A DNA stretch of 64,000 nucleotides from Olsenella profusa DSM 13989 (GTDB lineage Bacteria > Actinomycetota > Coriobacteriia > Coriobacteriales > Atopobiaceae), in assembly GCF_030811115.1 (NCBI RefSeq), contig NZ_JAUSQK010000001.1, positions 434,001 through 498,000 on the forward strand. Direction: 5' to 3'. The position numbers were made by a program, and so were the translations under genes. Position 1 is the stretch's first letter, and every line of letters starts with the position of its first letter. The notes below the pieces were generated by a model. It saw nothing but the letters and a program-made list of their open reading frames with translations, was not told where the DNA came from and did no database searches. Shown here in pieces: positions 1-64,000 of the stretch.

Positions 1-2445
1 GGCGCCATGCGGCATCTTGAGCGAGGTGTCGCGGACGTCGTGGGCCTTGGCGCCGAAGATGGCGCGCAGCAGGCGCTCCTCGGCGGTGAGCGCCGTCTCC
101 CCCTTGGGAGTGACCTTGCCGACCAGGATGTCGCCAGGGCCCACCTCGGCGCCAATGCGAATGATGCCGTCGTCGTCGAGGTTGGCGAGCATCTCCTCGG
201 ACTGGTTGGGAACCTCGCGGGTGATCTCCTCGGGGCCGAGCTTGGTGTCGCGGGCATCGATCTCGTGACGGGAGATGTTGATGGAGGTCAGCAGGTCATC
301 CCGTACGACGCGCTCGGAGACGATGATGCCGTCCTCGTAGTTGTAGCCCTCCCACGGCATGTAGGCCACCGTGAGGTTGGTGCCCAACGCCAGTTCGCCA
401 TGGTCGACGGACGTGCTGTCGGTGAGGGCCTGGCCCTGCTCCACCCGCTGTCCCACGGTGACGACGGGCCTGTGGTTGATGCAGGTGCTCTGATTGGAGC
501 GCTCGTACTTGGGGAGGTCATAGCGCTCGGGGCCATCCTCGGTGTCCACGACCACATGAGCGGCGTCGGCCTCGGAGACGGTGCCGGCATGCACGGCACA
601 GATGAGCTCTCCGGAATCGTGCGCGGCGGCGCGCTCGAGGCCGGTGCCCACTATGGGGGCATGCGGACGGATCAGGGGTACGGCCTGGCGCTGCATGTTG
701 GCACCCATGAGGGTGCGCTTGGCGTCATCGTGCTCGAGGAACGGGATGAGGTTGGCCGCCACGGAGAGCAGCTGGCGCGGGGAGACGTCCATGTAGTCGA
801 CGCTCATGACGTCTACCTGCGAGGGAGCGCCAAAGCTGCCGTCGAAGTTCTTGGTGCGGGCCACGACGATATCGGCCTTGACGACCTTGCCCTTGGAGTT
901 GATGCGTACGAACTCGCCGGTCTTGGGATCGATGGGGACGTCCGCCGGAGCGATGACGTGGTTCTCCTCCTCGTCGGCGGTCATCCAGTCGACCTGGTCG
1001 GTGACCTTGCCGCCCTCGACCCTGCGATAGGGAGCCTCGATGAAGCCGTACTCATTGACGTGCGCGTACAGTGCCAGAGAGCCGATGAGGCCGATGTTGG
1101 GGCCTTCGGGCGTCTCGATGGGGCACATGCGGGAGTAGTGCGAGTTGTGGACGTCGCGAACGGCCGTGGGGACATTGGTGCGACGGTTGGAGCCGCTCTT
1201 GTGACCCGCGAGGCCGCCGGGCCCCAGGGCGGAGAGACGACGCTTGTGCGTGAGGCCAGCCAGCGGGTTGGACTGGTCCATGAACTGCGAGAGCTGCGAG
1301 GAGCCGTAGAACTCCTTGATGGCGGCCACGATGGGACGGATGTTGATGAGCGACTGGGGCGTGATGTCATCCGGATCCTGAGAGGCCATGCGCTCGCGGA
1401 TGACACGCTCCATACGGGTCATGCCGATGCGGAACTGGTTCTGCACGAGCTCGCCCACCGTGCGCACGCGGCGGTTGCCGAAGTGGTCGATGTCATCGAG
1501 GCGCTTGGTGGTGTCACCAGCGTGCAGCGCCAACAGGTAGCGCAGGGCGCCCACGATGTCCTCCTCGGTGAGGACGCGCTGCCTGGCATCGATGGCGAGG
1601 CCGAGCTTCTTGTCGATCTTGTAGCGGCCAACGCGGGCAAGGTCATAGCGCTGGTTGTTGAAGTAGAGGCCCTCGAGCAGGGAGCGAGCGTTGTCCACGG
1701 TGGGTGGCTCGCCCGGACGCTGGCGACGGTAGATCTCGACGAGGGCATCCTCACGGGTGGTGGCGACGTCACGCTCGAGCGTGGAACGTACGACGTCGGA
1801 GTCGCCGAGGAGGTTCATGATGTCGTCGTCGCTCTCGGCGATGCCGAGGGCACGCAGGAAGAGCGTTGCGTTCTGACGGCGCTTGCGATCGATGGAGACC
1901 ACCAGGTGGCCATGCTTGTCGACCTCGAACTCCAGCCAGGCGCCACGCGCGGGAATGAACTGCACGTGATGGACGTCCGCGCCGTTGTCCACCTCGTGGG
2001 AGAAGTAGACGCCCGGCGAGCGCACGAGCTGGGAGACGACGACGCGCTCGGTGCCATTGATGATGAAGGTGCCACGGTCGGTCATGAGGGGGAAGTCGCC
2101 CATGAAGACGAGCTGCTCCTTCATCTCGCCGGTCTCCCTGTTGACGAAGCGCACGTCGACGAAGAGCGGGGCCTGGTAGTTGATGTCCTTGGCGCGGCAC
2201 TCCGCGATGTCTGCGGGGGCGTCGCCAAACTGGTGGTCGCCGAAGGTGACCTCCATGGTCTTGGCGGCGTTCTCAATGGGCGAGAACTCGGCGAACGACT
2301 CGGCGAGCCCCTCACCCATGAAGTGCTCGAACGACTCCCTCTGGACGGAGATGAGGTTTGGCAGCTCCATTGCCCGAGGAATCTTGCTAAAGCTCACGCG
2401 CTCGCGCTGATTCTGGGCAACCTTGGAAGACTTTGCGTTAGGCAC
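1..2445 (-). CDS. rpoB: RNA polymerase beta subunit, N-terminal 815 codons (cut by window edge)
   Basis: Catalytic beta subunit of RNA polymerase, with which beta' forms the active-site cleft. The frame is open from a GTG at 2445 to base 1, so the C-terminal part lies outside the window. I chose this GTG because AGGAGG sits 9 bases upstream and translation begins [13 protein letters not shown], followed by the conserved beta N-terminus. The rifampicin-binding segment lies at about residues 378-410 (about 1210-1310) and reads [18 protein letters not shown] then [13 protein letters not shown]. The usual resistance positions (the Asp of FMDQ, the His of THKRR and the Ser of RLSAL) look wild type. 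It follows rplL and has its own candidate promoter plus an intergenic hairpin, as in other rplJL-rpoBC operons. Identity is certain. Confidence 0.98.
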
Positions 2446-2518
2446 CAGACACTTCCTCCTTAGACGAGTGACCGCGACGATCGTCGCACCCATATGGCGT
2501 CAGTCATCGCAAACTAAT

Positions 2519-2547
2519 AAAGTATCGGAATGGAGGGGGTTGGTCAA
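2519..2547 (-). promoter_or_regulatory. Candidate rpoB promoter
   Basis: On the minus strand a TTGACC -35 (2542-2547) is separated by 17 bases from TACTTT (2519-2524), about 75 bases upstream of the rpoB start. The -35 is strong and the -10 is modest. It would let rpoB be transcribed independently of the ribosomal protein genes. Confidence 0.5.
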
Positions 2548-2557
2548 CGATTGGGGC

Positions 2558-2586
2558 TTGACATCGTCCAGAAAATACATTATGAG
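2558..2586 (+). promoter_or_regulatory. Candidate plus-strand promoter in the rplL-rpoB gap
   Basis: A perfect TTGACA (2558-2563) is followed after exactly 17 bases by TATGAG (2581-2586). It points away from rpoB and would transcribe antisense to rplL. No plus-strand gene follows, so it could make an antisense RNA or be chance; the quality of the -35 and the spacing make it worth noting. Confidence 0.35.
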
Positions 2587-2785
2587 GCCAGCGGCCAGAT
2601 AATCCTGCGGAAACGCCTTCTCGTTTGTGTGCGGGATGTGTGCTCGCGAGCCATGGTTCGTGCTGGTATGTGACTGCGGGGGAGCAGGGCGCAGGGAGGG
2701 TGTGCGGCGCCCGGACGCGCCGTTCCGGCATCCCTGTAGGACCGTCCATGCGGGCCCGCCTCGTTCCTGCGCCGCGGCATGGGAA

Positions 2786-2808
2786 GGGGCCGAGCTGGGC
2801 TCGGCCCC
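2786..2808 (-). terminator. Attenuator-like hairpin between rplL and rpoB
   Basis: A perfect 10-bp stem (GGGGCCGAGC / GCTCGGCCCC) with a 3-base loop lies 41 bases after the rplL stop. On the minus strand it is followed by TTCCC, not a long U tract. A partial terminator between rplL and rpoB is known in other bacteria and sets the ratio of ribosomal protein to polymerase mRNA, so this is probably an attenuator. The rest of the 2446-2849 gap holds the promoters listed and no visible gene. Confidence 0.65.
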
Positions 2809-2849
2809 CGAGCGCGCAACGATGGCACGCCGAGCTCTGAGAAAACGAG

Positions 2850-3230
2850 CTACTTGAGGGTGACCTCGGCGCCGGCCTCCTCGAGCTGCCTCTTGGCATC
2901 CTCGGCATCGTCTTTCTTGGCACCCTCGATGAGGACCTTGGGAGCGCTCTCGACGGCCTCCTTGGCCTCCTTGAGGCCAAGGCTGGTGAGGGAGCGAACG
3001 ACCTTGATGACGGCGATCTTGTTGGAGCCGAAGGAGGTCAGCTCGACGTCGAAGTTGGTCTTCTCCTCCTCGGCGGGGGCGGTGCCGTCGGCTGCGGGGG
3101 CGGCGGCAACGGCAACGGGAGCGGCGGCGGAGACGCCGAAGACGTCCTCCAGCTCGTGAACGAGCTCGGAAAGCTCGAGGGCGGGCATCTCCTTGAGGGT
3201 CTCGATGATCTCATCCTTGGTGACGGCCAT
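2850..3230 (-). CDS. rplL: 50S ribosomal protein L7/L12
   Basis: Stalk protein that binds L10 as dimers and recruits translation GTPases. The 126 residues show the family layout: an N-terminal dimerisation segment (about 1-35), a flexible Ala/Pro-rich hinge (about 36-57, [13 protein letters not shown]) and the globular C-terminal domain, including [10 protein letters not shown]. Length is normal. The start [10 protein letters not shown] follows an AAGGAG-type site. The gene lies 72 bases downstream of rplJ, whose product it binds, and is followed by the intergenic hairpin before rpoB. Identity is certain. Confidence 0.98.
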
Positions 3231-3302
3231 GTCAATTCTCCTTTGTCAGGGGCGCCCTTGTGACGCCCATTCCGATTCGGTGCGGTAGTGCGGGGGCCTG
3301 AC

Positions 3303-3821
3303 CTAGGCGGCCTCCCTCTGGTCGGCCACGGCGGACAGCGCAGTGACCAGGCCACGCGCAGGGCCGGCGGCAACCTGTGCGATGCCGGAAAGCGGGCTTG
3401 CCATGACGAAGACCAGCTCGGCAAGAAGCTCGTCGCGGCTCTTGAGCTCCGCGTAGGCCTTGGCATCCTCGGCAGAGAGAGCCTTGCCATCGGCGATGGC
3501 GCCAACCCACTCGATCTTGTGGAGGGCTTCGGACTGCCTCTTGATGACCTTGGCCGCCTCGACGGGATCGTTGTCATAGAAGACATAGGCGCAGGTGCCC
3601 ACCATGTTCTCGATCTCGGGAAGCTCTGCGCTCCTCAGCGCGATCTTGACGATGTTGTTCTTGTACACTTTCATGTGCGCACCGGCCTTCATGAGGCTGC
3701 GGCGGAGCTCCTGGGTCTCCTTCACGGTGAGACCACGGTAGTCGATCACGAACATGCCCTTGGAACTCTCGAGGGACTCGCCGATCTTCTCCAGCATGGA
3801 GACGTTGCTCTTGTTTGGCAT
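3303..3821 (-). CDS. rplJ: 50S ribosomal protein L10
   Basis: Base of the ribosomal stalk; it carries the L7/L12 dimers and usually represses its own mRNA. The product is 172 residues, starting MPNKSNVSMLEKI, with GMFVIDYRGLTVKE near the N-terminus and a C-terminal helix (about 135-170) that binds L7/L12. I chose the ATG at 3821 because GGGAGG lies 8 bases upstream and the long in-frame extension above it (to 4406) has no ribosomal protein character; it is leader RNA. Transcription probably begins near 4026, giving a leader of about 200 bases with L10-leader features. Confidence 0.97.
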   Translation of the reverse strand: MPNKSNVSMLEKIGESLESSKGMFVIDYRGLTVKETQELRRSLMKAGAHMKVYKNNIVKIALRSAELPEIENMVGTCAYVFYDNDPVEAAKVIKRQSEALHKIEWVGAIADGKALSAEDAKAYAELKSRDELLAELVFVMASPLSGIAQVAAGPARGLVTALSAVADQREAA

Positions 3822-4026
3822 GAAATACACCTCCCTGTCTGCGCTCGGGCACGAGCCGCCGACGCGGGCGGACCTTCGCACGAAGGACCCCGCCTGGCGC
3901 GCAGCCAAAGCGGGGTCCAAGAGACAAGTCTGAGACCACCTCGGCAGGCGGGTTCCCCCTTTGAGCCTTGCGGCACCGGCTGTCTTTGGCAGCGGACGTG
4001 CTGTTTGTACATCGCCCTTTCGGACG
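3822..4026 (-). promoter_or_regulatory. Probable L10 leader (rplJ 5' UTR)
   Basis: The stretch between the predicted start of transcription and rplJ has no ORF but does have structure. In RNA sense it holds CTGCCGAGGTGG (about 3936-3947), which resembles the conserved core of L10 leaders as I recall them. It also holds a 9-bp hairpin GGACCCCGC/GCGGGGTCC (3885-3893 with 3910-3918) and a small CCTTCG/CGAAGG hairpin after it. L10 bound to such a leader represses rplJ-rplL translation. The match is by eye; a covariance-model search for the L10_leader family would decide. Confidence 0.65.
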
Positions 4027-4032
4027 GGGGAC

Positions 4033-4061
4033 ATTGTTGCAGAGTCGCGGGCATACGTCAA
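4033..4061 (-). promoter_or_regulatory. rplJ-rplL promoter
   Basis: Minus-strand TTGACG (4056-4061), 17-base spacer, AACAAT (4033-4038). It sits between the terminator of the rplK-rplA operon and the rplJ leader, exactly where a promoter is needed. Confidence 0.65.
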
Positions 4062-4480
4062 GGCTCGCCATCCCCATACCTGGAAGGCTCTGTGGCAGCT
4101 CCTCACAGTCCGCAGGCGCGTCACGGGACGCCTGCCACTCCCTCTCCCTCCCCTGGCCACCGCTGACGAGCTTCGGCGGTGGAGCGCCGAGGCACGCGGA
4201 CTCCGGGGGCTCACGCCCGCATGGCATGAGTCGCGCCGCATCATGAATGGATCCGCCTCGCCCATGGAGACGCGTGTCATGCGAAGGGGAAGGTCTCGGC
4301 GAAGGCGCCGACTGACCGATGCCCTTGATGACCCGACCTCGCGGTGGGCACGGGGATCGGTTCTGAGCGCGCTCGTCGACAGGCCCGTAGGCCGTGGCGG
4401 CTCCAAGACGCGCGTTGGATTGAGGCTGCCCCACGTTTGCCCAGTTGGGAAATCTCACGCTCAATCCAACGCACACGTAC
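4062..4480. other. Non-coding gap holding a 13-bp inverted repeat
   Basis: This stretch between the rplK-rplA terminator and the rplJ promoter shows no protein-like ORF in frames without neighbours. It contains a perfect 13-bp inverted repeat, GCGTTGGATTGAG (4412-4424) and CTCAATCCAACGC (4460-4472), with a nested CCCA-GT-TGGG inside the 35-base loop. The rest shows nothing I can name. Confidence 0.5.
4412..4472. repeat. 13-bp perfect inverted repeat, 35-base spacer
   Basis: Arms GCGTTGGATTGAG (4412-4424) and CTCAATCCAACGC (4460-4472) are perfect complements. The loop has its own small inverted repeat. It lies just beyond the rplA terminator and far upstream of the rplJ promoter. It could be a structured small RNA, an operator or a decayed repetitive element. 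Confidence 0.7.
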
Positions 4481-4513
4481 AAAAAGGTGTCCCGGCCTTC
4501 AGGCCGGGACACC
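4481..4513 (-). terminator. Rho-independent terminator of rplK-rplA
   Basis: A 12-bp perfect stem (GGTGTCCCGGCC / GGCCGGGACACC, 4486-4513) with a 4-base loop, followed on the minus strand by TTTTTG (4481-4485). It begins 4 bases after the rplA stop codon. Textbook intrinsic terminator. Confidence 0.93.
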
Positions 4514-4516
4514 CTG

Positions 4517-5221
4517 CTACTCGGCGAGGAAGTCGCGGGTGACGAAGGGGTCAATCCTGACGCCCGGACCCATCGTGGAGGACACGGAGATGGACCTGAC
4601 GTAGCGGCCCTTGGCGCTGGAGGGCTTCACGCGGAGAATCTCGGTGTAGAGGGCCGCGTAGTTCTCCACGAGCTGCTCGACGGGGAAGGAGGCCTTGCCC
4701 AGGGGCACGTGGCAGATGCCATAACGATCGGCGCGATACTCCACGCGGCCGGCCTTGAGCTCGCCGACCATCTTCTCGACATCCATGGTGACGGTACCGA
4801 GCTTGGGGTTGGGCATGAGGCCACGGGGGCCAAGGATGCGACCAAGACGACCGACCTTGCCCATGAGATTGGGCGTGGCAATGACGGCATCAAAGTCAAT
4901 GTTGCCAGCCTGAACCTCGGCAACGAGGTCGTCAGAGCCCACGATGTCCGCGCCGGCGGCCTTGGCCTCGTCGGCCTTGGTGCCCTCGGCGAAGACGGCC
5001 ACGCGCACGTTCTTGCCGGTTCCGTTGGGCAGGCTGATGGAGCCACGGACGTTCTGGTCGGCCTTGCGGGTGTCGACGCCCAGGCGGATGGAGGCCTCGA
5101 TGGTCTCGTCAAATGCGGCGGACGCAAGCTCCTTGACGAGCGCAAGTGCCGCCTTGGGGGCAAGGGCGTCCCTCTCGACCTTGGCCGCAGCCGCATTGTA
5201 CTTCTTTCCATGCCTTGCCAT
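4517..5221 (-). CDS. rplA: 50S ribosomal protein L1
   Basis: Builds the mobile L1 stalk near the E site and commonly represses the rplK-rplA operon by binding its own mRNA. The product is 234 residues, normal for the family, starting [18 protein letters not shown]. The L1 signature region is visible around [18 protein letters not shown] (about residues 122-139). The ATG at 5221 follows AGAGGAGG at good spacing. It lies 223 bases downstream of rplK, with unusual competing hairpins between them, and ends just before a strong terminator. Confidence 0.98.
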
Positions 5222-5361
5222 ACTACGTACCTCCTCTAGGTAGTTGCGAGGTGAACGGGCTGGCCACCCTCCCTCGATCTCAATGGCACTCCACCAGTTT
5301 CCAACGTTTGCCACTGCCGAGCCGTGGGAACCATCGCCAAGTAGCGGCAGCAGAAACCGAT

Positions 5362-5439
5362 GGGTGCATCCCCTTGTCCTCGGCGAAATCCATGAAATGC
5401 TTGAGCCGAGGACAAGGGGATGCACCCCCGAAGGGGTGC
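5362..5439 (-). promoter_or_regulatory. Competing hairpins in the rplK-rplA gap
   Basis: Two mutually exclusive perfect stems are visible. In RNA sense, six bases after the rplK stop comes GCACCCC-TTCG-GGGGTGC (5422-5439), a 7-bp stem capped by a CUUCGG tetraloop. The second arm of that hairpin overlaps a 23-bp perfect inverted repeat with arms at 5405-5427 and 5362-5384 and a 20-base loop. No U tract follows either, so this is not a plain terminator. The layout resembles an attenuation or mRNA-stabilising switch; L1 autoregulation is the obvious candidate, but that is inference. Confidence 0.7.
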
Positions 5440-5444
5440 GTGCG

Positions 5445-5873
5445 CTACTCGGCGATGGTGACGCCCATGGAGCGGGCGGTGCCGGCAACGATCCTCTTGG
5501 CCGCCTCGATGTCGTTGGCATTGAGGTCGGGCATCTTGATCTCGGCGATCTTGGTGAGCTGCTCCTGGGAGAGCTGCCCCACCTTGTCGCGCTGGGGCAC
5601 GCCGGAACCGCTCTTGAGCTTGAGCTCCTTCTTGATGAGCTGGGCCGCCGGAGGGGTCTTGGTGACGAAGTCGAAGGAGCGATCCTCGTAGACCGTGATC
5701 TCCACGGGGATGATGTCGCCGGCCTTGTCCTGCGTGGCCGCATTGAAGGCCTGGCAGAACTGCATGATGTTGACCTGAGCGGCACTGAGGGCGGGGCCCA
5801 CGGGAGGCGCGGGGTTGGCCTGGCCGGCGGGAATCTGGAGCTTGATGAAGTGGACGACCTGCTTTGCTGGCAT
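5445..5873 (-). CDS. rplK: 50S ribosomal protein L11
   Basis: Binds 23S rRNA in the GTPase-associated centre together with the L10 stalk. The 142-residue product starts [18 protein letters not shown], with the N-terminal [15 protein letters not shown] segment and the C-terminal rRNA-binding domain ending in [11 protein letters not shown]. The ATG at 5873 follows AAGGAG; the extra 21 residues possible upstream are not conserved in character. It lies between nusG and rplA, as in most bacteria. A weak 8-bp inverted repeat (CTGTTCCG/CGGAACAG, 5914-5950) sits in the nusG-rplK gap. Confidence 0.98.
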
Positions 5874-5961
5874 CGTGTGTCTCCTTGAAGCGAACGTTTG
5901 CGATCTATCGTGTCTGTTCCGAGAAGCAATCCTCACCGATTACGGAACAGGGGGTTGTGGG

Positions 5962-6507
5962 CTAGGCGATCTGTGTCACCTGGTCGAGCGTGAGCTCCAC
6001 TGGGGTCTCGCGACCGAAGATCATGAGCATGACCCTGACCTTGCCCGCCTCGGGCATGACCTCGGACACCTGGCCATCAAAGTCGGCCAAGGGGCCACTC
6101 ACGACCTTGACGGACATACCAGCCTCAAGGTCGGTCGTGGTGGCGCGCTTAGGCTCCCGCACGCCCGATGGGTTGGTGCGGCGCATGATCTTGTTGAACT
6201 CGGAGCGGCGCAGGGGGACGGGCTTGCCGTCCACGCCCACGAAGCCCGTGACGCCGGGGGTGTTACGCACGACCACCCAGCTGTTGTCATCCAGCTCCAT
6301 GCGCACGAGCACGTAGCCGGGGAAGACCTTAACGTCCTTCGTCTCGCGCTTGCCACCATTCTTGATCTCGGTGACCTCCTCGGTGGGAACCTGGATGTCT
6401 ACGATCTGGTCCTCCATGCCGTAGGTCTCGATGCGATGCTCGAGGTCGTTCTTGACCTTGTTCTCATAGCCTGAGTAGGTGTGAACCACATACCAGCGCT
6501 TAGCCAT
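5962..6507 (-). CDS. nusG: Transcription termination/antitermination factor NusG
   Basis: Binds RNA polymerase across the cleft to modulate pausing and Rho action and to link transcription with translation. The 181 residues contain the NGN domain (about 1-115, starting MAKRWYVVHTYSGYENKVK, with FPGYVLVRM) and a C-terminal KOW domain (about 128-165, VKVVSGPLADFDGQV). The actinobacterial-style N-terminal extension is missing. The ATG at 6507 follows AAGGGC. It starts 7 bases after secE, the usual partner. Identity is certain. Confidence 0.98.
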   Translation of the reverse strand: MAKRWYVVHTYSGYENKVKNDLEHRIETYGMEDQIVDIQVPTEEVTEIKNGGKRETKDVKVFPGYVLVRMELDDNSWVVVRNTPGVTGFVGVDGKPVPLRRSEFNKIMRRTNPSGVREPKRATTTDLEAGMSVKVVSGPLADFDGQVSEVMPEAGKVRVMLMIFGRETPVELTLDQVTQIA

Positions 6508-6514
6508 CGTGCCC

Positions 6515-6892
6515 TTACCCCCTCAGCTTTGTGAATTGGAACATGAGATTGAGGAAGCCCGTATCGACAAGCCATACGACGGCACCCACGACGACAAGCG
6601 CCACGATGACGGCCACGGAATAGTTGGTAAGCTCGGATCTTGAGGGCCAGGACACACGACGAAGCTCGCTCCCCACCGCACCAAGGTACGTGCGTATGCG
6701 ACCCTTCCTCCTAGGCGCCTCCTTGCCGCCTTTGGCGGAGCCAGCCGCGAGGCTCTTGCCCTCGGACGTGGCGACCCTCTTGGAGCCCTTGGACTCATCG
6801 GAAGTAGCGGCAGCCTCCTGTGCCTCGCGTGCGACACGCTCCCGTTGGCGCGCTTGACGGGCACTCCTCCTCTGTCGCTCTTTCTTTGCCAT
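6515..6892 (-). CDS. secE: Protein translocase subunit SecE
   Basis: Essential membrane clamp of the SecYEG channel. The 125 residues are longer than minimal SecE because of a hydrophilic N-terminal extension of about 60 residues, very basic at the start (MAKKERQRRSARQARQRER). The conserved amphipathic helix follows (YLGAVGSELRRVSWPSRSEL, about 69-88), then one membrane segment (about 92-114). The Pro of VSWPSR is a SecE hallmark. It lies directly before nusG and downstream of tRNA-Trp and rpmG. Confidence 0.96.
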   Translation of the reverse strand: MAKKERQRRSARQARQRERVAREAQEAAATSDESKGSKRVATSEGKSLAAGSAKGGKEAPRRKGRIRTYLGAVGSELRRVSWPSRSELTNYSVAVIVALVVVGAVVWLVDTGFLNLMFQFTKLRG

Positions 6893-6926
6893 CCCTCACC
6901 CCTCTTGGATGTCCCTCTTCAGTGAA

Positions 6927-6955
6927 ACCGGCAAGCCCCAAGGGGGATTGCCGGT
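6927..6955 (-). terminator. Hairpin between tRNA-Trp and secE
   Basis: On the minus strand the arms ACCGGCAA and TTGCCGGT (8 bp) enclose an inner CCCC/GGGG stem, followed by TTTCACT. It lies 10 bases after the tRNA 3' end. It may be a leaky terminator or a tRNA-processing/stability hairpin, since secE shows no promoter of its own after it. Confidence 0.55.
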
Positions 6956-6964
6956 GGTGTTAGC

Positions 6965-7040
6965 TGGCACGCCAGGAAGGACTCGAACCCTCAACACTCG
7001 GTTTTGGAGACCGATGCTCTACCAATTGAACTACTGGCGT
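6965..7040 (-). tRNA. tRNA-Trp (CCA)
   Basis: A 76-base cloverleaf on the minus strand with a perfect 7-bp acceptor stem ACGCCAG/CTGGCGT, anticodon loop CTCCAAA (anticodon CCA), T-loop TTCGAGT and an encoded 3' CCA. It sits between rpmG and secE, the same place as in many other bacteria, and is co-transcribed with them. Confidence 0.96.
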
Positions 7041-7054
7041 GTACAGACCCCATT

Positions 7055-7204
7055 CTAGCGGGTCTCCTTGTGGATGGTGTGCTTATGGCACCACGGGCAA
7101 TACTTCTTCAGTTCCATGCGGTCGGGAGTGTTGCTTTTGTTCTTCTTGGTGGTGTAGTTGCGACGCTTGCACTCGGTGCATGCGAGAGTAACCAGTGTGC
7201 GCAT
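7055..7204 (-). CDS. rpmG: 50S ribosomal protein L33 (zinc-ribbon form)
   Basis: Small protein of the large subunit near the E site. The 49-residue product reads [19 protein letters not shown] at the start and contains two CxxC pairs (CTEC and CPWC), so this is the zinc-binding form rather than the zinc-free paralogue. ATG at 7204 follows AGGAGG at 6 bases. It is the first gene of the rpmG, tRNA-Trp, secE, nusG run and has its own promoter. Confidence 0.95.
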
Positions 7205-7259
7205 GAATCCTCCTGTAGACTATCGCCGCCGTATGACCCCATGGGCGACGCAAGTAGCG

Positions 7260-7289
7260 AGGGTACCATTGCTCGGCCAGGTATGTCAA
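7260..7289 (-). promoter_or_regulatory. rpmG-tRNA-Trp-secE-nusG promoter
   Basis: Minus-strand TTGACA (7284-7289), 18-base spacer, TACCCT (7260-7265), 56 bases upstream of rpmG. The -35 is perfect and the -10 weak. It lies just downstream of the tuf terminator. Confidence 0.55.
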
Positions 7290-7361
7290 CTGCCGCAGGT
7301 CATGCCACTGCCCCTCAACAAAACCACCAAACCCTGGGCACCCTCACGCACTTCACGAAAG

Positions 7362-7391
7362 GGGCCCGGCATCCATCGGGATGCCGGGCCC
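7362..7391 (-). terminator. tuf terminator
   Basis: A 13-bp perfect stem (GGGCCCGGCATCC / GGATGCCGGGCCC, 7362-7374 with 7379-7391) with a 4-base loop, 39 bases after the tuf stop, followed on the minus strand by a short CTTTCG tail. The stem is strong and the U tract short. Confidence 0.8.
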
Positions 7392-7430
7392 TGCTGCCTT
7401 GGGGGAGTGTCGCGCTCCGAAAGGAGGGGG

Positions 7431-8636
7431 CTACTCCTCTATCGTGGAGACACGGCCGTCACCGACGGTGTGGCCGCCCTCGCGGATGGCGAAGCGGAGA
7501 CCCTGCTCCATGGCGATAGGATGAATGAGCTCGCAGCTGACGGTCACGTGGTCACCCGGCATGGCCATCTCGACCTTGCCACCATTGGAGTCGGTGAGCG
7601 CCTGGATGTCGCCCGTGACGTCGGTGGTGCGGAAGAAGAACTGGGGACGATAGCCGGAGAAGAACGGGGTGTGACGGCCACCCTCCTCCTTGGTGAGGAC
7701 GTAGATCTCGCCCGTGAACTTCTTATGTGGGGTGACGGAGCCGGGCTTGCAGAGCACCTGGCCACGCTCGACGTCCTCGCGCTTGATGCCGCGCAGCAGG
7801 ATGCCCACGTTGTCGCCAGCCTCGCAGAAGTCCATGGTCTTGCGGAACATCTCGATGCCCGTGGCCGTAGAGGTCTGGGTGTCCTTGAGGCCCACGATCT
7901 CGATGGGCTCATTGAGCTTGAGCTCGCCGCGCTCGACACGGCCGGTGACGACGGTGCCGCGGCCGGAGATGGTCATGACGTCTTCGATGGCCATCAGGAA
8001 GGGCTTCTCGTTGTCGCGCTGGGGCGTGGGGATGTAGGAGTCGACGGTGTGCATGAGCTCGATGATGGAGTCGACCCACTTCTGCTCGCCGTTGAGGGCG
8101 CCGAGGGCGGAGCCACGGATGATGGGGGTGTCGTCTCCGGGGAAGTCGTACTCGGAGAGGAGGTCGCGCGTCTCCATCTCGACGAGATCGATGAGCTCCT
8201 CGTCATCAACCATGTCGCACTTGTTCAGGAAGACGATGATGTAGGGCACGCCGACCTGGCGGGCGAGCAGGATGTGCTCGCGGGTCTGGGCCATGGGGCC
8301 GTCGGTGGCGGCGATGACGAGGATGGCGCCATCCATCTGAGCCGCACCGGAGATCATGTTCTTGACGTAGTCGGCGTGGCCGGGGCAGTCGACGTGGGCG
8401 TAGTGGCGCTCCCAGGTCTCGTACTCGACGTGGGCGACGGAGATGGTGATGCCGCGCTGGCGCTCCTCGGGAGCCTTGTCGATGTTCTCGAAGGCGGTGT
8501 AGTCGGCCTTGCAGCCCTCCTGCTCGGAGAGGACCTTGGTGATGGCGGCCGTCAGGGTCGTCTTACCATGGTCGACATGACCAATCGTACCAATGTTTAC
8601 GTGCGGCTTACTACGATCGAACTTCTCCTTGGCCAT
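7431..8636 (-). CDS. tuf: Elongation factor Tu
   Basis: GTPase that delivers aminoacyl-tRNA to the ribosome. The 401 residues are full length: P-loop GHVDHGKT (residues 19-26), switch II DCPGH, NKCD for guanine recognition, then the two beta-barrel domains ending GRVSTIEE. The ATG at 8636 follows AAGGAGG; the longer open frame upstream runs through tRNA genes. Unlike the str-operon copy of many bacteria, this tuf follows tRNA-Tyr, tRNA-Thr and tRNA-Met, an arrangement like E. coli tufB. It is probably read from the strong promoter before tRNA-Tyr. Confidence 0.99.
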
Positions 8637-8718
8637 TGCCGTCCTCCTTATGAAACAACCCTTAGGCCATCCTACACGTGCGCATATCTCAAACGGCACC
8701 GAAGCGCCGTAAGATTGC

Positions 8719-8795
8719 TGGTACCGGTGACTGGATTCGAACCAGTGACATCGCGGGTATGAGCCGCGTGCTCTAACCAGCTGAGCTACACCGGC
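8719..8795 (-). tRNA. tRNA-Met (CAT)
   Basis: A 77-base cloverleaf: acceptor GCCGGTG/CACCGGT (G-U at 1-72), anticodon loop CTCATAC (anticodon CAT), T-loop TTCGAAT and encoded CCA. The paired first position argues for elongator rather than initiator tRNA; tRNA-Ile with a lysidine-modified CAT cannot be fully excluded by eye. Confidence 0.9.
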
Positions 8796-8816
8796 ATGGT
8801 GCCGAACGACTTGAGA

Positions 8817-8892
8817 TGGAGCCCGCGACCGGATTTGAACCGGTGACCTCTTCGTTACCAACGAAGTGCTCTACCGACTGAGCTACACGGGC
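8817..8892 (-). tRNA. tRNA-Thr (GGT)
   Basis: A 76-base cloverleaf with acceptor GCCCGTG/CGCGGGC, anticodon stem CTTCG/CGAAG around TTGGTAA (anticodon GGT), T-loop TTCAAAT and encoded CCA. One base separates it from tRNA-Tyr upstream, so the two are processed from one transcript. Confidence 0.95.
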
Positions 8893-8893
8893 A

Positions 8894-8977
8894 TGGTGGG
8901 GATGCATGGACTCGAACCATGGAACCCAGAGGGAGCGGATTTACAGTCCGCCGCAGTTGCCGCTGTGCCACATCCCC
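8894..8977 (-). tRNA. tRNA-Tyr (GTA)
   Basis: An 84-base class II tRNA with long variable arm, acceptor GGGGATG/CATCCCC, anticodon loop CTGTAAA (anticodon GTA), T-loop TTCGAGT and encoded CCA. First gene of the tRNA-tuf transcription unit. Confidence 0.95.
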
Positions 8978-9061
8978 ATGCCGTTTTCAAGCCACCTACA
9001 AGTGCGGAATCATCCCGAAAGGCACGCCCCTCCGAATGGGTTCCTCCTTGCAAGCGGGAGA

Positions 9062-9090
9062 ATGATACGACGGGTACACATCGTTGTCAA
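9062..9090 (-). promoter_or_regulatory. Strong promoter of tRNA-Tyr/Thr/Met-tuf
   Basis: Minus-strand TTGACA (9085-9090), 17-base spacer, TATCAT (9062-9067). One mismatch from the sigma-70 consensus over both boxes, as expected for a stable-RNA/EF-Tu unit. It leaves about 80 bases of leader before the tRNA. Confidence 0.82.
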
Positions 9091-9176
9091 CGGAATCCAC
9101 GCGGCCGGGCGTCTCTCTCCCACGATTCCTGCACAACTGTGGGGCGACCTGCGCGAGCGGCCCGTCGCAGGGGGCA

Positions 9177-10559
9177 CTAGCCCTGATCTGGCGCCTGCTC
9201 CTGCGCCTCCGCCGCCAGGAGGTCGGCATAGCGGGAGAACCGCACGACCAGGTCCCTCCCTCGCTCATCCCTGATGGACACGCGCGCATTGATGTGACGG
9301 AGCGTGGCAACGACGGCCGCGGCATCATATGCATGAAAGGTGAGCTTGCCCATGAGCCTACCAGCAGTCACCTCCATGCCCTCCTGGGCCAGCATGTCGA
9401 CGGCTATGTGGTCGTCAGCGACGTCCCGACGCGCCTGGGGGTCGTCCACGAGCGTGCCCTCCAGCTCCTCGAGCCCCCTGATGCTGGCGATGGTTCCCGC
9501 ATGTGCGGCAAAGAAGAAGTAGACGTTCGAGCTCTCGCGCATCGGACGCTCCGGCGGTCGGGGCAGCTCGTCCGCCTCATGCCCCCTGCCCAGCTGGAAG
9601 TCGAGCAGCCACTGGATGGCGTCGAAGCCGGTCATGGCGATCATCTTGTCATACCCCATGTCCGCCGTGAGGCGGTACCCCAGCTCGAAGAGGTGGAAGA
9701 CGCCATCGGCCGTGCGGATGGCCTGGACGGAGGCGATGCCGTCCCGGCAGCCGGATGCGGCGAGCACACGACGCACGCCGGGATCCACGTCCCTGAGGTA
9801 TGTGCAATAGCCCGTCGAGATGGTGGTTCCAAAGTCATAGATGTTGGGGGGATGTCCGGGCTCGTTGTAGGTGGCGCCCAGGCGCAGCATGCGCGCCTGC
9901 CCCCCCACCAGCGCGTAGACGATGCTGAACTCGTCGCCCACCAGGCGCTGCTCGACCACGACGCGGGGGTTCTCGGACACCTGGCGCACCAGCTGCCAGG
10001 CACGCACAAGCTCCTCGGGCGTGTCACAGAAGCTGACCCCCTGGTTGCCGCTGCAATCGACGGGCTTCACCACCACGGGGAAGCGCACGGCGGCGAGCTC
10101 CTCGTCGAGCCTCGCCCGCGTGGCATCCCGGACGCCACCGGTGGCGAGCTCAGTCACAGCCTGATCCATGAGGGCGGGATCGGGGGCGTACTGGTCTGCC
10201 GTGGGCACCCCCTCCCGATGGCAGATGTCGAGGAACCTGCCCTTGTTGCGCGCGGTCTCCCAGCCTTCGGGCGCAATGTAGCAGGGGAGTCCCAGACGCC
10301 CGCACAGCTCGATGGTGCGGTCGAGGTTGAACTCGCTGACGCCGGCAAAGACGCCGCCCACGCCCTCGGCACGGCAGCGCTCCTCGAGCGCCCCCACGTT
10401 TCCCGTGTCGATCGGCCAGCTCTCGTCGGCGACGAGCTTTGCCCGGGACGCCTCCGGGGCAAGCCCGTCGGTCACAATCACATGGCAGCCCATGCCCTGG
10501 GCCTTGCGCACGATGTCGACACTCCCCAGTGAGGTGCCCAGCATCAGCAGCTTCTGCAC
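9177..10559 (-). CDS. ATP-grasp carboxylate-amine ligase of the polysaccharide operon
   Basis: A 460-residue ATP-grasp protein. A Rossmann-like pre-ATP-grasp domain comes first (MLGTSLGSVDIV, about 5-100). The ATP-grasp fold follows, with the lysine segment FPVVVKPVDCSGNQG (about 164-178) and the GDEFSIV strand (about 208-214). The family joins a carboxylate to an amine through an acyl-phosphate; the substrates here are not evident. It is the last gene of the first exopolysaccharide operon, after a DegT aminotransferase, so amide-linked decoration of an aminosugar is a reasonable guess. The start is GTG at 10559 with GAGG upstream; a later ATG (MLGTS) is possible. Confidence 0.85.
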   Translation of the reverse strand: MQKLLMLGTSLGSVDIVRKAQGMGCHVIVTDGLAPEASRAKLVADESWPIDTGNVGALEERCRAEGVGGVFAGVSEFNLDRTIELCGRLGLPCYIAPEGWETARNKGRFLDICHREGVPTADQYAPDPALMDQAVTELATGGVRDATRARLDEELAAVRFPVVVKPVDCSGNQGVSFCDTPEELVRAWQLVRQVSENPRVVVEQRLVGDEFSIVYALVGGQARMLRLGATYNEPGHPPNIYDFGTTISTGYCTYLRDVDPGVRRVLAASGCRDGIASVQAIRTADGVFHLFELGYRLTADMGYDKMIAMTGFDAIQWLLDFQLGRGHEADELPRPPERPMRESSNVYFFFAAHAGTIASIRGLEELEGTLVDDPQARRDVADDHIAVDMLAQEGMEVTAGRLMGKLTFHAYDAAAVVATLRHINARVSIRDERGRDLVVRFSRYADLLAAEAQEQAPDQG

Positions 10560-10765
10560 GCGATCCCCTCTCTACCGTCCCTCTCTCGTCCCGGCGACGA
10601 GCCTGCTCCTCGGGCGTCCGGATGGGCCTGCGGGGAGTCTGGCGGCAACGCAGCTGCCAGGGGTGGCACCCTGACGGCCAGCTCCACGTCCCATGACCGG
10701 CCGCATGCCCGCGAACCTGCCCCCTCTCGCCAGACAAGGTACCTGGCAAGCCCCTTGAGAATCAT
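10544..10765 (-). CDS. Small ORF (73 codons) coupled to the DegT gene; unknown or remnant
   Basis: The ATG at 10765 overlaps the DegT stop as ATGA and the ORF's own stop overlaps the start of the ATP-grasp gene, so it is positioned like a translated operon member. The product starts MILKGLARYLVWREGAG, which looks protein-like, but the remainder is rich in Arg, Pro and Gly and looks out of frame. I do not recognise it. It may be the beginning of a decayed gene, as seen elsewhere in this operon at 18834-19049. Confidence 0.35.
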   Translation of the reverse strand: MILKGLARYLVWREGAGSRACGRSWDVELAVRVPPLAAALPPDSPQAHPDARGAGSSPGRERDGREGIACRSC

Positions 10766-11895
10766 CGGTACGTCCCTCCTGCCGTCCTGGCGTCCAGCAC
10801 GAGGTCGCAGATGAAGTCCACGTCCTCGAGCGGCAGGTCGGCGTAGAGTGGTAGGGTGAGCACGCATTCGCTGAGCCTCAGCGCCACGGGCGTCTGCGTC
10901 GCGTCGAAGCGATCCCGATAGCACTCGAACGCACTCGTGAGCGGATAGAAGTACTTTCGTGCCTTGACGCCCGCCTGTTCCAGGACCTGGCAGACGCCGT
11001 CCCTGCTGGCCCCAAACTCCTGCTCGTCCACGATGATGGGGAAGTAGGCATAGTTGGGCCGCACCTGGGGGTCAACCGGACTGAGCCGAATGCCCCCCAC
11101 ACCCTCCAGCCGCTCCCGATACCGGCTGACCACGCGCCCACGCCTCGCGATCTCATCGTCCACATGGCGCAGGTTGCACAGGCCCATGGCAGCGCAGAAC
11201 TCGTTCATCTTGGCGTTGGTGCCAACGCCATCCACCCACTCGGGACCTCGGATGCCAAAGTTCTTGAGTCGGTAGAGCTCCAGGCCAAAGTCCATGTCGC
11301 GGTAGCAGGCCGCTCCGCCCTCGATGGTATTGAATACCTTGGTCGCATGGAAGCTAAGACATGATACATCACCAAAGCTTGCGATTCCCTGATTGCGATA
11401 GCGCATGCCGAAGGCATGGGCGGCATCGTAGATGACCCTCAGGTGATGGCGCTCGGCAATCTCGGCGATGGCGTCCACGTCACATATGTTGCCGTACACG
11501 TGCACGGGCATGATGGCGCTCGTGCGCGTGGTGACGAGGCTCTCGACCTTGGAGACGTCCATCGTGAAGTCACGGGCGCTGACGTCACAGAACACCGGCG
11601 TGAGGCCGTTGCGGACGATGGCGTGCGTCGTTGACGCGAACGTGAAGGGCGTGGTGATCACCTCGCCCTGGAGCTTCAGCGCCTGGAGCGAGAGCTCCAA
11701 TGCCATGTGGCCGTTGGTCAGGAGTTCCACGCGCTGGACGTCGAGGTAGCGTCTGAGCCCCTCCTGCAGCTGCTCGTGCTTGGGGCCCATGTTCGTCAGC
11801 CACCTGTTGTCCCAGACATCTCCGATCTCTCGCACGTACTCCTCGAATGGGGGCATTGACGGACGGGTGACCAGGATGTTCTTGTGTGCGCTCAT
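10762..11895 (-). CDS. DegT/DnrJ/EryC1/StrS-family PLP aminotransferase
   Basis: Predicted aminotransferase that converts a keto-sugar nucleotide to an aminosugar nucleotide. The 377 residues show the fold-type I family layout: the phosphate-binding segment near ELLTNGHMALELSLQAL (about 57-73), DAAHAFG with the cofactor-ring Asp (about 159-165), and the PLP lysine in LSFHATKVFNTIEGG (about 182-196). Family length is normal. The ATG at 11895 starts MSAHKNILVTRPSMPP. It precedes the small ORF and the ATP-grasp ligase, and the three genes overlap end to end. The exact sugar is not predictable. Confidence 0.92.
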   Translation of the reverse strand: MSAHKNILVTRPSMPPFEEYVREIGDVWDNRWLTNMGPKHEQLQEGLRRYLDVQRVELLTNGHMALELSLQALKLQGEVITTPFTFASTTHAIVRNGLTPVFCDVSARDFTMDVSKVESLVTTRTSAIMPVHVYGNICDVDAIAEIAERHHLRVIYDAAHAFGMRYRNQGIASFGDVSCLSFHATKVFNTIEGGAACYRDMDFGLELYRLKNFGIRGPEWVDGVGTNAKMNEFCAAMGLCNLRHVDDEIARRGRVVSRYRERLEGVGGIRLSPVDPQVRPNYAYFPIIVDEQEFGASRDGVCQVLEQAGVKARKYFYPLTSAFECYRDRFDATQTPVALRLSECVLTLPLYADLPLEDVDFICDLVLDARTAGGTYR

Positions 11896-11958
11896 GGGTT
11901 CTCTCTCACGGGGTCTGTTGGGGCTGGGATGGGGCGGGACGCCTCTCAGGGGCTCGGG

Positions 11959-12975
11959 CTATACCAGAGAGGTATGCTGCGACGCGACGTCGTCGGAACC
12001 GGTGCCCCTGTGTCGAAGCATCACCTTGGCGCCGGAGAGCACGTTCCACTTGAGACGCTGGGCGACCCCGTACTCCTCAAGCACGGGCTTGTAGCGTGGG
12101 GAGAACAGTGCCGCGTAGTGGTGAAGGACGAGGTCCTCGAAGAACTCGCGACGTAGGATGGCACGCTGCACATAGGTGGTGTAGCGACCCTCGCTATACT
12201 CGTCGAACGCTTGGAGCCCCGCGCGATACCCCTGGTGCACGCGTACGCTGAAGACGGGGTCACGGGAGAGTCGGGACATGAAGCCACCGCTGTCCTCGGT
12301 GTAGCAGGACATGGGGCGCGCAATGTACCAGGCGGGTCCCTTGCTGAGGAAGAACAGCTGCATGGGCTGATCCCCCACGAGGTAGAACCTGCTGGGGAAG
12401 CCCGTTGGCGCAAGCTTGAGGTATTCGTCCACATAGTCGCGGCGCGTCAGCATGCAGCTGATCTGGAACATCCATCTGCCCTCATAGAGCTCCCGACGGA
12501 GCCATTCGTCCGCGCCGAGGATGCCCTCGTCGACAGGCACGGGCGGGAACATGGCGTGCGGATTGCTGTCACCGGGCCTACGAGCCAGCACGTCGTGAAC
12601 CGAGAAGGCGCACTCGGGGTGCTCGTCGAGCGCATGCACCTGGCGCTCGAGCTTGGAGCTGTCGCACCAGCAGTCGTCCGTCTCCAGCAGCGCCACGTAG
12701 CGTCCGCGTGCCTGGGCGGCCATCTCGGTGATGACCGACCTTCCCTTGCCGTACTGGTTCTCGCTCTCGAGGAAGGGGCGTACGATCGCAGGGTAGCGCT
12801 CCGCGTACTCCCGAATGACGTCCGCAGAGCCATCCGTGGAGGCATCATCATGAACGAGCAGCTCGAAGGCGAAGCTCGTCTGCTGGCACACCACGCTGTC
12901 GAGGGCCCGTCGAAGCGTCTTGGCATGGTTGTAGCAGATTCCCAGTACCGACACCACGATCTCATTCGCTGGCAT
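11959..12975 (-). CDS. Family 2 glycosyltransferase
   Basis: Predicted inverting GT-A transferase of 338 residues adding a sugar to the lipid-linked repeat unit in the cytoplasm. It starts MPANEIVVSVLGICYNH, with DDASTDGS (about 43-50) and the metal-binding region LLETDDCW (about 95-102), where DXD appears as ETDD. An extended C-terminal part (about 200-338) holds SCYTEDSGGF. I chose the ATG at 12975 for homology; its ribosome site is weak, and an upstream ATG (MRELEQN) is possible. Neighbours: the flippase upstream, the aminotransferase downstream. Confidence 0.9.
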   Translation of the reverse strand: MPANEIVVSVLGICYNHAKTLRRALDSVVCQQTSFAFELLVHDDASTDGSADVIREYAERYPAIVRPFLESENQYGKGRSVITEMAAQARGRYVALLETDDCWCDSSKLERQVHALDEHPECAFSVHDVLARRPGDSNPHAMFPPVPVDEGILGADEWLRRELYEGRWMFQISCMLTRRDYVDEYLKLAPTGFPSRFYLVGDQPMQLFFLSKGPAWYIARPMSCYTEDSGGFMSRLSRDPVFSVRVHQGYRAGLQAFDEYSEGRYTTYVQRAILRREFFEDLVLHHYAALFSPRYKPVLEEYGVAQRLKWNVLSGAKVMLRHRGTGSDDVASQHTSLV

Positions 12976-13044
12976 ATTCTGTTCCAACTCTCTCATCGAT
13001 TGTGACCAGTGGGCCACGCATGGCTCACACCACATGAGGTTTCG

Positions 13045-14511
13045 TTAAGATAGCGAAAGCCTCCGCTTCAGTATGCCAAAAATCATCTGGAGAATCGGAT
13101 TCCTGCCTAGGACACCACAGATGGCATAGATGGCCACGGCCACCACCACGTCGAGCACGAGTCCGAGGAACACGTTGTGGACGAGGGTGCCGACCGCCAT
13201 GACGGCCGCCCACATGACGAGGGCGGAGAGCACGGTGCCGGCCACGAAGCGCACATCGACCCTGGGGCGCACGAGCCTGAGCGAGTGTCGCAGCAGCAGT
13301 ATATTGACAAAACACTCTGTCAGGACGGAGGCGACGGCCGCCCCGTTGAGCGACCAGAGGGGGATGAGGAACAGATTGAGTGCCACATTGAGGGCCGTGG
13401 CGCAAAAGTAGGGCCCCACCAGCTTGCCCTCCTGTCGCGCGCCAATGATGACCTGATAGGAGACGATGTCGCCCAGCCCCTTGAAGATCATGATCGGCGC
13501 CAGGAGCTGCATCGTGAACGCCGCGGGGGCGAAGGGCTCACCAAACATGACGATAACCAGATTGTGCGCCACGGCCACCGTTCCCATCACGATGGGGGCG
13601 GCAAAGTAGAACACGATCTGCATGCCCAGGGTGACCAGGTCGCTCACCTTCTCGCGATCCGTCTCGAAGAGGTAGCTGATGCGTGGCAGGAATACCTCCG
13701 AGATGGCCGTGCAGAGGGTGAAGACCACCATGACCGCCTTCATGGCGTTGCTGTACCAGCCCACCACCTCGGGGGTGTCCATGGCACCCAGCATGAGCAC
13801 GTCAACGTAGTTGTAGAGCTGGGCGCCGGCAGAACAGGCGACCAGGACGAAGATGGGCCTCAGGTGCTGCCTGAGGTGGAGGCCGTGGAGCGTGAGATGC
13901 ACGTGGCGCCTGGCGCGCACGATGTTGAAGAGGTAGTTGCCACAGGTCCCCATGACCGTGAGGAAGGCACTCAGGACATAGTCCTGAGGGCCGTGCACGA
14001 ACAGGAGGATCGCAAGCACCGAGAGCCCCTTGACGATGATGCTCCTTACGGCGATGTAGACGTAGTCCTCCCTCCCCTGATAGAACCAGTCGATGCTGAT
14101 GTAGTTGAAGAGAATGGGCAGGCCACACACGAGATACAGCGGCAGGTCGCTCGTAAAGAACAGGGCGACCACGATCGCATAGGCCAGCAGTGCCACCGTC
14201 GTGGAGCAGAAGTTGATGGCGATGATCTCGCTGAAGCAGGTGTCGGTGTCCCGTTGGCTGTCGCGGCGCTTGGCGATCTCGCGCACGCCATACATGGGTA
14301 TGCCCAGACAGGCGACGAGCACCAGGTACGAGGCGACGTTCTGCGCGTACGAGACCGCTCCGACGCCCGCCGGCAGAAGGACGCGCGCGAGATAGACGGA
14401 CGAGATGAGCGGGAAGATGACGTTCAGCACCTTATAGAGCACGTTGAACGCCGCGTTTGCGGCAAACGAATGCCCCTGCGGCGGCTGTGAGGTGACACGT
14501 TGGCTAGCCAC
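13045..14511 (-). CDS. Polysaccharide flippase (Wzx/MATE-like)
   Basis: Integral membrane protein expected to flip the undecaprenyl-linked repeat unit outward. The 488 residues contain about 12-14 hydrophobic segments. The N-terminus (FNVLYKVLNVIFPLISSVYLARVL split around residues 17-40) and the FYQGREDY segment are typical of polysaccharide exporters of the Wzx/RfbX type. The likely start is GTG at 14511 (VASQRV), preceded by AAGGGGG at 7 bases and overlapping the VanZ stop by 8 bases; the open frame further upstream is out-of-frame VanZ sequence. Acts with the polymerase and chain-length proteins. Confidence 0.92.
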   Translation of the reverse strand: MASQRVTSQPPQGHSFAANAAFNVLYKVLNVIFPLISSVYLARVLLPAGVGAVSYAQNVASYLVLVACLGIPMYGVREIAKRRDSQRDTDTCFSEIIAINFCSTTVALLAYAIVVALFFTSDLPLYLVCGLPILFNYISIDWFYQGREDYVYIAVRSIIVKGLSVLAILLFVHGPQDYVLSAFLTVMGTCGNYLFNIVRARRHVHLTLHGLHLRQHLRPIFVLVACSAGAQLYNYVDVLMLGAMDTPEVVGWYSNAMKAVMVVFTLCTAISEVFLPRISYLFETDREKVSDLVTLGMQIVFYFAAPIVMGTVAVAHNLVIVMFGEPFAPAAFTMQLLAPIMIFKGLGDIVSYQVIIGARQEGKLVGPYFCATALNVALNLFLIPLWSLNGAAVASVLTECFVNILLLRHSLRLVRPRVDVRFVAGTVLSALVMWAAVMAVGTLVHNVFLGLVLDVVVAVAIYAICGVLGRNPILQMIFGILKRRLSLS

Positions 14512-15127
14512 GAGATTCCCCCTTGTCGTGATGACGCTTCCACCAGTGCCAGTATCCGGCTGCGGCAAGCGCCCCACCGAGCGTGTTGTAGGTAAGATCC
14601 GCGACTTGGAACGTACCCACGTGAAGGACGAGCTGACAGGCCTCGATGAGCAGCGAGAGAACGCCCACGGAGACGATGGCGCGCGCCAGCGGATGACGGG
14701 AGGCGTGACGGCGCAGGAGCACGTCGAGCAACGCCACGGCAACCGGCATGAGGAGCAGCAGGTTCTCGAACCCCTCCCCCGTGAAGTCGCCGTTGCTGTC
14801 GTGCAGGCCCCACCCCTCCCAGAGCACGCACAGCGGGTCAGACCAGTACCCGCGCCCCATCAGCGTGCGACTGGCCACCAGCACGACAAAGGTGACGAGG
14901 GCGCCCTCGCCTCTGAGAGCGGCATCCCCCCTGAGGGCGGTGGCCCATGCGCGTGCCCCCGCAAAGAGGGCACCCCTCACATGTGCGGCATGCTGGCACC
15001 AGACGAAGGGTGCCAAGGTCACCACCACGGCGACGGCAAGGGCAAGGGGGAGCGGCACGAAGAACGCCTCGAGGATGTCCCCCACAACAGTGGCCAGAGC
15101 AACGATCAGCCTCATCATGAGTCCCAT
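14504..15127 (-). CDS. VanZ-like membrane protein
   Basis: A membrane protein of 207 residues with about five hydrophobic segments and the VanZ-family ending: SLLIEACQLVL, then VADLTYNTLGGALAA (about residues 172-195). Family members are linked to cell-envelope and teicoplanin phenotypes; the biochemical role is unknown. I start it at ATG 15127 (MGLMMRLIVAL) because GGAG lies 8 bases upstream; a GTG at 15217 would add 30 residues without clear family character. Its stop overlaps the flippase start. Confidence 0.8.
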   Translation of the reverse strand: MGLMMRLIVALATVVGDILEAFFVPLPLALAVAVVVTLAPFVWCQHAAHVRGALFAGARAWATALRGDAALRGEGALVTFVVLVASRTLMGRGYWSDPLCVLWEGWGLHDSNGDFTGEGFENLLLLMPVAVALLDVLLRRHASRHPLARAIVSVGVLSLLIEACQLVLHVGTFQVADLTYNTLGGALAAAGYWHWWKRHHDKGESRG

Positions 15128-15300
15128 GGCCCTCGCTCCCACGAGACGTATAGGTGCCCAGCGCCAGCGGTAGGGCCGGAACGCACCAATGACATCCTTG
15201 TCCAGAGGGATGGGCACGACCCCAGGCGCACCCCGAGGCCCTGATGGCTCGACCGCACGGGGGCTGACCGGAGCAGGGACACGGCCGTCATGCGCCCCAC

Positions 15301-16086
15301 CTATTCTCCCCCAGCCACAGCCTGGACGGGAGACGCCTTCCTCCCCTTGGCGTGCGCCCCATAGGTCGGAGGGACGCCATCCTCCTCATCCTGCCGGGAG
15401 GCGGCATGGTGGTCCCGTGCCATGGCGACGATGGAGCCGAGCACAAAGCCGATCACAAAGCCCAGGGCCGCGACAAGATCGCGGGAGAGGGAGCTGGGAT
15501 GATCCGCGAGCTGCGGGGGCGAGGCGACCGTCATGTAGGTCGAGTTGATGACGTCATCCATGTAGCCCGGTGCCTCCTGCACGAGCAGCTGGGCGAGACG
15601 GTAGGCGTCCTCTGCCGTATCCGCCGTCACAGTCACCGTCACGAGCGGGGTGGTGGCCTCCACCGTGGCGGTCGCCAGCTTGCCCTGGCGTGCGGCGATG
15701 TCATAGGCCGAAAGGCCGGCGGCATCGGCAGCCTGCTCCTGCAACGACCCGCTCGAGAAGGCGAACAGATAGACATTGGCAAGCGACTGTGACGTACTCA
15801 TGTCGCTGGTGTTGAGGTAGCCGAGCGCCTGCTGGTCGTTCGGATCCAGCGCCGACCGATCCGCAGAGGCGGCGGCCTGGGTCGTGGGACGATTGCTCAC
15901 GTACACGGTAAACGTGGACTGGTACTGCGTCTTTACGAAGTAGGTGACGTAGGCAAAGCCCAGGGCCGCACCGAGCAGCGCCATCAGGATGCAGGATACC
16001 ATGTGATGCCCTATCGATCCCAGCAGCCTGGACAACCTGATCGCCGTATGCTCGTCGTACGAGAGGTCGATGTACTGACTGCTCAT
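15301..16086 (-). CDS. Polysaccharide chain-length determinant (Wzz/YveK type)
   Basis: A 261-residue polysaccharide co-polymerase with two membrane segments: one near residues 30-50, with the FTVYVSNRP motif just after it, and one near 208-228, with an extracytoplasmic domain between. It starts MSSQYIDLSYDEHTAIR. The C-terminal tail (about 230-261) is short and has no kinase domain. It closely resembles the N-terminal half of the protein at 25927-27237 (YIDxSYDE start, then YxSNRP), so the two are paralogues serving the two polysaccharide segments. The start overlaps the WbqC-like stop as ATGA. Confidence 0.9.
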   Translation of the reverse strand: MSSQYIDLSYDEHTAIRLSRLLGSIGHHMVSCILMALLGAALGFAYVTYFVKTQYQSTFTVYVSNRPTTQAAASADRSALDPNDQQALGYLNTSDMSTSQSLANVYLFAFSSGSLQEQAADAAGLSAYDIAARQGKLATATVEATTPLVTVTVTADTAEDAYRLAQLLVQEAPGYMDDVINSTYMTVASPPQLADHPSSLSRDLVAALGFVIGFVLGSIVAMARDHHAASRQDEEDGVPPTYGAHAKGRKASPVQAVAGGE

Positions 16087-16793
16087 GAACGTTCCTCCGT
16101 GATGAGGTCGAAGCTCGCAAGCATGTCATGGGCCTCCTGCCGTGAGGTGTTCATGATGACGTCGACGATCGAGAGGTTGGGGACGAACTCCTCGACGCGC
16201 ACCTGTGGGTAGGGAACGGGGTGACACCGCACGAACGCCAGCTTGATGCCGTGGGCCCGGAAGTCCTCGAAGGAATAGAGCGCGGTGCCCCCTATCGGGT
16301 TGTAGTAGGTGTCCGCCTGCAGCTGGTCGCAGTAGTCATAGAGACGCTGCTCGCGACGGAGGGACGGGTCCTGCGGAAGGTCGGACGTACGGATGAGCCG
16401 CGTGTCGATGCCAAGGTAGTGGCAGGTGAGTTCGATGGAGTCGAAGAGGAAGTCCGCAAGGTTGGTCTTTTTGCAGCGCAGCACCCTCTCCATGAGGTCG
16501 AGCCCCGCATCGAAGTTGGGTGCGGAACGATACTCATGGCTCAGCTGGTGAAGCATCGTGTCCGCATCAAAGGGTGCGAGCTCGTGCTCCATGATGAAGC
16601 GGTTGCGTGACGCATGGACGATGGGCAGCGTGAGGTAGCGCGGCCCCATGTTGCCCAGCACACGGTTGCGATTGACCCACCCCCGCTTGATGTAGTTGTA
16701 GTTGTCGGCGACACCATAGACGTCCACCGCATTGATGAGCTGCCAGTAGCCCAGGTATGGCATGAAGTACGCCTGGTTTGCCCCAAAGATCAC
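16083..16793 (-). CDS. WbqC-family protein
   Basis: A 236-residue soluble protein that I recognise as WbqC-like from its start (MIFGANQAYFMPYLGYWQ), NYNYIKRGWVNRN (about 31-43) and the C-terminal LSIVDVIMNTSRQEAHDML. The family is found in O-antigen and capsule loci and is suspected to help add amino acid or amino groups; no activity is assured. The start is GTG at 16793, overlapping the previous stop as GTGA. The gene sits in one operon with a DegT aminotransferase and an ATP-grasp ligase, which fits aminosugar decoration. Confidence 0.85.
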   Translation of the reverse strand: MIFGANQAYFMPYLGYWQLINAVDVYGVADNYNYIKRGWVNRNRVLGNMGPRYLTLPIVHASRNRFIMEHELAPFDADTMLHQLSHEYRSAPNFDAGLDLMERVLRCKKTNLADFLFDSIELTCHYLGIDTRLIRTSDLPQDPSLRREQRLYDYCDQLQADTYYNPIGGTALYSFEDFRAHGIKLAFVRCHPVPYPQVRVEEFVPNLSIVDVIMNTSRQEAHDMLASFDLITEERS

Positions 16794-17803
16794 GAGAGGT
16801 CTCCCTTCAAAAGTGCCCCATAGAACGTCTGCTTCCCATTATGCTCGGCTGGGAACCCCTGCTTCCAGGTGAGTTTGAAAAGGCTGGTGTCGCGGGAGAG
16901 TTCGTCCCAGCGCGCCGAGTCAAAGGGCTCACCCAGGCACTTGGAGAGCTCGTCGCAGAGGGGGTTGTTGGGTGTGACCCCCTCGAAGGCCGCGGCGATG
17001 TATGGGTCGTGTCGCTGAGCCATCGCGATAAGATAGTCCACAAGCAGATAGTCGACCATGAAGTCGCTCCGACGCCAGTGCTCGAGGAAGAGGTCGCGCA
17101 CCGTGACGAACACGCGGCGATGGTCCTCGTCACAGGCAAGCGAATACCCCGCAAAGTTGCCTCCGGCAATGGAGGCGTGCAGGTAGTCAGGACGCTTGAT
17201 GGTGAACATCGGATGACCGAAGACCAGCTCGTCAATGGGGGCGATGCAGAAGAGCGTCGCGTCCAGCCAGAGCCCACCGTGTTCGGCCAGCAAGCTGAGC
17301 CTGAGAAGGTCAGAGAGGTTGGTGCGCGTGATGATGCCCGCATGCACCTTGTCCATCACCCAACCAGGAAGGTCCACGTAATCACGATAGTTCGCATCCG
17401 TGACAAGCGTAACGGGGTGATTGCCCACGTTACGGCTGATGGATGCCACGCAGGCACGCACGATCACCGGCGCCCGATCGAGCCCCTGCCACCAGCAGAG
17501 CCACACGTGATCCGTGAGGGTGGGAGCGGCTGGCGGGGGCGGGGCGGCATAGTCATAGGATGCGGCATAGTCTCCCAGCAGCCCCTCGAGGTACCGAAGA
17601 ACCACCGCATGCTTGCGCAGGAGTCGGGCACGTACCGCCGGTGGCTCTCGGTAGCCATTGTGACTCATCACCTGGATGTCGACCTTCGCGCGAAGGGTGG
17701 CGAGCGCGTCAGACCATGATGTCGCCCCCGCAATGACCCGCGTGGCGTGTAGCTCTTCGCCGATGCGATGGAACATGTGCCTGACGCTCATGTGGCCCGT
17801 CAT
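16790..17803 (-). CDS. Capsular polysaccharide/GT32-type glycosyltransferase
   Basis: A 337-residue protein with the catalytic core of the GT32/capsular polysaccharide synthesis group. VWLCWWQG lies near residue 100. The core LSDLLRLSLLAEHGGLWLDA (about 164-183) carries the DXD-type Asp. A later SIAGGNFAGYS segment is also present. Predicted retaining transferase using a nucleotide sugar in the cytoplasm. The start at 17803 overlaps the upstream gene's stop as ATGA, and its stop overlaps the WbqC-like gene. Specificity unknown. Confidence 0.88.
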   Translation of the reverse strand: MTGHMSVRHMFHRIGEELHATRVIAGATSWSDALATLRAKVDIQVMSHNGYREPPAVRARLLRKHAVVLRYLEGLLGDYAASYDYAAPPPPAAPTLTDHVWLCWWQGLDRAPVIVRACVASISRNVGNHPVTLVTDANYRDYVDLPGWVMDKVHAGIITRTNLSDLLRLSLLAEHGGLWLDATLFCIAPIDELVFGHPMFTIKRPDYLHASIAGGNFAGYSLACDEDHRRVFVTVRDLFLEHWRRSDFMVDYLLVDYLIAMAQRHDPYIAAAFEGVTPNNPLCDELSKCLGEPFDSARWDELSRDTSLFKLTWKQGFPAEHNGKQTFYGALLKGDLS

Positions 17804-18847
17804 GGCTGACGACCCCTCCCCTTGCGGAACATGCGGTACAGGCGTGCCAGGCTCAGCACCGCGCAGACATTGTCGCGCTCGAGTTCGTGCTCGAACAGCC
17901 TTTCGCCCAACGGCATGCCTCGCCGTGACAAGCCTATGCAGTATTCCTGAAACACACGAGACTCGACGAGCCGGCGGATGTCAGACGTCCGCCGGCTGTT
18001 GCTCAGGCTGCTCGATTCTATCGCTCTCACATACAGGATGGCATACGTCACAGCCGTATGCCTCGTGCGTTTCAGAGACTCAGCAGCATCGGACTCGTCC
18101 CTCGCCAGGGCGGCAAGCTCGTTGACGAACTTCTCATAGTGGCTGATGGTGCCCCAGGCACCGAGGCGCGCACGCCACACGGGGTCATCCGTGCGATAGA
18201 AGTAGTCGGTGGAGCAGATGAACGATACGCATCGCGCGTGGGCATACGCCGCGATGCTGAAGAGCGTGTCCTCGGTGACAACATCCTCAAAGGCGAGGGC
18301 ATGCTCCTCGACGAAGGCGCGGCGATAGATGGACGCACCCACGAAGAGGGCAAGCGGGTGCGCCAACGAGTCCTCCGGAAGCATGCCAAAGAGCTGTCTG
18401 CGCACGCCGAGGATGCCTCGCCGCTCCCTCAGCACGATACCGGCGAGCGGGTGGGGCCGCACGCTACAGGTCACATTGTCGCGCACGTCACAGTGCCCGC
18501 TCGAGACGATGTCCGCCCCCTCCTTGACGGCAGACCTGAGGAGCTGCCCGTACAGGGAGGGTCCCACCCAGTCATACGCATTGACGAAGGAAAAGGTAGT
18601 CTCCCGTGCAGACGCGCATGCCGGCGTTGCGCGCCTCGCCGGGACAGTGCCGCTGCCGATGCACCACACGCACGTTGGCATGATCCTGGCCGAGCCGATC
18701 GACCAGGCGGCCACTGCCATCGGACGAGCCGTCGTCCACGAGGATGATCTCCAGGTCATCGATGGTCTGGGCAAACAGGCTGTCCATGCATGTGGCAAGG
18801 TACCCCACGGCATCGTGGACGGACACGACCACGCTAAGGATCGGCAT
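17800..18847 (-). pseudogene. Family 2 glycosyltransferase with a frameshift
   Basis: The reading frame is split. From ATG 18847 one frame encodes a normal GT2 N-terminus (MPILSVVVSVHDAVGYLATC, then ILVDDGSSDGS and RNAGMRVCTGDYLF) and stops near 18572. The rest (YDWVGPSLYGQLLRSAV through the operon-coupled stop at 17800) is in another frame. Removing one base within the CTTTTCCTTC run (about 18587-18596) restores a continuous protein of about 348 residues. Even then the usual FVDADDW metal motif reads FVNAYDW, so the catalytic Asp residues are altered. It could be a real pseudogene, a phase-variable tract or a sequencing error. Confidence 0.75.
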
Positions 18848-19049
18848 GGGTCAGCCCCCCATACAGCCCCCCAGGCCAGCCGAGGCGAGCATCGGACGGG
18901 CAACGTGCGTGTGCAGGGGCGCTCAGGCCCTCCTGTCGGTGGCGATGGGAAGCCCCATCGCCACGTGCGGGCCTCCCTCCCCGACCCGGGTCATATGTCT
19001 CTGCCCCGCCCGTGCGGCAGTGGAACCCGTCTACCAGGAGCGCCCTCAT
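18834..19049 (-). pseudogene. Remnant of a family 4 glycosyltransferase N-terminus
   Basis: The ATG at 19049 overlaps the stop of the preceding GT4 as ATGA. The first 19 residues (MRALLVDGFHCRTGGAETY) match the opening of GT4 enzymes such as the one at 33133 (MRILLVNKFHYRRGGSEAY). After that the sequence turns into Arg/Gly/Pro-rich nonsense and stops at 71 codons. I read this as the start of a deleted gene, kept because of its position between two operon genes. Confidence 0.6.
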
Positions 19050-20185
19050 CGCGTGGGTCCCGGCAACGCAGCGCCCTCGTACACCGCCAGCGTACGATCG
19101 ACAAGGGCGTCCCACGAGTAGGTGGATCGAACGTGCGCCAAGGCGGCCCTCCCCTGGCGCGCAACCTCCTGCTGCGCCCCCAGCAGACTCGAAAGCTGCT
19201 CCGCAAGGGACGAGGCGCTCCCGCGGGCAAAGGTCGTCCCCGTGCCCGCCAAGACGTCCGCGCACTCGGGGATGTCGCTCGTGAGGCAGCAACGTCCATA
19301 GGACATGGCCTCGAGCAGGCTCATGGGCATGCCTTCGAGATCCGAGGGCAGCACGTAGAGGTAGGCGTTGCTGTAGAGCTCCTCCAGGACGCGCCCCTGC
19401 ACGAAGTCCGTGAACAGGATGGAGTCATCGCCTGCGGCGCGCTGTCGCACGTGGTCGAGATAGCCCTGCGAGTCGGAGGCACCCCCCGCTATCACGAGAC
19501 GCTTGTCCGTATGCACGCGACCCCAGGCACCGATCAGGTGGTCGAGCCCCTTCTCGGGCACGATGCGTCCCAGAAAGAGCACGTAGGAACCGGGTTCCAG
19601 CCCCCAGGCGGAACCGATGAGCCTCGCCGTCACGGGCGACTTCACGGAGACGGCATTGGGGATGAGGATGGTCTTACGCCCATAGGCGCACCTGAAGTAC
19701 TCCTGGGCACCACGGCTGAGCACGATGACCTCATCGGCCTCATGCGCCGCCCTACGCTCCCCGTGCCTGAGGTATGCGGAGGCCGCACGACCCCACTTGG
19801 CGCGCTGCCAATCGAGCCCATGGATGGTGACCACACTGCGCACGCCCGCGCGCTTGGCAAGGCCCACCATGGCGGCGGGGCCCTCGGCATGGAAGTGGAT
19901 GACATCGACGCCGTCCGCAAGGGCCGCCCGTGTCGCAAAGTACGAGGAGCTGGCGGCGGCGAGGCCCTTGGCCTCGATCGTGCGGACGTGGCGCACGCGC
20001 ACGCCCTCGTACTCCATGACGGAGTGCTGGTCGAACTGTGTGCCAGCCACGTTGTGGCCACGGCGACAGTAGGCGACCACCTCGTTGCCACGCTCGACAA
20101 GACGTCGGGAAAGCTCGCTCACCACCACCTCGACGCCACCCTCACGCGACGGCACACGCTTCTGTCCAACCATGGCTATTCTCAA
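19046..20185 (-). CDS. Family 4 glycosyltransferase
   Basis: Predicted retaining GT-B transferase of 379 residues. The N-terminal acceptor domain has REGGVEVVVSELSRRL (about 14-29) and VIHFHAEGPAA. The C-terminal donor domain shows VLFLGRIVPEKGLDHLIGAW (about 203-222) and the EX7E-type SDLEGMPMSLLEAM (about 283-296). The start appears to be TTG at 20185, since AGGGGAG sits 5 bases upstream while the ATG 12 bases later has none. It follows the priming sugar transferase by 9 bases and so probably adds the second sugar. Confidence 0.9.
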   Translation of the reverse strand: MRIAMVGQKRVPSREGGVEVVVSELSRRLVERGNEVVAYCRRGHNVAGTQFDQHSVMEYEGVRVRHVRTIEAKGLAAASSSYFATRAALADGVDVIHFHAEGPAAMVGLAKRAGVRSVVTIHGLDWQRAKWGRAASAYLRHGERRAAHEADEVIVLSRGAQEYFRCAYGRKTILIPNAVSVKSPVTARLIGSAWGLEPGSYVLFLGRIVPEKGLDHLIGAWGRVHTDKRLVIAGGASDSQGYLDHVRQRAAGDDSILFTDFVQGRVLEELYSNAYLYVLPSDLEGMPMSLLEAMSYGRCCLTSDIPECADVLAGTGTTFARGSASSLAEQLSSLLGAQQEVARQGRAALAHVRSTYSWDALVDRTLAVYEGAALPGPTR

Positions 20186-20194
20186 GAGGCTCCC

Positions 20195-20863
20195 CTAGCA
20201 GCCCTGTGCCCGAAGCACGGCAAAGACGGTCTGGAAGATGATTCTCAGGTCCGTGAGGAAGGAGCGGGTGCGCAGGTAGAGCACGTCGAGACGCATCCAC
20301 TCGTCGAAGCTGATGGTGTCGCGATCGGGCTGCACCTGCCAGTAGCTGGTGATGCCCGGCTTGCAGCTCAGGCGATAGGCCTGATAGTAGTTGTAGCTGC
20401 TACACTCACTGGGCAGGCCGGGACGCGGCCCCACCACAGACATCTGACCCATGAGCACATTGAAGAACTGGGGCAGCTCGTCGAGGGAGTGCGCCCGCAG
20501 GAACCTACCCACGCGGGTGACCCGCGGGTCATCGTGCATCTTGAAGACGGGGCCATCCTTCTCGTTGTACTGCATGAGTGTGGCAGCCTCCGCCTCGGCG
20601 CCCACGCGCATGGAGCGGAACTTCCACATGCGGAAGGTCCTGCCATCCTTGCCCACGCGCAGCTGCTTGAAGAGCACGGGACCAGAGGGGTCATCGATCT
20701 TGATGGCGAGCACGATGAGCACGTACAGCCAGCTGCCGAGGACGATGGCCACCGCCGAGAAGACTATGTCAAAGACGCGCTTTGCGAACCGATAGAGTGC
20801 CCCGCGGCTCGCGCGACCGGACCTCTCGCCAGAGGGCGGTATGATACCCAGTGCCTGCTCCAT
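20195..20863 (-). CDS. Priming undecaprenyl-phosphate sugar phosphotransferase (ExoY/WcaJ core type)
   Basis: First enzyme of the repeat-unit pathway: transfers a sugar-1-phosphate to undecaprenyl phosphate at the membrane. The 222 residues have one hydrophobic hairpin (about 30-52) and the bacterial sugar transferase core: MWKFRSMR (about 79-86), HSLDELPQFFNVLMGQMS (about 125-142), VGPRPGLP and CKPGITSYWQV. It lacks the extra N-terminal membrane domain of full WcaJ. ATG 20863 has GAGGGG upstream. It is the first gene of the exopolysaccharide operon, just after tRNA-Thr. Confidence 0.95.
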   Translation of the reverse strand: MEQALGIIPPSGERSGRASRGALYRFAKRVFDIVFSAVAIVLGSWLYVLIVLAIKIDDPSGPVLFKQLRVGKDGRTFRMWKFRSMRVGAEAEAATLMQYNEKDGPVFKMHDDPRVTRVGRFLRAHSLDELPQFFNVLMGQMSVVGPRPGLPSECSSYNYYQAYRLSCKPGITSYWQVQPDRDTISFDEWMRLDVLYLRTRSFLTDLRIIFQTVFAVLRAQGC

Positions 20864-20984
20864 GCGTACCCCTCATCCAAGTGCGGACCATTGCGACACG
20901 GGTGGGAGGCTGACGTCGCACGATGGGTCGCAGGACGACGATGGGCCAACACCCCCGTGGGTGCCGACCCATCTGCATACGCTA

Positions 20985-21060
20985 TGGAGCTGGCGGCCGG
21001 ACTCGAACCGGCGACGACTAGTTTACAAGACTAGGGCTCTACCAACTGAGCTACACCAGC
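20985..21060 (-). tRNA. tRNA-Thr (TGT)
   Basis: A 76-base cloverleaf: acceptor GCTGGTG/CGCCAGC with one wobble, anticodon stem CTAGT/ACTAG around CTTGTAA (anticodon TGT), T-loop TTCGAGT and encoded CCA. The exopolysaccharide operon begins 121 bases after its 3' end. A minus-strand TATGAT (21071-21076) just upstream is a plausible -10 box. Confidence 0.94.
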
Positions 21061-21582
21061 ATGCCACAGCATCATAGCGTCTGCGGGGCCGACACACCAG
21101 AAGTGCTAGAGAGAACCACCCTCCTCCTCATGCCATGACATGAGGCCTCGGGATGGGCGGAGGCCGCCCCGTGCACTCAGACGCGCCAGCAAGCACAAAC
21201 CAACCCGTGCCACATCGACCGCCTCCTCATGTGCCGGAGAGCTCCTGTCGCCCAAGGGCGATACCCACCGCAGGGCACCGTGTCCTTGTGACGAGCGAGC
21301 TCAGAAAGACATGAAACCTCCAATACAGCATTATCGGTAAGCGTGATTCCAGATAGCGACCCATCACGTTCCACATGTGCCGATATGGCAACAGAAGCGT
21401 TCCAATATATGCTGTTTTTTTAATCCAGATCCAGAAATGTATATATCTATACAGATTACATTCAGATATAAAAGATTCAGGCTATTTACAGCATTTTATG
21501 CAGAACGTCACACTCATGGATAAGAAAATGAGAGTAATCTCACGCAATTTAAGTTTTCTTTATGGTAAGGCGACGGAGGGGG
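21061..21582. other. Gene-free gap with an AT-rich island
   Basis: No convincing gene. Bases 21421-21540 hold only 37 G or C in 120, in a genome that is otherwise strongly G+C rich. The island contains a T7 run, TGTATATATCTATACA (21438-21453, 6-bp arms) and several A/T stretches, and it ends sharply at the yacP-like stop codon (21583). A plus-strand ORF of 91 codons crosses it but has no family character. It could be the promoter/regulatory region of tRNA-Thr and the exopolysaccharide operon, or the scar of foreign DNA. Confidence 0.6.
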
Positions 21583-22119
21583 CTAGGAGCGTCCGAGCAT
21601 CCTGTCGAGCCGGGCGCGCGTCGCCGGGTCGAGGCGGTCCTCGAGTGTGAGGTGCTGGTGCGTGCGCTCCACGCGCTCCCGCTCCATCTCATGGGACAGC
21701 TGCTTGACATCCGTCACCAAGACGTCGCTCGACACGCGCGTGACGGGGACGCCACCCACCGTCGCCCGGATGGTGTTGTCCGACGTCACCACCGTCACGG
21801 CTCGCGGGACGAGGCGCGCCGACGTCACCAGACGTTCGATGACCGTATCGGCACTCTCACCCGCCTGGGAGAAGATGATGCGCACGCCAGCCCTGGACAG
21901 GTTGGGGCGATCGGGGGAGACGTTACCCGCGGCATCAAACACGATGGTCGCCTCATAGCGCCCCTGGGCGTAGGTGGCGACGTCCGCCACAAGCCGCTCG
22001 CGCGAGCGCTCGAAGGGGTCGCCCGGGTCGGTCTCGTCCATGAGGACGGTGTAGCGGGGACTCTTGTGGATGACGTTATAGCCATCGACGACCAAGAGCT
22101 CGTGCGGTTGCCTAGGCAT
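21583..22119 (-). CDS. NYN-domain ribonuclease, YacP/Rae1-like
   Basis: A 178-residue PIN-like nuclease. The start, LLVVDGYNVIH (about 8-18), carries the first conserved acidic residue; ATIVFDAAGN (about 59-68) and VTSDNTIRA (about 114-122) supply further Asp/Asn residues of the NYN active site. In Bacillus, YacP (Rae1) cleaves mRNA on the ribosome. It is encoded just after rlmB, as there. The start at 22119 overlaps rlmB by 8 bases. The C-terminal LEDRLDPATRARLDRM is probably helical. Confidence 0.9.
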   Translation of the reverse strand: MPRQPHELLVVDGYNVIHKSPRYTVLMDETDPGDPFERSRERLVADVATYAQGRYEATIVFDAAGNVSPDRPNLSRAGVRIIFSQAGESADTVIERLVTSARLVPRAVTVVTSDNTIRATVGGVPVTRVSSDVLVTDVKQLSHEMERERVERTHQHLTLEDRLDPATRARLDRMLGRS

Positions 22120-22987
22120 CTGCGCGCCCCCCTGCGGCCGTGGTGCGACGCAGCCACTCATAGCACATGACCGTGGCCGCCTGGGCCACATTGAGCGACT
22201 CCACGCGCCCGCGTTGCGGAAGCCTGCACGTGAAGTCGCAGCTCTCCCGTATCAGACGCGAGATGCCCGTGCCCTCGGACCCCATCACCAGACAGAGGCG
22301 GCCCTCGACGGGGGCCTGCCACACGTCATCCTCCGCGTGCTCGGTGGAGCCGCAGACCCAAAAGCCCGCCGCCTTGAGCTCATCGATGGCACGGGAGAGG
22401 TTGGGGACCTGGGCGATGGGCACATGGAGCACCGCACCGGCAGAGGTCTTGTAGGAGCCGACGCCCACGCCCGCCGCACGCGCCCCGGCGATGATGACGC
22501 CTGCCGCACCGACGACTTCGGCGGAGCGCACGATGGCACCGAAGTTTCCCTCGTCCGTCACGTGATCGAGCAGGATCACGAGGGCATCCCCCGTGCCTGC
22601 GGCGACGATGACATCCGCCAGCGAGGCATAGGAGTATGGACGGACCTGCACCATGATGCCCTGATGGGCGCCATGGGAGCTCAGGACATCGAGACGTGCC
22701 TTAGGCACGTACGCCATCGGCACGTCCGCAGCCAAAAGGCGCGACACCAGATGCGCCAGCGTGGCATCCGAGCCCTCGGCGCCGCCCTGCACGAGGGCGC
22801 GCTCGAGGGGCACGCGCGCCTCGAGCGCCTCGGCGACGGCACGACGCCCCTCGATGAGGTCGCCGGCCGCCTGCTTTCCCACCTGGCCTTGGTGCCCTCG
22901 CCGAGGATGCGCACCGGCGCCCCGCACGTCCCGCGCTGGCCGAGCGGCACGCTTCCTGCTGGTGGGCCTACCCCTGCCTCGTGCCAT
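22112..22987 (-). CDS. rlmB: 23S rRNA 2'-O-ribose methyltransferase of the SpoU/TrmH family (RlmB-like)
   Basis: SAM-dependent SPOUT methyltransferase modifying G2251 (E. coli numbering) in its best-known member. The 291 residues start with a basic, probably disordered tail (about 1-38). The substrate-binding domain follows, with LIEGRRAVAEAL (about 43-54). The knotted catalytic domain has LDHVTDEGNFGAIVRSAE (about 140-157), VMGSEGTGISRL and SLNVAQAATVMCYE. The ATG at 22987 lies 7 bases after the cysS stop, and GGAGG is present but distant. Gene order cysS-rlmB-yacP is as in Bacillus. Confidence 0.93.
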   Translation of the reverse strand: MARGRGRPTSRKRAARPARDVRGAGAHPRRGHQGQVGKQAAGDLIEGRRAVAEALEARVPLERALVQGGAEGSDATLAHLVSRLLAADVPMAYVPKARLDVLSSHGAHQGIMVQVRPYSYASLADVIVAAGTGDALVILLDHVTDEGNFGAIVRSAEVVGAAGVIIAGARAAGVGVGSYKTSAGAVLHVPIAQVPNLSRAIDELKAAGFWVCGSTEHAEDDVWQAPVEGRLCLVMGSEGTGISRLIRESCDFTCRLPQRGRVESLNVAQAATVMCYEWLRRTTAAGGRADA

Positions 22988-22994
22988 CGTGACC

Positions 22995-24482
22995 CTATGC
23001 CCTCCTCTTGGAGGGGCGCAGGCGTGCGCCAGCCGCCGTATCCTCGACAACGAGTCCCAGGCTCGCGATGCCATCACGGATGGCATCCGCACGCGTCCAG
23101 TCCCTTGCCGCACGCGCCTCCTGACGGGCGGCCAGGAGGGCATCGGCCGCCCCCTGCGCATCGTCTCCGGCATAGCCCGCATGCTCGCGGGCAAGGCCCA
23201 CCAGCTCGAAAGGCAGCTCGTCCTGGCCACCCACCTCGCCGAGGTCGATGCCCAGCACGCCCAACAGCTCCACCAGCAGGTCGGCGGCACGCAGGACGGG
23301 AGCGGTCGTCAGGGCGCCGCCCGCATCCGCAAGGTACGTGTTGGCGGCGCCCATCAGCGAAAAGATGGCCGCGAGGGCACCGGAGGTGTTGAAGTCGTCA
23401 TCCATCTGTCGCGTGAACTCTGCCTGTGCCTCCTTGCAGACGGCCGTGAGGGCGCGGTCGGTGTCGTCAAACGCACCGTCCTGCGGGGCGTTCCTTGCGG
23501 CCCAGCGCAGGTTCTTGATGCAGCTGGTCAGACGCTCCACGGTGCCCACCGCACCATCGAGCTGGTCGGTCTGGAAGTCGAGCGCCGAACGGTAGTGGGT
23601 CTGCAGCATGAGCAGGCGCACGGCATGGGCGGGACATCTGTCCAGAACGTCCTTGAGCGTGAGGAAGTTGCCCAGGCTCTTGGACATCTTCTCGCCGTTG
23701 ACGCGCAGCATGCCCGTATGCATCCATAGGTTGGCGAGGGGCGCGTGCCAGGCACACCGGGCCTGGGCACACTCGTTCTCATGGTGCGGGAACACGAGGT
23801 CCTGCCCACCGCCGTGGATGTCGATGGGGGCTCCCAGGTAGCGATGGATCATGGCGCAGCACTCCGTATGCCAGCCAGGGCGGCCCTCACCCCAGGGGCT
23901 GGGCCAGCTGGGCTCCCCGGGCTTGGCCGCCTTCCAGAGCGCGAAGTCGAACGGGTCGCGCTTCTCGTCGTTGACTTCCACGCGCTCGCCCGCGCGCAGC
24001 TGGTTAAGGTCGCGTCCGGACAGCATGCCATAGCTGGCATCGGAACGCACGGAGAAGTACACGTCGCCGTTTGCGGCGACGTAGGCGTTGCCGTTGGCGA
24101 TGAGCGTGGAGATCATGTCCTGCATGGCCTCGACCTCATGCGTGGCGCGCGGGCGCACATCGGGATCGAGGATGCCAAAGCGGCGCATCTGCTCGATGAA
24201 GGCCTTCGCGTACTGTTCGGAGACGTCCGCAGCGGCACGCCCCTCCTCGTTGGCACGGTTGATGATCTTGTCGTCCACGTCCGTGAGGTTCTGCGCAAAG
24301 GTCACCTGATAGCCCCTGTAGACGAGATAGCGACGGATGACGTCGAACGCCAGGAACGTGCGGGCGTTGCCGATGTGGATCTGGTCGTACACCGTGGGCC
24401 CGCACACGTACATGCGGACCTTGCCCTCCTCCATGGGTCTGAACTCCTCTTTGCGGTGTGTCTGGCTGTTGTAGATGAGCAT
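22995..24482 (-). CDS. cysS: Cysteinyl-tRNA synthetase
   Basis: Class Ia synthetase charging tRNA-Cys. The 495 residues start MLIYNSQTHRKEEF. The zinc Cys lies in MYVCGPTVYD (about 24-33), the HIGH-type motif is IHIGNAR (about 35-41), further zinc ligands are in WHTECCAM, and KMSKS lies in GEKMSKSLGNFL (about 268-279). A C-terminal DALR-like helical domain follows. The ATG at 24482 has GAGG upstream. It heads the cysS-rlmB-yacP set and lies directly after the second polysaccharide segment, which separates it from ispF. Confidence 0.97.
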   Translation of the reverse strand: MLIYNSQTHRKEEFRPMEEGKVRMYVCGPTVYDQIHIGNARTFLAFDVIRRYLVYRGYQVTFAQNLTDVDDKIINRANEEGRAAADVSEQYAKAFIEQMRRFGILDPDVRPRATHEVEAMQDMISTLIANGNAYVAANGDVYFSVRSDASYGMLSGRDLNQLRAGERVEVNDEKRDPFDFALWKAAKPGEPSWPSPWGEGRPGWHTECCAMIHRYLGAPIDIHGGGQDLVFPHHENECAQARCAWHAPLANLWMHTGMLRVNGEKMSKSLGNFLTLKDVLDRCPAHAVRLLMLQTHYRSALDFQTDQLDGAVGTVERLTSCIKNLRWAARNAPQDGAFDDTDRALTAVCKEAQAEFTRQMDDDFNTSGALAAIFSLMGAANTYLADAGGALTTAPVLRAADLLVELLGVLGIDLGEVGGQDELPFELVGLAREHAGYAGDDAQGAADALLAARQEARAARDWTRADAIRDGIASLGLVVEDTAAGARLRPSKRRA

Positions 24483-24537
24483 GTCGCTGATTCCTCGCCT
24501 CGAGAGTTGGGAGTGCCACCCCAGAGTGTACTCAATG

Positions 24538-25923
24538 TCACCCAAGCCGTCGCCCGCGGCGCATGCCCCCTCGCTCCCTGTACTTGTCCAGGATGAAGGG
24601 TGCCGCAAGCAGCAGATACACCAGGTAGCCCGACTCCACCGTCAGCGAGCTGTTGTAGACGGAGAGCCACACCGACAGCAGGGCGACGATGCCGCAGCAG
24701 TTGGTCATGACCCTGAGGTCAACGTCCCTATAGCGCTTCAGCTTGCTCACCACGAACACGCCCAGGAAGAAGGCCTCGAAGCACACGAGCCCACTCAGGC
24801 CCGTCTCGATGTAGACGTGTGCATCGGAGAACCACGTGTAGTGCAGCCAACTGAAGTGGTCATAGAACGAGCTCATCAGCACCTCGAAGCTTGAGGTGCT
24901 GCAGTTGCCGAGACCAAAGCCGAACAGGCGCGTGAGGGGGTCGTCCGAGAAGAACATGGACGTGATGCGGCTCAGGGCATCCAGACGGCTCAGGTCGCCC
25001 GTACCCGTATAGCCCGCGTCGCCCATGTACTCGATGATCGTGCCATCGGTAAAGAAGCTGATCCCCGAACCGGCGAAGAAGAACTGCATGGCGAACAGAC
25101 CCGCGGCGATGCCGGCCACCATCACAAGGACAAGTACCACCGAGCGGGAGGTCATGCGCTCGCTCAGCAGGGCCAGTAGCACGATGATGGGAAGCTCGAA
25201 GAAGTACACCTTGAGCTCGGCAATCGACACCAGGTAGAAGCACAGGAGCAGCGTCACGACAAGCTTGGGAAGCGACGTCCTTCGCGCAAGGTACTCCAAG
25301 ACGGAGATGACCGTGGTGACGGCGATCAGGATGTTGAGGTAGCCGTTGCCCCCCTGCAGGACCCCAAAGGAGCCACCGATGTAATCCCCGGAATATCCCA
25401 TGGCCAGCTCGAGCGAGCAGAGCCCCACGTTGACAAGGAAGAGCGCCTTGAAGAAGGTGGCCATCCTCAGGACGTCACGCACGCCCAGGAGCGCCACGCA
25501 GCAGACGAAGAAGGCATAGAACCTGAAGATGTTCCTGAGGCCCCAGAGGTACAGGAGAGGGGATCCCCCTGCACGGAGGCCCCCTATCACCGTCAGGACG
25601 AAAAACGCCAGCAGCAGCCCGTAGACGTATCGGTAGTAGACGCCCCGGTTGTCGTACCTTCCCCGAATGAGGATGGCGCCAAAGAGAACCAGGTTTATGG
25701 CGTCGAGCAGGTAGGTGATGGTACCGGGGACACCGAACATGTCCCGCAGGAAGCCGAAGGTGGCCAGGAGGCACAGCTCGATCCAGATCAGGGACCCTGC
25801 CGTCCTCTCGATGAGGACGCCTCCCCAGAGACCTTGGGCCATGCCTCGCCTCGTGACACCTTGGCGAGGGGAGGCGTGCGCCCCCACGACCGATGCGCCC
25901 CTCATGGGCATATCCTGCCGCAT
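24538..25923 (-). CDS. Polysaccharide polymerase, Wzy-like
   Basis: A 461-residue integral membrane protein with about 11-12 hydrophobic segments and one large loop (about 270-350, with ITSMFFSDDPLTRLFGFG and LHYTWFSDAHVYIETG), the usual layout of O-antigen/capsule polymerases. Primary sequence of the family is poorly conserved, so the call rests on topology, the FGFGLGN-type loop and context. It starts 3 bases after the chain-length/kinase-like gene, its normal partner. The ATG at 25923 was taken; MPMRGAS 12 bases later is an alternative. Confidence 0.82.
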   Translation of the reverse strand: MRQDMPMRGASVVGAHASPRQGVTRRGMAQGLWGGVLIERTAGSLIWIELCLLATFGFLRDMFGVPGTITYLLDAINLVLFGAILIRGRYDNRGVYYRYVYGLLLAFFVLTVIGGLRAGGSPLLYLWGLRNIFRFYAFFVCCVALLGVRDVLRMATFFKALFLVNVGLCSLELAMGYSGDYIGGSFGVLQGGNGYLNILIAVTTVISVLEYLARRTSLPKLVVTLLLCFYLVSIAELKVYFFELPIIVLLALLSERMTSRSVVLVLVMVAGIAAGLFAMQFFFAGSGISFFTDGTIIEYMGDAGYTGTGDLSRLDALSRITSMFFSDDPLTRLFGFGLGNCSTSSFEVLMSSFYDHFSWLHYTWFSDAHVYIETGLSGLVCFEAFFLGVFVVSKLKRYRDVDLRVMTNCCGIVALLSVWLSVYNSSLTVESGYLVYLLLAAPFILDKYRERGGMRRGRRLG

Positions 25924-25926
25924 GGG

Positions 25927-27237
25927 CTAACGCCGCCATGGGCGTCTGCGTCCGATACGCCCCCGCGGGCTCCCGTAGAGGAATCCCGTCATCTGGATGT
26001 TGGCCAGCCTCAGCCTTCTCTGTATCTCGGCGACGGCCGACTGCTTTGTCCGCTCCGAGGAGATCGAAAGGAAGACCATGCCCAGCATGTCCGCCAGCAT
26101 CAGGGCACCATCGCTCGAGAGCGGGGAGGGCAGGGCCGCCACGACGCAGTCATAGTCCGCCCTGAGCTCCTCGAGCACCGACGCCATCCGATCGTCCCGC
26201 AGCTCCTGTCCGAGGTCGCCACGAGGCTTCCCCGGGGCAATGAAGCAGAGGCCCCCATCCTCCACGCGCTGCGTGACATCGGCAAGGGACGCCTCGCCGG
26301 CCAAGAGCCCCGCGAGGCCCATGGACGGGCTAAGGCCCAGCAGCTTGCCACAGGACGCGTGCTGCGTGTCACAGTCGAGCAGGAGCGTGCGCTCTCCCCC
26401 CTGGGCACATGACGTCGCGATGGACACCGCGTTTCTCGCAGCGGACCTTTTGCCATCAACGTCCATCACAGCGATGGTCCGCGCGGCATGACGCGGCAGG
26501 AGGGGCAGAACGTCCCCGGCATCGATGATGGCAGGCATGCCGAAACGCTCCTCAAGCTCCTCCCGACTCCCAACGCCCCGGTTTCGCCCGTCCCTGACCA
26601 CCACGACTATCGCCATGGTCATGAAGCCGATGACAAACCCAATGGCGGCATTGAGCCTGTTCGATGGCGAACTCTGGCTCGTGGCCTCCTGTGGGGGCTC
26701 CACGACCGACAGGGAGCCCCCGTTCATGATCGTGGACATGTAGTCCGGGGCAATCCTGACGAGCGACTGTGCAAGTTGATAGGCATCCTGTGGCGAGGAA
26801 GCCGTGACGGTCACCGTCACCAACGGGGCCTTCTGCTCGACCTGTGTCGAGACGACCTTGCTGGCCAGGGCTGGATCGGCGTACTCCTCGAGATGGGCGT
26901 CATGGGCGGCCCTTGCAACCATCTCACCACTCCCGAAGACGAAGGCATAGGTACTGGCCAGGGAATTCGAGGTGTTGGCGTCATCGATGACCGCATAGTC
27001 CGTAGCTGTGCCCTCCGCGCCTTCGGTCTGGTTGTTCGGCCTGTTGCTGACATATATGGTAAACGACGACTGATACCGTGGAGGTATGCTCGTCACCGTG
27101 TACTCGAAGAAGAGTGCGCCCACGAGCGCCCCTCCCACAAGACACGCCAGCATGTGCCTCCCGACGGCCCTGAACGCGTCAGCGAGCCTGAGCCCCCGCT
27201 CCTCGTCGTATGAGACGTCTATGTACCCCTTGTCCAT
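25927..27237 (-). CDS. Chain-length determinant fused to a degenerate BY-kinase-like domain
   Basis: A 436-residue fusion. The N-terminal half (about 1-220) is a Wzz/YveK-type co-polymerase with two membrane segments and the FTIYVSNRP motif, starting MDKGYIDVSYDEERG. The C-terminal half (about 235-436) has the layout of a CpsD/BY-kinase ATPase, but the Walker A loop reads VDGKRSAARNA instead of GEGKST. The Walker A' strand TLLLDCDTQHA is kept, and the tail is Arg-rich without a Tyr cluster. It probably cannot phosphorylate and may regulate the polymerase structurally. Confidence 0.85.
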   Translation of the reverse strand: MDKGYIDVSYDEERGLRLADAFRAVGRHMLACLVGGALVGALFFEYTVTSIPPRYQSSFTIYVSNRPNNQTEGAEGTATDYAVIDDANTSNSLASTYAFVFGSGEMVARAAHDAHLEEYADPALASKVVSTQVEQKAPLVTVTVTASSPQDAYQLAQSLVRIAPDYMSTIMNGGSLSVVEPPQEATSQSSPSNRLNAAIGFVIGFMTMAIVVVVRDGRNRGVGSREELEERFGMPAIIDAGDVLPLLPRHAARTIAVMDVDGKRSAARNAVSIATSCAQGGERTLLLDCDTQHASCGKLLGLSPSMGLAGLLAGEASLADVTQRVEDGGLCFIAPGKPRGDLGQELRDDRMASVLEELRADYDCVVAALPSPLSSDGALMLADMLGMVFLSISSERTKQSAVAEIQRRLRLANIQMTGFLYGSPRGRIGRRRPWRR

Positions 27238-27740
27238 AAGGCTAGCCCCACTCTGTGATGACTCTGCATTTCATAAGCAAACGCCAGGCCCTCTCCCGCG
27301 GCGCGTTCGTGGTGGCGCTCGGCCGCAGAGCGCGCATGCGCCGCACGCCACCACCACGCCAAACCCCCGGTCGCTCTCCCCACAGGCATCGAGCGCGCGG
27401 GCCCTTCTGCCACCGGCTCCATCATAGTGCCCGTCCATCGGGAAGGCCGTTGGCGGCAATCAGGGCCCCTCCCTCCTCCTCTGTGACTTGCAGTCTATCG
27501 CAGTGGCGCCCCCAGCCAAACCCGGCGACGTCGGCACACGTGGGTACGTGAGGACGAAGCAACAGGTGGAACCAGCAAGAGCCATGCTATCAGTGCAGGG
27601 GTGCGCACCACAGGGCATCCATCCCCGTGGTGTCCCTCGGCTCCGGACCCCCTGAGGATGGGCTGTCGCGGGGCGCACCCATCGCGTATCCTTAGACGCG
27701 ACGGGGCACATCGGGTCGGGCAAAGAAGTTGGTTGGACAC
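27238..27740. other. Divergent gap between the two arms of the second polysaccharide segment
   Basis: No gene seen. It must carry promoters for the minus-strand chain-length gene and the plus-strand acetyltransferase, but I see no convincing -35/-10 pair for either. A 9-bp inverted repeat (GTGGTGGCG 27309-27317, CGCCACCAC 27346-27354) lies about 70 bases upstream of the minus-strand gene and may form a leader hairpin. Confidence 0.45.
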
Positions 27741-28289
27741 ATGATTTCGACGAGGGAACAGCTCAGGGGCGTGCTCGACCATGAGAGGGCACTGTATGAG
27801 GGTGCCACCGCACGGGATCACCTTGAGCGCATCATCACGCATGACATCAGCCTGAGGGTCTATAGGTTCGTCTCCCTGCTCAGGAAGACCGAGTTTCACC
27901 ACAACCGATCCGGCCTCCTCAGCAAGCTGTGCTACGCGTGGTATCGGCGAAGGAAGAACATGCTGGGCGAGCGGTTGGGCATAGAGATCTGGGACAATAC
28001 CTTCGACGCGGGCCTTCGCATCTATCATGCGGGAAACATCGTGGTCAATGGAAACTCCAGAATAGGGAAGAACTGCAGGCTTCATGGCAGCAACTGCATA
28101 GGCAACGACGGGTATTCCGAGGGAAGTCCCACGATCGGCGACAACGTTCGCTTGGGGGTGGGCGCAAAGGTCATCGGTGACGTCACGATTGCCGATGACG
28201 TGACCATCGCGGCAGGCGCGGTCGTCGTCGACTCCTTTGTGGAGCGGGGCGTCACCATTGGTGGCGTGCCCGCGAGAAGAATCAAGTAG
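27741..28289 (+). CDS. Serine-acetyltransferase-like hexapeptide acyltransferase
   Basis: A 182-residue protein with a helical N-terminal part (about 1-80) and a left-handed beta-helix of hexapeptide repeats (about 85-180): GLRIYHAGNIVVNGNSRIGK, then IGNDGYSEGSPTIGDNV, ending GGVPARRIK. The fold and HGSNCIGN match the CysE/SAT group, but in polysaccharide loci such proteins usually O-acetylate sugars, which I prefer here. I take the ATG at 27741 although a TTG 12 bases earlier is in frame. It heads a short plus-strand pair with the GT2 gene. Confidence 0.88.
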   Translation: MISTREQLRGVLDHERALYEGATARDHLERIITHDISLRVYRFVSLLRKTEFHHNRSGLLSKLCYAWYRRRKNMLGERLGIEIWDNTFDAGLRIYHAGNIVVNGNSRIGKNCRLHGSNCIGNDGYSEGSPTIGDNVRLGVGAKVIGDVTIADDVTIAAGAVVVDSFVERGVTIGGVPARRIK

Positions 28290-28368
28290 CGTGTCATCGT
28301 CGGGTGCCACGGTCGTGACGTGCGCCGTCATGGTATCGTGCAGCCAGCGACAACGATAGGAGATTCCC

Positions 28369-28404
28369 ATGAGACGGCGTGGGACAGATGGCCGGCACGG
28401 TTAA
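28369..28404 (+). CDS. Possible 11-codon leader ORF overlapping the GT2 start
   Basis: ATG at 28369 has the best ribosome-binding site in the region (ATAGGAG, 5 bases upstream) and encodes MRRRGTDGRHG before TAA at 28402-28404, downstream of the GT2 start codons in another frame. Translating ribosomes would end just inside the GT2 gene, so it may serve translational coupling. Confidence 0.35.
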   Translation: MRRRGTDGRHG

Positions 28405-29413
28405 GGTCAGCGTGATCGTCCCCGTGTACGGAGTGGAGCGGTACCTGGGACGGTGCATCGAGAGCTTGTTGGGGCAGACCCTCAGACAGCTCGAGATCAT
28501 ACTCGTCGACGATGGGTCGCCGGATGCGTGCCCGCAGATCTGCGATAGGTACGCACGGGAGCATGCGAACGTCACGGTGATCCACAAGAGGAACGAGGGG
28601 TTGGGGATGGCCAGGAACACTGGCCTCCTCCGCGCGCGAGGCGACTATGTCGCATTCGTCGACTCGGATGACTACATCGCACGGACGGGCCTGGAGAGTC
28701 TCTATGACATCGCCTGCAGACATGGTGCCGATACCGTGCTGGGCGCCTATGCCAGGGTCAGAGGTGACGGCTCGTCCCGCCAGGGGCAGAACCCCCTGGG
28801 GGGCAGCGTGTTCACGGGCAGCACCGAGATACTCACTACCGTACTGAGGGGAATGCTGGGGAGTCCGGTCGGCTATCCTGATGACATGTACCAGATGATG
28901 TCGGTGTGGCTGGGGATCTATTCCCGAAAGATCATCTGTGACAACGACATCCGATTCTGCTCCGAGAGGCAGCTCATCTCCGAGGACCTCATCTTTGACC
29001 TCGACTACTACCCGCACGCGCAGCGGGTGGCCATCAGTGACTGTGACTACTATTACTATTGCGAGAACGGGTCGTCCCTCACCACGGCGTACCGAGGCGA
29101 TCGCTTTGAGATGGATCGAAGGCTGTACCAGGAGCTCGAGAGACGCTGCACCGCCTTGGGGCTGGACGCGCAGGACAGGCTGGACAGGAGCTTTCTGGGA
29201 CGGGCCCGCCAGTGCCTCTATGCCGAGGTCAGGTGCCAACCATGGCGCGTCGCTCGGGCCAACATGAGGCGGATCTGCTCAGATGGGTTCCTGACGGAGC
29301 GAGTGCGTCGCTACCCCATGCGGCGATACCCCCCCAAGCTGCGCCTGCTTGCCTTCCTTATGGAGCATAGGGCTGTCGACCTGCTGTACGTCATATGCGC
29401 CGCATTCAAGTGA
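28388..29413 (+). CDS. Family 2 glycosyltransferase
   Basis: GT-A enzyme of 341 residues. It shows VSVIVPVYGVERYLGRCIES (about 7-26), ILVDDGSPDACP (about 38-49), GMARNTGL and the metal-binding FVDSDDYI (about 88-95), all canonical. The second half (about 100-341) has SVWLGIYSRKII and ISEDLIFDLDYY, typical of capsule GT2 enzymes. I start it at ATG 28388 (MAGTVKV); GTG at 28379 is also in frame and neither has a strong ribosome site, hence the coupling idea. It converges with the minus-strand GT4 18 bases further on. Confidence 0.92.
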   Translation: MAGTVKVSVIVPVYGVERYLGRCIESLLGQTLRQLEIILVDDGSPDACPQICDRYAREHANVTVIHKRNEGLGMARNTGLLRARGDYVAFVDSDDYIARTGLESLYDIACRHGADTVLGAYARVRGDGSSRQGQNPLGGSVFTGSTEILTTVLRGMLGSPVGYPDDMYQMMSVWLGIYSRKIICDNDIRFCSERQLISEDLIFDLDYYPHAQRVAISDCDYYYYCENGSSLTTAYRGDRFEMDRRLYQELERRCTALGLDAQDRLDRSFLGRARQCLYAEVRCQPWRVARANMRRICSDGFLTERVRRYPMRRYPPKLRLLAFLMEHRAVDLLYVICAAFK

Positions 29414-29431
29414 GTGCGGCGCACGCTGGGT

Positions 29432-30655
29432 CTAGGTACGCTCGCCCGGCACCAGCCTGTCGTAGATGTCCTGGTAATGAGTGACCTTCGTCCCCCAGGT
29501 GTAGTGCTCGGCCCTTCCGCGCGCCCTGCCGCCCCGACGCTCGCGCTCCTCGGGCGAGGCGATGCACTCGATCAGGGCCTCCTGCAGCGAGCGCACGTAG
29601 GAGCCCTGGTCCGTCCCCGCATAGAGCCAGCCCACGCCGGCATCCACCATCTCGGCACCGCCGAAGCGACCTATCGTGATGACCGGCAGGCCACGGGCCA
29701 TGGCCTCCAGCACGACGCTCCCCGAGGTCTCGCGCAGGCTTGGCATGACCAGCACGTCAGCGTTCTGGTACTCCTCCGTCATCCCCTCGAAGGATGCTGC
29801 GCCGGTCAGCACGACACGATCCCGCAGCCGTGCGTCCCCTTGGCAGCGGCGCCCGAGGGCCTCCCGACAGGATCCGTCGCCCACGATGCGACATTCGCAG
29901 CGCACGTCAGCCGGTAGCCCGGCAAGGGCGTCCAGCAGGAGGTCGTGACCCTTGCGATAGACGAGCCTCCCAGCAACGAGAATCGTGCAGCCATCGTGCC
30001 GCCGACGTCGTCGCCGCGCAAGCTCCTGCTCCCCCACGCCAATCTCTGGATACGGCCTGGCATCCTGGCCCCCACAGAGGTCCCCTAGATAGTCCTGCGT
30101 CTCCCTGTTGGCAAACAGCACATGGTCAACCCTGCCCAACACGCCCGACGTGGCCAGGTGCCACCGGCTGAGCGCATTGGCGGCCCGACGCACGAGCTCC
30201 TGCGCCTCGTGCCCCTGGGCATAGCCCCTGAGCCCCGGCGGTATGTACTCGGCACCTCCCACGGGCCCGCACACGAAGGGCACGTTCCCAATCCTGCCAT
30301 AGTCGCCGATGGCTCTGAACTCGACGGGGGTGACCTGGTGGATGAGGTCTATCGCCTCAGAGGCGCAGATGCGCGCGGCCGTGGCGTAGGCACGCCTGTT
30401 CCAGATACCCAGGCGCCCGGAATAGAGGGACTCCCCAAGGAGCCTCTTGCACACGGACGGGATGTCCACGTAATGGAAGCGGATGTCGCACGCCGGGTGC
30501 GCCGCCAGGTACCTCTCTATCGGCTCGCGCTGCTCCTCCTTGGTCAGCACATGGACACGGTTCGAGCGTGCGCTCTCGAACGGGACGCTCCATCCGATCT
30601 TGTCCTCGCTGCCTGCGTAGGGATCGCAGGAGTATGCCACGTAGAGGATGTTCAC
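29432..30655 (-). CDS. Family 4 glycosyltransferase
   Basis: GT-B enzyme of 407 residues. It starts MNILYVAYSCDPYAGSED with DLIHQVTPVEFRAIG (about 104-118). The donor domain has ILVAGRLVYRKGHDLLLDAL (about 225-244), VMPSLRETSGSVVLEAMARG (EX7E type, about 309-328) and GRFGGAEMV. The start is GTG at 30655, overlapping the radical SAM stop as GTGA. The three genes GT4, radical SAM and GT4 form one minus-strand unit, this being its last. Confidence 0.9.
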   Translation of the reverse strand: MNILYVAYSCDPYAGSEDKIGWSVPFESARSNRVHVLTKEEQREPIERYLAAHPACDIRFHYVDIPSVCKRLLGESLYSGRLGIWNRRAYATAARICASEAIDLIHQVTPVEFRAIGDYGRIGNVPFVCGPVGGAEYIPPGLRGYAQGHEAQELVRRAANALSRWHLATSGVLGRVDHVLFANRETQDYLGDLCGGQDARPYPEIGVGEQELARRRRRRHDGCTILVAGRLVYRKGHDLLLDALAGLPADVRCECRIVGDGSCREALGRRCQGDARLRDRVVLTGAASFEGMTEEYQNADVLVMPSLRETSGSVVLEAMARGLPVITIGRFGGAEMVDAGVGWLYAGTDQGSYVRSLQEALIECIASPEERERRGGRARGRAEHYTWGTKVTHYQDIYDRLVPGERT

Positions 30656-31854
30656 CGCGTGTTCCCCAGCTGCCCCTTGAGGTCGTCGCCCACGATCTCC
30701 TCGCCCGTTCGGTGTCTCAGCTGCTCCAGGGAGGCCGCGCTCAGGCCGTTGTCGGCCACGGCCCCATGGTCACAGGTGCTGCACCGATCCAGCCGCTCCT
30801 TGGTGAGCTTCCCGTCGCGATAGTCCCGGCACACCTTGTTCTCGTACATGCTGTACTTCTTCTTCCTGCCCGCCCTCAGGAACTTGTGCACGAGGACCCA
30901 CCTGAGGGGCGTCAGGATGTGCTTGCGCATGGCAGGCGACACGGAGCCGATCATCCAGCAGTTGCGGTCGCAGTGCCTGACCTTCCCCCTCACCACGTCG
31001 GCCTGCACGCTGTTCCAGACCTCATCCCACGTCTGCTCGTTGAGGTTGCCCATGACCTCCTTGCTCTTGGTGCCGTTGCAGGGCATCACGTCGCCATAGG
31101 GGTCGATGAAGAAGGTGTCGTAGCTCATGTCACAGGGAAGCAGCCTGGGCTGTCCGTAGATGTAGTTGATCAGGCCGTGGTTGAAGTAGGCCCGAAACCA
31201 CTTCTTGGGCTCGTTGGAGGCAAGGAGCTCGTTGATCAGGTCCTCGAAGTTCTTCGCGACCATTGGGCGGTTGTGGATGATGTTCCTGGCCTCGACGAAG
31301 TAGAAGCTGTTGTGCAGCGACGCCGTGGCGAACTCCATGCCCATCTCGTTGGAGATGCGATACAGCGGCACGAGGTCGGGGGCGTTCGCATCCTGGACCG
31401 TCATGCCGAAGCCGACGTCGGTCATCCCCATGTCGCGGAGCTTCTTGAGCGTCGAGTAGCCCCGCTGATACCCGTCCTGCAGGCCGCGAATCTCGTTGTT
31501 CGTCTGCTCGAGGCCCTCGATGGATATGCGGATGCCGATGTCGGGAAACTCCTTGCAGAGGTCCACGATGCGATCGGTGAAGAAGCCGTTCGTCGAGATG
31601 ACGATGCGGTCCGACCTCTTGTAGAGCTCCCGGACGACGTCCTTGAGATCCTCCCTGATGAAGGGCTCACCCCCGGTGATGTTGGTAAAGTACATCCTGG
31701 GAAGCTTGGCTATCGTCCCCAGGGAGATCTCCTCCTCTGGCCTCGAGGGCGCCTTGTAGCGGCTGCACATCGTGCAGCGGGCGTTGCAACGGTAGGTCAC
31801 GATGACCGTGCCGTTGAGCTTCTCGTTGCCCCTGGCCACTCTTCTTCCTGCCAT
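30652..31854 (-). CDS. Radical SAM/SPASM enzyme between two glycosyltransferases
   Basis: A 400-residue radical SAM protein. The cluster motif CNARCTMC lies at about 23-30, GGEPFIREDL (about 61-70) and the later barrel strands RIVISTNGFF and RISIEGLEQT are regular. The C-terminal SPASM-like region has CDMSYDTFFIDPYGDVMPC, then CDRNC and CSTC, so auxiliary iron-sulfur clusters are expected. SPASM enzymes modify peptides or small molecules; the substrate here is unknown, and a sugar or glycan modification is suggested only by context. ATG 31854 has AGGAAGG upstream. Confidence 0.9.
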   Translation of the reverse strand: MAGRRVARGNEKLNGTVIVTYRCNARCTMCSRYKAPSRPEEEISLGTIAKLPRMYFTNITGGEPFIREDLKDVVRELYKRSDRIVISTNGFFTDRIVDLCKEFPDIGIRISIEGLEQTNNEIRGLQDGYQRGYSTLKKLRDMGMTDVGFGMTVQDANAPDLVPLYRISNEMGMEFATASLHNSFYFVEARNIIHNRPMVAKNFEDLINELLASNEPKKWFRAYFNHGLINYIYGQPRLLPCDMSYDTFFIDPYGDVMPCNGTKSKEVMGNLNEQTWDEVWNSVQADVVRGKVRHCDRNCWMIGSVSPAMRKHILTPLRWVLVHKFLRAGRKKKYSMYENKVCRDYRDGKLTKERLDRCSTCDHGAVADNGLSAASLEQLRHRTGEEIVGDDLKGQLGNTR

Positions 31855-31864
31855 CAGCCTTCCT

Positions 31865-33133
31865 CTATCCCCCGGCCCGCAGCCGCCCGTAGCGGCCCAC
31901 GAGATCGCTTATGTACGTGGCCTGGTCGCACCTGGTGAGGACGTACTCCCTGCACGCTGCCTGCATGTGACGGTAGTCCGTCACGTCCATGCTCGTCGCC
32001 CTCCCGATCGCCTGCGCAAGCGACCCCACATCCCCCGCCTCGCAGGAGCAGCCTGTCCTCCCCCCCATCACCAGCTCGGGAATGCCTCCTATGCGCGTCC
32101 CGATGACGGGCGTGCCCTGGGCGAACGCCTCGATGATCGAATAGGGCATGTTCTCACGCCACACGGAGGGGACCACCGCGAAGGATGCCTGCCGTACGAG
32201 CCGCCTCAGCTCATCCCCGCTCTTGGAGCCCACAAGCCGCACGTGATCGGCGCCCTGGGCCTCGCCGAGCAGCTCGAGGAGCGCATCGCGACGGGGACCA
32301 TCGCCGGCGATGACCAACGACCAGTCCCCCGGCAGTGACGGCAGCACGGCCAGGAAGGCCCTGACGAGCAGCTCGACACCCTTCTCATGTGAGAGCCTGC
32401 CAAAGAAGAGCAGGTACGGATGTGTGCGATCCGTTGCATCCCCGGCACCCCCGGCACGTTCCATGAGGTCGTCGGGCGCAAAGTTCTGCATGGCGACGAC
32501 CTTGTGGGCAGGGATGCCGCCCTCGACCAGCTTGTCCCGCATGAACACGGAGGGGGCGATGAAGAGGCCCACCTTCCCATAGCTCCCATGCCTACGCAGG
32601 AACTCCGCCTCCGCGACGGCAAGCGCGCTCTTGGCAAGGGAGGACTTCACGCAGCGCTTTCGCGCACAGTGCATGAAGTGCCCGTCAAGGCAGTCGTCAC
32701 AGACGGCTCCCCCACCATCGAGCATGGTGTAGGCGGGGCACACGAGCACGTAGTCATGAGCCGTATAGACCACGGGGATGCCCTGGGCCGCCGGTGCATC
32801 GAGTATCGAGAAGGAGATCTGCCGGTGCACGAGGTTGAGGTGAATGACATCGGGTCTGAACTCCCTGCACAGGGCATCGAACTTCCTCTTGGCCTCACGC
32901 GAGTAGATGAGAGACGTCGCGGACCCCAGCCTCTGGGTCAGGGAGGCGGGCTTGTCGTACTCCCTTGGGGAGACGAAGTACCTGGCCTGCTCACAGGGAA
33001 GGTTGCGGTCGTCCTGCATGGAGAAGCACGCCACCTCATGGCCCTTGCTCCTCAGGCCCTCCGCAAGTGCGAAGTAGTAGGCCTCGGAGCCACCCCTGCG
33101 GTAGTGGAACTTGTTCACCAGCAGTATCCTCAT
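31865..33133 (-). CDS. Family 4 glycosyltransferase
   Basis: GT-B enzyme of 422 residues. The N-terminus MRILLVNKFHYRRGGSEAYY is followed by IHLNLVHRQISFSIL and the C-rich CDDCLDGHFMHCARKRCVKS segment seen in several capsule GT4 enzymes. The donor domain has LLFFGRLSHEKGVELLVRAF (about 243-262) and VPSVWRENMPYSIIEAFAQG (about 322-341). ATG 33133 follows AAGGAGG at a spacing of 8, which rules out the longer upstream frame. First gene of the GT4/radical SAM/GT4 unit. Confidence 0.93.
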   Translation of the reverse strand: MRILLVNKFHYRRGGSEAYYFALAEGLRSKGHEVACFSMQDDRNLPCEQARYFVSPREYDKPASLTQRLGSATSLIYSREAKRKFDALCREFRPDVIHLNLVHRQISFSILDAPAAQGIPVVYTAHDYVLVCPAYTMLDGGGAVCDDCLDGHFMHCARKRCVKSSLAKSALAVAEAEFLRRHGSYGKVGLFIAPSVFMRDKLVEGGIPAHKVVAMQNFAPDDLMERAGGAGDATDRTHPYLLFFGRLSHEKGVELLVRAFLAVLPSLPGDWSLVIAGDGPRRDALLELLGEAQGADHVRLVGSKSGDELRRLVRQASFAVVPSVWRENMPYSIIEAFAQGTPVIGTRIGGIPELVMGGRTGCSCEAGDVGSLAQAIGRATSMDVTDYRHMQAACREYVLTRCDQATYISDLVGRYGRLRAGG

Positions 33134-33550
33134 CAGCCGATCCTCCTTTCTGACGAGGCATGAGGGCCCATGCGCCCTCCGCCCCTGTGGGCGGATGGCG
33201 CAGGTGCGCGGACACGGGCACCGAGCCGAAAGGCCATGGGATCGTTGGACGGCTGGGCGCGGGCCTCCCACACCACACCGGCACGTTCCCGGAAGGGTGC
33301 GGCATCCACGCCGCCGGAGGCCCCTTTGCCCCTGCCCATCAGGCACGCGATACCATATCATATGCCTGCCGGCAGGCTCACGGGCACATCCTCGCGCCCA
33401 GACAAAAAGCGCTCGTGCCGGGTGCCCTCCTCACACGCCCCTCCGCGTGCAGACGGTGCCGCAGGCTCATGCGTCCCACGAGGAGGCCATCGCACCCCAT
33501 GCGGCCGGCAGCAGGGCGGTCCCGTGCCTCGACTGCCATGGTCATGGGCC
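33134..33550 (-). promoter_or_regulatory. Upstream region of the GT4/radical SAM unit with an operator-like palindrome
   Basis: No gene is visible between ispF and the GT4. On the minus strand a TATGAT -10 candidate (33357-33362) lies directly beside a perfect 14-bp palindrome GCCTGCCGGCAGGC (33364-33377) placed where the -35/-10 spacer would be; the -35 itself is weak, as for an activated or repressed promoter. The leader would be about 215 bases. Confidence 0.45.
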
Positions 33551-34039
33551 CTATTCCCGTCCCAGCAGGCACACGGCCCAGGCGGCGATGCCCTCCTCGC
33601 GTCCCACGAAGCCCAGGCGCTCGGTGGTGGTCGCCTTCACGCCCATGTGCTCCACGGGAATGCCCAGGGCCTCTGCCATGGCCATGCGCATGGCAGCGCG
33701 GTAGGGGGCGAGCCTGGGAACCTGCGCCGCAATGGTGCAGTCCGCATCCACGACCTGCCAGCCCTCCTCGCGCACCAGGTAGGCAACGCGCCGCAGCAGC
33801 CTGCGAGAGTCCGCACCCGCATAGACAGGATCCGTATCGGGGAAGAGCTGGCCGATGTCACCCTGGCGCAGGGCACCGAGCAGGGCGTCCATCAGGGCGT
33901 GGATGACCACGTCCGCATCGGAGTGACCGGCGAGGCCGCGGTCGTCGGGCACGGAGACGCCCCCCAGCATGAGCGGGCGACCATCCTCCGGCGCCGCGAA
34001 GGCGTGCACGTCAAAGCCATGGCCGATGCGCAGCCGCAT
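33551..34039 (-). CDS. ispF: 2-C-methyl-D-erythritol 2,4-cyclodiphosphate synthase
   Basis: Fifth step of the MEP isoprenoid pathway: converts CDP-methylerythritol 2-phosphate to the cyclic diphosphate, releasing CMP. The 162 residues have zinc ligands Asp10 and His12 (IGHGFDVH) and His47 (HSDADVVIHAL), with GVKATTTERLGFVGR near the C-terminus. The start at ATG 34039 overlaps the ispD stop (TGATG) and follows AAGGGGG. Third gene of the disA-ispD-ispF set, after which the second polysaccharide segment begins. Confidence 0.97.
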   Translation of the reverse strand: MRLRIGHGFDVHAFAAPEDGRPLMLGGVSVPDDRGLAGHSDADVVIHALMDALLGALRQGDIGQLFPDTDPVYAGADSRRLLRRVAYLVREEGWQVVDADCTIAAQVPRLAPYRAAMRMAMAEALGIPVEHMGVKATTTERLGFVGREEGIAAWAVCLLGRE

Positions 34040-34845
34040 CACAGGCCCCCTTCCATGGGGCTGATGCCACAGCCCTCGCTCATGAGGCGCGCCTCCATGA
34101 AGGCCTGGGCGATGAGGAAGTCGTTGGGATGAGTCACCTTGAGGTTGGTGGTGGACGTCTCGACGCAGGCGATCCGGCCACCGCGTCGCTCCACGAGCGA
34201 CGCATCATCGGTCCCCCGGTAGTCGTCAAAGCGTGCCGCGCGATGCGCCGCCTTCAGCGTGCGCGTGCGAAACGCCTGCGGGGTCTGCGCCGCCCAGTAG
34301 AAGCTGCGATCGGGCGTGGCCACCACCGTCTCGCCCTCCACGAGCTTGAGGGTGTCCGTGGAGCGCGCGGCGCAGATGGCGCCATCAAGCCCCTCGTCCG
34401 CACGAAGCCGAGCGACGCACGTCTCGATGGCAGGGGTCTCGATGAGCGGGCGTGCGGCATCGTGCACGGCGACGAGCGCGAGCGTCTCGTCCATGGCCGC
34501 AAGGCCCGCGGACACGGAGTCCTGGCGCGTGGCCCCACCCCGGGCGAGCACCACGGGCGCGTCCAGGCTCACACGCGGGAGCACCTCGCTGCGCACGTCC
34601 TGCAGGCGCCCCTCGGCAACCACCAGCACGATCTGCGCCACGGACGGAGCCCGGTCGAACGCGATGAGCGACCAGCACACGATGGGCAGGCCGCAGAGCT
34701 CGACGTACTGCTTGCCGCACGCATCGCCAAAGCGTTCCCCTACACCCCCGGCCACGATGAGCGCGCACGTGTCCGCCGACCGCTCGGGCGCGGCGAGGCG
34801 CTGGGGCAGGACGCAGGGCGTGGGCGTGAGGCCAGGGACACTCAT
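34039..34845 (-). CDS. ispD: 2-C-methyl-D-erythritol 4-phosphate cytidylyltransferase
   Basis: Third step of the MEP pathway: joins CTP and methylerythritol phosphate. The 268 residues are somewhat long because of an N-terminal tail of about 25 residues. The nucleotide-binding loop ALIVAGGVGERFG lies at 28-40, GKQYVELCGLPI follows, then VAVHDAARPLI (about 133-143) and TQTPQ-like AAQTPQAF. I start it at ATG 34845, which overlaps the disA stop as ATGA. Next gene is ispF, a common pairing. Confidence 0.96.
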   Translation of the reverse strand: MSVPGLTPTPCVLPQRLAAPERSADTCALIVAGGVGERFGDACGKQYVELCGLPIVCWSLIAFDRAPSVAQIVLVVAEGRLQDVRSEVLPRVSLDAPVVLARGGATRQDSVSAGLAAMDETLALVAVHDAARPLIETPAIETCVARLRADEGLDGAICAARSTDTLKLVEGETVVATPDRSFYWAAQTPQAFRTRTLKAAHRAARFDDYRGTDDASLVERRGGRIACVETSTTNLKVTHPNDFLIAQAFMEARLMSEGCGISPMEGGL

Positions 34846-35912
34846 GCGCGCTTGCCCCACATGCGATAGAGGCTGTTGGCCAGGATGCCGGGGTTCTCGA
34901 CCCCGGCATCATCCAGACGCGAGGGGTTGCGCTCGATGTCATCCATGAGCTGCTGGAGCGAGCCGAACTCGTCCACGATCTTGTCGGCCATGCCCTTGCG
35001 GACCACAGAGACGTTGGAGAGCGTGCGCAGGCCCAACGGCTTGAGAATGGCATCCTCGAGGTCCTCGTAACCCAAAAACTCCGCCACGCGCTTGGGAGAG
35101 CGCAGGCTCTCGTTGGCCGTCTTGTGCAGTTCGCGCCGCAGACCCGCCGCATGCTCGGTGGAATGGTCATCCTTCGCATAGTCGCGCAGCAGGAGCGTGT
35201 AGTCGTCGGAGGTGGTACCCACGAACTCGTCGCGCTGCATCTTGATGGACTTGCCCGCGGTACCCAGGCGCAGGATGTACTCGTCCAGCTCATCGGAGAT
35301 CGTGGTCAGCATCTCGAAGAGATAGATGGTCTCCGTGATGTCGGACATCGTGACGTAGTTGTCCAGCTCGAGCGTCGTCAGGCGCAGCAGCGAGCGGTCG
35401 AGCTGCGCACGCGTGCTCTGCATGGAGACGAGCAGCTGGTTGACGGTGCTCATGAGTTCGGGGACACCCTTGAGCTGGTAACCCTTGCCCCCAATGTAGA
35501 GCGTGACCACCTGACGGCGCTCCGAGACCGAGACGACCAGCGCGTCGGTGAGCAGGCTCATGCGCGCGGCGGTGCGGTGGCGCATGCCCGTCTCCGAGGT
35601 GGGCAGTGATGGGTCGGGGTTGAGGTGGTAGTTGGCACGCAGGATCTGCGTGAGGTCGCGGTCGATCACGATGGCGCCATCCATCTTGGCCAGCTCGAAG
35701 AGGCGGTTCGCCGTGAACGAGATGTCCAGCTTGAAACCATCGCCACCGGCGCTGATGACGCGGTCGGTGTCACCTATGCAGATGAGGGCGCCCAGGTTCC
35801 CGCCTATGATCATGTCAAGCGCGTGGCGCAGGGCGGTTCCGGGCGCCGTCTTCTTGATGGCATCGTGCACGCGGTCCTTGGGGCCGCACTCGATGTCCAC
35901 GGTGTCTCCCAT
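34842..35912 (-). CDS. disA: DNA integrity scanning diadenylate cyclase DisA
   Basis: Makes the second messenger c-di-AMP from ATP and scans DNA for branched structures. The 356 residues show the DAC domain with KMDGAIVIDRD (DGA near 76-78) and GMRHRTAAR (RHR near 109-111), a helical linker, and a C-terminal helix-hairpin-helix domain (about 295-356, LGLRTLSNVS). ATG 35912 follows AAGGGGG. It lies after clpC as in Bacillus, although the usual intervening radA is missing. Confidence 0.97.
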   Translation of the reverse strand: MGDTVDIECGPKDRVHDAIKKTAPGTALRHALDMIIGGNLGALICIGDTDRVISAGGDGFKLDISFTANRLFELAKMDGAIVIDRDLTQILRANYHLNPDPSLPTSETGMRHRTAARMSLLTDALVVSVSERRQVVTLYIGGKGYQLKGVPELMSTVNQLLVSMQSTRAQLDRSLLRLTTLELDNYVTMSDITETIYLFEMLTTISDELDEYILRLGTAGKSIKMQRDEFVGTTSDDYTLLLRDYAKDDHSTEHAAGLRRELHKTANESLRSPKRVAEFLGYEDLEDAILKPLGLRTLSNVSVVRKGMADKIVDEFGSLQQLMDDIERNPSRLDDAGVENPGILANSLYRMWGKRA

Positions 35913-35980
35913 GCAAACCCCCTTGCCGGAGCCGGCGCGATGGGGCGTCGGCATGTCTGTCACATGACCAGTATATGACA

Positions 35981-36012
35981 CGCGCCGAGCGGCGATGGAG
36001 CCACTCGGCGCG
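35981..36012 (-). terminator. Hairpin between clpC and disA
   Basis: Perfect 9-bp arms CGCGCCGAG (35981-35989) and CTCGGCGCG (36004-36012), 14-base loop, no U tract on the minus strand. Probably a weak terminator or stabiliser; a TATACT -10-like box for disA follows at 35970-35975. Confidence 0.45.
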
Positions 36013-36062
36013 CCGGCTCGCACCTGTCGCCCTCATCCACAGAAAAGCGCCTCCCGCTCAGG

Positions 36063-38702
36063 TCACTCCGCAGAGAGCACACCGCCTTCGGTGTCACTGG
36101 CAGCGTCGCCCCGATGGGGGGAGGCGGGAGACGACCCCCAATGCTCACGCGCCTTGGGCAGATCCATATGGGTGTGCTCGGTCATCTTGGGAATCTCGCC
36201 CTCGCCCTTGGTGAAGGTGAGCCTGCGCTCGTCTCCCTCACCCTCGGCATCCACCTTGATGATGTCTCCGGCCTTCCATGTGCCCTGGAGCAGCTCCTCG
36301 GAAAGCGGGTCCTCGATGAGCGTCTGGATGGCGCGGCGAAGCGGGCGGGCACCGTAGATGGGGTCGGTGCCCTCCTTGGCGATGAGGTCACGGGCCCCAT
36401 CCGTGAGCTCGATGGACATGCCCTGGGCGATCATGCGGTTGCACAGGTCGGCCACCATGAGGTCCACGATGCCGCGCAGCTGCTCACCCGTGAGCGACTT
36501 GAAGACCACTATCTCGTCCACGCGGTTGAGGAACTCGGGACGGAAGAGCCGCTTGAGCTCGCTCATCACGCGGGAGTTGATCTCCTTGTCGGAGAGGCCG
36601 GACGCGCCCTGGGCCGAGAAGCCCATGGTGGTGGTCTGGGCGATGTCACGCGCACCGATGTTGGACGTCATGATGATGACGGTGTTGGAGAAGTCCACGG
36701 TGCGGCCCTGGCCGTCCGTGAGGCGGCCCTCGTCAAGGATCTGCAGCAGCACGTTGAAGACGTCAGGGTGGGCCTTCTCGATCTCGTCGAAGAGCACCAC
36801 GGAGTAGGGACGCCGGCGGACGGCCTTGGTGAGCTCGCCGCCCTCGTCGTAGCCCACGTACCCCGGAGGGGCACCGACGAGCTTGGAGACGGTGTGGCGC
36901 TCCATGAACTCCGACATGTCGAAGCTGATGAGGGCATCCTCGCTGCCGAAGAGGAACGCAGCGAGGGACTTGGCGAGTTCCGTCTTGCCCACGCCCGAGG
37001 GACCGAGGAAGATGAAGGAGCCGCCGGGACGACGCGGGTCCTTGAGGGGCGAGCGGCTACGACGGATGGCGCGGGCCACCTTGGTGACGGCCTCGTCCTG
37101 CCCGATGACGCGCTGGTGCAGGGCGTCTTCGCAACGCAGGAGCTTGACCGCCTCCGCCTCGGTGAGATTGGAGACGGGCACGCCCGTGATGTCGGAGATG
37201 ACGTCGGCGATGGCGTCGGCATCCACGACGGTGACGGCGGCATCGGTGCTCTCGCGCCACGCGGTCTCGAGCTCGTCGCGCTGGGCAGCGAGCTCCTTCT
37301 CGCGATCGCGCAGGCGAGCCGCCTCCTCGAACTCCTGAGCCTGGGCGGCCTTGGCCTTCTCTTCCTTGATGTGGGCGAGCTGCTCGTCCACCTGGGCCAG
37401 CTCGGGCGGCAGGGTCATCTTGTGCACACGGGTGCGGGCGCCGGCCTCGTCGAGGGTATCAATGGCCTTGTCGGGCAGGAAGCGATCCTGCACGTAGCGA
37501 TTGGACAGCGTGACGGCCGCCGCGAGGGCATCCTCGGTATACTTGACATGGTGGTGCCTCTCATAGGCACCCTGCAGGCCGTGCAGGATCTCCAACGTGT
37601 CCTCGGGCGAGGGCTCGCCCACGAAGACGGGCTGGAAGCGGCGCTCGAGGGCGGAGTCCTTCTCGATGTGCTTGCGATACTCCTCCGCCGTCGTGGCGCC
37701 GATCACCTGGATCTCGCCGCGCGACAGGGGCGGCTTGAGGATGGACGCCGCGTCCACGGAACCCTCCGCGGAGCCCGCGCCGATGATGGTGTGGATCTCG
37801 TCGATGAAGAGGATGATGGACTTATTGTCCATGACCTCCGCGATGACCTTCTTGAGGCGCTCCTCGAACTCGCCGCGGTACTTGGCACCCGCCACGAGGC
37901 TCGCCAGGTCGAGCGTCCAGATCTGGCGCCCACGCAGGATGTCGGGAACGTTGCCCGTGGCAATGAGCTGGGCGAGCCCCTCGACGATGGCCGTCTTGCC
38001 CACGCCGGGGTCACCCAGGATGAGCGGGTTGTTCTTCTGGCGGCGCGCCAGCACCTGCATGACGCGCTCCACCTCGCGGTCGCGCCCGATGACGGGGTCG
38101 AGCTTGCCGTCAGACGCCAGCTGCGTGAGGTTACGGCCATACTGCTCGAGCGTGGAGGAGTCATCCGACTGCTGTCCCTGCGGCCCCTGGCCCATGCCGC
38201 TAAAGAACTGCTGGCCAAAGCCCACGCCGGTAGGCTGCTGGTGGCTTTCCTTGGGCTTGTCGGCGTTCTTGTCGATGAGCTCGTTGACGGCGTTACGCAC
38301 GGCGTCCGCCGAGACGCCCATGCGCGAGAGCGCCGTCATGGCGCGGTCATCAGACTCGGAGATGATGCCCAAAAGCAGGTGCTCCGTGGCTATGTAGGTC
38401 TGGTTGCGCGTCATGGTCTCGCGATAGGCATCCTCCAGCACGCGCTTGGCGCGCGGCGTGAAGGGGATGTGCCCCCCGGGAACGGGCTGGTTGTCCTCGG
38501 AGCTGATCTCCCTGACGGTGGCGAGGGTCTCCGTGTAGGTGACGTCCAGGCTGCTGAGCGCCTGCGCGGCGATGCCCTCCCCCTCCTTGATGAGGGCGAG
38601 GAGCAGGTGCTCCGTGCCCACGTACATCTTGCCGAGACTGCGCGCCTCGTCCTGCGCGAGGCTCATGACCTTGCGCGCCTTGTCTGTGAACTTCTCGAAC
38701 AT
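36063..38702 (-). CDS. clpC: ATP-dependent Clp protease ATPase subunit ClpC
   Basis: Hexameric HSP100 unfoldase that feeds ClpP. The 879 residues show two N-terminal Clp repeats ([13 protein letters not shown], then [12 protein letters not shown]), first Walker A GDPGVGKT (about 231), a UVR-type middle region ([15 protein letters not shown], about 452-466), second Walker A GPSGVGKT (about 566) and the C-terminal D2-small domain. A Ser/Pro-rich tail of about 40 residues ends it. ATG 38702 is preceded by AAGGGGG at a long spacing. No ctsR or mcsAB partner is present here. Confidence 0.97.
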
Positions 38703-39057
38703 GTGGTGTGCGCCCCCTTTTTGGGTCGTAGGTCGGGCAAACGCCAACCGCTATGTATCGGTGGTCGTTATACCCCTCTTCGTACGGCACAAAACCACGG
38801 AGCATGGGGGATGCGCGCACCATTCATGGGTCCGCTGCTCGGGGTGCCGCCCCAAAGTGTACGTTTCAACGCATTCCGAAAAGGCCCAACGGGTCAAACG
38901 CCGTGCGAGACGACAGGAACGCACATTTGGGGCGATCTCTTGGGTAGACGTCTGAAAATCAGGCCCTCAGCGACCCCACCCGATGACCACCTGCTCCCCG
39001 CATCGTATACTGCAGTCATACGCAACACCGGCTCATCGCGGGTCAGGGGGAGTGTCC
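38703..39057. other. Divergent gap clpC / TM1266-type regulator
   Basis: No gene. For clpC the minus strand has TATAAC (38767-38772) as a -10 with a weak -35. One GGTCAAA heptad (about 38896-38902) resembles half of a CtsR site, but the required tandem second copy is missing, so I do not call it. The regulator promoter is listed separately. Confidence 0.45.
38983..39011 (+). promoter_or_regulatory. Promoter of the TM1266-type regulator
   Basis: Plus-strand ATGACC (38983-38988), 17-base spacer, TATACT (39006-39011), 46 bases before the start codon. Good -10, fair -35. Confidence 0.55.
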
Positions 39058-39318
39058 ATGCAGTCACGCGTCGCCGTCATTGGCATCATCGTCGAGGATC
39101 CCGCTTCCGTGGAGGCGCTCAACGAGCTGCTCCACGAGTTTGCCGACATCATCATCGGTCGCATGGGCATCCCCTACCACAGGCGCGACATCAGCGTCAT
39201 CAGCATCGCCGTCGATGCCCCGCAGGACAGGACCTCCGCACTCACGGGTCGCATCGGCGCGCTTGACGGCGTCAGCTGCAGGACCGCCTTCTCCAACCTG
39301 TTCTTCGATGCGGAGTAG
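39058..39318 (+). CDS. TM1266-type iron-only hydrogenase system putative regulator
   Basis: An 86-residue ACT-like protein. MQSRVAVIGIIVEDP followed by LNELLHEFADIIIGRMGIPY (about 24-43) and ISVISIAVDAP matches the small protein repeatedly found beside [FeFe]-hydrogenase maturation genes and named after Thermotoga TM1266; its regulatory role is inferred, not proven. ATG 39058 follows AGGGGGAG. It converges with hydE, with 8 bases between the stops. This association supports reading the neighbouring minus-strand operon as part of a hydrogenase-type cofactor system. Confidence 0.88.
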   Translation: MQSRVAVIGIIVEDPASVEALNELLHEFADIIIGRMGIPYHRRDISVISIAVDAPQDRTSALTGRIGALDGVSCRTAFSNLFFDAE

Positions 39319-39326
39319 GCCATCGG

Positions 39327-40520
39327 TCAGGTCGTGCGCAGCAGCTCCTCAACGTGCTGCCCGAGCGCATCCGGTGCCGTTGCGCACCCCCTGCATCGCG
39401 CCTGGCCGTCCCCCGGGCCACCATCGCCGCCATCGAGGCTGCGCACGAGGTCGCGCTCGGTGGCGGCATCGCGCCACGAGGGATGGTCGCCCCGCTTCTC
39501 CACCACGCGGTAGCCCACGCGCGCGACGCGCCGCTCCATGCAGCGGCGACACTCGGCCGCCTCGTCACCCGTACAGATCTTCCCGTCGTACAGCAGGTAC
39601 TTGCTGCGCACGTCCCGCGGTGAGAGGTTGGGCATCACCACGTTGGCCCCGGCGAGCAGCCCCCGCTCGCGCCCCAGGGGGTCGATGGTGCCCAGCGCCG
39701 TCGTCGCAGGCAGCAGCACCTCGGGCAGCATCAGGCGGATGACGCCCAACAGGTGCAGCGTGTCCTCGATCGGCCCAGCGGCGTGGTTCCCAAAGGGCGT
39801 GTCCCTATGCGGGATGAAGGGGCCGATACCCACCATGTCCGCCCGGAACTCCTGCATCCAGAGCAGGTCCTCGACGACATGACCCCAGGTCTGATAGGGC
39901 GAGCCGACCATGATGCCGCAGCCCACCTGATAGCCGATGTCCTTGAGGTCATACAGGCAGCGCTTGCGATTGGCCAGGGAGAGCTCCACGGGATGGAGCT
40001 TGCCGTAGTGCCAGGGGTTGGACGTCTCCTGGCGGAGCAGATAGCGTTCGGCTCCCGCCGCGAAGTAGCGCTCGTAGCTCGCGCGCGGTCTCTCGCCTAT
40101 CGAGAGCGTGACCGCACAGTCGGGATGGGCGGCGCGCATCCTGGAGATCAGGTCGCACAGGGTTTCGTCGGCGTAGGCGGGATCCTCGCCACCCTGCAGC
40201 ACGAACGTCCGAAAGCCCAGGCAGTGTCCCTCGTCGCAGCATGCCAGGATCTGTTCCTCGGTAAGGCGGTAGCGCTCTGCATGGGCATTGCTGCGGCGCA
40301 GCCCGCAGTAGAGGCAGTCGTTCCTGCAGTGGCTCGTGAACTCGATGAGGCCGCGCAGGTACACCTCCTTGCCATAGTGCTCCTCGCGCACCGCGCGCGC
40401 GGCGGCATAGAGCTGCCGCTCCTCTGCCGGCGTGATGGTCGCAAGAAGCGCCGCCAGCTCGGCCGCCGCCAGCGTACGCGTCTCGCGCAGCTCGTGTATG
40501 CGACGCTCGTTCCCCGTCAT
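39327..40520 (-). CDS. hydE: [FeFe]-hydrogenase H-cluster radical SAM maturase HydE
   Basis: In known systems HydE converts the HydG-made Fe(CO)2(CN)-cysteine complex towards the two-iron subcluster. The 397 residues have the radical SAM triad C65, C69, C72 (CRNDCLYC), FVLQGGEDPAYAD (about 104-116) and the HydE-type ETSNPWHYGKLHP and MVGSPYQTWGH. The C-terminus carries extra pairs CRRC and CRGC. ATG 40520 overlaps the hydF stop as ATGA. It is the last gene of the operon. No HydG, the usual source of its substrate, is encoded in the window. Confidence 0.95.
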   Translation of the reverse strand: MTGNERRIHELRETRTLAAAELAALLATITPAEERQLYAAARAVREEHYGKEVYLRGLIEFTSHCRNDCLYCGLRRSNAHAERYRLTEEQILACCDEGHCLGFRTFVLQGGEDPAYADETLCDLISRMRAAHPDCAVTLSIGERPRASYERYFAAGAERYLLRQETSNPWHYGKLHPVELSLANRKRCLYDLKDIGYQVGCGIMVGSPYQTWGHVVEDLLWMQEFRADMVGIGPFIPHRDTPFGNHAAGPIEDTLHLLGVIRLMLPEVLLPATTALGTIDPLGRERGLLAGANVVMPNLSPRDVRSKYLLYDGKICTGDEAAECRRCMERRVARVGYRVVEKRGDHPSWRDAATERDLVRSLDGGDGGPGDGQARCRGCATAPDALGQHVEELLRTT

Positions 40521-41854
40521 CGGACGCTCGCATCCCCCTGAGCCGACACCTCTCGTGCCGCGGCACCCGTCACGAGCGCGGTCACGTTGGCTGGAGCACG
40601 GCCGTCGCCGAAGTCATCGGAGACGCCGCGGTCGTGGTCGCGCGGCTCTGCGTCCAGGGTCGCGACCAAGTCGGGAAAGAGGCTCAGGCTGCGCCGCAGG
40701 ATGCCCTTCATGTGGGCGATGGCGATGCCGTAGTTGGTCATGGGAACGCCCTGCCCGGCGCATTGGGTCGCGCGATGCGCCATCTCGCGGGCGTTGAGCA
40801 TGCAGCCCCCGCAGTGGATGACCAGCCGATAGGGCGTCACATCATCGGGAAAGCCCCTCCCCGACGTGGTCTCGAGCGCAAGGTCGCATCCCGTGTGCTC
40901 GGCCAGCCAGTGCGGGAGCTTGACCGTGCCGATGTCGTCGCACTGCCTGTGGTGCGTGCACCCCTCCGAGACGAGCACGCGATCGCCATCCGCCAGGCCG
41001 TCGAGCGCACGCACACCCTCCACCGCACCGGCCAGCAGGCCCTTGTGACGGGCCATGAGTATGGAGAACGACGTCAGCCGCACGTCCTGGGGCACGACGC
41101 GCGAGACGGGACCAAAGACCTGGCTGTCCGTGACGACGAGCGTGGGCTTGCGTGGGGCCATCCGCTCGAGCGTCCTGCCCAGGCGCACCTCCTGCACCAC
41201 GAGGCACTCGGCACCGGCGTCCAGCACGTCGCGCACCGCCATCTGCTCGGGAAGGATGAGCCGGCCCCTGGGGGCCGCCTTGTCGATGGGAACGACCAGC
41301 ACCACGAGATCATCCGGGCCGACGAGGTCGAGAAGCATCGGCAGCACGTCGTGGCCCGCCGTCCCGATGGCGGCGATGCGCTCCTTGAGGGCGCCGATGC
41401 CCTCCCCCGTGAGGCCGCTCACGTACACGTCGTGCGCTCCCGCCTCGGGGAGGGCACCGAGCAGGTCACGCTTGTTGTAGGCCACGACATAGGGCACGTC
41501 GTGCGAGCGGAAGAGACCGATGAGCTGCTCGTCGCATGCGCCAAGGCCCTGCGTGGCATCCACCACGAGCACGGCGAGGTCGGTCTGGTCGAGCACACGA
41601 CGCGTTGCGTGCACCCGCCTCTGTCCGAGCGTCCCCACGTCGTCGAAGCCGGGCGTGTCGATGACCACGACGGGACCCAGCGGCAGGAGCTCCATGGACT
41701 TGCGCACCGGGTCGGTCGTGGTGCCCAGCGTATCCGACACGACCGAGAGGCCCTGTCCCGTGATGGCATTGACGACGCAGGACTTGCCTGCGTTCCTGCG
41801 GCCGAAGAACCCGATGTGCACCCGCTCAGCCGAGGGCGTGTCGCTCATGCCCAT
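40517..41854 (-). CDS. hydF: [FeFe]-hydrogenase maturation GTPase/scaffold HydF
   Basis: Scaffold that carries the two-iron precursor and delivers it to the apo-hydrogenase. The 445 residues have an N-terminal GTPase domain: P-loop GRRNAGKS at 18-25, DTPGFDD, and YNKRDLL for guanine binding. The C-terminal cluster-binding domain has CTHH and then HCGGCM, the C-x-H / H-C-x2-C pattern of HydF. ATG 41854 follows AGGGGGAG at 5 bases, and the ORF overlaps the upstream gene by 29 bases. The long variable tail (about 415-445) is of no known function. Confidence 0.95.
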   Translation of the reverse strand: MGMSDTPSAERVHIGFFGRRNAGKSCVVNAITGQGLSVVSDTLGTTTDPVRKSMELLPLGPVVVIDTPGFDDVGTLGQRRVHATRRVLDQTDLAVLVVDATQGLGACDEQLIGLFRSHDVPYVVAYNKRDLLGALPEAGAHDVYVSGLTGEGIGALKERIAAIGTAGHDVLPMLLDLVGPDDLVVLVVPIDKAAPRGRLILPEQMAVRDVLDAGAECLVVQEVRLGRTLERMAPRKPTLVVTDSQVFGPVSRVVPQDVRLTSFSILMARHKGLLAGAVEGVRALDGLADGDRVLVSEGCTHHRQCDDIGTVKLPHWLAEHTGCDLALETTSGRGFPDDVTPYRLVIHCGGCMLNAREMAHRATQCAGQGVPMTNYGIAIAHMKGILRRSLSLFPDLVATLDAEPRDHDRGVSDDFGDGRAPANVTALVTGAAAREVSAQGDASVR

Positions 41855-43085
41855 GAGATCTCCCCCTCCTCGAAGCCATCTCGAGATCGACAAGCGTCGC
41901 ACTTCCTACCAGACGCGATCCTCCCAGCAGCTCCAACGGGTCGAGCCTTGCGACGTCCGGAATCTCGTGCAACCACTGCCGACCTGAGAGCGCGAGGTGC
42001 GGAAGGTCGCAGAACCTGGCGCCTTGGGGGCACACCGCCGAGAGGAACGGGTCCCCCACCATCAGCGTCGCCTGCGCCAGGACCTGCCGCAGGCGCTCCT
42101 CTCCAGGGGCACAGACGTCCCACAGACTTGGCTCCAGGAGGTCATGCGTGTCCTCGAGCGGGGTGACCAGGCGCGTGGGAACCCGCACGAGCTCGAGGCC
42201 CGCGGCGATGGATCCCATGGACACCGGCTCGCCGATGAGGGGGACGCAATCCTCCACCCTGCGCTCCCCGACGGTTGCGCGCCGCACGTCCTGGTAGGCG
42301 AGCCTGCTTCTCCCATCCCGCAGCGCGTCGCGAAGTGCGCGCTCAAGGCGGCCGGCAAAGGTCCCCACGGGAAAGCCCACCACGTAGGGAATGCCAAGGC
42401 GCCTCTCGAGCACACGAGCGGCACGCATGCCGGTTGCGGAGACCACGAGGTTCGCGTCCGCACGTGCCGCCGCCAGGATGGTGTCAAGCGTGTCTCCCAT
42501 GGCCCAGCACGACTGCAGCCGAAAGCCGGCCCCCTCGAGCCAACCCACCAGCGACTCCCTCGTTCCCTCGGCGGCAAAGTCGAGCGGCGTCATGCCCAGC
42601 ACGTTCACGCTGGGACGGACATCGGCATCGGCACCGAGGGGCGCCATCACCTGCCCCGCGACAAGCTGGAGGGCAAGCCCGGCTCCGCGCACGTAGTCGT
42701 GCATACCGTTGGTTGGCACGCAACGGGTGGGAACGCCGCTCCTGGCCTCGACGAGGCGTGCGATGGCAGCGAGGTCCGTCCCGATCTGGAAGGGTATGGG
42801 GGAACTCACCAGCACGATGAAGCGCGGGTGAGTCTGATCCGCGGCCTCCACCACATCGCGAACCAGCCTCTCGTCGTTTCCCAGGGCCGCGTCGCGCTCG
42901 GTGAGGCCGCTGATGAAGATGAGACTGTCCTGGTCGTACCAGCGAATCTCGTCATGCGTGTTGTAGGTTGAGTTGCAGCCCGAGGGGTCGTGAATCACGA
43001 CCATGCCGCCCAGCTCGAAGAGGGCCGAGCACACGCCCGAAATGTCACCGGTGTATACGGGAAGTGCCTGGTACGCCTGCCTCAT
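41826..43085 (-). CDS. Nitrogenase component 1-like protein (stand-alone, second)
   Basis: A 419-residue protein of the nitrogenase alpha/beta superfamily, of unknown function. It has C19 and then HDPSGCNSTYNTHDE (C37), which corresponds to the first P-cluster Cys of NifD/NifK. At the position of the second is FISGLTERDAALGNDERLV without Cys, and the third region reads VSSPIPFQIGTD, again without Cys. Clearly not a standard nitrogenase subunit; it could bind a single [4Fe-4S] cluster shared with a partner. The start ATG 43085 overlaps the previous stop as ATGA. It probably pairs with the next protein. Confidence 0.88.
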   Translation of the reverse strand: MRQAYQALPVYTGDISGVCSALFELGGMVVIHDPSGCNSTYNTHDEIRWYDQDSLIFISGLTERDAALGNDERLVRDVVEAADQTHPRFIVLVSSPIPFQIGTDLAAIARLVEARSGVPTRCVPTNGMHDYVRGAGLALQLVAGQVMAPLGADADVRPSVNVLGMTPLDFAAEGTRESLVGWLEGAGFRLQSCWAMGDTLDTILAAARADANLVVSATGMRAARVLERRLGIPYVVGFPVGTFAGRLERALRDALRDGRSRLAYQDVRRATVGERRVEDCVPLIGEPVSMGSIAAGLELVRVPTRLVTPLEDTHDLLEPSLWDVCAPGEERLRQVLAQATLMVGDPFLSAVCPQGARFCDLPHLALSGRQWLHEIPDVARLDPLELLGGSRLVGSATLVDLEMASRRGRSHGHERHALG

Positions 43086-44482
43086 GCACACGCACCTCCC
43101 GCCGCACGAGACACGCTTGGCACCTGGCAGCAGCAGGGCATGCCAAGTCCCTTGCGCGGGACGAGCCCCCTCGTGTCCTTCCGCTCCGCCCATGCCTCGC
43201 GCATAAGGCGCACGAGACCGAGGATGGCCGAGTAGCCCCACATGCCATCCGTCTCTATGACATTCACGAAGTGCGTGGTCCCACAGAACCACGCCGCCTT
43301 GGGTCCAACGGCCAGCCAGCTGTCACCGCCATCGCGCGACTCCTGGCGCAGGGTGGGGTGGATGGTGCTCCACAGCTCGAGGTCCGGGGCGCACGCCCGC
43401 AGCCATTCCAGGGTGTCACGCTCCTCCCCGCTCACGGTATCAACGTACACGCGGCGCACGTTTATGCCACGACCGAGCAGGAGGCGGGCGAGTTCCAAGG
43501 GATGGTTGATGGCAACATAGTCTATGGCGACCGGCGTCCCCGAGAGCTCCTCCGCGAGCGCGCCCAGGGCCACGTCGCAGGAGGTGCGCAGGTCCGCCGT
43601 GCCGGGTGCCGGGCAGCCAAGCGCGTCCGCCAGGATGACAAGCCCCTCGTCGATGCTGTCATAGAGAAGCGCGGGCGGAAGATAGAGCCACCGCCTTCCC
43701 AAGCGATCGGCCGTCTTCTCGAGCCCCCATGCCCCAAAGAACGAGCGTGTGAGCAAGAGCGCACTTGCACCCAGCGACAGGTACTCGTCGAAGCTGCCAA
43801 CATCGTGGAGCTGGAGCACGCGCCACCCGGCCCGCCGGACCAGGCGCACGATGTCCGAGTCATCCGGAAGGCGCAGGTCGTCCGAGACGATGCCAAGGAG
43901 CCGCTTGTCCATGGGAAGCTCCTGGAGCGCGTCAAGCATGGCCTTGCGCTCCTTCTGCTCGGGCGTGATGCCCGTCTTCTGCATGATCGGATCCATCCAG
44001 CAGCGCATGAAGAAGATGTCGGGGAAGCGTCTCTCCAGCTCGCGGTACACATAACGGACGTCGCAGCCCATGGAGTGGTGCAGGCACACCAGGAAGATCA
44101 TGACCGCGCGCGGGCGGTAGGGCAGACGCCTGATGACGTCCGAGACACCCTCGATGGTCACGGACTCCAGGTTGTCGCACAAGAGGTCCCTCTCCTCCAG
44201 GACGACGCCAGAGAAGCGGTCAGACATCCCCATCTCCGCGGCCGTGAGCACGACCCCGCGCAGGCAGTTGTCGGCGCAGACGTATATCTGATGGCACTCG
44301 GGCACGAGCATGCCCGTGTGCACGATGTTCCAGTTCTCGTGCACGGGCGCGTTGAACTCCAGGACGTTGGGAATGGGGCGCGGGTACGCCGCATCCGCCG
44401 CGCGCACGAAGGCCGCGTACCCATCAGCACGGGCCACCTGCGCGGCCCCCTCGTCCCCCTGGGGCATGACGCGCGTCAGCAT
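43082..44482 (-). CDS. Nitrogenase component 1-like protein (stand-alone, first)
   Basis: A 466-residue member of the nitrogenase component 1 superfamily, unknown function. Cysteines cluster at C63, C69 and C73 (VPECHQIYVCADNCLRG), C102 (DLLCDNLE) and C133/C140 (LVCLHHSMGCD), so it keeps a fuller ligand set than its neighbour. The C-terminus is unusual: GMPCCCQVPSVSRAAGGACA, a Cys triplet and a further Cys. ATG 44482 lies inside the stop of the small upstream ORF (ATGCTGA). Together with the following gene it looks like a D/K- or E/N-type heterodimer acting with the NifH-like protein. Confidence 0.88.
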   Translation of the reverse strand: MLTRVMPQGDEGAAQVARADGYAAFVRAADAAYPRPIPNVLEFNAPVHENWNIVHTGMLVPECHQIYVCADNCLRGVVLTAAEMGMSDRFSGVVLEERDLLCDNLESVTIEGVSDVIRRLPYRPRAVMIFLVCLHHSMGCDVRYVYRELERRFPDIFFMRCWMDPIMQKTGITPEQKERKAMLDALQELPMDKRLLGIVSDDLRLPDDSDIVRLVRRAGWRVLQLHDVGSFDEYLSLGASALLLTRSFFGAWGLEKTADRLGRRWLYLPPALLYDSIDEGLVILADALGCPAPGTADLRTSCDVALGALAEELSGTPVAIDYVAINHPLELARLLLGRGINVRRVYVDTVSGEERDTLEWLRACAPDLELWSTIHPTLRQESRDGGDSWLAVGPKAAWFCGTTHFVNVIETDGMWGYSAILGLVRLMREAWAERKDTRGLVPRKGLGMPCCCQVPSVSRAAGGACA

Positions 44483-44601
44483 GGGCGCACCGCCTCCCCC
44501 GCCGCACCGGTGCACATGCCATCGGCGACGTCCATGCCACTCTCGGCGGCAAGCCTGCGGTGGACGACGTCGCCTCTGCCAAAGAGTCCCAGCCGTACCA
44601 T
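44476..44601 (-). CDS. 41-residue small ORF between hypE and the nitrogenase-like pair
   Basis: ATG 44601 has a good site (GAGGGGG, 5-6 bases upstream) and starts 14 bases after the hypE stop; its stop overlaps the next start as ATGCTGA. The product, MVRLGLFGRGDVVHRRLAAE then SGMDVADGMCTGAAGEAVRPC, is not low complexity and has two cysteines, one being the last residue. It may be a small metal- or cluster-related protein or simply a coupling ORF. No family recognised. Confidence 0.5.
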   Translation of the reverse strand: MVRLGLFGRGDVVHRRLAAESGMDVADGMCTGAAGEAVRPC

Positions 44602-44615
44602 GTCGACCCCCTCGC

Positions 44616-45620
44616 CTAGCAGATGCGCGGCAGAAGCTCGTTGCCCGGCTCGGGCAGGATGGTCTGGGTGCCAAGCTCGGTGTCCATGACCACGCGACCG
44701 GGAAGCTCGTTGGTGATGTGGCCGATGATGGTCGCACCCTCCGCGTGCGGGCACCCCCGGAGGGCCCGAACCAGGCGCTCGGCCTTGGCGGCGGGGCAGA
44801 TCATCACGAGCCGACCCTCACAGGCCAGATAGAGCGGATCGAGTCCCAGCATGCCGCAGACGCCCGCCACCCCGGGGGCGACGGGAACCGCCGCATCGTC
44901 CAGGCGCACGCCCACCCTGCTCTGGTGGGCGATCTCGTAGAGCACCGTGCCCACGCCGCCGCGGGTGGCATCGCGGATCGTGTGGATGTCGGGCACGGCG
45001 TCGAGCGCGGCCTCCACCGCGGCCGCAAGCGGCGCGCAGTCGCTCGTGACATCCGCCTCGATCCCGTACGTGTCGCGGGCCAACAGGATCGCACAGCCAT
45101 GACGGCCCACGTCGCCCGTCACGACCACGGCATCGCCTGGCTCGGCATGGGAGCCTGAGGGACGCGCTCCCGCGCGCACGAGGCCCACGCCCGTCGTGGT
45201 GATGAACACGCCGTCCACCTGGCCCTTGCCGGCGACCTTGGTGTCCCCCGCCACCACGGCGACGCCCGCCTCGCGGGCCACCCTCCCCATGGAGGCCACG
45301 ATGCGCTCGAGGTCGGCCATGGGGAAGCCCTCCTCGATCTGGAAGGCGCAGGTGAGGTACAGGGGCTTGGCGCCCATGCACGCCACGTCGTTGGCCGTGC
45401 CGCACACGCTGAGCTCCCCCACGTCGCCACCCGGGAAGAACGCCGGGGAGACGATGAAGCCGTCCGTCGACAGGGCCAGGCGACCCGCCGGCACCGCAAG
45501 CACCGCCGCGTCATCCTCCGTAAGGTCCGGGTTGGCCAGGTGCCGCCTGAAGATGCCATCGATGAGCTCGGAGGTCTGCCTGCCACCGGCGCCCTGCGCC
45601 AAGGTCACGATGTCGTTCAC
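44616..45620 (-). CDS. hypE: Carbamoyl dehydratase HypE
   Basis: Dehydrates the thiocarboxamide on its C-terminal Cys to thiocyanate with ATP, giving the CN ligand for iron. The 334 residues end in PRIC, the exact functional C-terminus, so the enzyme should accept the carbamoyl group from HypF. The PurM-like core is visible: LAQGAGGRQT (about 7-16), STDGFIVSPAFFPGGDVG and AGDTKV. The start is GTG 45620, overlapping hypD as GTGA. In standard systems the product goes to HypCD and a [NiFe] hydrogenase; none is in the window. Confidence 0.97.
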   Translation of the reverse strand: MNDIVTLAQGAGGRQTSELIDGIFRRHLANPDLTEDDAAVLAVPAGRLALSTDGFIVSPAFFPGGDVGELSVCGTANDVACMGAKPLYLTCAFQIEEGFPMADLERIVASMGRVAREAGVAVVAGDTKVAGKGQVDGVFITTTGVGLVRAGARPSGSHAEPGDAVVVTGDVGRHGCAILLARDTYGIEADVTSDCAPLAAAVEAALDAVPDIHTIRDATRGGVGTVLYEIAHQSRVGVRLDDAAVPVAPGVAGVCGMLGLDPLYLACEGRLVMICPAAKAERLVRALRGCPHAEGATIIGHITNELPGRVVMDTELGTQTILPEPGNELLPRIC

Positions 45621-46756
45621 GAGTGACGTCCCCCCTCTGTTGGCCCTAAGGTCACGGGCCGTCTTGAAGCCGCGGGTGCCAGGCCCACGTCAAGGTCGGC
45701 CCCGTACAGGTAGAAGGCCGAGCAGGCGCCCTCGCTCGAGACCATGCAGGCGCCCACGGGATGTTCGGGCGTGCAGGCCGTGCCGAAGGCCGGGCATGCT
45801 CGTGGCGTGCATGCGCCCTGCAGCACCGCGCCGCAACGACAGGCGGGGTTCTCCCGACCATCGATGCGGGGCAGGTCGTACCTCGCGCGTGCGTCATAGC
45901 CCGCATAGGGCTCGCGCAGGCGCAGGCCCGAGCCCGCGATCGTACCGATGCCGCGCCACGTGGCGTCGCACGGCTCCATCATGCGCGCCACGAGGCGCCG
46001 TGCCGCCGGGGCCCCCTCGGGCCGCACGACGCGGGGGTAGCAGTTGACGAAGAAGGGCGCGCCCTGGGCGAACTTGGTCACGCCCACCGCCAGGGCCGTC
46101 ACGAGCTCCGTGGCCGTGAAGCCGGCGAGCACGCCGCTCACGCCCTCCGCCACGAGGTCCTCGCAGACCTTGGTGCCCGTGATGGCATGCACGTGACCGG
46201 GATAGAGGAACAGGTCGGTCGAGCCCCTCATGGCCTCGTAGGCCCCGGGCATGGTCCTGTTGGCCGTGAGCAGCGAGAAGTTGGTGAGCCCGTCGTCCGT
46301 CGCCGCGCGCACCGCAAGGCAGCTCGATGGCGCGGTGGTCTCGAAGCCCACCGAGAGGAACACGACCTGCTCGTCCGGATGGGCGGCCGCATAGGCCTCG
46401 GCGTCCTGGGGCGAGTAGACCACCCGCACCGTGGCGCCCTGCGCACGCGCCCCCGCCAGGGACAGCTCGGTCCCCGGCACGCGCACCAGGTCGCCGAAGG
46501 TACAGATGGTACAGCCGCGGTCGAGCGCAAGCATGAGGGCCTCGTCGACAAAGCCGACCGGCGTCACGCAGACCGGACAGCCCGGCCCACTGACGAGCTC
46601 GACCTGCGGTGGCAGGATGTGGCGGATGCCCTGGCGGAACAGCTCGTGCGTGTGGGTGCCGCAGACCTCCATGATGCGTACGTGGGGCCCATCGTAGCCC
46701 TCGAGCGCCTCGCGCGCCGACCGGCGCGCGCCGCATGCCGTGGCATGTCCGCCCAT
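45617..46756 (-). CDS. hypD: Hydrogenase iron-cofactor assembly protein HypD
   Basis: With HypC it holds the iron on which the Fe(CN)2CO unit is built. The 379 residues have VCGTHTHELFRQGIRHILPP (about 31-50, with the active Cys and His), SGPGCPVCVTP (about 56-66), SVGFETTAPS, and the C-terminal [4Fe-4S] cysteines (CRCGAVLQGACTPRACPAFG, then CMVSSEGACSAF). I take the ATG 46756, which overlaps the hypC stop (TGATG); a GTG one codon earlier is also possible. Confidence 0.97.
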   Translation of the reverse strand: MGGHATACGARRSAREALEGYDGPHVRIMEVCGTHTHELFRQGIRHILPPQVELVSGPGCPVCVTPVGFVDEALMLALDRGCTICTFGDLVRVPGTELSLAGARAQGATVRVVYSPQDAEAYAAAHPDEQVVFLSVGFETTAPSSCLAVRAATDDGLTNFSLLTANRTMPGAYEAMRGSTDLFLYPGHVHAITGTKVCEDLVAEGVSGVLAGFTATELVTALAVGVTKFAQGAPFFVNCYPRVVRPEGAPAARRLVARMMEPCDATWRGIGTIAGSGLRLREPYAGYDARARYDLPRIDGRENPACRCGAVLQGACTPRACPAFGTACTPEHPVGACMVSSEGACSAFYLYGADLDVGLAPAASRRPVTLGPTEGGRHS

Positions 46757-46968
46757 CACAGGTACTCCTCGACGAGGCCGTCCGCCTCGGACGCGTCATC
46801 ATCCGAGATGCGGGCGATCGCGGCGCCCGCATGCACCATCACGTACTCACCCGGCTCGAGGTCGTCCAGCAGCTGGGCCGAGACCTCGCGCCGCGCCCCC
46901 GTGGCCTCCACGAGCGCCGCCCCCTCGTCGCTCACCGCGATCACCCGCGCGGCTACCCCTACGCACAT
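46756..46968 (-). CDS. hypC: Hydrogenase maturation chaperone HypC
   Basis: Chaperone of 70 residues that binds HypD and the iron precursor through its second residue, Cys2 (MCVGVAARVIAV). The conserved His is present in PGEYVMVHAGAAIARI (about 39-54). The Pro that normally follows in MCxxxPxxV is replaced by Ala, a possible sign that its client is not an ordinary [NiFe] large subunit. ATG 46968 follows GGGAGAG and overlaps the end of hypF by 10 bases. Confidence 0.93.
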   Translation of the reverse strand: MCVGVAARVIAVSDEGAALVEATGARREVSAQLLDDLEPGEYVMVHAGAAIARISDDDASEADGLVEEYL

Positions 46969-49514
46969 GTCGTCTCTCCCTTCCTGCTCGGGGGCGCTGC
47001 GCCCCCGGGGTCGATGCCCGTCAGGGCGACGCCGTCCACGTCACCGTCCGCCACGGCCTGGGCGGCAACGACCGCCTGGCCCAGGGCGAGGCCTCCGTCA
47101 TTGGGCGGAATGAGGCCGTGCGTGAGCACGGAGAGGCCCGCCCCCATGAGTGCGCGCTTCGTGAGGCCCAGCAGGAGACGGTTCTGGTAGCAGCCGCCCG
47201 TCAGCGCCACTGCGGTGACGCCCGCCTCCCGTGCGATCGCCCGGCAGGCGGTGGCCACCATGTGCGCGAGCGCGGCATGGAAGCCGTAGGCAAGGCCCTC
47301 CACGGGCCTCCCGGCAAGGCGTCCCCCGACAAGCCACCGCACGAGCCCCTCGGTCCCGAGCACGAGGGAGGGGGCCGCTCCCGCGTGTGGTGGCATGGCC
47401 TCGACCAGACCGGTCTCCGCAAGGCCGGGGACGTCGGGCAGCGGCAGCGGGACCCCGTCCCCCGCAGCCTCCCCTGCCGCCAGGAAGGTCGCGCCCCGGC
47501 CCTCCGCCCACCGGCGTGCCGCGTACTCAAGCATGCAGGACGCCTCGCCCTCGTAGGTGGAGGAGCGACGGATGCCCAGGATGGCGCTGGCGGCATCGAA
47601 GAGCCGCCCCGCGCTCGTGGACGTGACGGCATTGATGCGCCGCTCGACCATCATGACCTGTGCGCGGGCGCTCCTCTCGTCACACAGGCCGAGGCGTGCC
47701 GCGAGCTCGAGCGTGCGCCCCACGTCGTGCGTGAGCCCCTGCAGCATCGAGACGGCCACGCGCCATCCCTCCAGCGAGGAGCGGTCGCCACCCACCTGCA
47801 CGAAGGGACGGATGCTCGCCCTGCGCTCAAAGCCATGGTAGTCGGCGAGCATGATCTCGCCGCCCCAGATGGTGCCGTCGGTGCCCAGGCCCGTGCCATC
47901 GAACGCGACGCCCACTGCGGGGCCCGTCCAGTCGTTCTCGGCCAGGCAGGAGGCGATGTGCGCGAAGTGATGCTGCACGCGCACCACGGGGACGCCCGCG
48001 GCGGCGGCGAGACGTTCGGCGATCGCCGTGGCGTTGTAGCTGGGATGCAGGTCACAGGCGATGGCCTGGGGATGTGCCTCCAGGAGCGTCTCCATGCGGC
48101 GCACGGACTCCTCGAGCGCCCGCACGGTGCGCAGGTCGCTCAGGTCACCCACATGGGCGGAGGGGTAGAAGAGGTCTCCCCTGCCGATGCAGAAGGTGTT
48201 CTTGAGCTCGCCTCCCACGGCCAGCACGCAAACGTCCTCCACACCCCGCGCGAGGCGCTGCGAGAGCACCACGGGCAGCGGCGCATAGCCGCGCGAGCGA
48301 CGGATCATGTAGGGCGCGCCCTCGAAGAGGTCCATGACCGAGTCGTCCGCACGCGTGCGGATCGGGCGGTCGTGCGACAGGATGAGGTCGGCAAGGCCCG
48401 CGAGCTCGTCCCGCGCATCCCCCTCGTCCCGGCAGATGGGTGCCCCCGAGACGTTACCGCTGGTCATGACCAGGCAGTCGGGCACCTGGACGTCGTCATC
48501 GTAGCGAAAGAGCAGGAGCTGTATCGGCGCATAGGGCAGCATGACGCCCACGCTGGGGTTGCCCGGGGCGACGCTCGGCGCGAGCAGCCCGCCCGCCCGA
48601 CGTCGCAGCAGGACGATGGGCCGCTGGTGGCCGCGCAGCACCTCCTCCTGCGCCGCCGAGAGAGTGCATTCGCGGTGGACGACCTCCTCGCTGCCCATCA
48701 TGACGGCAAGGGGCTTCCGCGGACGGCGCTTGCGCCGGCGCAGCAGGCTCACAGCCCTCTCATTGGTGGCGTCACAGCACAGGTGGAAGCCCCCGACGCC
48801 CTTGACGGCCACGATGCCGCCGGCGGCGAGCGCGCGCCGCGCCGCGCTGATGGCCGCGTGCCCGCGCTCGTCGCGCCCCAGCAGGTACTCCTCGGGACCA
48901 CAGTCGTTGCAGCAGACCGGCTGCGCGTCGTAGCGACGCGACGAGGGGTCCAGGTACTCGCGCGCGCAGTCGGGGCACAGAGGGAACGCCGCCATGCTCG
49001 TCCGCTCACGATCATAGGGCAGCGCGTCCAGAATCGTGAGACGCGGCCCACAGCACGTGCAGTTGATGAAGGGATGCAGATAGCGGCGGTTGGTGGGGTC
49101 AAAGAGCTCGCGCGCACAGTCGTCGCAGATGGCGATGTCGGGCGAGACGAAGATGGCGCCGCGCGCCCGCTCGCTCCCGACGATCGAGAAGGTGTCGTAG
49201 CGTCGGGCCGTACCGGCAGGGACGTCCCACTCGTCAACCTTGATGACATAGGCCCGCCGAGGTGGATGGCGCCGGACGAGGTCCGTGAAGCGCGCGACCC
49301 GCTCGGGGCTGCCCTGTGCGATGATCTCGACGTAGGGGCCCTTGTTGCAGACCGTGCCACACACCCCCGCCCCGACCGCGTGCCGTGCGACCGTGGGACG
49401 AAACCCCACGCCCTGCACGATGCCGAAGCAGCGCACGAGGCGCGTCACGAGCGCCTCGTGCGCTGAGGTGCCCGTCTCATGGGGCGTCGCGGCATGTGTC
49501 GTCATCGCAGCCAT
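46959..49514 (-). CDS. hypF: Carbamoyltransferase HypF
   Basis: Makes carbamoyl-adenylate from carbamoyl phosphate and ATP and loads the C-terminal Cys of HypE. The 851 residues have all domains: acylphosphatase (FGIVQGVGFRP, about 30-40), two zinc-finger halves (CDDC with CTCC; CPDC with CNDC, about 128-205), YrdC-like (VAVKGVGGFHL, about 235-245) and the Kae1-like domain (HHFAHIASCL, about 524-533, and VAFDGTGLGTDG). ATG 49514 has GAGG at 6 bases. It lies 8 bases after the nitrogenase-like fusion gene. Confidence 0.97.
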   Translation of the reverse strand: MAAMTTHAATPHETGTSAHEALVTRLVRCFGIVQGVGFRPTVARHAVGAGVCGTVCNKGPYVEIIAQGSPERVARFTDLVRRHPPRRAYVIKVDEWDVPAGTARRYDTFSIVGSERARGAIFVSPDIAICDDCARELFDPTNRRYLHPFINCTCCGPRLTILDALPYDRERTSMAAFPLCPDCAREYLDPSSRRYDAQPVCCNDCGPEEYLLGRDERGHAAISAARRALAAGGIVAVKGVGGFHLCCDATNERAVSLLRRRKRRPRKPLAVMMGSEEVVHRECTLSAAQEEVLRGHQRPIVLLRRRAGGLLAPSVAPGNPSVGVMLPYAPIQLLLFRYDDDVQVPDCLVMTSGNVSGAPICRDEGDARDELAGLADLILSHDRPIRTRADDSVMDLFEGAPYMIRRSRGYAPLPVVLSQRLARGVEDVCVLAVGGELKNTFCIGRGDLFYPSAHVGDLSDLRTVRALEESVRRMETLLEAHPQAIACDLHPSYNATAIAERLAAAAGVPVVRVQHHFAHIASCLAENDWTGPAVGVAFDGTGLGTDGTIWGGEIMLADYHGFERRASIRPFVQVGGDRSSLEGWRVAVSMLQGLTHDVGRTLELAARLGLCDERSARAQVMMVERRINAVTSTSAGRLFDAASAILGIRRSSTYEGEASCMLEYAARRWAEGRGATFLAAGEAAGDGVPLPLPDVPGLAETGLVEAMPPHAGAAPSLVLGTEGLVRWLVGGRLAGRPVEGLAYGFHAALAHMVATACRAIAREAGVTAVALTGGCYQNRLLLGLTKRALMGAGLSVLTHGLIPPNDGGLALGQAVVAAQAVADGDVDGVALTGIDPGGAAPPSRKGETTCA

Positions 49515-49522
49515 GTCGTCCT

Positions 49523-51991
49523 CTACGTCCGCACGAGATGCCCCGAGAGCGCATAGTGCGTCTCGTCAAAGAAGTCACCCGCGAAGTCGCCCACCAGCTT
49601 GCGCAGCGTGACGTCGGCGAGGATGGCGGTGGGGCGGGCCGCACGGACCGCCGCCGCGACGTCACCCTCCTCGCGCAGATGCAGGTCGCCATCGCGGCGG
49701 GCCTCGTCCGGCTGCATGAAGAAGCTCGCCACGATGACGTCCGAGGCGCCGCGAGCGAGCAGCCGCGTTCGGATGGCATGGGCCGCCACCTGCTGGTGGA
49801 CCACCAGCACGCGATGGCCCGCCCACGCGATGCGGGGGATGAGGGCATCCGCCAGCGGATAGTCGACGTCATAGGGCGTGCCGAAGCGGCGCTGGAGCCA
49901 CTGGGCCGCCTTGAGCCCCGCGGGTGACACGACGAGGTTGCGCTCGGCCGCACCGGCCGTGCGCAGCTCGTCGAGGGTGGCGCCCATGCCAAAGACGGTG
50001 ACGCGCCGCCAGCCATCAAGACGCAGCCGCCGCTCGAGGGCCGCGGCGCCATCGTGATCAGAGACGTCGAGCGGCGTGGCGCCCCAGACGCCGATGCGAC
50101 CCTCCTCCGTCACGGGTCGCTCGGGGGCTCCTTCGACAAACCTGGTGAGGAGCACCAGGTAGGCAGCCTCTGCACCTCGGTCATAGAGGTCCATGCCATT
50201 GGTCTTGAGGGCGATGGCCGGAAGGCCGCAGCGCCGTTCGGCCAGGTGACAGAGCGCGGTGAGGTCCGTTCCTATCACCGCCGGTACCGGCGTGCCCACG
50301 AGCGCAACGAAGCGGCCACCCAGCTGCCGGTGCGCCAGCTCGAGCTTCTGCACCAACAGGTCATCGCGACCAAGGATGGCATCCATGTCCCGCAGGCCCG
50401 CGCTGAAGATGGCGTCCCTCTGGGCAAACCAACGCGGCTCGTCAAAGCCGCAGATGTTGCCCACACAGCCGCCCGCATCCACCACCACCGTGATGCCGCC
50501 CATGCCATAGAGCACGGAGGCCGCCCCAGACTGGTCCGGTGCGAAGGGGGTGAGCATCCGGCGCAGGCCGCGCACGCAGTGCCGCGCGTCGAGGGGCCGC
50601 AGCGCAGGGGCGGCATCGGGGGCGGGAACGCGACGACAGGCGGCCCGTCCGCGCCGCTCCCCGGCAAGCGAGATGGCCCCATGCACGCCACGGCCCTCGT
50701 CCCCATGGGAGAGTAGGTGATCCAGCGCGCCAAAGAGGCCGCTCACCGCCGTGTAGCCAAAGGGCTGCTCGTCGCCGTCCCATGCGAGGTTTGGGCAGGC
50801 GGGGTGGTAGTAGCCAGCATCGCGGCCGATGGTGAGCGTGACGCCGGTGCCTGCAGGGTCATAGCCGATCATCGTGGGTTCGAGGTTGGAGTACACGCGC
50901 GTCTGGGGCGAGAGGTCCGCAAGATGGCGCAGGTAGACGTACTGCCCTGGCGTGACGGTGCCAAAGACCTCGCGCACGGAGCAGCCCTGGCGCACCAGGG
51001 CCAGCGCCAGCTCGAACGGGTTGGCGTTGGAGCCCTCGCCCACCGCGAAGACCTCGCGCGGATGACGCTCGCGGAAGGAGCGCAGGGCACCGCGCGCCCG
51101 CGCCTGCCAAGGCCCCTGGTCAAAGCTCACGCCCAGCGCCGTGGCCAGCGCGTCGTACTGGGCATGGATGCGATCCTCCTCGTAGAGGCGTGTGAGCTCG
51201 ATCCAGGGGATCCCCAGGCGGCGCTCGAGGTCCTGCGCGGCAGGGGCGGCCTCTGGATCGAGCACGAGGTTGAAGTTGGCCTCGGCCATGCCCTGGAAGC
51301 CGGCGAAGTCCGCTGCCGTCGAGACCTCGCGCACGTGGCGCAGGCCAGCCTGGGCGAGCAGCGCCTTGAGGTCGGACCCCTCCTCGATGGGCGCGAAGTG
51401 TCCCAGCAGGTTGCAGGCGCGCGCGTCCCTCTCGGCGGGCTCCAGCAGGGAGTAGAGCGACTGGCGCACGCTGACCATGGGCGGCCTTGTGCCCTCGCGC
51501 GTGAGGGCGTACATATAGCAGGGACGCACGGGAACGCCCGCCTCGTCCTGCGCCGCATGGCACACGCGCTCCATGTCGGTGCCGAGCAGGGCGTCCACGC
51601 AGGTGACGCAGACCATCACGACCGAGGGCACCGTGGGCAGGCTCTCGCACAGCGCCCGTACCGCCTGGGGGATGCGCCTGAGGTGACGGGACGTGATGAG
51701 GTCGGTCTCACTCATCTCGAGATAGAAGAAGCGGTTCTCATAGCCCGGTAGCTCGGAGACGGAACTGGTGTTGCGGCCGCAGCACCCCGGCGACACGACG
51801 AGCATGACCGAGCCGGGAATGGCGAGGCCCGCGCGCTTGACGCCAAAGCCCTCCGCCCCCGGAGAGTTGAAGGCCAGGGCGGCCGGCGAGCTGTAGATGA
51901 GGTGCCTGCCGGAGACGAAGTCGTCGGGGATGTCGTCGCGCCCGCGCGCCCAGAGCTCGGAGACGGTGTAGGAGACGGGGGTGACGCTCAT
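49523..51991 (-). CDS. Tandem fusion of two nitrogenase component 1-like domains (822 aa)
   Basis: One polypeptide carries two domains of the NifD/NifK superfamily. The first (about 1-440) has C70/C71 (SPGCCGRN) and C128/C131 ([13 protein letters not shown]), corresponding to first and third P-cluster-type positions. The second (about 470-822) has [13 protein letters not shown] (about 505-517) but [12 protein letters not shown], without Cys, at the third. Fusion of both subunits is unusual; NifE-NifN-like fusions are known in a few lineages. ATG 51991 overlaps the nifH-like stop as ATGA. Probably the direct electron acceptor of the NifH-like protein; substrate unknown. Confidence 0.9.
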
Positions 51992-52749
51992 GGCGTGCCC
52001 TCCCCTGCGAGGAGGCGTTGGGCAAGGTCGAGGAAGGTGCGGGAGATGGGCAGCGCGGGGTTGCCTTCGATGACCGTCCTGCCCTCGTCCTCACAGCGGT
52101 TGATGTCGTCCGATCGTGGGATGTCGCCCACGATCGCCAGGCCATGGGCATCCGCGAAGGCCTTGACCTTCCCGTACTCGTCCGGCACGTTGCGGCGGTT
52201 GAGGATGAGGCCCGCCACCCGCGCATAGCCGCGGTCCTCGAAGTTGCGCACGGCCGCGTTGATGTTGCCCGCCGCGTACAGCGCCATCCTCTCGCCACTG
52301 GTGACGATGAGGACCTTCTCGGCATAGCCCTCGCGGATGGGCGCGGCAAAGCCGCCGCACACCACGTCGCCCAGCACGTCGTAGAGTACGACGTCAGGCT
52401 CACAGGTCTCAAGGAGGCGCAGCTCCTCGAGCAGGTTGAACGTGGCGATGATGCCACGGCCGGCACACCCCAGCCCCGGCGTGGGGCCACCCGTCTCGAT
52501 GCAGAGGACGTCCCCAAAGCCCCGGCTCGAGACGTCCTCGATGGACGTGGGCTCCTCGTCCTCGTCGCGCAGATGGTCCATCACCGGGCGCAGGGGTTGG
52601 CCGCCCAGGAGGTTGATGGTGGAGTCGGCCTTGGGGTCGCAGCCGATCTGCACGACACGCCTGCCCAGGGTCGAAAGCGCGGCCGCCAGGTTGCTCGTTA
52701 TCGTGGACTTGCCGATGCCGCCCTTGCCGTAGATGGCGACCTTTAGCAT
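51988..52749 (-). CDS. NifH/BchL-like ATP-dependent iron-sulfur reductase
   Basis: A 253-residue P-loop protein of the NifH superfamily: Walker [10 protein letters not shown] at 8-16, both bridging-cluster cysteines C95 (GLGCAGRG) and C131 ([12 protein letters not shown]), and [11 protein letters not shown] (35-45). It should dimerise around one [4Fe-4S] cluster and pass electrons to a component 1-like partner with ATP hydrolysis. It is shorter than nitrogenase NifH (about 290) at the C-terminus. First large gene of the operon; the ribosome site is weak, and it overlaps a 16-codon leader ORF, so coupling is likely. Confidence 0.94.
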
Positions 52750-52793
52750 GACCCGTCACGCGCCAGGCGCGATGGACGCAGCCTCTCTTCCAT
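52743..52793 (-). CDS. Possible 16-codon leader ORF overlapping the nifH-like start
   Basis: ATG 52793 follows GGAGGGGACGGCT and encodes [16 protein letters not shown]; the TAA overlaps the nifH-like ATG as ATGCTAA. The nifH-like gene itself lacks a good ribosome site, so translation may depend on this leader. Confidence 0.4.
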
Positions 52794-52867
52794 AGCCGTC
52801 CCCTCCGGTCAGCCACCAGATCCCCATCCGGTGCCCTTCCACTCAGGTCTCGTCTCGAATGCCCATC

Positions 52868-52896
52868 ATTATGCGCCGCCAATGTGGCTGACTCAA
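52868..52896 (-). promoter_or_regulatory. Promoter of the nifH-like/hyp/hyd operon
   Basis: Minus-strand TTGAGT (52891-52896), 17-base spacer, CATAAT (52868-52873), giving a leader of about 110 bases. No clear operator is seen. The gap 52750-53016 is shared with the divergent response regulator gene, for which I see only a TACGAT -10-like box (about 52966) and no -35. Confidence 0.6.
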
Positions 52897-53016
52897 GGCG
52901 GGCTCCCGCCAACGGCACCAATGCCCTGCGGGACGCGGACGCCTGCAGCGCTGTGTCGTTCAGGCTACGATGGACAGAGCGCAACGACCCACGGAACCGC
53001 GCCGGAAAGGTGCCAC

Positions 53017-53745
53017 ATGCCCCCACAAGCTGACACGCCCCTCATCCTCATCGCAGAGGACGATGCCGACATCAGCACCATCATGACCCGCTACCTGGAC
53101 AACCATGGCCTCTCCTGCATGCAGGCGTTCTCGGGTACCGAGGCCGTCATGGACCTCGACCGCAGCGCGTTCGACCTCCTCATCTGTGACCTCATGCTGC
53201 CCGGCATGACGGGCGAGCAGGTCATCGCCAACGCGCGCGAGCACATCCCCGACATTCCCGTCATCGTGGTCTCCGCACGCGCGACCGTGGAGGACCGCGT
53301 GGGGCTCCTGCGCCTGGGCGCCGATGACTACCTGGTGAAGCCCTTCGACCTCGAGGAGCTCGAGCTGAGGGTGCGGGCGCTGCTCAGACGCAGCCGGAGG
53401 CAGGGATCCGCGGGGGGCCGGCCTCAGGAGGGCGACGGCGATGTCCTCCGCGTTGGCGCATGGGCGCTTGACGTCGCCTCGCGCGTGCTGACGGCGGCAG
53501 ACCAGCACATCGAGCTCACCAGGACCGAGTTCGGCATCTGCGAGCTGCTCGCACGCCATCCGCGACGCGCCTACTCCAAGCGCGAGATCTTCGAGCGCGT
53601 GTGGCACGAGGACTTCGCCCCCGACGACAACGCGGTGACGGTGCACGTCTCCAACCTCCGCAAGAAGCTGCGTCCCACCGGGACCGACGGCTACATCAAG
53701 ACCGTATGGGGCATCGGCTTCAAGCTCGACGCACCCACTCTTTAG
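53017..53745 (+). CDS. OmpR-family response regulator
   Basis: A 242-residue regulator. The receiver domain has the acidic pocket AEDD (13-16), phosphoacceptor D58 (LICDLMLPG) and VKPFD (about 108-112). The winged-helix DNA-binding domain (about 145-242) shows LTRTEFGICELLARHP and VHVSNLRKKLR. ATG 53017 has AAAGG at 5-6 bases. It starts an operon with an ABC transporter and a histidine kinase, the usual layout of envelope-stress or antimicrobial-peptide sensing modules. Confidence 0.95.
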   Translation: MPPQADTPLILIAEDDADISTIMTRYLDNHGLSCMQAFSGTEAVMDLDRSAFDLLICDLMLPGMTGEQVIANAREHIPDIPVIVVSARATVEDRVGLLRLGADDYLVKPFDLEELELRVRALLRRSRRQGSAGGRPQEGDGDVLRVGAWALDVASRVLTAADQHIELTRTEFGICELLARHPRRAYSKREIFERVWHEDFAPDDNAVTVHVSNLRKKLRPTGTDGYIKTVWGIGFKLDAPTL

Positions 53746-53833
53746 GCTTTCCTTAGACCTGCTTTGTGGTTTGCCAAGCCTTGGGGCATATCGTAGGCGG
53801 CGTAGGCTGGACACGACGACAGGGGAGGAAGGC

Positions 53834-54754
53834 ATGGACGCACTCGAGACGCGCGCGCTCACCAAGCTGTATGGCTCCACGAGGGCCGTGGATGCGCTCG
53901 ACATGCACGTACCGCGAGGCAGCATCTACGGCTTTGTGGGCAAGAACGGCTCCGGCAAGTCGACGACCATGAAGCTGGCATCGGGACTCGTGACGCCCAC
54001 GTCGGGAGAGGTGCTGCTCTTTGGCAGGCGCCGGACGCCCGACATACCCATCGGCACGCTCATCGAGATGCCGGGGATCATCGGTGGCCTCTCGGCCCTG
54101 GACAACCTCATGACGAAGGCCACGGCACTCGGCATCGTGCGCGCCAAGGCGCAGTGCCAGGGCCTGCTCGCCCTCGTGGGGCTTACCGAGGTGGCCAAGC
54201 GACACGTGAAGGGGTTCTCGCTGGGCATGAAGCAGCGACTCGGCATCGCCCTGGCCCTCATCGGCGCGCCCGACCTCCTGCTTCTCGATGAGCCCCTCAA
54301 TGGCCTCGACCCCGAGGCGGCACGCTCGACGCGCGAGATGCTGCGAGGGCTCGCGGCCAACCACAGCATGACGATCGTCATCAGCTCGCACGTCATCGAC
54401 CAGCTCAATCGCGTTGTCGACCGCTTCGGCGTCATCAGCCGGGGCCGCATCGTGAGCGAGTTCACCGATGCGGAGATGCGCGCAGCCTGCGGAGATTCCA
54501 TTCACCTCCGCACGACCAACCCCCCGAGGACCGTGGCCGTACTCGAACGGGAGCTCCCCAACGTGCACCTCTCGCTTGGGGGCACCGATGCGATCTCGCT
54601 CACGGCCACGTCATCCGGTGGGCTGCCTACCACCGAGGAGGTGGCGCGCATCCTGCACGCCAACGGTCTCATCCCCCTTGAGATAGGCATGCACAGCCGC
54701 GACATAGAGGACTACTTCGTCGAGCTCATGGAGAAGGGAGAGACTCATGTTTAG
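53834..54754 (+). CDS. ABC transporter ATP-binding protein (BcrA/lantibiotic-immunity type)
   Basis: A 306-residue ATPase: Walker A GKNGSGKST (about 37-45), Q-loop region with LIEMPGIIGGLSALDNL (about 76-92), signature FSLGMKQRLGIA (about 133-144), Walker B LLLLDEPLNGLDP and SSHVIDQLN. The C-terminal extension of about 90 residues is typical of the BcrA group. GGGAGG precedes ATG 53834. It overlaps the permease by 8 bases, and the pair probably exports or removes a hydrophobic or peptide substrate. Confidence 0.94.
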   Translation: MDALETRALTKLYGSTRAVDALDMHVPRGSIYGFVGKNGSGKSTTMKLASGLVTPTSGEVLLFGRRRTPDIPIGTLIEMPGIIGGLSALDNLMTKATALGIVRAKAQCQGLLALVGLTEVAKRHVKGFSLGMKQRLGIALALIGAPDLLLLDEPLNGLDPEAARSTREMLRGLAANHSMTIVISSHVIDQLNRVVDRFGVISRGRIVSEFTDAEMRAACGDSIHLRTTNPPRTVAVLERELPNVHLSLGGTDAISLTATSSGGLPTTEEVARILHANGLIPLEIGMHSRDIEDYFVELMEKGETHV

Positions 54755-55670
54755 CCTCATCGCATCGGACGTGCGTCGGGGTCGCCGGATGTGGTGCTGG
54801 ATGCTCGTAACCTACGTGGCCCTCGTTGCCATCATTGCCGCAAGCGTGCTCTATCTGGTTGGTAACGCCGCGGGACACGGCACCGACACCGCAGGCACGA
54901 CCGACACAGACACGGGCATCAAGATCAGCGCGAGCCAGAATGGTGAGGGCGAGAGCGCCGAGGCGGCGAGTCAGGAAGCCCAATCCGCGTTTGCCACCAC
55001 GTTCATGGAGGCAGATGGCGGACCCGGTCAGTCGTTGGAACTGTCGGCCATCGCAAACCCCTTCAGCGTATTGCTTGTCCTCTCGCTCTTCCTCTCGGTC
55101 TTCGTTTCGGAGGACTTCTCGACGGGATTCATACGGGGGCTCCTGCCCGCCGGCATAAGCCGTCGGCGCTACTATGTCGGCAAGGTGATGACGATGCTGG
55201 TGCTCACGCTCGTATGGACGCTCCTCTTCCTGGCGCTCTTCTGGGCATCCATGCGTCTAGCGGGCTTTGGGTTCCAGGCCGAGGATCCGGGCAGGCTCAT
55301 GGCCTGGATCGTCCTCTCCTGGCTGCTGACGTTCCTCTACGTGCTGCTCTGCTGCGTGGCGACCTGGTTCTTCCAGTCAAGGCTCGCAGGGGTCATCACT
55401 GCCTGCGTTGTGGCGGGCGGCATTGCCAGCAGCCTGGTCTCCACCCTGGGTGGCCTGCTTCGCTCGGAGGCCTTCGATGCCATCGTACAGTGGCTTCCGC
55501 ACCAGTCCGCCATGCTGCTCGGCTCGGGCGGTGTCACCCGGCTGTTCCAGAGCTCCCTCGAGGGCGTCACGCTCGCTCCATTGGCCCACGTGAGCGTGAC
55601 GGTCGCGGTAGGCATCGCGATGCTGCTGGCAGTGACGCTTCTCGTGGTGCCCCATCGCGACATACACTAG
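54747..55670 (+). CDS. ABC transporter permease
   Basis: A 307-residue ABC-2-like membrane protein with about six hydrophobic segments. A first segment (about 18-40) is followed by a hydrophilic, Thr/Glu-rich external stretch (about 43-90), then SVFVSEDFSTGFIRGLLPAG (about 116-135), which is typical of bacitracin/lantibiotic-type permeases. ATG 54747 lies inside the ATPase gene. Partner of the preceding ATPase. Confidence 0.9.
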   Translation: MFSLIASDVRRGRRMWCWMLVTYVALVAIIAASVLYLVGNAAGHGTDTAGTTDTDTGIKISASQNGEGESAEAASQEAQSAFATTFMEADGGPGQSLELSAIANPFSVLLVLSLFLSVFVSEDFSTGFIRGLLPAGISRRRYYVGKVMTMLVLTLVWTLLFLALFWASMRLAGFGFQAEDPGRLMAWIVLSWLLTFLYVLLCCVATWFFQSRLAGVITACVVAGGIASSLVSTLGGLLRSEAFDAIVQWLPHQSAMLLGSGGVTRLFQSSLEGVTLAPLAHVSVTVAVGIAMLLAVTLLVVPHRDIH

Positions 55671-55701
55671 CCGTGATGGTCCCGGCAGGGATAGGGGGAT
55701 C

Positions 55702-56601
55702 GTGATCCTTGCAGTCGTCATAGGCGTCGCGCTGGGGGCGACGCTCGCCGCCCTGGCATACGAGCGGGAGTTGGGCCACATGGCCCGACTCCTGCGTTCG
55801 CGCGACGAACGGAGCAACAACCGGCTGACGGTGCACGGCCCCAGCCCTACGGCACGACGGCTCGCCGAGGACATGAACGACAAGCTCGACGTCCTGCAGC
55901 ATGAGCGCGTCGAGGCGCAGCGGCGCGAGCATGCCTTCAGACGTGACCTGGCCAGCCTCTCTCATGACATTCGCACGCCGCTTGCCGGCGCAAAGGGATA
56001 CCTGCAGCTTGCGGGCGACGAGGCGAACGAGGTGTCACGGGGACGTGACGTCGATGCGGCCATGAGGAGCATCGATGGCACGCGCGCCCTGCTCGACCAG
56101 CTGTTCTCGTACACCAAGGCGAGCGACCCCGACCTAAGGCTGGAGCTGGAACCCATCGGGTTGGCCCCGATGGCGGCCGAGGTGCTCATGGCGCATTACC
56201 CCGAGTTCGAACGGCGCGGCTGGGAGCCGATCGTGCTGCTCGAGGAGGATGGCGCGGGCGTCACGCGCGTGCTCGCGGATGCCACCTCGCTGAGGCGCGT
56301 CTTTGACAACCTGACGGCCAACGCGCTGCGACACGGAAGTGGTGCCCCCACCATCACGCAGGACGGACCGACCATCACCTTCTCGAACCCCATCCCCGAT
56401 GACGCAGACATCGATCCCGCCAGGCTCTTCGGACGCTTCTATCGCGCTGATGGCGCACGGGGTGGCAGGGGGTCGGGACTCGGCCTCTCGATTGCCGCGG
56501 CACTCGTCCAGGCCATGGGCGGCAAGATCGATGCGCACCTCGATGACGCAGCGGACGGCAGGAAGGCACTCGCCATACGGGTGCGCCTCACGACGGCCTA
56601 G
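55702..56601 (+). CDS. Sensor histidine kinase
   Basis: A 299-residue kinase with a single N-terminal membrane segment (about 1-19) and almost no external domain, so it probably senses through the ABC transporter, as known for BceS-type kinases. HisKA with H88 (SLSHDIRTPLAGAKGYLQL), N-box FDNLTANALRHG (about 205-216) and G-boxes (FYRADGARG, GSGLGLSIAAALV). The start is GTG 55702 with AGGGGG upstream. It ends 18 bases from the convergent lysS stop, with no visible terminator. Confidence 0.93.
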   Translation: MILAVVIGVALGATLAALAYERELGHMARLLRSRDERSNNRLTVHGPSPTARRLAEDMNDKLDVLQHERVEAQRREHAFRRDLASLSHDIRTPLAGAKGYLQLAGDEANEVSRGRDVDAAMRSIDGTRALLDQLFSYTKASDPDLRLELEPIGLAPMAAEVLMAHYPEFERRGWEPIVLLEEDGAGVTRVLADATSLRRVFDNLTANALRHGSGAPTITQDGPTITFSNPIPDDADIDPARLFGRFYRADGARGGRGSGLGLSIAAALVQAMGGKIDAHLDDAADGRKALAIRVRLTTA

Positions 56602-56619
56602 GGTCGCCCCGCCGTCCCC

Positions 56620-58863
56620 CTACTCTGCCACGTCCTCCCTCGCGTTGTAGTCGCCCACGGGTGCGATGGCCTTCATGGCCTCGAGCACGCTCTCAAGCAG
56701 GTCGTTGAGGTCCAGGTCGTTGAGCTCGGCGCCACGGCGGATGACGTCGCGGTCGCACCCTGCGGCAAAGCGCCTGTCCTTGAACTTCTTTTTGAGCGAC
56801 CTGAGCGGCATGTCACGCACGGAGCCAGACGGCCTCATGCGCGCCGCCGCCTGGATGAGGCCCGAGAGCTCGTCCACGGCAAAGAGGACCCTCTCCATCT
56901 TGGCCTCGGGCGCAGGCAGGTCGGGGTTGTTGTCAGAGTTGTGCGTCTGGATGGCATGGGCCAGCGCGGGGCTGGCACCAGCCTCCTCGAGCAGCTCGGC
57001 CGCTTTCACGGTGTGCTGCGCCCCGTCTGGCCACCGCTCCCAGTCGAGGTCGTGGAGCAGGCCCACCTGGCTCCAGAACTCCACGTTCTGGGGGTCATAC
57101 TGCTCGGCGTAGTGGCGCATGAGGCCCTCGAGCGTGAGCCCGTGCTGGATGTGGAACTCGTCCCCGTTGTACCGCTCGAGCAGCTCGAGTGCCGCGTCAC
57201 GCGTGAGGCCGCTCTCGAGCCTGGTGGTCGCGGGCGCCGCAGCGTCCGCGGAGGCCCCCGTGGCGCAGCTGGCCGCCAGTTCGTCCACGCTGGCAAAGCC
57301 GGCACCCAAGGCGCCCCCCACCTGCGCCTCGATGTCGGCCCTGGTGACGGCCTCGGGCTTCATCTGCGGGAAGAGCAGGACGTCGCGGATGGAGGGCTGG
57401 TCGCAGAAGAGCATGACCATGCGATCGATGCCATAGCCGATGCCGCCGACGGGAGGCATGCCGTACTCCAGCGCCCGCACGTAGTCGTAGTCGTAGCCCA
57501 TGGCCTCGTCGTCGCCCAGGCCCTTGGCGGCAACCTGCGCGGCAAAGCGTGCGGCCTGGTCGACGGGGTCGTTCAGCTCGGAGAAGGCGTTCGCGTACTC
57601 ATGGCCGCAGATCACGAGTTCGAAGCGGTCGGTGAGGCGTGGGTCCTCCTCCTTGCGCTTGGCAAGCGGGCTCACCTCCTCGGGGTAGTCGCACACAAAG
57701 GTGGGGTTCACGAGCGTGGGCTCCCCCAGCCCGTCATAGAGCTCGAAGAGGAGCTTGCCGGCGCCCCAACCCTCCTGCCACTCGATGTCGTGCGCCACGC
57801 AGAGCTCGCGCAGGTGTTCGACGGGCGTGTCCATGTCCACGCGCTCGTCCACGGCCGCAGAGGCGACCTCCGAGAGCGAGCGCGACGCCCAGGTGCCGCT
57901 CATGTCCACCCGCTGGCCCTGGTACTCGATGACCTCGTGATCCTCCGCGCACCCGCAGACCTCGCGCGCGATGGCCTTGAACAGCCCCTCGCTGAGCTTC
58001 TTCATGCCCTCGAGGTCGGAGTAGGCGCAGTAGGCCTCCATGCTCGTGAACTCGGGGTTGTGCATGAGGTCCATGCCCTCGTTGCGAAACTGGCGGCCGA
58101 TCTCGAACACGCGCTCCATGCCGCCCACGATGAGGCGCTTGAGCGGTAGCTCGGTGGCGATGCGCAGGTAGAAGTCACGGTCGAGCGCATTGAAGTGCGT
58201 CACGAAGGGCTTGGCGTTGGCGCCGCCCAGGATGGCATGCATCATGGGGGTCTCGACCTCCATGTAGCCGTCAGCCTCCATGTGGCGACGGATGGTCGAG
58301 ACGATCTGGCTGCGCCTGCGGAAGGTGTCCCGCACCTCGGGGTTCATGATGAGGTCGATGTAGCGCTGCCGGTAGCGCAGCTCGCGGTCGGCCAGGCCAT
58401 GGAACTTCTCGGGCAGGGGCCGCACGCTCTTTGAGAGCAGGCGCACCCGCCCCGGCGAGACGGACAGCTGGCCACGCCTGGTGCGCAGGATGGTGCCCGT
58501 CGCTTCGATGATATCGCCCAGGTCCACCTGGGACAGGAGCTCCCAATCCGCCTGTGGCAGGTCATTCACGCGACAGAAGAGCTGGATCTGCCCCGAGACG
58601 TCCTCCAGCACGACGAAGGTCACCTTGCCCTGCTTGCGCAGGGCCCTCACCCGGCCGGCCACGCTGTAGGAGTCCTCAGTGCTCACCCCATCCTCGAGTC
58701 CGGCATACCGCTCCTCGAGCTCGGTGGCATGAGCGGTGACCGTGCTCCTGATGGGGTAGGGATTCACGCCCGCGTCGATGAGCGCCTGACGCTTGGCACG
58801 GCGTACGGCGCGCTCGTCGTTGATGTTCACCTCGGGGGCACCTACGATCTTGCTCTGGGTCAT
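56620..58863 (-). CDS. lysS: Lysyl-tRNA synthetase (class II) with fused C-terminal HD domain
   Basis: Charges tRNA-Lys. Residues 1-505 are a complete class II LysRS: OB-fold (VAGRVRALRKQGKVTF, about 68-83), motif 2 FEIGRQFRNEGMDLMHNPEF (about 250-269) and motif 3 GIGYGIDRMVML (about 475-486). After a linker of about 60 residues comes an HD-type domain (about 565-740): GLMRHYAE, then VGLLHDLDWERWPDG with the HD pair near 605, and HNSDNNPDLP. Such HD proteins are normally separate. Whether they hydrolyse a nucleotide is unknown. ATG 58863 follows GGAGGAG. Length 747 against about 500 normally. Confidence 0.93.
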   Translation of the reverse strand: MTQSKIVGAPEVNINDERAVRRAKRQALIDAGVNPYPIRSTVTAHATELEERYAGLEDGVSTEDSYSVAGRVRALRKQGKVTFVVLEDVSGQIQLFCRVNDLPQADWELLSQVDLGDIIEATGTILRTRRGQLSVSPGRVRLLSKSVRPLPEKFHGLADRELRYRQRYIDLIMNPEVRDTFRRRSQIVSTIRRHMEADGYMEVETPMMHAILGGANAKPFVTHFNALDRDFYLRIATELPLKRLIVGGMERVFEIGRQFRNEGMDLMHNPEFTSMEAYCAYSDLEGMKKLSEGLFKAIAREVCGCAEDHEVIEYQGQRVDMSGTWASRSLSEVASAAVDERVDMDTPVEHLRELCVAHDIEWQEGWGAGKLLFELYDGLGEPTLVNPTFVCDYPEEVSPLAKRKEEDPRLTDRFELVICGHEYANAFSELNDPVDQAARFAAQVAAKGLGDDEAMGYDYDYVRALEYGMPPVGGIGYGIDRMVMLFCDQPSIRDVLLFPQMKPEAVTRADIEAQVGGALGAGFASVDELAASCATGASADAAAPATTRLESGLTRDAALELLERYNGDEFHIQHGLTLEGLMRHYAEQYDPQNVEFWSQVGLLHDLDWERWPDGAQHTVKAAELLEEAGASPALAHAIQTHNSDNNPDLPAPEAKMERVLFAVDELSGLIQAAARMRPSGSVRDMPLRSLKKKFKDRRFAAGCDRDVIRRGAELNDLDLNDLLESVLEAMKAIAPVGDYNAREDVAE

Positions 58864-58892
58864 TGGACTCTCCTCCAGCCGGATCTCCCGGC

Positions 58893-58928
58893 AAAAGAGC
58901 GCCCCACATCCACGAGGACACGGGGCGC
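58893..58928 (-). terminator. Terminator-like hairpin between greA and lysS
   Basis: Minus-strand stem GCGCCCC (58922-58928) / GGGGCGC (58899-58905) with an inner TCC/GGA pairing, followed by TCTTTTG. It ends about 30 bases before the lysS ATG, so it either ends greA transcription or works as an attenuator for lysS. Confidence 0.65.
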
Positions 58929-58959
58929 ATACGTACGATCCTGCGATCGGGCAGCGAAC

Positions 58960-59433
58960 CTAGCGGTTGATCCTCTTGACGGTAAGGCTGCGGGTCTTGC
59001 CCGAGGGGGTCTCGAAGGAGACCGTATCGCCTGCCACATGACCGATGAGCGCTGCGCCAAGGGGCGACTCGTTGGAGATCTTGTTCTGCAGCGAGTCGGT
59101 GTGGGTGGTGCCCGCCAGCGTATAGGTCTGCGCTGTGCCCTTCTCGTCCACGAGCTCCACGGTGGAGCCGATGGCAATGGACTTGGCACCACGACGGTTC
59201 TCGACCACCTTTGCCGTGGCGAGAAGGTGACGAATCTCGTTGATGCGGGCCTCGTTCTGGGACTGGGCCTCCTTGGCCGCATCGTACTCCGCGTTCTCGG
59301 AGAGGTCGCCGAAGCCACGTGCCTCCTGGAGCTGGGCAATGATCTCGCTGCGCTTGTCGCCCTCAAGCAGGGCGAGCTCGTCCTCGAGCTGCTTGCGGTC
59401 TTCCGGGGTAAGCGTGACTTCCTGTGTATCCAT
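58960..59433 (-). CDS. greA: Transcription elongation factor GreA
   Basis: Rescues backtracked RNA polymerase by stimulating transcript cleavage. The 157 residues show the coiled-coil N-terminal domain (about 1-76) with the acidic tip GFGDLSENAEYDAAKEAQ (about 40-57), and the FKBP-like C-terminal domain ending SNESPLGAALIGHVAGD then SLTVKRINR. Length normal. ATG 59433 precedes MDTQEVTLTPEDRKQLEDEL. Followed by lysS; the pair is common in actinobacteria and Firmicutes. Confidence 0.97.
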   Translation of the reverse strand: MDTQEVTLTPEDRKQLEDELALLEGDKRSEIIAQLQEARGFGDLSENAEYDAAKEAQSQNEARINEIRHLLATAKVVENRRGAKSIAIGSTVELVDEKGTAQTYTLAGTTHTDSLQNKISNESPLGAALIGHVAGDTVSFETPSGKTRSLTVKRINR

Positions 59434-59491
59434 GCTGTGCTTTCTCTATGGTGACGTTACCTACGAACCGTGCGCGCGGAGGCGCTGGCCT

Positions 59492-59824
59492 CTAGCTCTC
59501 GTGGGCGAGCCGGGCGCCGCACTTGCTGCAGAACTCGGCGTCGGCTGCGTTCTTGGCACCGCACTTGGCGCAGAAGACGACCGCATCCGCGGGGGCCTCA
59601 GTGGGGGTGGCATCCGTCTCGGTGGCCGCCTCCTCCTCGACGGTGTCCGTCACGTCCTTGGACGTGGGCTCGCCGCCCTCGTTCACGCCGTCCATGCCCT
59701 CGCGGATGTTCTTGACGGTCTTACCCAGCGACTTGCCCAGCTTGGGCAGGTTCTTGGGACCAAAGATGATCAAGATTATGACCACGATGATGATGAGCTC
59801 GGCGGGCCCCATTCCCAGAATCAT
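59492..59824 (-). CDS. tatA: Twin-arginine translocase TatA with C-terminal zinc ribbon
   Basis: Pore-forming subunit of the Tat export system. The 110 residues start MILGMGPAELIIIVVIILII, with one membrane segment (about 8-21), the FGPKNLPKLGKSLGKTVK hinge and amphipathic helix (about 21-38), then an acidic Glu/Thr/Ala linker. Unusually, the tail holds CAKC and CSKC (about 87-106), a zinc-ribbon pattern not found in ordinary TatA. I start at 59824, because GGAGG is directly followed by the earlier ATG (59830), leaving no spacing, while it fits 59824. No tatC lies in the window. Confidence 0.9.
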   Translation of the reverse strand: MILGMGPAELIIIVVIILIIFGPKNLPKLGKSLGKTVKNIREGMDGVNEGGEPTSKDVTDTVEEEAATETDATPTEAPADAVVFCAKCGAKNAADAEFCSKCGARLAHES

Positions 59825-59887
59825 TGACATCCTCCATGCATGGCATGTGGGGCATACCCCACCCGTTTGTGCAGTTTCGCAGCAGCC

Positions 59888-60016
59888 AGTATAGCCGAGG
59901 GCCGTTAGCCTCCACAATCTATAATAGGAATTTCGACAGTATCTAGACAATGGGTGCCACACCCAACGGCCCCACACGAGGAACGCATGGCCCAGACTTC
60001 GCGCATCATCATCGTC
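59888..60016. repeat. Direct repeat flanking the IS, left copy (129 bp)
   Basis: Identical to 62046-62174 except T59911 versus C62069. It carries the tatA promoter, the leader and the first ten codons of the gene now at 62145. Long target duplications are known for the IS1634 group, so I read this as the target-site duplication. Confidence 0.93.
59921..59950 (-). promoter_or_regulatory. tatA promoter
   Basis: Minus-strand TTGTCT (59945-59950), 18-base spacer, TATTAT (59921-59926), about 97 bases upstream of tatA. A second copy in the right direct repeat points into the IS. Confidence 0.65.
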
Positions 60017-60034
60017 CGGGACTTTAACACTTAG
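59987..60034 (+). pseudogene. Truncated first codons of the spermidine-synthase-like gene
   Basis: ATG 59987 repeats MAQTSRIIIV, the start of the gene at 62145, and runs into the IS end (RDFNT, stop at 60034). A by-product of the duplication. Confidence 0.85.
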
Positions 60035-62045
60035 CCACTAGATTCAGAGCTCACATATGCCGGGAATTTCCAGTTCTGCCTGGGGATTCCCGGCTTTCCT
60101 ATGCTCAGGTTGTGGTACTATATATTGTGGTATCTGGTAGCAGTTGCATGTAGATAGGTGATGGTCATGAAAGTCCAGGTGACGAGGACCAAGACAGCCG
60201 AGACCTTCTACATAGCCAAGACCTACCGTGACAGGGAGACGGGCAAGCCCACCTCCAAGATCGCGAGAAGGCTGGGGACCAGGTCCGAGCTCGAGGAGAT
60301 GCTTCCTCCAGGCACAGATGTGATGAGCTGGGCCAAAGAAGAGGCCAAGAGGATGACCCTCGAGGAGCGCGAGCTCACCCGCAAGGTCACGGTGTCGTAT
60401 GACCCCACAAGGCAGATAGGGGCAGGCGCGCGGCATACGTTCAACTGCGGCTACCTCTTCCTGCAGGACATCTACTCCGCACTCGGCCTGCCCGAGATCT
60501 GCCGAGACATCGCCTCACGCAGCAAGGCGGACTACGACCTCGACTCGGTCCTGTCCAGGCTCGTGTACGGACGCATCCTCGAGCCCTCGTCCAAGCGGGC
60601 GACCCATGAGTTCTCCCAGGAGCTGATGGAGGGGCCCGCCTTCGATAGCCACCACATCTACCGGGCGCTCTCCGTACTCGCCGAGAACTCTGGGCTCATA
60701 CAGAGGAGAGCCTTCGAGCGGAGCAAGGCCCTGGCGAGAAGGCGCTGCCAGACGCTCTTCTACGACTGCACGAACTACTACTTCGAGATCACAGAGGAAG
60801 ACGGCTTCAGAAGGTACGGCCCCTCCAAGGAGCACCGGCCCAACCCGATCGTGGGCATGGGGCTCATGATGGACAAAGACGGGCTTCCCGTGGCCTTCGA
60901 CCTCTACCCAGGCAACGAGTCCGAGCAGCCCACCCTCATCCCTCTGGAAGAGAGGCTCGAAGGCGAGTTCGGCCTCTCGAAGCTCGTCGTCTGCACGGAC
61001 GCCGGTCTCTCGAGCGCCGCCAACCGCGCCCACAACAGCAGGGGCAGCCTCCAGTTCGTCACCACGGTCTCCCTCAGGGGCCAGAGGAAGGAGGTCAGGG
61101 ACTGGGTGCGCGGCCCCAAGGGCTGGTCGTGCGCAGGCGAGGCGGGCACGTTCGACCTCGACCAGGTCCGGAAGGCGGCAGACGACCCCCTCACGCCCGA
61201 GAAGACGCGCCGGGCCCTCTTCGCCAGGACCTTCTACAAGACGATGTGGACGTCCCTGAAGGACCCTGCGACCGGCGAGGAGCTGGGGCAGAACCTGATC
61301 GTCACCTTCTCCCTCAGGTACCGCGCCTACCAGAGCTCCATCAGGAAGGCGCAGGTGGAGCGGGCGCGCAGGGCCTGCGAGGACGGGACGGCCAAGAGGC
61401 ACCGCAAGGGGCCCAAGGACCCCATGCGCTTCGTCTCCTCCACCCCCGTGACCGAGGAGGGCGAGGTCGCCGAGGAGCGCATCCTCTCCGTCGACGACGG
61501 GAAGGTCGAGGAGGAAGCCTCCTGGGACGGCCTCTACGGCCTGGCTACCTCGCTCGACGACGAGGATGTCCTGGGCATCGTAAAGGTTGCCGCCGGACGC
61601 TGGCAGGTCGAGGAGTGCTTTCGCATCATGAAGGGCGAGTTCAGGGCCCGTCCCGTCTTCCTCTCGCGCAGGGACCGCATCGAGGCCCACTTCCTCACCT
61701 GCTTCCTGGCGCTTCTCATCTACCGGATCCTCGAGAAGAGGCTCGGGTGCCTCTGGACCTGTCCTGAGATCGCAGACACCCTGAGGAACATGCGCATGGA
61801 AGAGGTCAAGGGCGAGGGATACCGCCCCCTCTACGTGCGCACAGAGATAACCGATGCCCTGCATGAGGCCTTCGGATTCCGCACCGACTTCGAGATCGTG
61901 CCGCAGAGCCAGATGAGGAGGATCTTGAAGAAGACCCACCAGAAGGCGTCCATTACCACAAGGAAGAGGGCCGGCAGAGACAGCAGATAGCTATCTCTAC
62001 CAGCCCTTATGTGCGAGTTATGTAGGGTTAAGTGTCAAAGACGGG
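60017..62045 (+). mobile_element. IS1634-family insertion sequence (2029 bp)
   Basis: The element lies between two 129-bp direct repeats. Its ends are imperfect inverted repeats: left CTTTAACACTTAGCC near 60021-60035, right (reverse complement) CTTTGACACTTAACC near 62027-62041, 13 of 15 matching. It carries one transposase gene. Members of this family (for example IS1634 of Mycoplasma and IS1549 of Mycobacterium) are known for unusually long target duplications. The IS separates tatA from the gene at 62145, whose 5' end is restored on the right side. Confidence 0.92.
60167..61990 (+). CDS. IS1634-type transposase (DDE)
   Basis: A 607-residue transposase of the IS4-like superfamily, IS1634 group. 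The N-terminus reads MKVQVTRTKTAETFYIAKTY. DDE candidates: the first Asp in LFYDCTNYYFE (about 201-211), the second in VVCTDAGLSSAANR (about 274-287), and Glu in GRWQVEECFRIMKGEF, which fits the R-x3-E-x6-K signature (about 479-494). GPSKEHRPNPIVGMGL is typical of the group. I choose ATG 60167, since AGGTG is 6 bases upstream; ATG 60161 would touch it. The gene looks intact, so the element may be active. Confidence 0.94.
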   Translation: MKVQVTRTKTAETFYIAKTYRDRETGKPTSKIARRLGTRSELEEMLPPGTDVMSWAKEEAKRMTLEERELTRKVTVSYDPTRQIGAGARHTFNCGYLFLQDIYSALGLPEICRDIASRSKADYDLDSVLSRLVYGRILEPSSKRATHEFSQELMEGPAFDSHHIYRALSVLAENSGLIQRRAFERSKALARRRCQTLFYDCTNYYFEITEEDGFRRYGPSKEHRPNPIVGMGLMMDKDGLPVAFDLYPGNESEQPTLIPLEERLEGEFGLSKLVVCTDAGLSSAANRAHNSRGSLQFVTTVSLRGQRKEVRDWVRGPKGWSCAGEAGTFDLDQVRKAADDPLTPEKTRRALFARTFYKTMWTSLKDPATGEELGQNLIVTFSLRYRAYQSSIRKAQVERARRACEDGTAKRHRKGPKDPMRFVSSTPVTEEGEVAEERILSVDDGKVEEEASWDGLYGLATSLDDEDVLGIVKVAAGRWQVEECFRIMKGEFRARPVFLSRRDRIEAHFLTCFLALLIYRILEKRLGCLWTCPEIADTLRNMRMEEVKGEGYRPLYVRTEITDALHEAFGFRTDFEIVPQSQMRRILKKTHQKASITTRKRAGRDSR

Positions 62046-62174
62046 AGTATAGCCGAGGGCCGTTAGCCCCCACAATCTATAATAGGAATTTCGACAGTAT
62101 CTAGACAATGGGTGCCACACCCAACGGCCCCACACGAGGAACGCATGGCCCAGACTTCGCGCATCATCATCGTC
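62046..62174. repeat. Direct repeat flanking the IS, right copy (129 bp)
   Basis: Right copy of the target duplication, one mismatch from the left. It supplies the intact start, GAGGAACGC ribosome site and a TATAAT box (62078-62083) for the downstream gene. Confidence 0.93.
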
Positions 62175-63032
62175 ATCTGCATCCTGATGGCCCTTGACGC
62201 GGCCGCCTACCTCGCCGGCGCGCTCATCCTCCACAGGCGCGGGGTCAAGCTGCGGCGCAGCAGGTTTGGCCTGGCGCTCGTCTTTGACGGCGAGGATGCC
62301 GACGGCGACGAGCTGCGCATGCTCAACGTGAACGGCACCTACCAGAGCATCTGCTACACCCAGGAGGGCCGCCACTTCGACCTCGTGTGCCTCTACCACC
62401 AGTACTTTGCCGAGGTCATCGCCATCGCACGGGAGACGCTGGGCGCCTGCTACCCGGCGGACGCGCTCGTGCTGGGCGGCGGCGGGTTCTCGTTTCCCAC
62501 GTGGCTCGTGGCACACCAGCCCCAGGCCACCGTCGATGTCGTGGAGATAGATCCCAGGGTCATCAGGCTGGCACGCCAGTACTTCTATCTCGACGAGCTG
62601 GAGGCGCGCACGCATGCCGAGCGCGACGGGCGCCTACGCGTCATCTGCGACGACGGCTGGGAGGTGCTGCGCCGCGGCGCGAGCCGCTGGGACCTCATCG
62701 TGAACGACGCGTTCGGGGCCAAGCGGCCGCTGGGGGCGCTCACCGGGGCACAGGGCGCGCGCGTCGTGCGCGACCACCTCTCAGACCAGGGCATCTACCT
62801 GGCAAACGTGATGGGTGCACTCGAGGGCGGGAAGGCGCGGGCGCTTCGCGAGACGGTGGACGCCTACACGCGGGCCTTCTCGCACGTCTACCTCCTTCCC
62901 GAGAAGCCCGAGGGGCCGCGGCGCCCCGGCGTCAACGCCCTGGTGGCAACCGATCTGGAGCTGCCCATATCCCACCGCTACCGGCTGCGCGCCTCGAGCG
63001 ACCTCCCCAGGCTCAGCGCGGCAAACAGCTGA
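62145..63032 (+). CDS. Membrane-anchored spermidine-synthase-like methyltransferase-fold protein
   Basis: A 295-residue protein with one N-terminal membrane segment (about 7-28) and a class I SAM/spermidine synthase-like fold: ALVLGGGGFSFPTWL (about 106-120), VDVVEIDPRVIRLAR (about 128-142), CDDGWEVLRR and DLIVNDAFGAKRP (about 183-195). Related proteins are annotated as spermidine synthase or fused-MFS spermidine synthase, but many are not true enzymes of polyamine synthesis; I do not assign a substrate. GAGG precedes ATG 62145. Its 3' end overlaps the convergent glycerate kinase gene by 55 bases. Confidence 0.85.
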   Translation: MAQTSRIIIVICILMALDAAAYLAGALILHRRGVKLRRSRFGLALVFDGEDADGDELRMLNVNGTYQSICYTQEGRHFDLVCLYHQYFAEVIAIARETLGACYPADALVLGGGGFSFPTWLVAHQPQATVDVVEIDPRVIRLARQYFYLDELEARTHAERDGRLRVICDDGWEVLRRGASRWDLIVNDAFGAKRPLGALTGAQGARVVRDHLSDQGIYLANVMGALEGGKARALRETVDAYTRAFSHVYLLPEKPEGPRRPGVNALVATDLELPISHRYRLRASSDLPRLSAANS

Positions 63033-64000
63033 TTGGCACGATGGGCGTAGAGCCTGCGCGCATGGGCGAGGCGCGCCTGCATGCTGGCCGCATCAAGCAG
63101 CTCCGGCGCCTCCGTGACGGCAATCACCGCCGAGACCCCCGCAATCGACACGTTCGGCTCGGCCACGCCCACGAGCGCCACGCAGGGGACCCCTCGGCGC
63201 TGGCACGCCGCAGCCACGCCCGAGACCACCTTGCCATGGCTCGTCTGCGCATCCAGCCTGCCCTCGCCCGTTATGCAGAGGCTCGCCCCCCGCAGGCGGC
63301 GACCAAACGCCACCAGATCGAGCACGCGGTCTATGCCGCCCTGTGCGCGGGCGCCCAGAAACGTCACACAGGCGAGACCCAGGCCGCCGGCGGCCCCGGA
63401 CCCCGGGGCACCGGCATCCACGCCCATGCGGAACGTGGAGCGGAGCACCTCGGCATAGCGCGCCATCCCCCGTTCGAGCTCCTCGACCTGCTGCGGCGTC
63501 GCCCCCTTCTGCGGGGCGAAGACGCGTGTGGCACCAAGCTCGCCTACCAGGGGGTTATCGACATCGCACATCACGGTGAAGTGGGCGCCCGCGACGTAGC
63601 GGCGCAACAGGCCGACATCGATGGCCCGCACATGGGCAAGGTCGGCGCCGCTGCCCATGAGCTCGCTGCCGTGCTCGTCCAAAAAGCGTGCGCCCAGCGC
63701 GCGCATGCAGCCCATGCCGCCGTCGTTGGTGGCCGAGCCGCCCACCGCAAGGGAGACGTCCGTGCATCCCTGCATCAGGGCGTCCGAGATGAGCTCGCCC
63801 GTCCCGTAGGTCGACGCGCGCAGGGGATTGCGCTCGTCCGGGCCAAGCAGCGTCAGGCCCGATGCCGCGGCCATCTCGATGATGGCACGACCGGATCCCA
63901 GAAGGCCGTAGCGCGCCTCCACGGGACGCCCCAGAGGGTCATGCACGCGCACCGAGCGCATCTCGCCGCCCATGGCCGCCACGACGGCGTCCACCGTCCC
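62978..64000 (-). CDS. glxK: Glycerate kinase (GlxK/GarK family), N-terminus off the window
   Basis: Phosphorylates D-glycerate with ATP, usually to 2-phosphoglycerate in this family. About 340 codons are visible; the first 40 or so residues (normally IAPDSFKGS and following) lie beyond base 64000. Seen are ALVA-like DAVVAAMGGEM, AVGGSATNDGGMGCMRALG, GAPGSGAAGGLG and CITGEGRLDAQTSHGKVVSGV, all family hallmarks. The stop at 62978 lies inside the convergent spermidine-synthase-like gene. Confidence 0.95.
   Translation of the reverse strand, partial: GTVDAVVAAMGGEMRSVRVHDPLGRPVEARYGLLGSGRAIIEMAAASGLTLLGPDERNPLRASTYGTGELISDALMQGCTDVSLAVGGSATNDGGMGCMRALGARFLDEHGSELMGSGADLAHVRAIDVGLLRRYVAGAHFTVMCDVDNPLVGELGATRVFAPQKGATPQQVEELERGMARYAEVLRSTFRMGVDAGAPGSGAAGGLGLACVTFLGARAQGGIDRVLDLVAFGRRLRGASLCITGEGRLDAQTSHGKVVSGVAAACQRRGVPCVALVGVAEPNVSIAGVSAVIAVTEAPELLDAASMQARLAHARRLYAHRANQLFAALSLGRSLEARSR

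Follow-up and report, generated by a model that had tools for sequence, protein, structure and literature searches.

A nitrogenase-like, Hyp and Hyd gene operon of Olsenella profusa and other gut bacteria as a probable replacement for HydG in [FeFe]-hydrogenase maturation

The genome of Olsenella profusa DSM 13989, which is complete in one contig, carries a minus-strand operon at positions 39327–52749 of the window (the whole stretch of 64000 nucleotides that was analysed), encoding a NifH-like protein, a fused NifE/N-like protein, HypF, HypC, HypD, HypE, a second nitrogenase-like pair, HydF and HydE. This operon very probably serves as an alternative route of [FeFe]-hydrogenase maturation in which HydG is replaced, a reading well supported by gene content; its direct support comes from that content, the conserved gene order, the lack of both HydG and an [NiFe]-hydrogenase, and the mutual exclusion with HydG. 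The genes, with the evidence for each assignment, are as follows.

51988–52749, minus strand: NflH, NifH-like ATP-dependent reductase, 253 aa (PF00142, 284 bits)
49523–51991, minus strand: fused NifE/NifN-like protein (N822a and N822b), 822 aa (PF00148, 150 bits, two stretches)
46959–49514, minus strand: HypF, carbamoyltransferase, 851 aa (TIGR00143, 691 bits)
46756–46968, minus strand: HypC, 70 aa (PF01455, 73 bits; TIGR00074, 60 bits, cut-off 48)
45617–46759, minus strand: HypD, 380 aa (TIGR00075, 345 bits)
44616–45620, minus strand: HypE, 334 aa, C-terminus PRIC (TIGR02124, 394 bits)
43082–44482, minus strand: nitrogenase component 1-like subunit of the second pair, 466 aa, in an ORF of 551 aa (predicted fold)
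41826–43085, minus strand: partner subunit of the second pair, 419 aa, in an ORF of 488 aa (PF00148, 93 bits)
40517–41854, minus strand: HydF, GTPase scaffold, 445 aa (TIGR03918, 504 bits)
39327–40520, minus strand: HydE, radical-SAM maturase, 397 aa (TIGR03956, 546 bits)
39058–39318, plus strand: TM1266-family [FeFe]-hydrogenase system regulator, 86 aa (TIGR03959, 111 bits, cut-off 60.8)

The starts of the second pair were revised to those conserved in relatives, i.e. the ATG at 44482 for the 551-aa ORF and the ATG at 43085 for the 488-aa ORF, and the HydF ORF, which opens at 41902, was started at the ATG at 41854. With these starts, seven of the nine junctions overlap (by 4, 10, 4, 4, 4, 29 and 4 bases), and the remaining two are gaps of 8 bases and, between HypE and the 466-aa gene, 133 bases, so that the overlaps of 1–29 bases described as nearly universal in the first-pass annotation hold for most junctions but not for these two. 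The TM1266-type regulator named there likewise belongs to that family, but its gene is convergent with hydE and thus lies outside the host transcription unit. The central claim, that one operon joins NifH-like, nitrogenase-like, HypCDEF and HydEF proteins, is borne out by the profile scores, all of the Hyp and Hyd genes exceeding the curated Pfam/NCBIfam cut-offs, and by comparison with relatives: the NifH-like, N822a, HypF, HypC, HypD and HypE genes were all present in 61 of 80 loci, with identical order and strand in every one of the 61, and this constancy shows that the grouping is not due to chance.

The Hyp and Hyd proteins retain their key residues. Conservation was 1.00 for HypC C2 and H46 (78 relatives), HypD C33, H36, C61 and C64 (74 relatives), the C-terminal HypE C334 (73 relatives), HydF C315, H317, H363, C364 and C367 in ORF numbering (23 relatives) and HydE C65, C69 and C72 (17 relatives). 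The operon therefore resembles the HypA–F system of [NiFe] maturation in holding HypC, HypD, HypE and HypF with their key residues, but differs from it in that the Pfam/NCBIfam profiles found neither HypA nor HypB among its genes, and that no [NiFe] large subunit (PF00374) was found in the host genome. With the HydE/HydF/HydG system it shares intact HydE and HydF, the TM1266 regulator and the presence of [FeFe]-hydrogenases in the host; it differs in having Hyp and nitrogenase-like genes in place of HydG. The host encodes two [FeFe]-hydrogenases over curated cut-offs, of group A (TIGR02512, 464 bits) and group B1 (TIGR04105, 601 bits), both of ordinary types with the usual ligand motifs. The only match to the HydG model in the complete genome, at 55.7 bits against a cut-off of 312, fell on hydE itself; that HydG had been overlooked was rejected, as the same model recovers it from 30 class genomes and from a Thermotoga control. 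A complete HydG together with a complete [NiFe]-hydrogenase with HypA/HypB elsewhere, and scattering of these genes among relatives, had been proposed in the first-pass annotation as signs of mere proximity; HydG and the [NiFe] large subunit are both absent, and relatives keep the genes together.

By sequence, NflH and the 822-aa and 488-aa proteins are nitrogenase-like and not nitrogenases. None of the operon proteins reached the curated NCBIfam cut-offs for NifH, D, K, E or N: NflH fell below every equivalog (nifH, 299 versus 394 bits), the nifE model gave scores of 92 and 49 against a 505-bit cut-off, and the 822-aa and 488-aa ORFs passed PF00148 but no NCBIfam equivalog. The best PDB match of NflH is nevertheless a nitrogenase iron protein (1cp2, E 9e-72), and C95 and C131, at the positions of the NifH 4Fe-4S ligands, are 1.00 conserved in 90 relatives (some contigs counted twice), with the host agreeing; in the same set the P-loop is conserved at above 0.95. 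The 822-aa fusion is encoded as two separate genes in many relatives, being a single ORF in 40 of the 88 loci with both halves (some contigs again counted twice). NifE is the best match to the profile of its N-terminal half, N822a, and its predicted model (pLDDT 86) gave for the C-terminal half Z-scores of 27.7 against BchB and roughly 25 against NifN, the two halves being placed unlike those of NifEN in the single-chain model (665 residues aligned, rmsd 26). In N822a, the sole subunit so compared, the cysteine of the NifE motif VCSKAM aligns with the aspartate of VLDPEA; we take this cysteine to be the cofactor-binding residue, equivalent to NifD Cys275. Nitrogen fixation was rejected as a function on account of this replacement and the missed nif cut-offs.

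The 551-aa ORF had no match in Pfam or NCBIfam, and its predicted model (pLDDT 86) has a nitrogenase component 1 fold with a Z-score of 21.8 to VnfK and DPOR BchB. As earlier conservation figures for the second pair were mixed with cross-hits to N822a, we used two alignments, A3 for the 551-aa and A4 for the 488-aa product, each of 34 chosen rows, with 57 and 50 loci respectively passing the threshold. In A3, whose numbering is one higher, C74 and C134 of the 466-aa subunit are invariant and C70 is conserved at at least 0.9; in A4, whose numbering is two higher, C39 of the 419-aa subunit is invariant, and the A4 profile matches NifE, NifD and BchB with E-values to 6e-18. A homologue of the 466-aa subunit is fused behind a NifH-like domain in seven loci. 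The models (Z 21.8 and 27.7) and the sequence profiles together support a component 1 fold for these D/K- or E/N-like subunits. The operon is thus like NifEN and the DPOR-type reductases in having a NifH-like reductase that bears the cluster and ATP motifs, a component 1 fold and conserved cysteines, but unlike them in that N822a lacks the NifE cofactor cysteine and that two pairs stand beside Hyp and Hyd maturases.

We surveyed 296 genomes of the class Coriobacteriia by profile and sequence searches for HydF, HydG and the operon. HydF was found in 47, a set that includes all 30 genomes with HydG; 14 of the 47 carry the operon, none has both and three have neither, HydE also being absent from these three. 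This exclusion is marked (Fisher p 2e-9, uncorrected for kinship), the operon genomes falling in just five genus codes, so that the class data are not phylogenetically independent. HydE was found in all 13 operon genomes examined, and no [NiFe] large subunit (PF00374) in any of the 14, host included. The 822-aa query matched 34 class genomes, of which 14 were counted as operon genomes, one of them (G244, whose contig stops within hypF) on the strength of its neighbouring genes. Among the other 20, the 13 inspected (L063–L075) have nitrogenase-like genes with no Hyp or Hyd genes seen adjoining them, and only G212 and G231, whose distant nitrogenase-like clusters match the query at E 2e-29 and 1e-26, have HydF, both together with HydG.

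In each of two genera, g1 and g14, operon genomes occur alongside one that has HydG (G229 and G287), and the HydF tree contains four changes of partner, of which starred branches require at least two; G290 (operon) and G180 (HydG) are sisters at 100. One HydF lineage hence goes with either system. Such movement of HydF between the two contexts, like the ordinary ligand motifs of the host hydrogenases, speaks against the idea that the operon builds a modified H-cluster, with another CO/CN set or bridging ligand, for particular hydrogenases; the conservation of both nitrogenase-like pairs, and the two CN per iron that Hyp chemistry yields, unlike HydG, are in its favour, and we regard it as unlikely.

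Outside the class, the operon was found in 49 genomes, among them Blautia, Coprococcus comes and Roseburia faecis. HydG was over cut-off in none of these, HydF was present in 48 and HydA in all 49; weaker matches to the HydG model occurred in 23, and the two checked were ThiH. Single absences in this set are weak evidence, as the genomes are mostly drafts of unstated completeness. The TM1266 regulator is present in 43 of the 80 loci, and lies inside the operon in Firmicutes. A distinctly less probable alternative is that the product of the operon is a separate, new metallocofactor used by some other enzyme, with HydE and HydF recruited and the loss of HydG coincidental. HydE was indeed seen in few Firmicutes regions, adjoining HydF in only six of 20, in none of 19 HydA regions, and near neither the operon nor HydF in two Blautia. 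In addition, some Coriobacteriia without HydE, HydF and HydG keep HydA-like genes with intact ligand motifs, so HydA presence alone is no proof of H-cluster use. Against this stand the exclusion of HydG in the class and its lack outside it, HydA in every outside genome, and the regulator.

About 1% activation has been reported when HydE and HydF act without HydG (available text of PMC9431212), which lends something to the notion that these two run at a low level on stray CO and CN, with the Hyp and nitrogenase-like genes unrelated; this we consider very improbable, as it leaves unexplained the Hyp and nitrogenase-like block in all 14 class genomes that have HydF and no HydG, bar the three without HydE. 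Simple proximity, with hypCDEF serving an [NiFe]-hydrogenase and the other genes separate, was rejected as hardly credible: [NiFe]-type subunits occur in eight of the 49 outside genomes, the two read carrying CGIC and DPCISC motifs, but the other 41 and all 14 class genomes lack this client, and order and strand never vary in the 61 loci.

How the operon might replace HydG can be outlined from the known roles of its families. HypF and HypE convert carbamoyl phosphate into a cyanide donor, HypC–HypD places cyanide on iron, and HydE and HydF assemble the [2Fe] unit of [FeFe]-hydrogenases. In the known H-cluster system, every CO and CN derives from tyrosine through HydG, and labelled tyrosine shifts all five CO/CN infrared bands (available text of PMC3105041). 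In the operon, cyanide would probably be supplied by HypF and HypE instead and placed by HypC–HypD on iron to give an Fe-CN(-CO) unit. The known Hyp product, Fe(CN)2CO, differs from Fe(CO)2CN, which makes it necessary to postulate an exchange step. NflH would form one complex with the fused NifE/N-like protein, and the same NflH or a second one would form another with the 466/419-aa pair; through these complexes, low-potential electrons driven by ATP could serve to provide CO ligands or to exchange them. This is the weakest step, and we assign CO formation or CN-to-CO exchange to it only tentatively. The product would be an Fe(CO)2CN-type synthon, normally made by HydG from tyrosine, from which HydE and HydF would then build the [2Fe] unit for the cell's [FeFe]-hydrogenases of groups A and B. 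It is conceivable, if somewhat doubtful, that an ATP-driven nitrogenase-type reductase pair makes CO, e.g. from CO2, or converts a CN ligand into CO on HypC–HypD-held iron, so that the whole H-cluster is built without tyrosine cleavage in gut bacteria from two or more phyla. The earlier suggestion of an H-cluster-like or new cofactor is thus partly supported: HydG appears to be replaced for the ordinary H-cluster, so that a wholly new cofactor is not required, and the remodelling of a Hyp-derived Fe-CN/CO unit by the nitrogenase-like proteins, also proposed there, is kept as a hypothesis.

NifHEN-like genes adjoining hydrogenase maturation genes were described in Coprococcus catus and other Firmicutes by Dos Santos et al. 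2012 (PMC3464626), with two linked NifHEN-like sets and a suggested role in metallocluster assembly. That cluster is probably the same as this operon; the available text of the paper makes no mention of HydG replacement, the identities of the maturases or Actinomycetota. We found nothing in the literature on the replacement of HydG by such an operon. If correct, this reading would give common gut bacteria a second, HydG-independent biosynthesis of the H-cluster cofactor and nitrogenase-like proteins a new role, and could bear on the origin of CO in anaerobic Hyp pathways, which is to our knowledge an open question. Gut data contain an excess of NifH-like gene signal beyond nitrogen fixation (available text of PMC8597730), part of which the operon might explain, and hydG would be an unreliable indicator of active [FeFe]-hydrogenase. 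The presence of this operon in Olsenella and many gut bacteria whose relatives use HydG in its place suggests a second, undescribed route to the iron-carbonyl-cyanide cofactor.

Profile searches recovered all ten minus-strand genes that the first-pass annotation had described, with their families as named there. From the 5' end of the operon these encode a NifH-like protein, an 822-aa fusion, HypF, HypC, HypD, HypE, two component 1-like proteins, HydF and HydE; the 5' ends of two ORFs had been drawn too long, and comparison with relatives puts them at 466 and 419 aa.

51988-52749, minus strand: NifH-like protein (NflH)
49523-51991, minus strand: fusion protein of 822 aa, each half resembling nitrogenase component 1
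minus strand: HypC, 70 aa
plus strand, convergent with the operon: TM1266-family [FeFe]-hydrogenase regulator

The host genome, of which the window is a part, is 2.6 Mb long, assembled as one contig at 99.96% completeness. Over the 438 residues compared, a record from Olsenella profusa is identical. This genome encodes both a group A (TIGR02512, 464 bits) and a group B1 (TIGR04105, 601 bits) [FeFe]-hydrogenase, each above cut-off, and a search of the whole genome found neither HydG nor a [NiFe] large subunit. The host thus possesses hydrogenases that would be expected to require HydG, without HydG, and Hyp proteins without a [NiFe] client.

We surveyed the class Coriobacteriia with the 822-aa protein, HydG, HydF and [FeFe]-hydrogenase (HydA) as queries, using sets of 296 genomes drawn alike and, for HydF, scoring six candidates per genome. 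HydF was found in 47/296 genomes and HydG in 30, every one of them within the HydF set, while the operon was verified from gene neighbourhoods in 14 (G169 via locus L107). No genome among the 296 carried both HydG and the operon (Fisher p 2e-9, a statistic that ignores kinship). Three genomes (G084, G181 and G237; loci L077, L078 and L079) have HydF but neither HydG nor operon, and since HydE is missing too, their HydF may be a relic. Both kinds of genome occur within each of two genera: the HydG genome G229 belongs to the window's own genus, and G287, also with HydG, sits alongside six operon genomes in genus g14. In a HydF tree of 52 rows, which includes 23 of the 30 HydG genomes and was built by a quick method with some long branches and two identical-row pairs, the operon label requires four changes, at least two of them forced by starred branches, and HydF from G290 (operon) is sister to that from G180 (HydG) with a support of 100. 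Two of the HydG genomes, G212 and G231, contain distant nitrogenase-like clusters; in the regions fetched, these match the two large pairs at 22-31%, and neither Hyp nor Hyd genes adjoin them. Apart from the operon genomes, thirteen genomes of the order (L063-L075) carry different nitrogenase-like clusters, with NifH-like and component 1-like genes, and no Hyp or Hyd genes are adjacent in the 13 fetched regions.

HydA-like genes were far more widespread, in 214/296 genomes as against 47 for HydF. Eight Coriobacteriia tested (G015, G033, G142, G062, G273, G082, G104 and G126; L083-L091) have group A or B HydA-like genes, lack HydE and appear in neither the HydF nor the HydG list. In these genes the ligand motifs L1 and L2 (TSCCP and PCxxK) are intact; L3 was recognized in the group A copies, with a search pattern that missed the group B form. 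The presence of HydA in this class is therefore no proof of H-cluster use.

A genome_contigs scan of 84,980 species with the N-half of the fusion returned 417 stretches, of which the best 80 were examined. Going by record titles, many of these 80 were from Lachnospiraceae and Oscillospiraceae, among them Blautia massiliensis, B. luti, B. schinkii, Anaerobutyricum hallii, Eubacterium ramulus, Roseburia faecis, Coprococcus comes and Faecalicatena contorta. At the thresholds used, 61 of the best 80 loci had the NifH-like protein, the N-half and HypF, C, D and E together, with order and strand identical in all 61; in many Firmicutes loci, hypE is separated from the second component 1-like pair by TM1266 and another NifH-like gene. 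HydG scored above cut-off in none of the 49 operon-bearing outside genomes, whose completeness is unstated, so that single absences carry little weight; HydA was present in 49/49 and HydF in 48/49. A [NiFe] subunit was matched in 8/49, confined to the first 69-70 profile positions, and the two of these eight that were read contain both CGIC and DPCISC motifs. HydE was not adjacent to HydF in 14/20 outside regions, a count of neighbourhoods rather than whole genomes. An aspartate ammonia-lyase-like gene adjoins hydF in 4/14 outside HydF regions (one of the four was checked), and the title of PMC11736057 links this family to the H-cluster bridging ligand. Dos Santos et al. (2012, PMC3464626) reported that NifHEN-like proteins of Coprococcus catus and further Firmicutes are associated with proteins of hydrogenase maturation, and proposed a metallocluster assembly role for them. 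PMC9431212 reports that HydG was recognized in only 3/8 Clostridium acetogens. No description of a HydG replacement was found in the literature searched, most subscription papers being outside its reach.

The operon's nitrogenase-like proteins look like Fe-S-cluster reductases, not N2-fixing enzymes. All except the 466-aa protein met Pfam thresholds, and none reached an NCBIfam nif cut-off. NflH retains the P-loop and both cluster cysteines. In the fusion, the N-half profile is nearest to NifE, with the NifE cofactor cysteine substituted, and the C-half model is nearest to DPOR BchB (Z 27.7), followed by methylthio-alkane reductase (26) and NifN (25). The single fused NifEN among the structure matches aligned over 665 residues with an rmsd of 26, so the halves are not arranged as in NifEN in the single-chain model. 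The 466-aa protein has no Pfam match and weak PDB profile matches (E 4e-4 to the 9d9u/9fmg chain, methylthio-alkane reductase), and its model has the same component 1-type fold (Z 21.8). Conserved cysteines are C70, C71, C128 and C131 in the N-half and C69 and C74 in the C-half (half numbering), and C70, C74 and C134 in the 466-aa and C39 in the 419-aa protein (alignment numbering); judged from sequence, these would be compatible with one bridging cluster per pair. Many relatives of the 466-aa protein end in a KGLGCxSC(I/F)-like tail, altered in the window copy and reminiscent of the C-terminal cysteine of HypE. At seven loci (L115, L116, L118, L121, L124, L134 and L153) ORFs of 727-732 aa join a NifH-like domain, at 50-52% to the window's NifH-like protein, and the second pair's first subunit in one chain, linking that reductase with this pair.

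Gene content, gene order, the exclusion with HydG and the intact key residues are direct observations. By the known roles of their families, HypF and HypE would make cyanide from carbamoyl phosphate, HypC-HypD would hold the Fe-CN/CO unit, and HydE and HydF would complete the [2Fe] unit. Between these steps, we propose that the two nitrogenase-like complexes would supply or exchange CO, turning the Hyp product into a HydG-type synthon.
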